From a virus, in IMG/VR virus record IMGVR_UViG_3300008469_000020, positions 1 through 23,876 of that record: a stretch of 23,876 bases of DNA, one strand, 5' to 3'. Under the pieces are notes generated by a model that was not told where the DNA came from, did not search any database, and was given only the letters and a program-made list of their open reading frames with translations. Below are positions 1-23,876 of the stretch, one piece after another. Numbering within the stretch: position 1 is the first letter of the stretch; the number at the start of each line of letters is the position of its first letter. The translations under genes and the position numbers were made by a program.

Positions 1-549
1 TTCATTAATATTACCTAAGTCATCAACTTCAAATTCTTTATCTGTTAATACACCTTCAGTAATACCCATCATTTCAGCAGCATGGTCTGATTGTGCTTGG
101 TCAGGAATAATATCGAATGTTATAAGTTTGAAATCTTTAACAGAACCTTCAACAACTGTTCCTAATCCTCTTGAACTTACAGCCATTTTAATACCATTAT
201 CTATTAATGTTTTTAATTGATTTGCTTTTGGATTATCTAGTAATACTGCCTCTCCAAAAACCTTACCATCTTTCATATATAATTTTCTCATTTTAGCAAC
301 AGCTTCCATCATTTCAACATTTGAACGTGGAGGATGATTTAGTTCTAATAGAGAATTAGATGACCCACTTTTAATAACATCTTGATATTTTGCTACTTCT
401 CTTTCCCATAATGATAATGGGTAAATTCTACCATTTTTATTCTTTTGTCCAGGTGAACTAAATACACCTTTTATCACATATTTCTTATCTAACCCTTCAG
501 AAAGTTCTTGCTCGAATGAGCACTCATTTGAATCATATATCAGTTTCAT
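1..549 (-). CDS. 21: Prohead core protease, T4 gp21-like (partial)
   Basis: This is the N-terminal 183 residues of a gene whose 3' end lies outside the window; the frame is open throughout. It matches the T4 gp21 prohead protease (family S80), which cleaves scaffold and capsid proteins inside the prohead before DNA packaging. The family blocks appear in order: NKNGRIYP at residues 37-44, LLELNHPP at 67-74 with the presumed catalytic His72, and AVSSRGLG at 123-130 with the presumed nucleophile Ser125 or Ser126. The FDIIPDQAQSDHAAEM block follows at 145-160. The start ATG lies three bases after the stop of the upstream 71-residue gene, so the two are probably co-transcribed from the late promoter at 794-801. 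The family assignment is firm; only the C-terminus and the downstream scaffold and capsid genes are unseen. Confidence 0.9.
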   Translation of the reverse strand, partial: MKLIYDSNECSFEQELSEGLDKKYVIKGVFSSPGQKNKNGRIYPLSLWEREVAKYQDVIKSGSSNSLLELNHPPRSNVEMMEAVAKMRKLYMKDGKVFGEAVLLDNPKANQLKTLIDNGIKMAVSSRGLGTVVEGSVKDFKLITFDIIPDQAQSDHAAEMMGITEGVLTDKEFEVDDLGNINE

Positions 550-552
550 ATT

Positions 553-768
553 TTAATCCTCTGTATTATTTGGCTCTTCAATTTCTCGGTCATTGTATGT
601 AGATATTTTACTGAACAAATTCTTCATATCTTGTATTTTGTCATAATCTGACTTATACTGTTCTATACTAGGATTTGAACTTAATTTAGTTCTTAATTCC
701 CTTTTAACTGAATTTGAAAAATTTGTAAATTTCTTATCTTCAACATCCCTTAATATTTGATTATCCAT
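553..768 (-). CDS. Small protein upstream of prohead protease
   Basis: This 71-residue, charged, probably helical protein has no cysteine, signal peptide or membrane segment. I do not recognise its family. It sits directly upstream of the gp21-like protease and directly downstream of a T4-type late promoter (TATAAATA at 801-794 on the minus strand). It has an AAAGG ribosome site about 6 bases before its ATG. In T4 the small prohead core proteins gp67 and gp68 lie immediately upstream of gene 21, so an equivalent role as a small scaffold component is a reasonable guess from position alone. The C-terminus is acidic (DREIEEPNNTED). That would suit cleavage or expulsion from the prohead but proves nothing. 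Confidence 0.6.
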   Translation of the reverse strand: MDNQILRDVEDKKFTNFSNSVKRELRTKLSSNPSIEQYKSDYDKIQDMKNLFSKISTYNDREIEEPNNTED

Positions 769-793
769 TTTTAACCTTTATGTTTATTTAAGT

Positions 794-801
794 TATTTAT
801 A
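794..801 (-). promoter_or_regulatory. T4-type late promoter
   Basis: Exact TATAAATA on the minus strand, 26 bases upstream of the 71-residue gene start. It would drive the 71-residue gene and the prohead protease. In T4 this octamer is read by RNA polymerase carrying gp55 with the sliding clamp. Confidence 0.8.
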
Positions 802-818
802 ATTTTACTTTTTAGATT

Positions 819-1397
819 TTATGTTGTTAATTTTCTCTTAGTTGTTTTAGCTTTTTGAACTGCTCTACTCCATAATGTTGTTGAACTAGCTCTACCTTGA
901 GTGAATGTTTCAGACTTCATTTTGGCTGCTTGTCTAATTAATTCATCAGGAACAATAATTCCTTTTGAACTTATTCTCTTTTTAATATATAATCTTATTA
1001 CAGGATACATCCCTATAGTATTTAATGCTCCCTTAAGGTCATGATATTTAATCTTCAATGAATTGTTATTTCTTATATTTTTAGAATTTTGTTTTAAAAT
1101 ATACTCTACAAGAATTAATCTTTTTTTTACTGGAGCCCAGTGAAAATTTACCCCGAGAACATATTTTGATGTTTGTTTTATTACCATAACAAAAGGTGTT
1201 TTATCATATATTTGTGATTTATCTTTGGCATTATATTTAAATGTTAATAATGTTCCTGGTTTAAAATCACTTATTGAAAGAGTTTTAGCATTTTTGTTTA
1301 TGAGATTTGACATCATCTCTTGTGACTCTTTTGGTGTTAATTCCTTTTGTCCTTTTAGTGTTTTTGATATTTTTTTTAATATAGATTTTAAATTCAT
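819..1397 (-). CDS. Conserved phage protein of unknown function
   Basis: A 192-residue basic protein. The N-terminal 40 residues are lysine-rich and probably helical. The middle looks like a compact beta-rich domain: a GTLLTFKYNAKDK stretch at about residues 48-60, then DKTPFVMVI and GVNFHWAP. This F-Y-x-A-K, D-x-x-P, G-x-N-x-H-x-x-P pattern resembles a small family I associate with T4-like phage structural regions, but I cannot name it securely. The C-terminus ends in a basic tail (KAKTTKRKLTT). Its ATG overlaps the TGA of the preceding homing endonuclease gene by four bases (ATGA), so translation may be coupled. Its place between tail-tube genes and prohead genes suggests a virion or head-assembly role. 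The portal gene expected here in T4 order is absent. Confidence 0.65.
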   Translation of the reverse strand: MNLKSILKKISKTLKGQKELTPKESQEMMSNLINKNAKTLSISDFKPGTLLTFKYNAKDKSQIYDKTPFVMVIKQTSKYVLGVNFHWAPVKKRLILVEYILKQNSKNIRNNNSLKIKYHDLKGALNTIGMYPVIRLYIKKRISSKGIIVPDELIRQAAKMKSETFTQGRASSTTLWSRAVQKAKTTKRKLTT

Positions 1398-2485
1398 TTT
1401 AACCCCAATTTATAATTTAATATGTCTTCTATTCTATTTAGAAATATATAAGGAATTCTTATTAAATTGTGTTTTTTTCTAACACAATATTCATTCTTTT
1501 CTATATCCTTTTTCTTTCTTTTTATAAATCCTTCTTCACCATCAAAAAATGAAATAGGTTTAAAATGTTGAATTCCATCAAATTCTATAAAAGTATTAAA
1601 ATCAGGAAGAAAAAAATCAAACTTACTACCTGTTCTCTTATTTTTATCTGAATGAATAAATAATTCTTGTTTATATTCTATATTATTATATTCTAGAAAT
1701 AATCTTATTCGAGTCTCACCTCTAGATTCTTTACATTTAGGACAACCACTCCCGTTTTTATGAGAAGAAGGCGTTTGTTCAAATATCCCATGTTTTGGGC
1801 ATATAATTTTTACTTTAGTAGTTGCTCTATTATATTCAACTAATGAATAATCATATTTTTCTTTATGTATATTGTTAAATTCTTTAATTATATCTTTATT
1901 TGTTAATTTTCTACCAACACATTTAGGACAACCATTTCCTTTAATATGATTTCTAGGAGTGACTAAAAAATCTCCATGTTCTTTACATGTGACTATGATA
2001 TTTTTAGCTCCAGACTCATATATAACTTTATCATAATTATATTTTTTTAAAAAACTATCAGGCAATCTTTTAATATATTCCTCAGTAGTAGGAGGTATTG
2101 AACCACCACATTTAGGACAACCACACCCATTTTTGTGAATTACATAACGTTGATTAAATTTACCATGTTCAGGACATATTATATCTATCTTAGTTTGATT
2201 TGTTATATTTGACAATTTTCTTACATAAGAATAATCGTATTTTTCTTTATGTATTTTTTCAAGTTTTTTTATTTTTTCTTCTACGGTAATTCCAACACCA
2301 ACACATTTAGGACAACCTGCCCCATTTTTATGAGAATTTGGTCTTTGAAAAAAAGAACCGTGAATTTTACATATTATCTCAACTTTAGTATTAAAATTTA
2401 CATATTTAACTAATGAATAATCATATTTATCACCATGTTTATTAATAAATCTTTCTTTAATTATGTCTGTATTGAGTCTAATCAT
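1394..2485 (-). CDS. Homing endonuclease-like: four zinc modules plus Vsr/EDxHD nuclease
   Basis: A 363-residue protein with two parts. Four repeated modules of about 55-60 residues lie at roughly 7-61, 69-127, 134-189 and 197-251. Each has a KYDYS- or KYNYD-like start, an IIC-x2-HG core (VTC-x2-HG in the third) and a GCPKC end, consistent with one zinc site per module and probable DNA binding. Residues 254-363 form a nuclease domain of the Vsr-like EDxHD type (I-Bth0305I relatives). Visible residues are Glu257 (SRGE), Asp290 (KFDFFLPD), Glu301, Asp303 and His307 (IEFDGIQHF), then Asp327 and Lys330, ending in LIRIPY. Such genes are free-standing homing endonucleases that cut unoccupied alleles to spread. 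The gene starts two bases after the neighbouring endonuclease gene and overlaps the next gene by ATGA. All key residues are present, so it looks active. Confidence 0.85.
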   Translation of the reverse strand: MIRLNTDIIKERFINKHGDKYDYSLVKYVNFNTKVEIICKIHGSFFQRPNSHKNGAGCPKCVGVGITVEEKIKKLEKIHKEKYDYSYVRKLSNITNQTKIDIICPEHGKFNQRYVIHKNGCGCPKCGGSIPPTTEEYIKRLPDSFLKKYNYDKVIYESGAKNIIVTCKEHGDFLVTPRNHIKGNGCPKCVGRKLTNKDIIKEFNNIHKEKYDYSLVEYNRATTKVKIICPKHGIFEQTPSSHKNGSGCPKCKESRGETRIRLFLEYNNIEYKQELFIHSDKNKRTGSKFDFFLPDFNTFIEFDGIQHFKPISFFDGEEGFIKRKKKDIEKNEYCVRKKHNLIRIPYIFLNRIEDILNYKLGLK

Positions 2486-2487
2486 AT

Positions 2488-3363
2488 TTATTCCACCTTA
2501 TAACATTCTGTATATCCACTGAATTTTTTCACATTATCAGGAAATTTAAATTTTTCTAATTTTGTTGTCATAATAAAATCTCTTTCCATTAATGCTGATT
2601 CTAAATTCGTAACCTTATGCTCTTCTAATATAATGTATTTATACTCATTATACTTATAATTGTATCTTTGTTTTATTGATTTACTAGTTATACCTATTTT
2701 TATAAATTCAAATCCTAATTTTTTATGTATAAATTTAAGTTTATAAAAAATACCTAATTTATTTCCTAAGTCCGGATTAAGTGTATATTTTTTGATATAA
2801 TTGAGTGAAGATTTTTGTTCATTAGAACATTTAGAACAACATGAACCATTAAGATGTGAACCTGGTGTTTGAAAGAATGAACCATGTTCAGGACATATTA
2901 TTTTTACTTTAGTATTAGCATCTATATAATTAACTTCAGAATAATCATATTTATTATGAATTTTATTTGCTTTTTGAATGAACTCATTAGTGTTAGATTT
3001 TCTTGATGAGCATTTTTTACATCCCATTGATTTTAAATGAGCTTCAGGAGTTTGTTGAAATTCTCCATGTTCAGGACATATAATAGTTACATTAGTTTTA
3101 CTATTAATATAATTAACTTCTGAATAATCGTATTTATTATGCTTTTCAGTAGCTTTTTGAATGAAGACATCTTTTCTATTTTGAAGAACACAAGATGGGC
3201 AATTTTGAGGTTTTAGATGATTGTTAGGTGTTTGAAAGAATTCTCCATGAATACTACATATTATTTTTACATTAGTTTTACTATTAATATAGTTCACTTC
3301 TGAATAATTGTATCTATTATTATGTATTTTATTTGCTTTTTTAATGAACTCTAATGTTTTCAT
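2488..3363 (-). CDS. Homing endonuclease-like: three zinc modules plus GIY-YIG-like domain
   Basis: A 291-residue protein. Three near-identical modules lie at about residues 4-58, 65-118 and 126-179. Each carries the Y(N/D)YSEVNYI start, an IIC-x2-HGxFxQTP core and a closing cysteine pair (CPSC, CKKC, CSKC). They belong to the same module family as in the next gene downstream. The C-terminus (about 203-289) looks like a GIY-YIG-type nuclease variant: GIFYKLKF, then FIKIGITSKSIKQRY with the expected Arg233, then Glu260 in ALMERDF and a closing FSGYTECY. The ATG has only a weak ribosome site and no late promoter; a hairpin lies just upstream. Homing activity is inferred from domain make-up. The GIY-YIG call is less certain than the zinc modules. 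Confidence 0.8.
   Translation of the reverse strand: MKTLEFIKKANKIHNNRYNYSEVNYINSKTNVKIICSIHGEFFQTPNNHLKPQNCPSCVLQNRKDVFIQKATEKHNKYDYSEVNYINSKTNVTIICPEHGEFQQTPEAHLKSMGCKKCSSRKSNTNEFIQKANKIHNKYDYSEVNYIDANTKVKIICPEHGSFFQTPGSHLNGSCCSKCSNEQKSSLNYIKKYTLNPDLGNKLGIFYKLKFIHKKLGFEFIKIGITSKSIKQRYNYKYNEYKYIILEEHKVTNLESALMERDFIMTTKLEKFKFPDNVKKFSGYTECYKVE
2780..3330. repeat. Tandem direct repeats encoding zinc modules (period about 180 bases)
   Basis: Three imperfect direct repeats of about 180 bases lie inside the 291-residue endonuclease gene. Closely similar blocks recur around 2875-2965, 3055-3145 and 3235-3320, each containing the codons for the YSEVNYI segment and the CxxHG segment. DNA-level similarity this high, rather than only protein-level, points to recent duplication or gene conversion among modules. 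More diverged copies of the same unit continue in the next gene (about 1730-2470). Confidence 0.75.
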
Positions 3364-3378
3364 TAAGTTTCTTAAGAC

Positions 3379-3403
3379 TAAGCAAGAGAAAATCTCTTAC
3401 TTA
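3379..3403 (-). terminator. Stem-loop just after the tail-tube stop codon
   Basis: On the minus strand an 11-bp stem (one G-T wobble) with a 3-base T loop begins one base after the tail-tube TAA. It is followed by GTCTTAAG rather than a run of T, so it is either a weak terminator or an mRNA 3'-end stabiliser for the abundant tube message. It would separate tube expression from the endonuclease genes downstream. Confidence 0.5.
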
Positions 3404-3404
3404 A

Positions 3405-3986
3405 TTATTCAGCTATAGCATTTTCAGTTGCTGAGTTTCCTGATAATGGGTCATTTAGTTCACCGTCACCAACTACCCAATCAGTAAATGTAAATGTAGT
3501 ATCGAATTCAGATACAGTATCAACTGTTTCATCAGAAATTTCAACAGCACCTACTTCAGATACAAATACATTATGAAATGTATATTTAGCAGTTGGATTA
3601 CCAGCAGAATCAAGTTGTTCAACACTTAGTTCTCCCATAACTTCACTAGGACTACCTGAATGTTGATTATTTTGAAAGTGGTCAGCAGACTTCATCCAAG
3701 AAATCATATCTTTTCTTAATCCGTGGTCTTCTGTTAAATAAAAACTAACAGTCCAAGAGTTCTCATACGCAGTATCTCCTGGTAAAATTAATTTACGACC
3801 TTGACCCCATACTTCTATTTGACCGATAGTCATACCTGGGAATTGAGTTGCTTTACATAAAGCATCAGCATCTTGTAAATTACTTGTGTTTGGAACTGTG
3901 CTTGGAATAGAGAAATTAATTCTATATTTTGAAGCTCTAGCACCAGCACCTATAGCAGATTTTAATTCAGCTAATTTATTTGGCAT
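3405..3986 (-). CDS. 19: Tail tube protein, T4 gp19-like (probable major tube)
   Basis: A 193-residue protein of the T4 gp19 tail-tube family, the hexamer-forming subunit of the inner tube. N-terminal block: AIGAGARASKYRINFSIP. Next CKATQFPGMTIGQIEVWGQG, RKLILPGD, then ENSWTVSFYLTEDH followed by a helix RKDMISWM. A second half contains FHNVFVSEVGAVEIS and a closing beta segment FDTTFTFTDWVV. It has its own late promoter (4019-4012), its own 3' stem-loop, a size close to T4 gp19 (163 residues) and a noticeably richer base composition than its neighbours. These features suggest it is the highly expressed main tube subunit, while the two longer paralogs upstream are specialised. That ranking is inference. 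Confidence 0.85.
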   Translation of the reverse strand: MPNKLAELKSAIGAGARASKYRINFSIPSTVPNTSNLQDADALCKATQFPGMTIGQIEVWGQGRKLILPGDTAYENSWTVSFYLTEDHGLRKDMISWMKSADHFQNNQHSGSPSEVMGELSVEQLDSAGNPTAKYTFHNVFVSEVGAVEISDETVDTVSEFDTTFTFTDWVVGDGELNDPLSGNSATENAIAE

Positions 3987-4011
3987 ATTTCTTCCTTATA
4001 TTATTTTAGTT

Positions 4012-4019
4012 TATTTATA
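4012..4019 (-). promoter_or_regulatory. T4-type late promoter
   Basis: Exact TATAAATA on the minus strand, 26 bases upstream of the probable major tail-tube gene, in the short gap after the preceding paralog. Confidence 0.8.
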
Positions 4020-4021
4020 TA

Positions 4022-4762
4022 TTAATCAAATAGATTTTCAACACCAGATATACTTTCAGTAACATTATCTCCAAGAACATCTCCAATTGTTTTTTCTAAA
4101 AATGATTTGTTTTCAAGAGGGATGAACTCTGAATATGTTAAAACTACTGAGAACTCACTTAAAGTATTTTCATCACCATCATCAAGTGTTACTATTCCTA
4201 ATTCGCTAGGGAAACAATTCTGTAATTTATATCCATACACTTTCTCATTATTAGCACTTAACTGCCATATATTAACATCTGTTTGATATTTAGCACCAGA
4301 ATTAGCATTTCCTTCATCTAAAAATCCTAAGAAAAATGAAGCACCTCCATCATTTTCTAATGTAGTTTTTAAATTATTAGCAATTTCAACAGCACTTTTA
4401 ATATTATCTGTTATTTTTTCAAATGAAGCACCTAATATTCCTGAATTTCTAGGTTTTGAATTATCAACCTTTTCTAACCATTTATCGAATGCTTTTCTTA
4501 TATTCATTTTAGAATCATCTACTATTGATATTTCATAAGTTCCTGTATAATTTGTTTCAGCTCGTATATTATATTTTCTTCCTTTATGATATACAGGTGT
4601 AACATTAATAGTTCTTTCAGGTAATCCCGCACTTCTACATAGAACATTTAATGCTTGTCCTTCTACACCTGGAATTGGTATCTCTAACAAATATTTATTT
4701 TTTCTTAATCCTAATCCTGGTCCTAAGTGTTTCTTAAGATTAGATATTGTAAATCCACTCAT
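4022..4762 (-). CDS. Tail-tube-like paralog
   Basis: A 246-residue homologue of the adjacent tail-tube proteins. It keeps the family order: a KHLGPGLGLRKNKYLLEIPI start, CRSAGLPERTINVTPVYHKG, GRKYNIRAETNY, then the YEISIVDD strand and a KAFDKWLEKV helix. An insertion of about 55 residues (roughly 100-155, helical then glycine-rich) precedes a LQNCFPSELGIVTL block and a FSVVLTYSEF strand. The C-terminus adds about 25 residues beyond the fold. The start codon directly abuts the TAA of the upstream paralog, so they share one message from the central promoter. Because it is longer than the likely main tube, it may be a minor tube-tip, terminator or initiator protein. Its exact role cannot be read from sequence. 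Confidence 0.75.
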   Translation of the reverse strand: MSGFTISNLKKHLGPGLGLRKNKYLLEIPIPGVEGQALNVLCRSAGLPERTINVTPVYHKGRKYNIRAETNYTGTYEISIVDDSKMNIRKAFDKWLEKVDNSKPRNSGILGASFEKITDNIKSAVEIANNLKTTLENDGGASFFLGFLDEGNANSGAKYQTDVNIWQLSANNEKVYGYKLQNCFPSELGIVTLDDGDENTLSEFSVVLTYSEFIPLENKSFLEKTIGDVLGDNVTESISGVENLFD

Positions 4763-5557
4763 TTATTTATCCTTACTTTTAAACATACTCATACCAAAAT
4801 CATCTGGACTATCTGGTACACCATCTATTAAAGATTTTGATTTTTCTTCAAGTAGTGTATTTGCTGGGGATATTTTAGTCTCTAAGGAAGTTGTTATATT
4901 TTCTGTTAAATTATTAATAGAATCTTTTGCTAATTTAGTGACATCTTTTTTAAATTTATCAACAGCATTCAATTTATCTAAATCTTTATTTATTTTATTA
5001 GTATAATATGTATAAGCAAATGTTACTGTGAACTCTTGTAATTGTCCTACAGATTCAGAATTTACTTCTACTGATGATATTGATATTGGAAAACAATTAT
5101 GTAAAGTATACTCAACAGCTGGTTTATCTAAATCAAAATTATATTGTGTTATTCCTAATGTTTCTGTATACTGTTTTAATTTTTTTATGTTTTCTTTCAT
5201 CTGTTTTATTTCATTCGGGTCATCTGAAGAATAATCACCATAATTATGCTTTTGGTCAATTGCTTCCATCCATGTCTCAAATGCTATCTTTAAATCATGA
5301 GACTCAGTCATATAAAAGGTACACTCCCACGATTGTTGATATTTAACTTGTCCTTTTACAGGAATATCTCTACCTTTATATTTTATAGTGCTTAACTCAA
5401 TAGTCTTTCCTGGAAATGATGAAGTTTTAACTAATGTATTTAATGCTGTTACATCTTTAAATCTATTTGCTGGCAATACTACACCACATGTAAATTTTGC
5501 CGCTCTGGCTCCATCTCCAAGAGCATGTTCTATCTGATTTTGTATAACTGTTGCCAT
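4763..5557 (-). CDS. Tail-tube-like paralog with helical C-terminal extension
   Basis: A 264-residue member of the gp19 tail-tube family. It starts IEHALGDGARAAKFTCGVVL, very like the gp19-like gene downstream, and continues VKTSSFPGKTIELSTIKYKG, WECTFYMTESHDLKIAFETW, LHNCFPISISSVEV and FTVTFAYTYYTNKI. After the tube fold (about residue 190) comes a lysine- and leucine-rich helical extension of about 70 residues that T4 gp19 lacks. It has a good AAGGAG ribosome site and is first in the minus-strand run from the palindromic late promoter at 5577-5588. It could be a second tube subunit or a junction protein that contacts the sheath or the tape measure. Confidence 0.78.
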   Translation of the reverse strand: MATVIQNQIEHALGDGARAAKFTCGVVLPANRFKDVTALNTLVKTSSFPGKTIELSTIKYKGRDIPVKGQVKYQQSWECTFYMTESHDLKIAFETWMEAIDQKHNYGDYSSDDPNEIKQMKENIKKLKQYTETLGITQYNFDLDKPAVEYTLHNCFPISISSVEVNSESVGQLQEFTVTFAYTYYTNKINKDLDKLNAVDKFKKDVTKLAKDSINNLTENITTSLETKISPANTLLEEKSKSLIDGVPDSPDDFGMSMFKSKDK

Positions 5558-5576
5558 TTATATCTCCTTAATATAG

Positions 5577-5584
5577 TATTTATA
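5577..5584 (-). promoter_or_regulatory. T4-type late promoter (left-firing half of a palindrome)
   Basis: Exact TATAAATA on the minus strand, 19 bases upstream of the leftward tail-tube paralog run. It shares four bases with the rightward promoter at 5581-5588. Confidence 0.8.
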
Positions 5585-5588
5585 AATA
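5581..5588 (+). promoter_or_regulatory. T4-type late promoter (right-firing half of a palindrome)
   Basis: Exact TATAAATA, 16 bases upstream of the first rightward baseplate gene, which also has a full AAGGAGG ribosome site. Together with the leftward promoter it forms the perfect 12-base palindrome TATTTATAAATA. Confidence 0.8.
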
Positions 5589-5604
5589 CAATAAAGGAGG
5601 TTAT

Positions 5605-6144
5605 ATGTCTTTAGCAAATTCATTACAACAAGCATATGAAACAAGATGGTCTTATATAAACACTTTTAAAGTTATTTTTGGTTTTAGTGATTTCTTGTTA
5701 AAAAATGTTGGATGGACTAATTTTGATAATGATGACATTCAATTAAATATAATTTCAATAGATACACCTGAGTTCACAAATACACAAATAGAAGTATTTC
5801 AAGCTGACGAGTGGAGAATTCATAATGGGCGAGATGAATTATATAGATTTTCTGTAACATTTCGTGATAAAAATCAAATGGAATTATATAATAAGTTCAT
5901 ACAAATGTATAAAGTTCAAAGATTATCATATTTTGATGAAATTAAAAGCACAGTAACTATTGAAAAGGAAGCAGATTGGCTTAATGAAAAGGATAGAACA
6001 CTTTTATCAATGAGAGATGTTCTTATAGAGAATGTGTCTAAAGTTCAATTTAGTAACTCAACAGAAGCTCAAATTGCTGAATTTTCAGTAGGATTTAAAT
6101 GTACCAGATTTGAGTTCACAGCACCAAAAAAAGAAAATAAATAA
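5605..6144 (+). CDS. Tail-tube-fold protein, possible baseplate tube initiator (gp54-like)
   Basis: A 179-residue protein with a tail-tube-like arrangement: an N-terminal helix and strand (NTFKVIFGF), an IQLNIISIDTPEF strand, then EVFQADEWRIHNGRDELYRF. This is followed by VTFRDKNQMELYNKFIQMY and a late beta pair (VLIENVSKVQFSN, IAEFSVGFKCTRFEF). The FxVTFRD followed by a helix is the same fold step seen in the gp19-like genes on the other strand. It opens the baseplate operon under its own late promoter and a near-perfect ribosome site. In T4, gp54 and gp48 are tube-fold proteins that start the tube on the hub. Since a gp48-like protein is recognisable elsewhere here, this is a candidate for gp54. 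The tube-like fold is more certain than the specific role. Confidence 0.65.
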   Translation: MSLANSLQQAYETRWSYINTFKVIFGFSDFLLKNVGWTNFDNDDIQLNIISIDTPEFTNTQIEVFQADEWRIHNGRDELYRFSVTFRDKNQMELYNKFIQMYKVQRLSYFDEIKSTVTIEKEADWLNEKDRTLLSMRDVLIENVSKVQFSNSTEAQIAEFSVGFKCTRFEFTAPKKENK

Positions 6145-6159
6145 TAAAAAAGGATATAT

Positions 6160-6846
6160 GTGAAAACACCAGATTATAAATTCAAGTTAAAATTAAGAGA
6201 TAACACTATTAATTTCAGAAAATGGAAAGTGAAAGATAGAAAAAAATTCATAGATTCACTTAGAAATGAAGATAATATAGATGAAAGAAAAATATCAGAG
6301 TCATTAGTATATGATTGTATAGATAATGATATAGTATTAAGTTCAGATGAGTTCAGATATGTTTTAACTAAAATTAGAGAAGAATCAATTGGAGATACCG
6401 TAGATTTTAATTTTACATGTTCTAAATGTAAAGAAGATTTTACAGTTACTTATAAATTAGATGACATTTTGAAACCTGAATATAAAGAATATAGTGATAT
6501 TATTATAGATGATATTAATATAGAGATTGGAGATATTTCATTAAAAAAAGAATTCTATGACAAATATATTAGTGAATGTGAAAATATGAGTGAAATATAT
6601 TTTATAGATTTTTTAGCACATATTAAATCTATAAATTCAGATACATCTAAATCATTTAATGAATTGACAGAATATTTTGAAGATTTAGATACAGATATAT
6701 TTGACCAAATTCTTGATAAGTGGGAAGAAATGAGATTTAAAATAAATGATAAAAATGAAGTTACATGTTCACATTGTGGGTTTAAAGAAGATTATATATT
6801 TGATGATATTCCAGATTTCTTTCCTAAGAAGTGGTTCATTAGATGA
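6160..6846 (+). CDS. Baseplate hub assembly protein, gp26/gp51-like
   Basis: A 228-residue protein of the T4 gp26/gp51 baseplate family, which helps assemble the hub. Recognisable features are the FRKWKVKDRKKFIDSL start, a helical middle with VLTKIREESIGDTV, and a cysteine pair C87-x2-C90 directly after a DFNFTCSKC strand. A second pair C203-x2-C206 near the C-terminus suggests one shared zinc site. The start is GTG at 6160, chosen because AAGGA lies five bases upstream and no suitable in-frame ATG exists. The preceding ATG (6158) is followed at once by TGA. The stop overlaps the next gene by four bases (ATGA), so the two paralogous proteins are probably made in fixed ratio. Confidence 0.75.
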   Translation: MKTPDYKFKLKLRDNTINFRKWKVKDRKKFIDSLRNEDNIDERKISESLVYDCIDNDIVLSSDEFRYVLTKIREESIGDTVDFNFTCSKCKEDFTVTYKLDDILKPEYKEYSDIIIDDINIEIGDISLKKEFYDKYISECENMSEIYFIDFLAHIKSINSDTSKSFNELTEYFEDLDTDIFDQILDKWEEMRFKINDKNEVTCSHCGFKEDYIFDDIPDFFPKKWFIR

Positions 6847-7532
6847 AATTAAAATTCAAATATTCTGATAGAATTGTTTATTTAACACCATATAATTCAA
6901 AAATTGAAAGAGATATATTATTATATTCTTCTCTTTCAGAAGAATTAACATTAGATGGATGTCTGAATATTTTGAAAGATAATATACAATGTGATTTTGA
7001 ATTAACAGATACTGAAAAAATAATTATATTATACAAGTTAAGAAGTATCTCTATTGGTGAAGAAATTCCTATTAGATTTGTTTGTGATAATTGTAATGCT
7101 GTGAATGAACAAGATATTAATATATCTAATTTAGTTCAAGATAGTAATATAACAGATTCATTAATAAAAGATTCTTATAAAGAACTAACTGAAGATAATT
7201 TTCAAGATTTTATTAATATAGATATTGATGAATTAGATATAGACAAATATGATGAATTATATGAAAGAACAAAAAATGAAATAACTAAATTTAATTTATC
7301 TGAATTTAAAACTTGTCATAAATGTAAAAATTCTATAAAAATAGATTTTAGTTCTATTAAATATGTTATTGAAAATATGTCAGAAGATACATTAATAAGT
7401 TTATATCAATGTACCAATGATTTAATATTTTTCAGTCATTATACTAGAGATGATGTTGAAAATATGTTACCTTTTGAAAGAACTATTTTTATCGAACTTT
7501 TAAATAAAACCAGGGAGAATCTTAACAAATGA
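6843..7532 (+). CDS. Baseplate hub assembly protein, gp26/gp51-like paralog
   Basis: A 229-residue paralog of the preceding gene. It shares the beta start (FKYSDRIVYLTPYNSKIERD), a helical middle with LYKLRSISIGEEIPIRFVC, and two cysteine pairs at 81/84 (CDNC) and 158/161 (CHKC). The C-terminal third is helical, with PFERTIFIELLNKTRENL. T4 also has two related proteins, gp26 and gp51, but in this window they are adjacent and overlapping rather than apart. Which of the two corresponds to gp26 and which to gp51 cannot be decided here. The stop overlaps the start of the tape-measure candidate by four bases. Confidence 0.72.
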   Translation: MKLKFKYSDRIVYLTPYNSKIERDILLYSSLSEELTLDGCLNILKDNIQCDFELTDTEKIIILYKLRSISIGEEIPIRFVCDNCNAVNEQDINISNLVQDSNITDSLIKDSYKELTEDNFQDFINIDIDELDIDKYDELYERTKNEITKFNLSEFKTCHKCKNSIKIDFSSIKYVIENMSEDTLISLYQCTNDLIFFSHYTRDDVENMLPFERTIFIELLNKTRENLNK

Positions 7533-9580
7533 TAATTGGATTAACTACTCTAAGTTCTGTTAAAAAGAAACTTAAAAAATTAGAACAAAAAAAAGAAAAA
7601 ACTTCTAAAAAAATTAGTAAACTTGAAAATTCTGTATTTGTTATTAATAGACAGAAAAGAATAGATAAATTAGAAAAGAATAAAAAAAATATAGATTCAG
7701 ATATATCTGGAACTCGTTCTGAAATAGCAGAATTAATTGATAATGACTTATTAAATAAAGCTTCTAATTGGTTAAGAAAAAAATCAGGTGCTGAAAAAAA
7801 AGATTATTCTATTGAATACAGAGAAAAGAAAATATCTAAGAATTCTAATGAAAAGAAAGATACTAAGAAAACATCAGATGTATTTAAATCTAAATTAAAT
7901 AAAGATGTAGCTACTCCTGAAGATATAAAAGAAACTCAAATTAAAGCAGCTGAACATTTAGATACCATAGGTGAACATGATGCTGCTGAGATAATTACAG
8001 ATAGTCTATCTAAAGACGAAATAAAAGAAGGTAATAAACAATGGGCTAGTGTTGATGATGTTAAGAAATTATCAGAAACAAATGTAGAAATTAGAAATGA
8101 ACTTAAATCTATTAGAGAATTAATGGTAGATGAACAAGATTCTGTAGTAAAGACTCATGACATTGCTAAAACACCAAAAGAAGATGTAAAAGTTAAAGAA
8201 ACTGTTAAAGAAACTGATAATAGTAATTGGTTATCTAATTTATTAGGGAAAGCTGGGTATTTTTTATTTAAATTACTTAAGACTCCTTTTAAATTTGTTA
8301 AAGAACTTTTTAAGTTCGGTTTAATGAAACGTATAGGAAAATTACTTAGTAATTTAGGAACTTCTGCTATTAAACATATTAAGGATTATCTAAAACCTGT
8401 TATTTCTAAATTAACTGCTGCTTATGATAAAGTAAAATCACTTATGAAATCGGCCATTGAGAAGGTAAAAGTAGGTATTCAAAAAGTTAAAGATGTTGTA
8501 GAAAAAGTTAAAGGAATGTTCACTAAAGTAAAAACTTATGTAAAAGACCTTATTAAAAAAGTTCCAAATGCTATATCAGGAATAGTTCCTGATAAACTTA
8601 AATCAATGGTTGGGTTATCTAAAGAAGCTAAATCTGTTGAGAAAGAAGGTGTTAAGAAGATATCTGAGAAGGTAATAGAAAAGGGTGCTGAAAAGGGAAT
8701 AGCAAAAGAATTAGCAAAAGCAGGTGGAAAATCACTTCTAAAGAAAATTCCTATTGCTGGATTAATAGCTGGTATAGGTTTTGGTATAAGTAGAGCTATG
8801 GATGGAGATTTGGAAGGAGCAGGATTAGAAGTAGCTTCTGGTGCTGTTAGTATGTTACCATTTTTCGGAACAGCAGGTTCAGTAGCTATTGATGCTACTC
8901 TTCTAGCAAGAGATTTGAATGGAGATTCAAATGTAGATAATTCTAATATAGATACAACACAAATAGTTCAATCAGAAGACAATGATGTAACTAAAAGTAT
9001 AAAAACACCTAATTATAATGATACAACACAAATAGTTCAATCAGAAGATAATGATGTAACTAAAAGTATATCTAAAACACCTTATAATAAAAGTATATCT
9101 AAAGTATCTAAAACATCTGAATCTAAACTTAATAAACCTGTATTAGAAGAGTCACCTAGATTATCTAGAAATAAAATAGAAAATAGTATAGTATATGATA
9201 ATACTGATGAAGAAACCGTAGCATTTTATACTAAGAAGATTAATCAATATAAATCTGATATAAATCTTAATGAAAAAAGATTAAATGAGTCTGATGATAA
9301 TTATAAAAAATCTATAGAATCTCGTATAGAAGCACTAAAAGAAATAGTAAAAACATATGAAGACAATATTAAAGATATAAAAGCAAAAAATTCTTCAATA
9401 GAAAGTAATAAAGATTCAAGAGAGATAGAAATTAATGATAAAAGTATGTCATTAAATAATAACACTAAACAATTTAATAGAGTTATAGATTTGTCTCAAC
9501 CATTATATAATAATAGTGCTGTGTCTATAAATACACAAGAAGAGAAATCTTATTCAATATCAGCATTATTTAAGGATTAA
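7529..9580 (+). CDS. Tape measure candidate (gp29-like position)
   Basis: A 683-residue lysine-rich protein. Residues 8-60 are a strong coiled coil. Further helical stretches run to about 390, including a KVKxxxKKVKxxV-type basic segment at about 290-345. A glycine/alanine hydrophobic region follows at about 398-462 (IPIAGLIAGIGFGIS, then SMLPFFGTAGSVAIDA), of the kind tape-measure proteins use for membrane interaction. The C-terminal 200 residues are polar and low-complexity. The position between the gp26/gp51-like pair and gp48-like is that of T4 gene 29. At roughly 1.5 angstrom per residue it would give a tail near 100 nm, as in T4. Sequence similarity to gp29 is not obvious to me, so the call rests on composition and order. 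Confidence 0.65.
   Translation: MIIGLTTLSSVKKKLKKLEQKKEKTSKKISKLENSVFVINRQKRIDKLEKNKKNIDSDISGTRSEIAELIDNDLLNKASNWLRKKSGAEKKDYSIEYREKKISKNSNEKKDTKKTSDVFKSKLNKDVATPEDIKETQIKAAEHLDTIGEHDAAEIITDSLSKDEIKEGNKQWASVDDVKKLSETNVEIRNELKSIRELMVDEQDSVVKTHDIAKTPKEDVKVKETVKETDNSNWLSNLLGKAGYFLFKLLKTPFKFVKELFKFGLMKRIGKLLSNLGTSAIKHIKDYLKPVISKLTAAYDKVKSLMKSAIEKVKVGIQKVKDVVEKVKGMFTKVKTYVKDLIKKVPNAISGIVPDKLKSMVGLSKEAKSVEKEGVKKISEKVIEKGAEKGIAKELAKAGGKSLLKKIPIAGLIAGIGFGISRAMDGDLEGAGLEVASGAVSMLPFFGTAGSVAIDATLLARDLNGDSNVDNSNIDTTQIVQSEDNDVTKSIKTPNYNDTTQIVQSEDNDVTKSISKTPYNKSISKVSKTSESKLNKPVLEESPRLSRNKIENSIVYDNTDEETVAFYTKKINQYKSDINLNEKRLNESDDNYKKSIESRIEALKEIVKTYEDNIKDIKAKNSSIESNKDSREIEINDKSMSLNNNTKQFNRVIDLSQPLYNNSAVSINTQEEKSYSISALFKD
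8951..9070 (+). repeat. Tandem 51-base direct repeat within tape measure candidate
   Basis: Bases 8951-9001 and 9020-9070 are identical at 50 of 51 positions and are offset by 69 bases (23 codons). They encode two copies of a peptide beginning DTTQIVQSED. The single difference is a silent third-position change, so this is a very recent in-frame duplication in the flexible C-terminal part. Confidence 0.9.
9536..9543 (+). promoter_or_regulatory. Probable T4-type late promoter inside 3' end of tape measure gene
   Basis: Exact TATAAATA within the last 15 codons of the preceding gene, 39 bases before the gp48-like start. Position and orientation fit a second entry point for the gp48-gp53-gp27-gp5 block. 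Confidence 0.65.
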
Positions 9581-9582
9581 AT

Positions 9583-10479
9583 ATGAAAAAAAAAGAAAAG
9601 TCAATTCCAAGTATAGTATTTCCTGAAATTTTAACTGAGGACTCTTATGAATATAGAAAAATACTTATACATGTGAAAAGAAATAATCTTAAAATAGATA
9701 ATTTTGATGATATAAGTAAGACAATTTCACATAAATATGATAAGATTAAAGAATCTTTACTAAAAACAACAAAATCATATGATGATGGATTTTCTAAAAC
9801 ATCATTAGAAAATGCTCATGCTAATCAAAAAGACATTCAAAATAAATTTGATGATGATGTGTCTACGATTTTCACTATTGCTTTACCATTACCTAATGAA
9901 TTATCAGATAGACAATCTCATCAATGGGGTGAAGCAACTGGTATAGCTAAAGAATTATCTGCTGGTGCTACAAAAGTAGTAGATACAATATTTTCAGATA
10001 AAAATAAAGTTGGGAAGTTAGCAGGAAAAGTTCCAAAAGTAGATGTTATTAGTGGATTAGTATCAAAAGCTGCTGATTCAGTGAGTATGAGAAAACCATT
10101 AGTAGACCCTAGTTACTATCAAAACTACACAGGTTCAACTATGAGAGATTTTACATTTTCATTTGATTTAATTCCTAATAATCCTAATGATTCTCAAAAT
10201 ATTCTTAATATAATATTAGCACTTAAAAAATTTAGTTCACCATCAACAGTAGTTTCATCTGCTGTTATTTTGTCACCTCATTTTTTTGACATAGAATTTT
10301 CTAATCCTTATTTAGATACAATGACTAATTTATATGGATTAGTTATTAAAAATATAGAAGTTCAATATGGTGCTAGTGGACAAATGGCTTATATAGGTTC
10401 TGATGGAATGTTAAAACACACAAGATTAACATTAACATTCGGTGAAAGAAGAATGATGACTTCTGAAATGTGGGGATAA
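9583..10479 (+). CDS. 48: Baseplate tail-tube junction protein, gp48-like
   Basis: A 298-residue protein resembling T4 gp48, the tube-fold protein that caps the hub and nucleates the tube. The N-terminal 110 residues are helical and variable. A ALPLPNELSDRQSHQW stretch and a glycine/alanine-rich helix follow. The characteristic C-terminal block begins at about residue 185: DFTFSFDLIPNNPNDSQN, an ILALKKFSSP helix, then HFFDIEFSNP, LYGLVIKNIEVQYG and a closing LTLTFGERRM. This FxFSFxLxPxN followed by a helix and two beta hairpins is the gp48 signature. The 298-residue length is below T4 gp48 (364 residues). Placement directly after the tape-measure candidate matches T4 gene order 29-48. Confidence 0.75.
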   Translation: MKKKEKSIPSIVFPEILTEDSYEYRKILIHVKRNNLKIDNFDDISKTISHKYDKIKESLLKTTKSYDDGFSKTSLENAHANQKDIQNKFDDDVSTIFTIALPLPNELSDRQSHQWGEATGIAKELSAGATKVVDTIFSDKNKVGKLAGKVPKVDVISGLVSKAADSVSMRKPLVDPSYYQNYTGSTMRDFTFSFDLIPNNPNDSQNILNIILALKKFSSPSTVVSSAVILSPHFFDIEFSNPYLDTMTNLYGLVIKNIEVQYGASGQMAYIGSDGMLKHTRLTLTFGERRMMTSEMWG

Positions 10480-10482
10480 ATC

Positions 10483-10941
10483 ATGAAAAATAAAATAATA
10501 AATTATGACATTATTGATAATCATATGGATTATAGAAGTAAAGATGTATCTAAAATATTGGCATTAAAAGAATTATCTGATACTAATTATATTGATTATT
10601 ATACACTTCAAGATAATGAAAAAATAGAAGGAGTTTCATACTATTTGTATAATAGCACTGTTTACTGGGACTTATTACTTCTAATAAATGAAAGAGACCC
10701 ATTATTCGGATTAACTTATGATTATGATTATATTGCTACAAAAGCAGAAGATAATATAGAGAGATATAATAGTTCTTATAATATAGATTTGTCTGTAGAA
10801 GACCCTGAATATTATCAAGAGTTAATTGATACAGAAATAGAAAGATTATCTTTAATTAATGAAGAAAATAGAACTATAAAAATAATAAAACCTAGTAAAA
10901 TATTAGATTTTACAAGAATATTATCTACATTGGATTATTAA
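10483..10941 (+). CDS. 53: Baseplate wedge protein, gp53-like
   Basis: A 152-residue acidic, tyrosine-rich protein matching the gp53 wedge family in size and layout. Key stretches are YRSKDVSKILALKEL, then YYTLQDNEKIEGVSYYLYNS and VYWDLLLLINERDPLFGLTY, where the W-x-L-L-x-x-N motif follows a tyrosine-rich turn. The middle is a helix (VEDPEYYQELIDTEIERL) and the C-terminus is basic. In T4 gp53 joins wedges to the hub. Its TAA overlaps the start of the gp27-like gene by one base (TAATG), so translation is coupled. In T4 gene 53 directly precedes gene 5, whereas here a gp27-like gene lies between. Confidence 0.7.
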   Translation: MKNKIINYDIIDNHMDYRSKDVSKILALKELSDTNYIDYYTLQDNEKIEGVSYYLYNSTVYWDLLLLINERDPLFGLTYDYDYIATKAEDNIERYNSSYNIDLSVEDPEYYQELIDTEIERLSLINEENRTIKIIKPSKILDFTRILSTLDY

Positions 10942-12128
10942 TGACTAATTATTTTAATGAAGCTTCAATATTAAAGATAATTAATATTAGTATAGATGAT
11001 GTTCTTATTAATAATGATAACTTAATTAAATGTAAAATGGAATGGAATACTGATTCATTCGATATTAATGGTGAACTAATAATTTCAGATGATTATGATT
11101 TAGGTAGTTCTTTACCTCTTAATGGAAATAATATAGTTAAGATATATATAATGGATATGTTTAATGAATTTTTTGTTAGAGATTTTGTTATAACTAGATT
11201 TGATGAACAAATAGTTAATGAGAAAATGAAACACTTCAAGTTCTATTTAAGAGATAATATAAGTCATACCTTAGATAATCTATATATTAGTAAATCATTC
11301 AGTAATAAAAAGTTAAGTGATATTATAGATACATATTGGGAACATTTTGATTTTGATTCTATATTAACTATTCCTAATATTGTAGATAGAAAGTTCAGTG
11401 ATACAAAAATAGTTCATGAAAATATAACAGTTCCTCAAAATATATCTTTTCTTGAATTTATGTATAATGAATTAAAAAAAGAAGGATTTAAATGGTATCA
11501 ATATAGAACAGAATGTATTATAGTAAATGAAGATGATATTGTTAGTTCTAAATTATCTTCAGACATTGATGTTTCGGATTTAGAATTTAAAACTTATTCT
11601 GAACATGAACTTAAATCTGAATATCTCTTTAATATTTTTGAAAGAAATCACACTTCTAATTATATAATGAATGCTCAGGAATTACCGTCTAGAATAAATA
11701 GTTATTATGACTCAGATACTAAGTCTTTTATTAAAACTAATGAAAACTTAATAGATATATATGATGATATTAAATTAAATGATTATGATAGTTCTGACGT
11801 TCAAACTTATGCCTCTCAAAATGGTTCTCAATTAGTTGAACATTTTCAAAACAATGATTTTATTATTAAAAAGAACTTAAGAGATACATTTAATTCTAAT
11901 AATTTAGTTCAAATTTATGTAAGTGGAAATATAAAGTATAGCACAGTATTAAGTAAAATATATTTAAAATTAAAAGGTTCAGCAAATAGTAATACAACAC
12001 TACTAGAAGGTGATGCTAGATTACAATCATTTTATGTATGTAGTAAAATAACTGATATATTAATTAATGGAAAGATGGTACAAGAGTTAACATTAAAACG
12101 AGTAGATTTTACAAAACCAAAAGGCTAA
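10941..12128 (+). CDS. 27: Baseplate hub protein, gp27-like
   Basis: A 395-residue protein placed and shaped like T4 gp27 (391 residues), the trimeric hub ring that holds the gp5 spike. Early strands include IKCKMEWNTDSFDINGELII, then NIVKIYIMDMFNEFFVRDFV and a FDEQ turn. A helical part (NKKLSDIIDTYWEHF) is followed by the hub-domain stretch FLEFMYNELKKEGFKWYQYR. The C-terminal half is beta-rich and includes LVQIYVSGNIKYSTVLSKIY, the hub feature resembling the gpD/gp44-type domain. It lies immediately before the gp5-like spike gene, as the hub normally does in contractile systems. Identification rests on layout and position more than on a single motif. Confidence 0.68.
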   Translation: MTNYFNEASILKIINISIDDVLINNDNLIKCKMEWNTDSFDINGELIISDDYDLGSSLPLNGNNIVKIYIMDMFNEFFVRDFVITRFDEQIVNEKMKHFKFYLRDNISHTLDNLYISKSFSNKKLSDIIDTYWEHFDFDSILTIPNIVDRKFSDTKIVHENITVPQNISFLEFMYNELKKEGFKWYQYRTECIIVNEDDIVSSKLSSDIDVSDLEFKTYSEHELKSEYLFNIFERNHTSNYIMNAQELPSRINSYYDSDTKSFIKTNENLIDIYDDIKLNDYDSSDVQTYASQNGSQLVEHFQNNDFIIKKNLRDTFNSNNLVQIYVSGNIKYSTVLSKIYLKLKGSANSNTTLLEGDARLQSFYVCSKITDILINGKMVQELTLKRVDFTKPKG

Positions 12129-12131
12129 AAT

Positions 12132-13331
12132 ATGGAATTGAAAAAAGGTGTAGTTGAAGACAATAAATCTCCACTAAAAGATGGAAAAGTTAGAGTAAGA
12201 ATATTAGGTGTTCATACAGAGAATAATGAGTTCTCAGATGAGAAATTCAATACAGTAAAATCTAGTGAGTTACCATGGTTAGAATGTATGGGGTCACTTG
12301 AAAATGGGTTAAATTCAGGTATAGGATTGTCAAAAATTCCAACACAAGGAACTATTGTTTGGTTATATTATTTTGAAGAATATCCAAATGATTCTATTGT
12401 AATAGGAACAGTTACAGGAAATCCAACAGAGACTTCTAAATATAAATCTGGTATAGGATTTAGTGATCCTGATGAAGAGTTCCCATTAAAAGAAAGATTA
12501 AATGAACCTGATATTAATAGATTAGCAAGAGCACAGAAACTTAGTTCTTCTGATTCAGATTCTGATTATAAAACAATACATCAAAAAATTATAGATAATA
12601 AATCTAAAACAGAAGAAAAAGATGATATTTCAGAAGCAGATGTTACACAAGAGGAACCTGATTCACTTAATGATAAATCAATTTATCCAAATGTTCAAGT
12701 TCTTGAAACTAAATCTGGTCATGTTATAGAAATAGATGATACACCTGATAATGAAAGAATAAGAACATATCATAAATCAGGTAGTTATATAGAAATAAAG
12801 CCTGATGGAAGTATAGTTACAAAAAGCACAGGTGAAGAAAATCATTATATCTACACTGGTGATGTGAATTCATATATAGAAAAAAATGTAAGAAGTTATA
12901 TAGAAGGTAATCTTGATGAATTAATTAGTGGTTATGTAAAAAGAAATATAAAGAATAACTTACAAGAGCATATTAATGGTGGTGTTAAAGAAAATATAGA
13001 TATGGACTTCTTTTCTAAGGTTAAAGGTTATTTTAAGATACAAGCTGATGGAAATTTAGAAATAATTAATGATGTTAAAATAACAGGAGGATTACTTGTA
13101 ACTAAAGATATAACAAGTTCAGGTGGAATAACTTCAAGTAAAGACATTCGTTCAGGTGCTGATATAGAAGATAGTGAAGGAAGATTAAGTATATTAAGAA
13201 CAACATATGATAGTCATGTTCATATAGGAAATTTAGGTATTCCAACAGCACCACCAACAACAACAGACCCTAAGAGTCCTGCTAATTATCCTGATTTTAC
13301 ATGGTCAAATTCTCCATTAGGATTTAAATAA
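12132..13331 (+). CDS. 5: Baseplate central spike, gp5-like, without lysozyme domain
   Basis: A 399-residue spike protein. Residues 1-100 form the OB-fold that seats on the hub: KKGVVEDNKSPLKDGKVRVR, LPWLECMGS, IPTQGTIVWLYYFE and IVIGTVTGNP. Residues 100-185 are a polar, serine/aspartate-rich linker. From about 190 the spike begins (LETKSGHVIEIDDTPDNERI, then IEIKPDGS). Residues 253-289 show aliphatic residues exactly every fourth position (V253, I257, L261, I265, V269, I273, L277, I281, V285, I289), which is the octad rhythm of a three-stranded beta-helix. The C-terminus has the family-typical HVHIG and proline/threonine-rich end. T4 gp5 carries a lysozyme domain between OB-fold and needle; here only the linker stands in its place. 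Confidence 0.82.
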   Translation: MELKKGVVEDNKSPLKDGKVRVRILGVHTENNEFSDEKFNTVKSSELPWLECMGSLENGLNSGIGLSKIPTQGTIVWLYYFEEYPNDSIVIGTVTGNPTETSKYKSGIGFSDPDEEFPLKERLNEPDINRLARAQKLSSSDSDSDYKTIHQKIIDNKSKTEEKDDISEADVTQEEPDSLNDKSIYPNVQVLETKSGHVIEIDDTPDNERIRTYHKSGSYIEIKPDGSIVTKSTGEENHYIYTGDVNSYIEKNVRSYIEGNLDELISGYVKRNIKNNLQEHINGGVKENIDMDFFSKVKGYFKIQADGNLEIINDVKITGGLLVTKDITSSGGITSSKDIRSGADIEDSEGRLSILRTTYDSHVHIGNLGIPTAPPTTTDPKSPANYPDFTWSNSPLGFK

Positions 13332-13876
13332 TGGGATTAAATAGTTCTTCAGTTTCAACTAATATGGCTAATTTTTATGAAGCTCAAAAAAATAATATGG
13401 TTTATCCAGGAGGTTCACAACCTCCTTATGTAGATTATCCTAATCCTTCAGACGAGTTCATATTAAAATTTCAAGATATTTATTTTGCTGATGCTCAATC
13501 TGGTGAATGTGATAAAGAGTCAGTAATTATATCAGATGGAGCTAATAAAGATTTATTATATTTTGCTGTTCAAAATAATATAATAACAGCATCAAATTTT
13601 GCTAGTGCTATTTCAAATTATTGGAGTGCTAAAACTACACATGGAACTCCATTATTATGTGGTAATACAATAGTTAGTATAACTAATGACGCTTCTAAAA
13701 TAAAAACTCCTATTGAAGCTTATATGTTAGGATTAACTTCTTCTGAAAAAAATCCACCTTATAATCATTTATTCTCTTTTATAGAATCTCAAGTTAAAAC
13801 TATAATTTGGACTATTACAGAATTAAGTGGTCCTGAATGTACCACTCCAACTTCATATACAGCATCAGTTTCTTAA
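13331..13876 (+). CDS. Unidentified baseplate-region protein
   Basis: A 181-residue protein I do not recognise. Its start overlaps the gp5-like stop by one base (TAATG), so it is translated with the spike. It is proline- and aromatic-rich at the N-terminus (NMVYPGGSQPPYVDYPNP), followed by mixed strands and helices. Then come an alanine/serine-rich part (NIITASNFASAISNYWSAKT), a CGNTIVSITND strand and a W-rich segment (FIESQVKTIIWTITELSGPE). Two cysteines (GPEC near the end, and LLCGN) are present. No PAAR pattern is seen, so it is not an obvious spike tip. The position between spike and gp25 suggests a virion or baseplate function, possibly a spike chaperone or hub accessory. Confidence 0.6.
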   Translation: MGLNSSSVSTNMANFYEAQKNNMVYPGGSQPPYVDYPNPSDEFILKFQDIYFADAQSGECDKESVIISDGANKDLLYFAVQNNIITASNFASAISNYWSAKTTHGTPLLCGNTIVSITNDASKIKTPIEAYMLGLTSSEKNPPYNHLFSFIESQVKTIIWTITELSGPECTTPTSYTASVS

Positions 13877-13879
13877 AAA

Positions 13880-13887
13880 TATAAATA
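13880..13887 (+). promoter_or_regulatory. T4-type late promoter
   Basis: Exact TATAAATA, 22 bases before the gp25-like start. A second, imperfect copy (CATAAATA) follows at 13891-13898. Confidence 0.78.
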
Positions 13888-13909
13888 CACATAAATACTA
13901 GGAGTGTTT

Positions 13910-14257
13910 GTGTATAAAGATTATATTAAAATAGATACTGATGTTACTGGTTCTAAAGCCATTAATCAATCAATAAAAAATATACTATTAACACCAAAAG
14001 ATTCTGTTCCAGGTAAACCTGATTTTGGTTCTGAAATTCATAAAATTATATTTAATCCTATAGACCATATAACAAAGTCTATATTGTCAAATTTTATTAG
14101 AGAATCATTAAATAAATATGAACCTAGAATTATAATACAAGATACTGAAATTAAAGAAATTCCTGAATACAATAGAATAGTTATAAGTATTGTATATAAC
14201 TATAGTATTAATGGATTAACTAATACAGAACGAACTAATATATCAATAGACAAATAA
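13910..14257 (+). CDS. 25: Baseplate wedge protein, gp25-like
   Basis: A 115-residue protein of the gp25/GpW family, which starts the sheath on the wedge. Visible family features are SIKNILLTPKDSVPGKPDFG, an IIFNPIDHITKS helix start, and YEPRIII followed by two beta strands (YNRIVISIVYNYSI). The GTG at 13910 is preferred because AGGAG (13900-13904) sits five bases upstream. An upstream in-frame GTG at 13904 would overlap that ribosome site. Length is close to T4 gp25 (132 residues). It follows its own late promoter and precedes the gp6-like gene, the usual gp25-gp6 pairing. Confidence 0.85.
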   Translation: MYKDYIKIDTDVTGSKAINQSIKNILLTPKDSVPGKPDFGSEIHKIIFNPIDHITKSILSNFIRESLNKYEPRIIIQDTEIKEIPEYNRIVISIVYNYSINGLTNTERTNISIDK

Positions 14258-14267
14258 AGGAGAATTA

Positions 14268-16604
14268 ATGGCTAATGAAATAATACCATTTAATTTTGAT
14301 GAAATATACTCAGATTTAGAGACAAAATTCACAGAAAAGGGATATGATTCTTTATATGAAGGTTCTAATACCGCTCAATTAATAACAGCTATGACATATT
14401 TAACTTCTATGTTGAATACTAATACAGCATTAAATATTAATGAATTATTGTTACCTCTTGCTAAAAAACGTGATAATATTCTTCAAGATGCTAGAGTTCT
14501 AGGTTATGAAATATCACATAAAGTGTCATATCAATATGATTTAGAATTAACATTTAGTGCTGGGTCTCATTATATTCCTAAATATTCTGAGTTCATTGCT
14601 GATGGAAATACTTATTATTATATGGGAGATGGTGTAACTTTAACAAATGTATCAGAAGGACATACAGAAATAATTAGAGTTAAAGAAGGAAAATTATATA
14701 AATCATCTGACTATTCTACTTTATCTATAATTTCAACAGAAGGTCAATACTATGTAGATATTCCTTATAAAGATGTTGAAGAATCAGGTATTGAAGTATT
14801 CTTAACTTATACTGATGAATTCGGTGTTGATAAAATAGATGAACAATGGACTGAATCTATATCTTCTGTTCTTGATAAAGAAACTAATCTTAATAAACAA
14901 TACTTAAGAGAAGATAATATTGAATTTAAAACTCCAAGATTATATTTTAAATTATTTGGAAATGGTACTGAATTAATTACAGGAACTAAAATAGATATTA
15001 ATGTTCTTGTTACTAAATCTGATACTATACCTATGATAGATGTTACTGATAATACTGTATTTTCTAATAGTATTGCTAATAGCACTATTACTTCTATTGT
15101 TTTAGTTAATCAAGGGTCATCAGAAGAATCTTTAGAAAGTGTTAAAACTAATGCTCCTATGTTTAGAAATAGTGCTAATAGAGCAGTAACAAGAGAAGAT
15201 TATTTAGCTATTTGTAATAAAGTCGGAACTGTAAGTGATACTGAAGTTTGGGGTGGTGATGTTGTTGAACCTATTAAACCAGGTGAAGTTTGGTTCTCTT
15301 TTCTTCCATCTAATAAAATAAGAACTTATAATATAGATTATACTGAAGGTGAATTTTCTGTTGCTAATTTTAATGACCTCTCTAATTGGTTCGTTGAAGA
15401 TGTTGAAATTAAGAATCCTACTTATAATAAACTATTACCAGAATTTAGTCAAAATCCAGGTGTATTTGATATTTTAGAAAATTATAAAATTCCAACTATT
15501 AAATTTAATAATAGACATCCAATTTATATGGATTTTGAATACACTATTAATATTCTTAAATATATAATTAAAACAAGTAAAGATGATGTTCACCAAAATA
15601 TATTTAATGTTATTAATGAATATTTTGAAGGTGTTAATGAAGATGAACCGGTTGAATCATTTAGTTATGAATATTTTCATAGTAATATTGAAAAAAGAAT
15701 AGATATGTCTTTAAGTGATGTAACAGGTTTCACTAATACTGTTAAAACTAAACTACTTATTACTAATAAAAATTTATCTTATGAAAATGATAACTCTTCT
15801 GATATTGATGTTTTTATACCACTTTCTTTACCTTTTGAAGATATATATGATACTAATAATAATATAATTATTGAAGTTCTTCCTAATATTAATAGTTCAT
15901 TCTATTTAGGTAACTTATCTGTTAACTTTAATTCTGTTCCAGATAATGCTATAATGAAAGATGTTGTTTCTTTTGATATCGTTTATAATGGTGAAGTTTG
16001 TGGTGTTTATAATATATTTAATGATTATAGAAAATATATATCTGTTCAACTATTTGTTAGAGGTGAAAATCCAACATCTGGTTCTGTATATGAAAATACA
16101 CCTTTAAGAAAAGTATTCTTTGATAATCCTCAATATACTTATATTAAATATTTGTCACCTAACTTTAGATTATTTCAAAATGTAATCCCTAGACTTAAAA
16201 GAGTTAACTTTGTTTATGGTATCGACCCTAGTAAAGTTACTGAAATGCCTATATTTATTTTATCTGATACTTCTGTTAATAAAAATGAACAATTACAAGG
16301 TCAAATTCTTAATTATGATAGTCTGAATACTTATTATATTGATGCTCAATACGGAACAATTATTCAAGGTCAAGCAGGTATCTTTATATATGTAGCTCCT
16401 AATGCTAATAGTCAAATTCAAGATACTGTTACTATGTATGCTACTAAAAGAGGTGAAGTGAAATCTGATTCTTACTCATTAAATGTAGATGTTATATCAA
16501 CTACTTTAACTTTCGGTAATGATTTAGTTATATCTAGTATTGATGGTAATTCTGATACTGGCTTTGATAAAGATTATCAATTTAATGATGGATGGATTCT
16601 ATAA
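14268..16604 (+). CDS. 6: Baseplate wedge protein, gp6/gpJ-like, with extra C-terminal domain
   Basis: A 778-residue protein of the gp6/gpJ family. The N-terminus shows the helical START block: IIPFNFDEIYSDLETKFT, then SNTAQLITAMTYLTSML and LLPLAKKRDNILQDARVLGY. Around residue 300 comes NSANRAVTREDYLAICNKVG, the conserved family block. A long beta-rich region follows with NIEKRIDMSLSDVTGF. T4 gp6 has about 660 residues; the surplus here is largely at the end. There, from about 655 to 765, a segment (MPIFILSD, then TYYIDAQYGTII, TVTMYATKRG, SYSLNVDVIS) reads like an Ig-like beta domain. gp6 forms the dimeric wedge ring that changes shape during contraction. An AAGGAG ribosome site precedes the ATG. 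Confidence 0.82.
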   Translation: MANEIIPFNFDEIYSDLETKFTEKGYDSLYEGSNTAQLITAMTYLTSMLNTNTALNINELLLPLAKKRDNILQDARVLGYEISHKVSYQYDLELTFSAGSHYIPKYSEFIADGNTYYYMGDGVTLTNVSEGHTEIIRVKEGKLYKSSDYSTLSIISTEGQYYVDIPYKDVEESGIEVFLTYTDEFGVDKIDEQWTESISSVLDKETNLNKQYLREDNIEFKTPRLYFKLFGNGTELITGTKIDINVLVTKSDTIPMIDVTDNTVFSNSIANSTITSIVLVNQGSSEESLESVKTNAPMFRNSANRAVTREDYLAICNKVGTVSDTEVWGGDVVEPIKPGEVWFSFLPSNKIRTYNIDYTEGEFSVANFNDLSNWFVEDVEIKNPTYNKLLPEFSQNPGVFDILENYKIPTIKFNNRHPIYMDFEYTINILKYIIKTSKDDVHQNIFNVINEYFEGVNEDEPVESFSYEYFHSNIEKRIDMSLSDVTGFTNTVKTKLLITNKNLSYENDNSSDIDVFIPLSLPFEDIYDTNNNIIIEVLPNINSSFYLGNLSVNFNSVPDNAIMKDVVSFDIVYNGEVCGVYNIFNDYRKYISVQLFVRGENPTSGSVYENTPLRKVFFDNPQYTYIKYLSPNFRLFQNVIPRLKRVNFVYGIDPSKVTEMPIFILSDTSVNKNEQLQGQILNYDSLNTYYIDAQYGTIIQGQAGIFIYVAPNANSQIQDTVTMYATKRGEVKSDSYSLNVDVISTTLTFGNDLVISSIDGNSDTGFDKDYQFNDGWIL

Positions 16605-17365
16605 TGTTATACGAACTATTTAATAGTATTCTTCCTGAGAATCTTAAAAATACTTATTTATTTAAAGATGCTATAAAAATATTTGTTCAGAATCTTGAAC
16701 AAAAATCAAATGTTAGTATAGATATAATTAATATTTTTAACTCTAATAATGATATGTTAAAAGAAACTCTTATGAAAATATATGTAAGTGACTTATTCTA
16801 TATTCTTACCGAATTAAAGAAAAATCAAGATGTTATGTCTAGAATTCAAGATTTTTATCCGGATTCTCCTATTTTTGATGATGTTAGTTCTCTAATGAAT
16901 GAAGATATTTTTCTTATATCTAAAGAACTTAAAGAACGTAAAGGTAAATTGTCTCATATTGAATATATGTATAATCTTATTCAGTCTTTTAAATTTGATA
17001 ATCTTGATAAATATGAAAATATAACGATTGATGAAATTGAACCTTTTGTTATTAAATCTACCGGAAGTATGAACAAAAAGATATTTGATAATACAGTCAA
17101 ACCTCTTAGCACTCCTGTTGGATTTGTTCATGATTATCAACAAATTATTGGTGAATCTATTCAAGATTTGTTCGATACATTGGGAATTTCTGACTCTGTT
17201 TCATTCTCTTCTGAATTTAATATTTTAGATAATTTTGATTTTAATAATGTGTCTGATGATTTTACTATTGTTTCAACTGTAACAGGTGGAGTATATATTC
17301 AAACTTCTGATGATTATTATCTATATACTACTGATAATAGATATTTAACATTTATTGATGTATAA
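16604..17365 (+). CDS. Baseplate protein, gpI / gp7 N-terminal-like
   Basis: The start ATG at 16604 overlaps the last base of the gp6-like stop codon (TAATG). An alternative in-frame ATG lies 12 bases upstream at 16592. The product (253 residues from 16604) opens with a helix MLYELFNSILPENLKN and stays helical to about 130. The KPLSTPVGFVHDYQQ stretch resembles the closing motif of P2 gpI-type proteins, which sit where T4 gp7 does. The last 60 residues are short beta repeats with a YYLYTTDNRYLTF end. T4 gp7 is about 1,032 residues, so this would be a compact wedge arm. Placement right after gp6 supports the wedge role; the identity is moderately sure. Confidence 0.65.
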   Translation: MLYELFNSILPENLKNTYLFKDAIKIFVQNLEQKSNVSIDIINIFNSNNDMLKETLMKIYVSDLFYILTELKKNQDVMSRIQDFYPDSPIFDDVSSLMNEDIFLISKELKERKGKLSHIEYMYNLIQSFKFDNLDKYENITIDEIEPFVIKSTGSMNKKIFDNTVKPLSTPVGFVHDYQQIIGESIQDLFDTLGISDSVSFSSEFNILDNFDFNNVSDDFTIVSTVTGGVYIQTSDDYYLYTTDNRYLTFIDV

Positions 17366-17371
17366 TTTTTA

Positions 17372-17379
17372 TATAAATA
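17372..17379 (+). promoter_or_regulatory. T4-type late promoter
   Basis: Exact TATAAATA, 23 bases before the first fibre gene of the rightward cassette, in a 37-base gap. Confidence 0.8.
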
Positions 17380-17402
17380 ATATAAAATTAAAAGGATAAT
17401 AT

Positions 17403-17849
17403 ATGGCATTTTATGAAAAATTCATTATTGACTCTGATGGTACTCAAATAACATCAGCAGCTCAATTAGATGGATTAGATATAGGAACTGTTATTAGAAG
17501 TAACTCTAACGAAAAGTATATAAAAACTACTTACGGATGGAATAAAGCCGATGTTGATGGAAATTTAGATATAACTACTCAAGGTAATGAATTTAACGGA
17601 CCTTCAGAACTAGTTAGAATGGATAGTGATGGGAAATTGCCTTTACTTGACGCTAGTAAATTATTTAATCTTAATTCTTCTGAATTACTTAATCGTGATA
17701 GTATTCTTTTGTCCGAATTAAATACATCAGGATTTGATACTACTACTTTAGATTTTAGTGGTGTTTTTTTATCTGAATTAAACTCATCAGGATTTGATGT
17801 AAATACTTTAGATTTTAATAATATGATATTTGACCAAGGAGGTGCTTAA
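17403..17849 (+). CDS. Small tail fibre or attachment protein with tandem repeats
   Basis: A 148-residue protein. The N-terminus reads like a fibre adaptor (VIRSNSNEKYIKTTYGWNKA), followed by ELVRMDSDGKLPLLDASKL, a phrase common in phage tail fibres just before the shaft. Residues about 100-139 are two 20-residue repeats (LLSELNTSGFDTTTLDF and FLSELNSSGFDVNTLDF). It ends with a QGGA C-terminus whose codons include the full AAGGAGGTG ribosome site of the next gene. The stop overlaps the next start by one base. It is probably a subunit that connects the baseplate to the receptor-binding protein encoded next. Confidence 0.6.
   Translation: MAFYEKFIIDSDGTQITSAAQLDGLDIGTVIRSNSNEKYIKTTYGWNKADVDGNLDITTQGNEFNGPSELVRMDSDGKLPLLDASKLFNLNSSELLNRDSILLSELNTSGFDTTTLDFSGVFLSELNSSGFDVNTLDFNNMIFDQGGA
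17701..17820 (+). repeat. Two 60-base tandem repeats in fibre gene
   Basis: Bases 17701-17760 and 17761-17820 align without gaps. The most conserved stretch, around the codons for SELNxSGFD, differs at only a few bases. A weaker partial copy precedes them near 17680. Such repeats are natural sites for copy-number change in fibre shafts. Confidence 0.85.
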
Positions 17850-18652
17850 TGGCAGTAATTGTAAGACAACGTAGAGATACAACAGCAAACTGGAATTCAA
17901 ATAACCCTGTGATTCCTAGTGGACAAATTTGTTATGATACAGAAAATAATATGATGAAAATTGGTGATGGAGCTTCAAATTATCTTGACTTACCTAATAT
18001 TGGTGATATAATTAATACAAACAATTTAGAAGCTACTATTAAAGAAGATTTGGCTAAAGTGACAACAGATTCTACAAGTTTCTCTTATAAAATTAATAAT
18101 GATTTAGTTGACAGTAATTATTTGAGTAAATTTATAGAACTTTCAAACACTCAATCTTTTGTTGATGGTATAGGAGCAGGAACAAACTCTTTTAACAATA
18201 TTCTTGCTACAGATGCTGTTATGTCTGATTGTTTCTCTGAGACTAATACAAGAGCAGTCCCATTATTTTCATATTTCAGTTCCAATATTGGTTCAAGTGA
18301 TGTTCTAAATAGAATTGATACAGCTATAATAGATGGTTTACTTACTACTGTTGAATATAGTCTAGTTGATGACGTTGGTGGTGGAGTAACTTCAGATATT
18401 CCTAATACTCCAAATAATAAAATAGGGTATATTAGTTCTGAAGTAGGTATTTATACAGTGCCAGATGTAACCATTAAAGTGCTAAAAGATTCAGCAGAAA
18501 TATATTCACGTTCTTTAGTACAAAGTGAAAGTTCTAGTTATAATATTAATAATTCACCGTTAGTTATTATAGATGATGGTATAATTACACTAAATGTAAT
18601 AGACAACGGTGGGTCAAACGCTGGTAATATGAAATATAAGGAGGTTGTATAA
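17849..18652 (+). CDS. Tail fibre protein with tropism-determinant-like N-terminus
   Basis: A 267-residue fibre protein. The N-terminal 50 residues (VRQRRDTTANWNSNNPVIPS, then GQICYDTENNMMKIGDGASN) match the hyaluronidase/Mtd-type N-terminal domain that anchors many phage fibres. It carries the usual RRDT, W, NP and KIGDG landmarks. A helical or coiled part follows to about 150. The C-terminal 100 residues are beta-rich with IGYISSEVGIYTVPDV and SPLVIIDDGIITLNVI, a probable receptor-binding tip. It is translated from an exact AAGGAGGTG site and is followed at once by the assembly-protein-like gene. Receptor and host range cannot be read from the sequence. Confidence 0.75.
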   Translation: MAVIVRQRRDTTANWNSNNPVIPSGQICYDTENNMMKIGDGASNYLDLPNIGDIINTNNLEATIKEDLAKVTTDSTSFSYKINNDLVDSNYLSKFIELSNTQSFVDGIGAGTNSFNNILATDAVMSDCFSETNTRAVPLFSYFSSNIGSSDVLNRIDTAIIDGLLTTVEYSLVDDVGGGVTSDIPNTPNNKIGYISSEVGIYTVPDVTIKVLKDSAEIYSRSLVQSESSSYNINNSPLVIIDDGIITLNVIDNGGSNAGNMKYKEVV

Positions 18653-19138
18653 ATGTATTACTTAGAAAAAGATGGTAAAGTTTTTTCAACAACATCTATT
18701 CAATTAGATGGATATGAAGAAGCTCCAGAATTAAAAAATGATATATATAAGTATAAAATAGTTGATAATGAATTCTATTTAAATCCTTCATTATATAATC
18801 CAAAATCATCACAAGAATATCTTGATAGTGTTGAGAAAATACATACAGATGATATTGAACTTTTTGAAAATAAATTCAAAACATTGAAAAGAAAAGAGTA
18901 TCAAGAACTTATACAGAAACATATTGATTCAGTGGTATCTTCATTAGGATATGATGATAGTAATTCAATAGCAAAATATTTAATTCAAGAAAATGTATTT
19001 TATGATGAATGTAAAGCTATATCATTATGGATAGGGTCAGTGTGGGCAGAGGCTATAAGATTACAAAATGAATATGAAGCAGGCAATATAGACGAACCTG
19101 TAGATGTAATTTCAATCTTACCTGAGTTCGTTCAATAG
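18653..19138 (+). CDS. Probable tail fibre assembly chaperone
   Basis: A 161-residue protein. The N-terminus is a short beta domain with YYLEKDGKVFSTTSIQLDGY. After a linker comes a helical C-terminal domain (about 70-150): KRKEYQELIQKHIDSVVSSL, then a GYDDSNS block, and ISLWIGSVWAEAIRLQNEY. The G-Y-D, W, VW and closing LPEFVQ pattern recalls the C-terminal domain of tail-fibre assembly proteins and of small fibre-linked proteins in prophages. The position directly after a fibre gene (stop and start adjoining, with an AAGGAGG site) supports a chaperone role. It is the last rightward gene and its TAG stop lies in the stem of the convergent hairpin. Confidence 0.6.
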   Translation: MYYLEKDGKVFSTTSIQLDGYEEAPELKNDIYKYKIVDNEFYLNPSLYNPKSSQEYLDSVEKIHTDDIELFENKFKTLKRKEYQELIQKHIDSVVSSLGYDDSNSIAKYLIQENVFYDECKAISLWIGSVWAEAIRLQNEYEAGNIDEPVDVISILPEFVQ

Positions 19139-19157
19139 AGATTCTTTAAGAATCTCT
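19137..19157. terminator. Bidirectional hairpin between convergent blocks
   Basis: A perfect 10-bp inverted repeat (AGAGATTCTT / AAGAATCTCT) flanks one central T; in practice this is about eight pairs with a five-base loop. It starts within the TAG stop of the rightward gene and ends on the first base of the leftward gene's TAA, so both stop codons touch the stem. The rightward side is followed by a loose A/T tract. It probably ends transcription in both directions. Confidence 0.7.
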
Positions 19158-19897
19158 TAAAATATAATTTTCCAATTAATTCTTAAAGATACAGTGTTAT
19201 CTTTAGTTTTCATATTAAATGTTTTAAATGAAAATATTCTATCATTAGCATAAAGAGCAGCTTCATTAATATAAGATACCCCTGTATTATTGGCTACATT
19301 ATTATCAATATAATATTCAAATTCTAATACATTATTATTAACAGTGGTTTGAACAGTATTTCCACCAAAATCTCCATTATCATCTTCTACTGAACTTGAA
19401 TAATCTCCATTAGTTCCAGGTAAATTATATGTAATTCCATAATTATAAGGTTCAGTTGTTCCTAAATCTTCAAGCAAAGAAAAATCATAAGTATCAGGGT
19501 CAAAAGAAGTTATAGTAGCATTTTTATTTTCATAATAGTTACCAACAGTTGCTGAAGAATTTAATGTTCCATTATATTTAATAACGTCACCTTTTAATAG
19601 ATTATGAACTTCACCATCTTCTATTACTCTATATTCAGAAAACATTCTATCTCTTGAATTAATAAAACCGTCACTAGAATCTTTAGGTGTCAAAATATCT
19701 GAGTCTTTAGCTCCTTTAGTTCCTATAACTAATCTATTAATACTTTTTGAAGTTGATAAACCAGCAAATATTTCTGGTGCTGATAATTTAGATAAGTTCA
19801 TTATCATATTATCATCTATATATTCACTAATTACTTCATTATCTTTATTTAATGCTTGAATACTAAAGTGACCCTTAAATTTAAATTTATCTATCAT
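19157..19897 (-). CDS. Tail or fibre structural protein
   Basis: A 246-residue protein without a firmly recognised family. The N-terminus (IDKFKFKGHFSIQALNKDN) is a beta start followed by SAPEIFAGLSTSKSINRLVI. The middle is rich in Gly, Asn and Asp. The C-terminal 45 residues (VSYINEAALYANDRIFSFKT, then NTVSLRINWKIIF) match a closing block seen in many phage distal tail or fibre-linked proteins: N-E-A-x-L-Y, F, T-F and x-I-x-W-x-I-x-F. A ribosome site (AAAGGAAA) precedes the ATG. It shares a message with the 78-residue and 630-residue genes upstream or is read from the late promoter at 20173-20166. A baseplate-fibre connector is the best guess. Confidence 0.55.
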   Translation of the reverse strand: MIDKFKFKGHFSIQALNKDNEVISEYIDDNMIMNLSKLSAPEIFAGLSTSKSINRLVIGTKGAKDSDILTPKDSSDGFINSRDRMFSEYRVIEDGEVHNLLKGDVIKYNGTLNSSATVGNYYENKNATITSFDPDTYDFSLLEDLGTTEPYNYGITYNLPGTNGDYSSSVEDDNGDFGGNTVQTTVNNNVLEFEYYIDNNVANNTGVSYINEAALYANDRIFSFKTFNMKTKDNTVSLRINWKIIF

Positions 19898-19911
19898 TAT
19901 GTTTCCTTTTA

Positions 19912-20148
19912 TTAAGCTTCAAACCAGAATGTTATTCCGTCTTCTATAGTAGCTCTATATAATATACCTGTGCTTGTATTTCTCCACAAATCTGAATCTG
20001 TAGCAGTTGTTGGTTCATCCACAGAACTAAATATAGTAACTTTAGTTGCTAATTCTGTATCTAAATTTATTACTCTATTAACTCCAGCTACAAATTCACT
20101 AGCTGATAATCCCGTAGGATATGGTTGATAACCATCATTAGTAGCCAT
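19912..20148 (-). CDS. Small fibre-associated protein
   Basis: A 78-residue protein with a helical N-terminus (SASEFVAGVNRVINLDTEL), then a beta part with SSVDEPTTATDSDLWRNT, GILYRATI and WFEA at the end. The EPTTATDSDLWRNTSTG phrase is typical of short domains in tail fibres that close with a tryptophan-rich strand. It has its own late promoter (20173-20166). It may be a small receptor-binding or linker subunit working with the adjacent 246- and 630-residue proteins. Confidence 0.6.
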   Translation of the reverse strand: MATNDGYQPYPTGLSASEFVAGVNRVINLDTELATKVTIFSSVDEPTTATDSDLWRNTSTGILYRATIEDGITFWFEA

Positions 20149-20165
20149 TATACTTCCTTTTTATG

Positions 20166-20173
20166 TATTTATA
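20166..20173 (-). promoter_or_regulatory. T4-type late promoter
   Basis: Exact TATAAATA on the minus strand, 17 bases upstream of the 78-residue gene start, in the 25-base gap after the 630-residue gene. Confidence 0.8.
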
Positions 20174-22066
20174 TTAATTTATTATTTGTGTTTTAGTCTT
20201 TATTTCTACAACATTTGAATCAATATCGCCTTCTATCATTCTTTGATATACTCTTCCTGTCTCTTCAACTTTATCATATGTTCTTGTAACTATATCACCA
20301 TCATATATCTCTAAATTAGATATAACAGGTTCAGTGAAATTTGATGGAATGTCTATATCTGTTGGAACTTGTGATTGTTCGTCAAAAAATATGTTATATG
20401 TATAGGGACCATCTCCTGAAATATTCACTTGATTAATTGTAACTAAATTAGAGTTATCAAATAACAATTTATCACCTTGTTTTATAGCATTATTTTTATC
20501 GGCAGTAACTTGTGCTGTATTAGTATTAGCTACAACAAGTGTTAAAGGATAATTAAAAGGGAATAATTCATCTTCAGTATTAACTAAACATCTTTTAACA
20601 TTAACAGCACTATGTTTACCAGCAGATACAGGTTTATAATTCAAATTGTAAGAAGATATATCAATATCATGTCCGTCAGGAATAGTGTGAACATTATCAG
20701 GATATAATTTATACCAATCTTGACTACCATAATAAACTACTAAAGAATCTGAATCTTCTCCTTCAAATACAGCACCACCACCACTTAAATAATGATTACA
20801 TATAACATCTGCTGTTTTTTCTGTAGAAAAATTATTAGCATTTAATAGTTCATATTTGGAAGAAAACTCATTATTAGAACTATTAAATAAACAAAAAACT
20901 TTATCGTTGTATTCATGTAGAACAGGAGAAAAACTAGTAGAACTTGAATCTCCTACATATTTTGATGTTATTCTACTTCCTGAAGAATTTAATAATAATA
21001 TAGTGTTATCATATCTACCATTTTCATTAGCATTTTTGTCTCTAAATGACAATCCTATTTTTCCATTATTTAATTTATATACTCTGAACATTTGATAAAA
21101 ATCATAATCACCATTAGCACTTGGACCAGTATATATTACATTTGAATTAGATAATGCTCCAGATGTATTAAAAGTATGTCTATATATATTTTTATTGCCA
21201 TCTACATTGAATATAAGAATGTTTGAACCTGATTGAACTCCTGTCATAGAAACACCATCAATAGACAATTCAGTCAATGCTGTTACATCAGCACCGGTGT
21301 GAGCATTTAATTTCATGAAAAATGTTTTAAAAAATAACGGTCCAGTTGTAGCACATTCAAAAAATATAGATATATCTGAACCATTTAGAAATCCTTCAGC
21401 TTGTTTTGATGAAATACTCCAAAGTGAAAAATATCTATCTGTTGGAAGTTCTGTTGTTAATTGTTTACTTGCTAGAACTGTTCCAGTATTAGATAATTTG
21501 AAATACATTACTTTTCTATTATAACCTATAATAACTCCAGCAGAATTTTCATCAATTTTTACAGCAGTAACAGCACCTACACCAGCACCTTCAACTCCAA
21601 TATCTTCAGTATTTTCAAATAATTTAGTGTAATCAGGAATGAAAACTTCACCTGTATAGATATTTTGAACAGTATAAACAACATAAGTACCAAACCCTGT
21701 TACAGTTAAAACATTATTATTATTGAACTTAATATTAGTTGGTATATATCCATTAAATTCATCTGAATATATTGTCATTTCTATTGGTAATTTTTCATCA
21801 AGATTTTGAACTTCTCCAGGAAAATCTGTAATATTTCCTAATGTTCCTAATTTTCCTCCATCTTGTCCATTATATACCCAAACAGCATCACCTGTATTAA
21901 TATTTTGGTCATAAGTTCTTAAAGTAGTGTTTGTGCTTTCATCATCAACAGTAATAGGTTTAGGTTTATATTTTAATATATCTTGTGTGCTAACCCAATC
22001 ATTTTCAGTAGTTTCTTGAATATTTGGATTTTCTAAATATATAGCAGTATCTTTTTGTGAAATCAT
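20174..22066 (-). CDS. Large tail fibre or receptor-binding protein, propeller-like
   Basis: A 630-residue protein. The N-terminal 90 residues (DWVSTQDILKYKPKPITVDD, then GDAVWVYNGQDGGKL) look like a fibre attachment part. From about 110 to 480 there is a series of strand-rich units of about 45-60 residues with a repeated rhythm of hydrophobic strand, charged turn and G/N-rich loop. Examples are AVKIDENSAGVIIGYNRKVM, ILIFNVDGNKNIYRHTF, NGKIGLSFRDKNANENGRYD and NDKVFCLFNSSNN. This reads like a beta-propeller, a fold used by receptor-binding or glycan-active phage proteins. No sialidase Asp-box set or catalytic triad is evident. The C-terminal 110 residues are a separate beta region ending in VVEIKTKTQIIN. 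A late promoter sits 26 bases upstream of its start. Confidence 0.6.
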   Translation of the reverse strand: MISQKDTAIYLENPNIQETTENDWVSTQDILKYKPKPITVDDESTNTTLRTYDQNINTGDAVWVYNGQDGGKLGTLGNITDFPGEVQNLDEKLPIEMTIYSDEFNGYIPTNIKFNNNNVLTVTGFGTYVVYTVQNIYTGEVFIPDYTKLFENTEDIGVEGAGVGAVTAVKIDENSAGVIIGYNRKVMYFKLSNTGTVLASKQLTTELPTDRYFSLWSISSKQAEGFLNGSDISIFFECATTGPLFFKTFFMKLNAHTGADVTALTELSIDGVSMTGVQSGSNILIFNVDGNKNIYRHTFNTSGALSNSNVIYTGPSANGDYDFYQMFRVYKLNNGKIGLSFRDKNANENGRYDNTILLLNSSGSRITSKYVGDSSSTSFSPVLHEYNDKVFCLFNSSNNEFSSKYELLNANNFSTEKTADVICNHYLSGGGAVFEGEDSDSLVVYYGSQDWYKLYPDNVHTIPDGHDIDISSYNLNYKPVSAGKHSAVNVKRCLVNTEDELFPFNYPLTLVVANTNTAQVTADKNNAIKQGDKLLFDNSNLVTINQVNISGDGPYTYNIFFDEQSQVPTDIDIPSNFTEPVISNLEIYDGDIVTRTYDKVEETGRVYQRMIEGDIDSNVVEIKTKTQIIN

Positions 22067-22091
22067 TTAATTTCCTTTATAATTAATATTG

Positions 22092-22099
22092 TATTTATA
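22092..22099 (-). promoter_or_regulatory. T4-type late promoter
   Basis: Exact TATAAATA on the minus strand, 25 bases before the 630-residue fibre gene. It overlaps the last codons region of the preceding gene. Confidence 0.8.
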
Positions 22100-22601
22100 C
22101 TCTAAGAGTTGGAGTATTATCTGAATAGATTATAGAGTAGTAATCATATTTTATATCAACACTAAAAGTTGTTTCAGTGCTATCATCCATTACATCAAGT
22201 TGAATATCACCTACACTTTCAAATCTACAATTATTATATTCAATTTTCATTACAGTTTTACCCATATCATCAGTCATTTCTACCCAAAGACTGAAAATAT
22301 TATCAGAGAATGTTCCTGTTTCTACATTTATTTTACTAAAAATAAGATTCATTATTTCTTTATATACAAGATAATCTTCATCTAGAACAATATCTAACGA
22401 AAGATTATTAAAAGTAACACTATCAGAAGCTAAATTAAATTTAGAACCAGTTCTACCACCTATTTCAGGAGAATTGAAGTTAATACCTGGTATACTCATA
22501 GTCTGAATAAAAAAAGGTAATATATCTAAATCAGAACTTCCACATTTATAGTTAGTTTTTTGAGAGTAATTCCTAGTATTAATACCATTAAGTGACCCCA
22601 T
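22095..22601 (-). CDS. Tail-tube-fold-like protein
   Basis: A 168-residue protein with tube-like segments: DLDILPFFIQTMSIPGINFN, then EIGGRTGSKFNLASDS and LSLDIVLDEDYLVYKEIMNL. A beta-hairpin half follows (VMKIEYNNCRFESVGDIQLD, TTFSVDIKYDYYSII). The pattern of P-G followed by a strand, then an I/V-L-D-E-D strand and helix, then a closing strand pair parallels the gp19-like proteins at 3405-5557. It also resembles short proteins that T4-like marine phages carry near their tail genes. It could be a tail terminator or a sheath/tube initiator. It is separated from the other tube genes by the whole baseplate block and has its own late promoter (22625-22618). Confidence 0.6.
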   Translation of the reverse strand: MGSLNGINTRNYSQKTNYKCGSSDLDILPFFIQTMSIPGINFNSPEIGGRTGSKFNLASDSVTFNNLSLDIVLDEDYLVYKEIMNLIFSKINVETGTFSDNIFSLWVEMTDDMGKTVMKIEYNNCRFESVGDIQLDVMDDSTETTFSVDIKYDYYSIIYSDNTPTLRV

Positions 22602-22617
22602 TATTAGTCCTTTATAG

Positions 22618-22625
22618 TATTTATA
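22618..22625 (-). promoter_or_regulatory. T4-type late promoter
   Basis: Exact TATAAATA on the minus strand, 16 bases upstream of the 168-residue tube-like gene. It is the first late promoter met when reading leftward from the right edge. Confidence 0.8.
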
Positions 22626-22634
22626 CTGATATAT

Positions 22635-23114
22635 CTAATACCAAACTAAGTAATTGTCATTAGATAGTTTAAATCCACCATCTATATCACCATTTTCTTT
22701 GCACTCTATATAGTCTTTTTGATTGATATTAGTGACTACTTTATCTTGGAATAAGTCAAAAAACTCTTTATCAAACTGCATAAATCTTTTGCCTTGAACA
22801 GTTACCGGTCTTGGATTAAATGGCATTTTTAACATATCTTTTTCTGGACAATTGAACTCTTTAACAAATACAGGTATTACCACTTTATCGCTAAAATCAG
22901 TAAATTCATCTTTAAATTTATAGATTATTTTATAGAAGTTATTTGGTAAATACTCAGATTTTGAATTTAAAAATGTACAAGTTCCTATTCTTAAAACAGT
23001 ATCTTTAATGTTTCTTCTCTCAATATCAGATACAAACATGCTAAAATTTGCAATATGAATATTTCCCTTAACCGCCATCTCGTTACTTAATATATAATTT
23101 TTTGGTATTAACAT
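22635..23114 (-). CDS. Protein of unknown function between smpB and tail genes
   Basis: A 159-residue protein I do not recognise. It has alternating strands (GNIHIANFSMFVSDI, VLRIGTCTFL, YKIIYKFKD) and a central PFNPRPVTVQGKRFMQFDKE segment, and it ends aromatic (NDNYLVWY). It contains two well-separated cysteines and no membrane segment. It has a ribosome site (AAAGGAAA) but no TATAAATA in front, unlike the genes to its left, so it may belong to the same transcription unit as smpB. No function is assigned. Confidence 0.55.
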   Translation of the reverse strand: MLIPKNYILSNEMAVKGNIHIANFSMFVSDIERRNIKDTVLRIGTCTFLNSKSEYLPNNFYKIIYKFKDEFTDFSDKVVIPVFVKEFNCPEKDMLKMPFNPRPVTVQGKRFMQFDKEFFDLFQDKVVTNINQKDYIECKENGDIDGGFKLSNDNYLVWY

Positions 23115-23149
23115 TTTATTTCCTTTATTCTATTTTAGCCAAATATAGC

Positions 23150-23614
23150 TTAGTTTTTTCTTAATAAATCTCTTTCTTTTATCGCCTCTCTTTTATCATA
23201 ATCTTTTTTACCTTTACCTAAAGCAAGAGTACACTTTATTCTATTGTTATCATCTGAATATACTTCAGTGATTATTAGTGTAGTACCTTTAACAAGTTTT
23301 TTCTCGAACTTCTGTATTTGCTTTTTATGTAAAAGTAATTTCTTAGGTCTAGTGGCATCTTCATATGTTGATTTCATAATAGGATAGTCTTCTAGTTTAT
23401 GATTATTAAAGAATTTATTAAAATTCACTCCTGAAACAGTAGCATTAAGCAGCCACACTTCTCCATCTATAATCTTTACATAGGAGCCTGTAAGGTCTAT
23501 ACCTTTCTCCTGCGCAATCTTTATCTCATAGCCTTGGAGTACAATACCGACTTCTAAGAAATCGCTTAGAAAGTAATCATACTTGGCTTTTCTATTTTTT
23601 GATTTAATTTTCAT
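23150..23614 (-). CDS. smpB: SmpB, tmRNA-binding protein (phage-encoded)
   Basis: A 154-residue protein that clearly belongs to the SmpB family, the partner that delivers tmRNA to stalled ribosomes. Landmarks in order: NRKAKYDYFLSDFLEVGIVL, LQGYEIK with the conserved glutamate, GSYVKIIDGEVWL, then ATRPKKLLLHKKQI. It closes with the GKGKKDYDKRE block. Two deviations stand out. After LQGYEIK the usual S-L-R is I-A-Q. The C-terminal tail after DKRE has only 11 residues (AIKERDLLRKN) against about 20 in E. coli or B. subtilis. In studied bacteria this tail enters the mRNA channel and is needed for tagging. Translation is probably coupled to the 74-residue gene, whose stop lies one base before the ATG. 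No tmRNA gene is visible here. Confidence 0.93.
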   Translation of the reverse strand: MKIKSKNRKAKYDYFLSDFLEVGIVLQGYEIKIAQEKGIDLTGSYVKIIDGEVWLLNATVSGVNFNKFFNNHKLEDYPIMKSTYEDATRPKKLLLHKKQIQKFEKKLVKGTTLIITEVYSDDNNRIKCTLALGKGKKDYDKREAIKERDLLRKN

Positions 23615-23615
23615 C

Positions 23616-23840
23616 TTAATCAGTTAAAGCATATAATTCATTATAAGCATCTTCTTTTGTTGCTGATTCTCTTACACCGTAATCACCGCCATATTTGATA
23701 TTATCTACATTTATTCCTATACCAATATAGTATATTTCGCTATTCTTATTGTAAATAATACTGCAATCTCCTCTATCTTGAGAAAATCTAGTTGCTATAA
23801 CCTCATATGGTTGTTTAAAGGCTTTATCAAATCTTGCCAT
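23616..23840 (-). CDS. Small protein directly upstream of smpB
   Basis: A 74-residue protein of unknown family, with a good AAAGGAGA ribosome site. It shows a basic start (ARFDKAFKQPYEVIATRFSQ), a short beta core (DCSIIYNKNSEIYYIGIGIN) and an acidic helical end (KEDAYNELYALTD). Its TAA is one base before the smpB ATG, and smpB has no separate ribosome site visible, so smpB is likely translated by re-initiation from it. That pairing suggests the two products act together or at least in fixed ratio. Nothing in the sequence shows a function. Confidence 0.6.
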   Translation of the reverse strand: MARFDKAFKQPYEVIATRFSQDRGDCSIIYNKNSEIYYIGIGINVDNIKYGGDYGVRESATKEDAYNELYALTD

Positions 23841-23876
23841 TTTATCTCCTTTTATATTTTCATTGGTTCTTTATAT

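Follow-up and report, generated by a model that had tools for sequence, protein, structure and literature searches.

The C-terminal tail of SmpB is the means by which the ribosome-rescue system senses that the mRNA channel is empty, and amino acids close to the end of this tail are thought to be essential. A phage gene that encodes an SmpB with a shortened tail raises the question of whether such a protein works in trans-translation or turns the system of the host off. The gene considered here is located at positions 23150..23614 on the minus strand of a 23,876-base fragment of one virus record (IMGVR_UViG_3300008469_000020; GC content 26%), the whole of which was analyzed and is referred to as the window. 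The ORF starts with ATG, encodes an SsrA-binding protein of 154 aa assigned to phrog_6791, and has PF01668 (SmpB) as its sole Pfam match (E = 3.5e-36; score 124.7 bits, curated cut-off 27). This match spans positions 3–136 of the 143 positions of the profile; the end of the profile is therefore missing in the window SmpB. The top PDB sequence matches of the ORF were SmpB structures, its AlphaFold model has a mean pLDDT of 90.1, and all 21 Foldseek matches at E ≤ 0.001 were SmpB, including 7ljp, 1p6v, and 4v8q.

A profile search of viral contigs identified a sister contig, L019 (IMGVR_UViG_3300026512_000032; 40,097 bp), and an alignment of 190 distinct SmpB sequences was compiled from the window, 59 IMG/VR contigs, 79 diverse bacterial genomes, 50 Campylobacterota, and one Salmonella. 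His or Tyr is usual in SmpB at the position stacking on G530. The KGKK and DKR motifs are present in both phage proteins, as KGKKDYDKR in the window (residues 134–142; 23189..23215, minus strand), with Tyr at the position of E. coli His136, and as KGKNTRDKR in L019, which has Arg at the G530-stacking position, as do 2 of the 79 bacterial SmpBs; a motif of this type has a role in the decoding center (PMC4151336). Tail length was counted as the number of residues past the DKR alignment column. The window tail (EAIKERDLLRKN; 23153..23188, minus strand) comprises 12 residues and extends to the equivalent of about residue 151 of the E. coli protein, compared with 13–27 residues (median 20) in the 79 bacterial proteins and 18–25 (median 20) in the 50 Campylobacterota. 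A 12-residue tail, the shortest in the comparison, was found only in the window and in L019, whose tail (NTIKERDLERAG) is unlike that of the window in sequence.

The first-pass annotation had described the tail as about 10 residues shorter than in well-studied bacterial SmpB. The shortening itself is borne out by this broad comparison, and the figure holds against proteins of the E. coli type (9 residues shorter than the 21 of Salmonella) but not against T. thermophilus, the tail of which we count as 15 residues and thus only 3 longer. The end of the tail is variable among SmpBs and lies outside the features that define the family. The replacement of S-L-R by I-A-Q after the conserved E-x-K had also been read correctly, but it carries little weight because this stretch varies widely (S-V-Q in L019). 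In the AlphaFold model, residues 138–153 form a helix, and alignment shows that I, K, and R are retained at the positions of E. coli residues 142, 143, and 145; the tail stops 3 residues before Ile154 and so falls short of the positions that E. coli residues 154–155 take up in the mRNA channel. The smpB gene ends with AGA AAA AAC TAA (23150–23160), which contains a slippery-type heptamer, A-AAA-AAC, at which a −1 reading would add LSYIWLK; this heptamer is not conserved in L019. An assembly error or frameshift was considered as the cause of the short tail and was rejected, as was a recent truncation, because the L019 tail, although different in sequence, is equally long, and the L019 stop codon is not preceded by a homopolymer run.

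E. coli SmpB tolerates the loss of its five C-terminal residues, but tagging is severely reduced when Ile154 and Met155 are removed as well (PMC8363625), whereas tail-truncated SmpB keeps its binding to tmRNA and the ribosome but is blocked in accommodation (PMC4151336). The E. coli protein from which Ile154 and Met155 have also been removed is left with 14 tail residues, and the phage tail has 12; by the E. coli rule, therefore, the phage SmpB should tag poorly. It was on this premise, which is sound for E. coli, that a shut-down of host trans-translation had been proposed: a dominant-negative SmpB would bind tmRNA and the ribosome without accommodation and draw tmRNA away from the host SmpB, whereupon trans-translation would fall. 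SmpB tails of similar shortness among relatives of the host had been named as evidence that would speak against this proposal, and none was found among the 50 Campylobacterota SmpBs, the tails of which are clearly longer. A precedent for interference also exists in the tmRNA fragment of mycobacteriophage DS6A, which consists of little beyond the tRNA-like domain and resembles tmRNA inhibitors (PMC4131195).

A second departure from other SmpBs, absent from the first-pass annotation, as was the sister contig with its tmRNA, is an enlarged central loop (residues 53–91; 23342..23458, minus strand), which was delimited from the alignments and the secondary structure of the model. It harbors a 14-residue insertion (about residues 72–86), within which a helix is predicted at residues 78–85, and the stretch from E52 to K92 measures 39 residues in the window and in L019, compared with 19–27 in every other SmpB of the 190. 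Because both the short tail and the insertion are conserved in L019, neither can be ascribed to sequencing errors. A part in alanylation and in the activation of EF-Tu has been proposed for the central loop (PMC4131195).

Directly upstream of smpB is a small ORF of 74 aa (23616..23840, minus strand), which had no match in Pfam or PHROG; its stop codon falls 1–2 nt ahead of the smpB ATG, suggesting that the two form one operon. Downstream are an unknown gene (22635..23114, minus strand), which has homologues in L019 (48% identity) and in a further phage contig, L269 (44%), and thus served as a synteny anchor, and then a gene for a tail-tube-like protein (22095..22601, minus strand; phrog_45, E = 3.6e-20; 54% identity to L019 and 52% to L269). 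Both follow smpB in the same order in L019, the SmpB of which is 63–64% identical to that of the window and hence better conserved than either neighbor. Substitutions between the two smpB genes are distributed 45/36/77 over the three codon positions, that is, mostly at the third. This pattern and the higher conservation than in the neighbors, together with tail and loop lengths that are equal in two phages with 63% identical SmpBs, make it very improbable that a captured smpB is decaying into a relic with the short tail as the first sign, the one point in favor of which is that the tail is the shortest of the 190. A chromosomal smpB at the edge of a prophage in ssrA, beside a host-type tmRNA, was likewise ruled out by gene context, since smpB adjoins tail genes of T4-like type and its two downstream neighbors recur in two other phage contigs.

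In L019, ARAGORN identified a tmRNA at positions 5852–6200, on the same strand as smpB (6255–6740) and 54 nt upstream of it, and a full-length match to Rfam RF00023 was obtained (87.4 bits). This tmRNA has 7 of 7 acceptor pairs, including the alanine-identity G3-U70, an encoded CCA (ACCA end), a TTCAACT T-loop, and a tag frame of the Campylobacterota type that reads ANTTNYRPALAVA followed by a stop codon; the tag is one residue off ANNTNYRPALAVA, that of five genomes in one Campylobacterota clade. BLAST similarity to tmRNAs of Campylobacterota is concentrated at both ends and around the tag, with little detectable elsewhere, and the functional parts therefore appear to have been kept. The search of the remaining sequence for ssrA that had been recommended gave no tmRNA at the gathering threshold in the 23.9-kb window, and none at E ≤ 10 over positions 22600–23876; since the contig ends 36 nt past the 74-aa ORF, the window phage may or may not carry a tmRNA of its own. 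In L269, both downstream genes are shared and a DprA-like gene occupies the place of the tmRNA and smpB of L019; smpB is absent from the whole of its 16.2-kb record, and a search of 13.1 kb of it gave no tmRNA. The tmRNA and smpB appear to be gained or lost as a unit, three contigs being a small sample. Scans for further clade members with insert-specific and neighbor-specific queries gave only L019 and L269, and those with the single proteins 12132–13331 and 22635–23114 as queries gave no relatives, so that two members with this type of SmpB, the window and L019, were found.

The window encodes T4-like tail and baseplate genes, including gp19-type tail tubes, a gp5-type hub, a baseplate wedge, and a DNA end protector (Pfam and PHROG matches). 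The closest INPHARED phages were the Vibrio phage Va1/VB_VaC_SRILMA group, with which the tail/baseplate module is shared in near-collinear order (tail tube 69% and hub 45% identical), and, in second place, the Campylobacter phage CP220 group, with which the same module is shared (tail tube 49% identical); no SmpB was found in the Vibrio and Campylobacter phage records listed. In a quick tree of SmpBs, only the window and L019 were joined (support 99) and the placement of both among bacteria was left open, so the assignment of a host rests on the tag and the related phages. We read the window phage as a T4-like myophage, with Campylobacterota as its probable hosts. SmpB was found in all 150 Campylobacterota genomes searched and a tmRNA match in 149, and the host therefore probably already owns a trans-translation system. 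The SmpB of H. pylori restored plating of lambda-immP22 on E. coli lacking smpB (PMC2862035). Elsewhere in the window, two proteins (1394–2485 and 2488–3363, minus strand) were seen by eye to carry repeated units in which CxxC motifs are combined with H-G patterns (such as ICPEHGxFxQTP...CPKC); they appear to represent a family of zinc-binding repeats, and the end of the first looks like a nuclease domain.

The sister contig bears directly on the dominant-negative proposal. The same short tail is coupled in L019 to a complete tmRNA that includes a tag frame, a feature that a decoy could do without but a system for tagging should have, and both genes are absent together from L269. The proposal is weakened further by a chromosomal Bacillota smpB with a 13-residue tail in a genome that has a tmRNA, and by the presence of tmRNA in 12 of 30 phage smpB records. 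We consequently regard a dominant-negative SmpB as unlikely, and shut-down of host trans-translation is not the best reading of the locus; the other suggestion of the first-pass annotation, that tmRNA is redirected to phage needs, fits better. The Bacillota gene (L168 and L170, at about 2989–3408, from uncultured Bacilli MAGs with isolates named Lapin) has the shortest bacterial tail; it adjoins an RNase R-like gene, as seen in L170, and the genome yields a full-length tmRNA match.

The tmRNA of L019 also bears on another reading, in which the phage SmpB would support ribosome entry and rescue with altered selectivity or resume-codon setting, with little tagging or a looser sensing of the empty channel. 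The end of the SmpB tail is in contact with helix H5 of tmRNA, and a contribution to the positioning of the resume codon has been suggested for it (PMC8363625), and it is this H5-contacting part that the phage protein lacks, while the central loop, to which alanylation and EF-Tu activation have been ascribed, is remodeled in the phage lineage. The H5 hairpin of L019 is weak (−4.8 kcal/mol, compared with a median of −10.2 in 34 Campylobacterota). However, H5 is equally weak (−4.7) in the host clade with the near-identical tag, a member of which, G041, the only one whose SmpB was read, has a normal tail of 19 residues; H5 weakness is thus not specific to a short tail, and a matched loss of H5 and tail was dropped as evidence and kept only as a lead. 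The tag ORF is, in addition, well preserved, and we consider an altered function of this kind to be improbable, somewhat more so than a decoy.

We favor, at a probability of roughly 0.6 as judged from sequence, the reading that the window SmpB functions in trans-translation for the phage despite its sub-minimal tail. The SmpB fold, the short tail, and the loop insertion are observed directly. The conservation of the latter two in L019 and the intact tmRNA–smpB cassette of L019 support this reading, as do the joint absence of both genes from L269 and the higher conservation of SmpB than of its two downstream neighbors; a tail of 12 residues when even 14 give severely reduced tagging in E. coli, the Arg at the G530-stacking position in L019, the lack of a tmRNA within the window, and a clade of two members count against it. 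The phage SmpB would associate with a tmRNA through its tRNA-like domain; this tmRNA would be phage-encoded in the sister and of either phage or host origin in the window phage. The complex would enter ribosomes stalled on broken mRNA, with KGKKDYDKR and a minimal 12-residue tail helix, in which the equivalents of E. coli residues 142, 143, and 145 are kept, being used in ribosome entry. Ribosomes would thereby be freed and incomplete proteins tagged during infection. We infer that the factor is active in a Campylobacterota host, and that the protein either does not need the missing end of the tail or makes up for it in another way, for which the enlarged central loop is a candidate.

A further point in favor is that a ClpP (E = 5e-49), a protease of the type by which tagged proteins are degraded, is encoded on the sister contig. 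A second protein resembling ClpP and a chaperonin of the GroEL family are encoded there as well (L174 11551–12126, 8773–9441, and 6521–8080), and these genes, with the tmRNA and smpB, possibly constitute a phage tag-and-degrade set.

Short tails are not confined to this pair. After the exclusion of chromosomal-looking smpB genes at prophage edges (by our own classification, those at a contig edge with a host-type tmRNA), phage SmpB tails were shorter than bacterial ones, with medians of 16.5 and 20 residues and with 16 or fewer residues in 20 of 40 compared with 1 of 75; the Mann–Whitney P of 2e-10 is only a guide, because related sequences were compared and the bacterial ones had been picked for their similarity to phage sequences. 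Most phage SmpBs cluster apart from bacterial SmpBs in the quick tree. The 12 tmRNA-carrying records among the 30 with phage smpB consist of 11 with an RF00023 match and one with a permuted tmRNA, and in several of them the SmpB tail is only 15–18 residues long. It is possible, although we place it somewhat below even odds, that a Campylobacterota myophage cassette tags with a tail below the E. coli minimum, a cognate tmRNA and the larger central loop making up for the loss, and that evolution has perhaps shortened the tails of phage SmpBs in general.

Several other records deserve mention. The permuted, two-piece tmRNA is found in a 369-kb phage contig (L065), in which it directly follows smpB (9992–10417 and 10503–10849) with a tRNA array on both sides. 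In a contractile-tail contig (L047), a tmRNA with the tag ANNTDFIPAYAVA and smpB are adjacent. Two phage tmRNAs (L276 and L277), both in records with smpB, were given unusually long tags by ARAGORN (GNTNEVGSVEDLVFALRNNILKANRLAVA and ATFLNGNIFNIDENFLANASVEVVAGEAIAA), the frames of which are perhaps mis-called. Low-score tmRNA matches in G004 and G006 look like tRNA genes (15–108 nt, far under the cut-off) and were discarded. In several SmpB-annotated records of Klebsiella, Acinetobacter, and Staphylococcus phages, the gene is located no more than about 50 nt from the end of the record, and these look like chromosomal prophage flanks and not like genes of the phage.

The window protein shares with PF01668 SmpBs such as those of T. 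thermophilus, T. maritima, and E. coli the common fold, the RKLLLH-type and KGKKDYDKR motifs, and the start of the tail helix, but its tail of 12 residues is shorter than those of bacteria (13–27) and its central loop is 12–20 residues longer. SmpB and tmRNA are known from huge and large phage genomes (PMC7162821). SmpBs of Lak and other huge phages in INPHARED are likewise encoded on the phage genome, in some records with a tmRNA; however, they are 31–38% identical to that of the window, and measured phage-borne tails other than those of the window and L019 have at least 14 residues. A tmRNA has been reported in 402 of 18,146 phage genomes (PMC9004378), and examples of phage tmRNAs are the two-piece tmRNA of Melnitz (PMC9004378) and those of Bacillus phage G, Bxz1, and Wildcat (PMC4131195); compared with these, the L019 tmRNA is in one piece, directly upstream of smpB, and bears a Campylobacterota-type tag, and none was seen in the window. 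The tail of Carsonella SmpB is also shortened, but there the tail and the central loop are both lost (PMC4131195) in a decaying endosymbiont, whereas the window and L019 share a loop that has grown as well as the short tail. No paper on phage SmpB tails was found in searches of the open-access literature. What is new is the combination of the shortest tail and the largest central loop in the set, conserved in two phages and adjacent to a tmRNA in one.

These sequences are a well-documented addition to the little-studied ribosome-rescue genes of large phages. A naturally occurring tmRNA–SmpB pair of a phage, with the tag retained but the tail-end residues lost, would show which part of the SmpB tail matters or, alternatively, would reveal a phage that turns rescue off.
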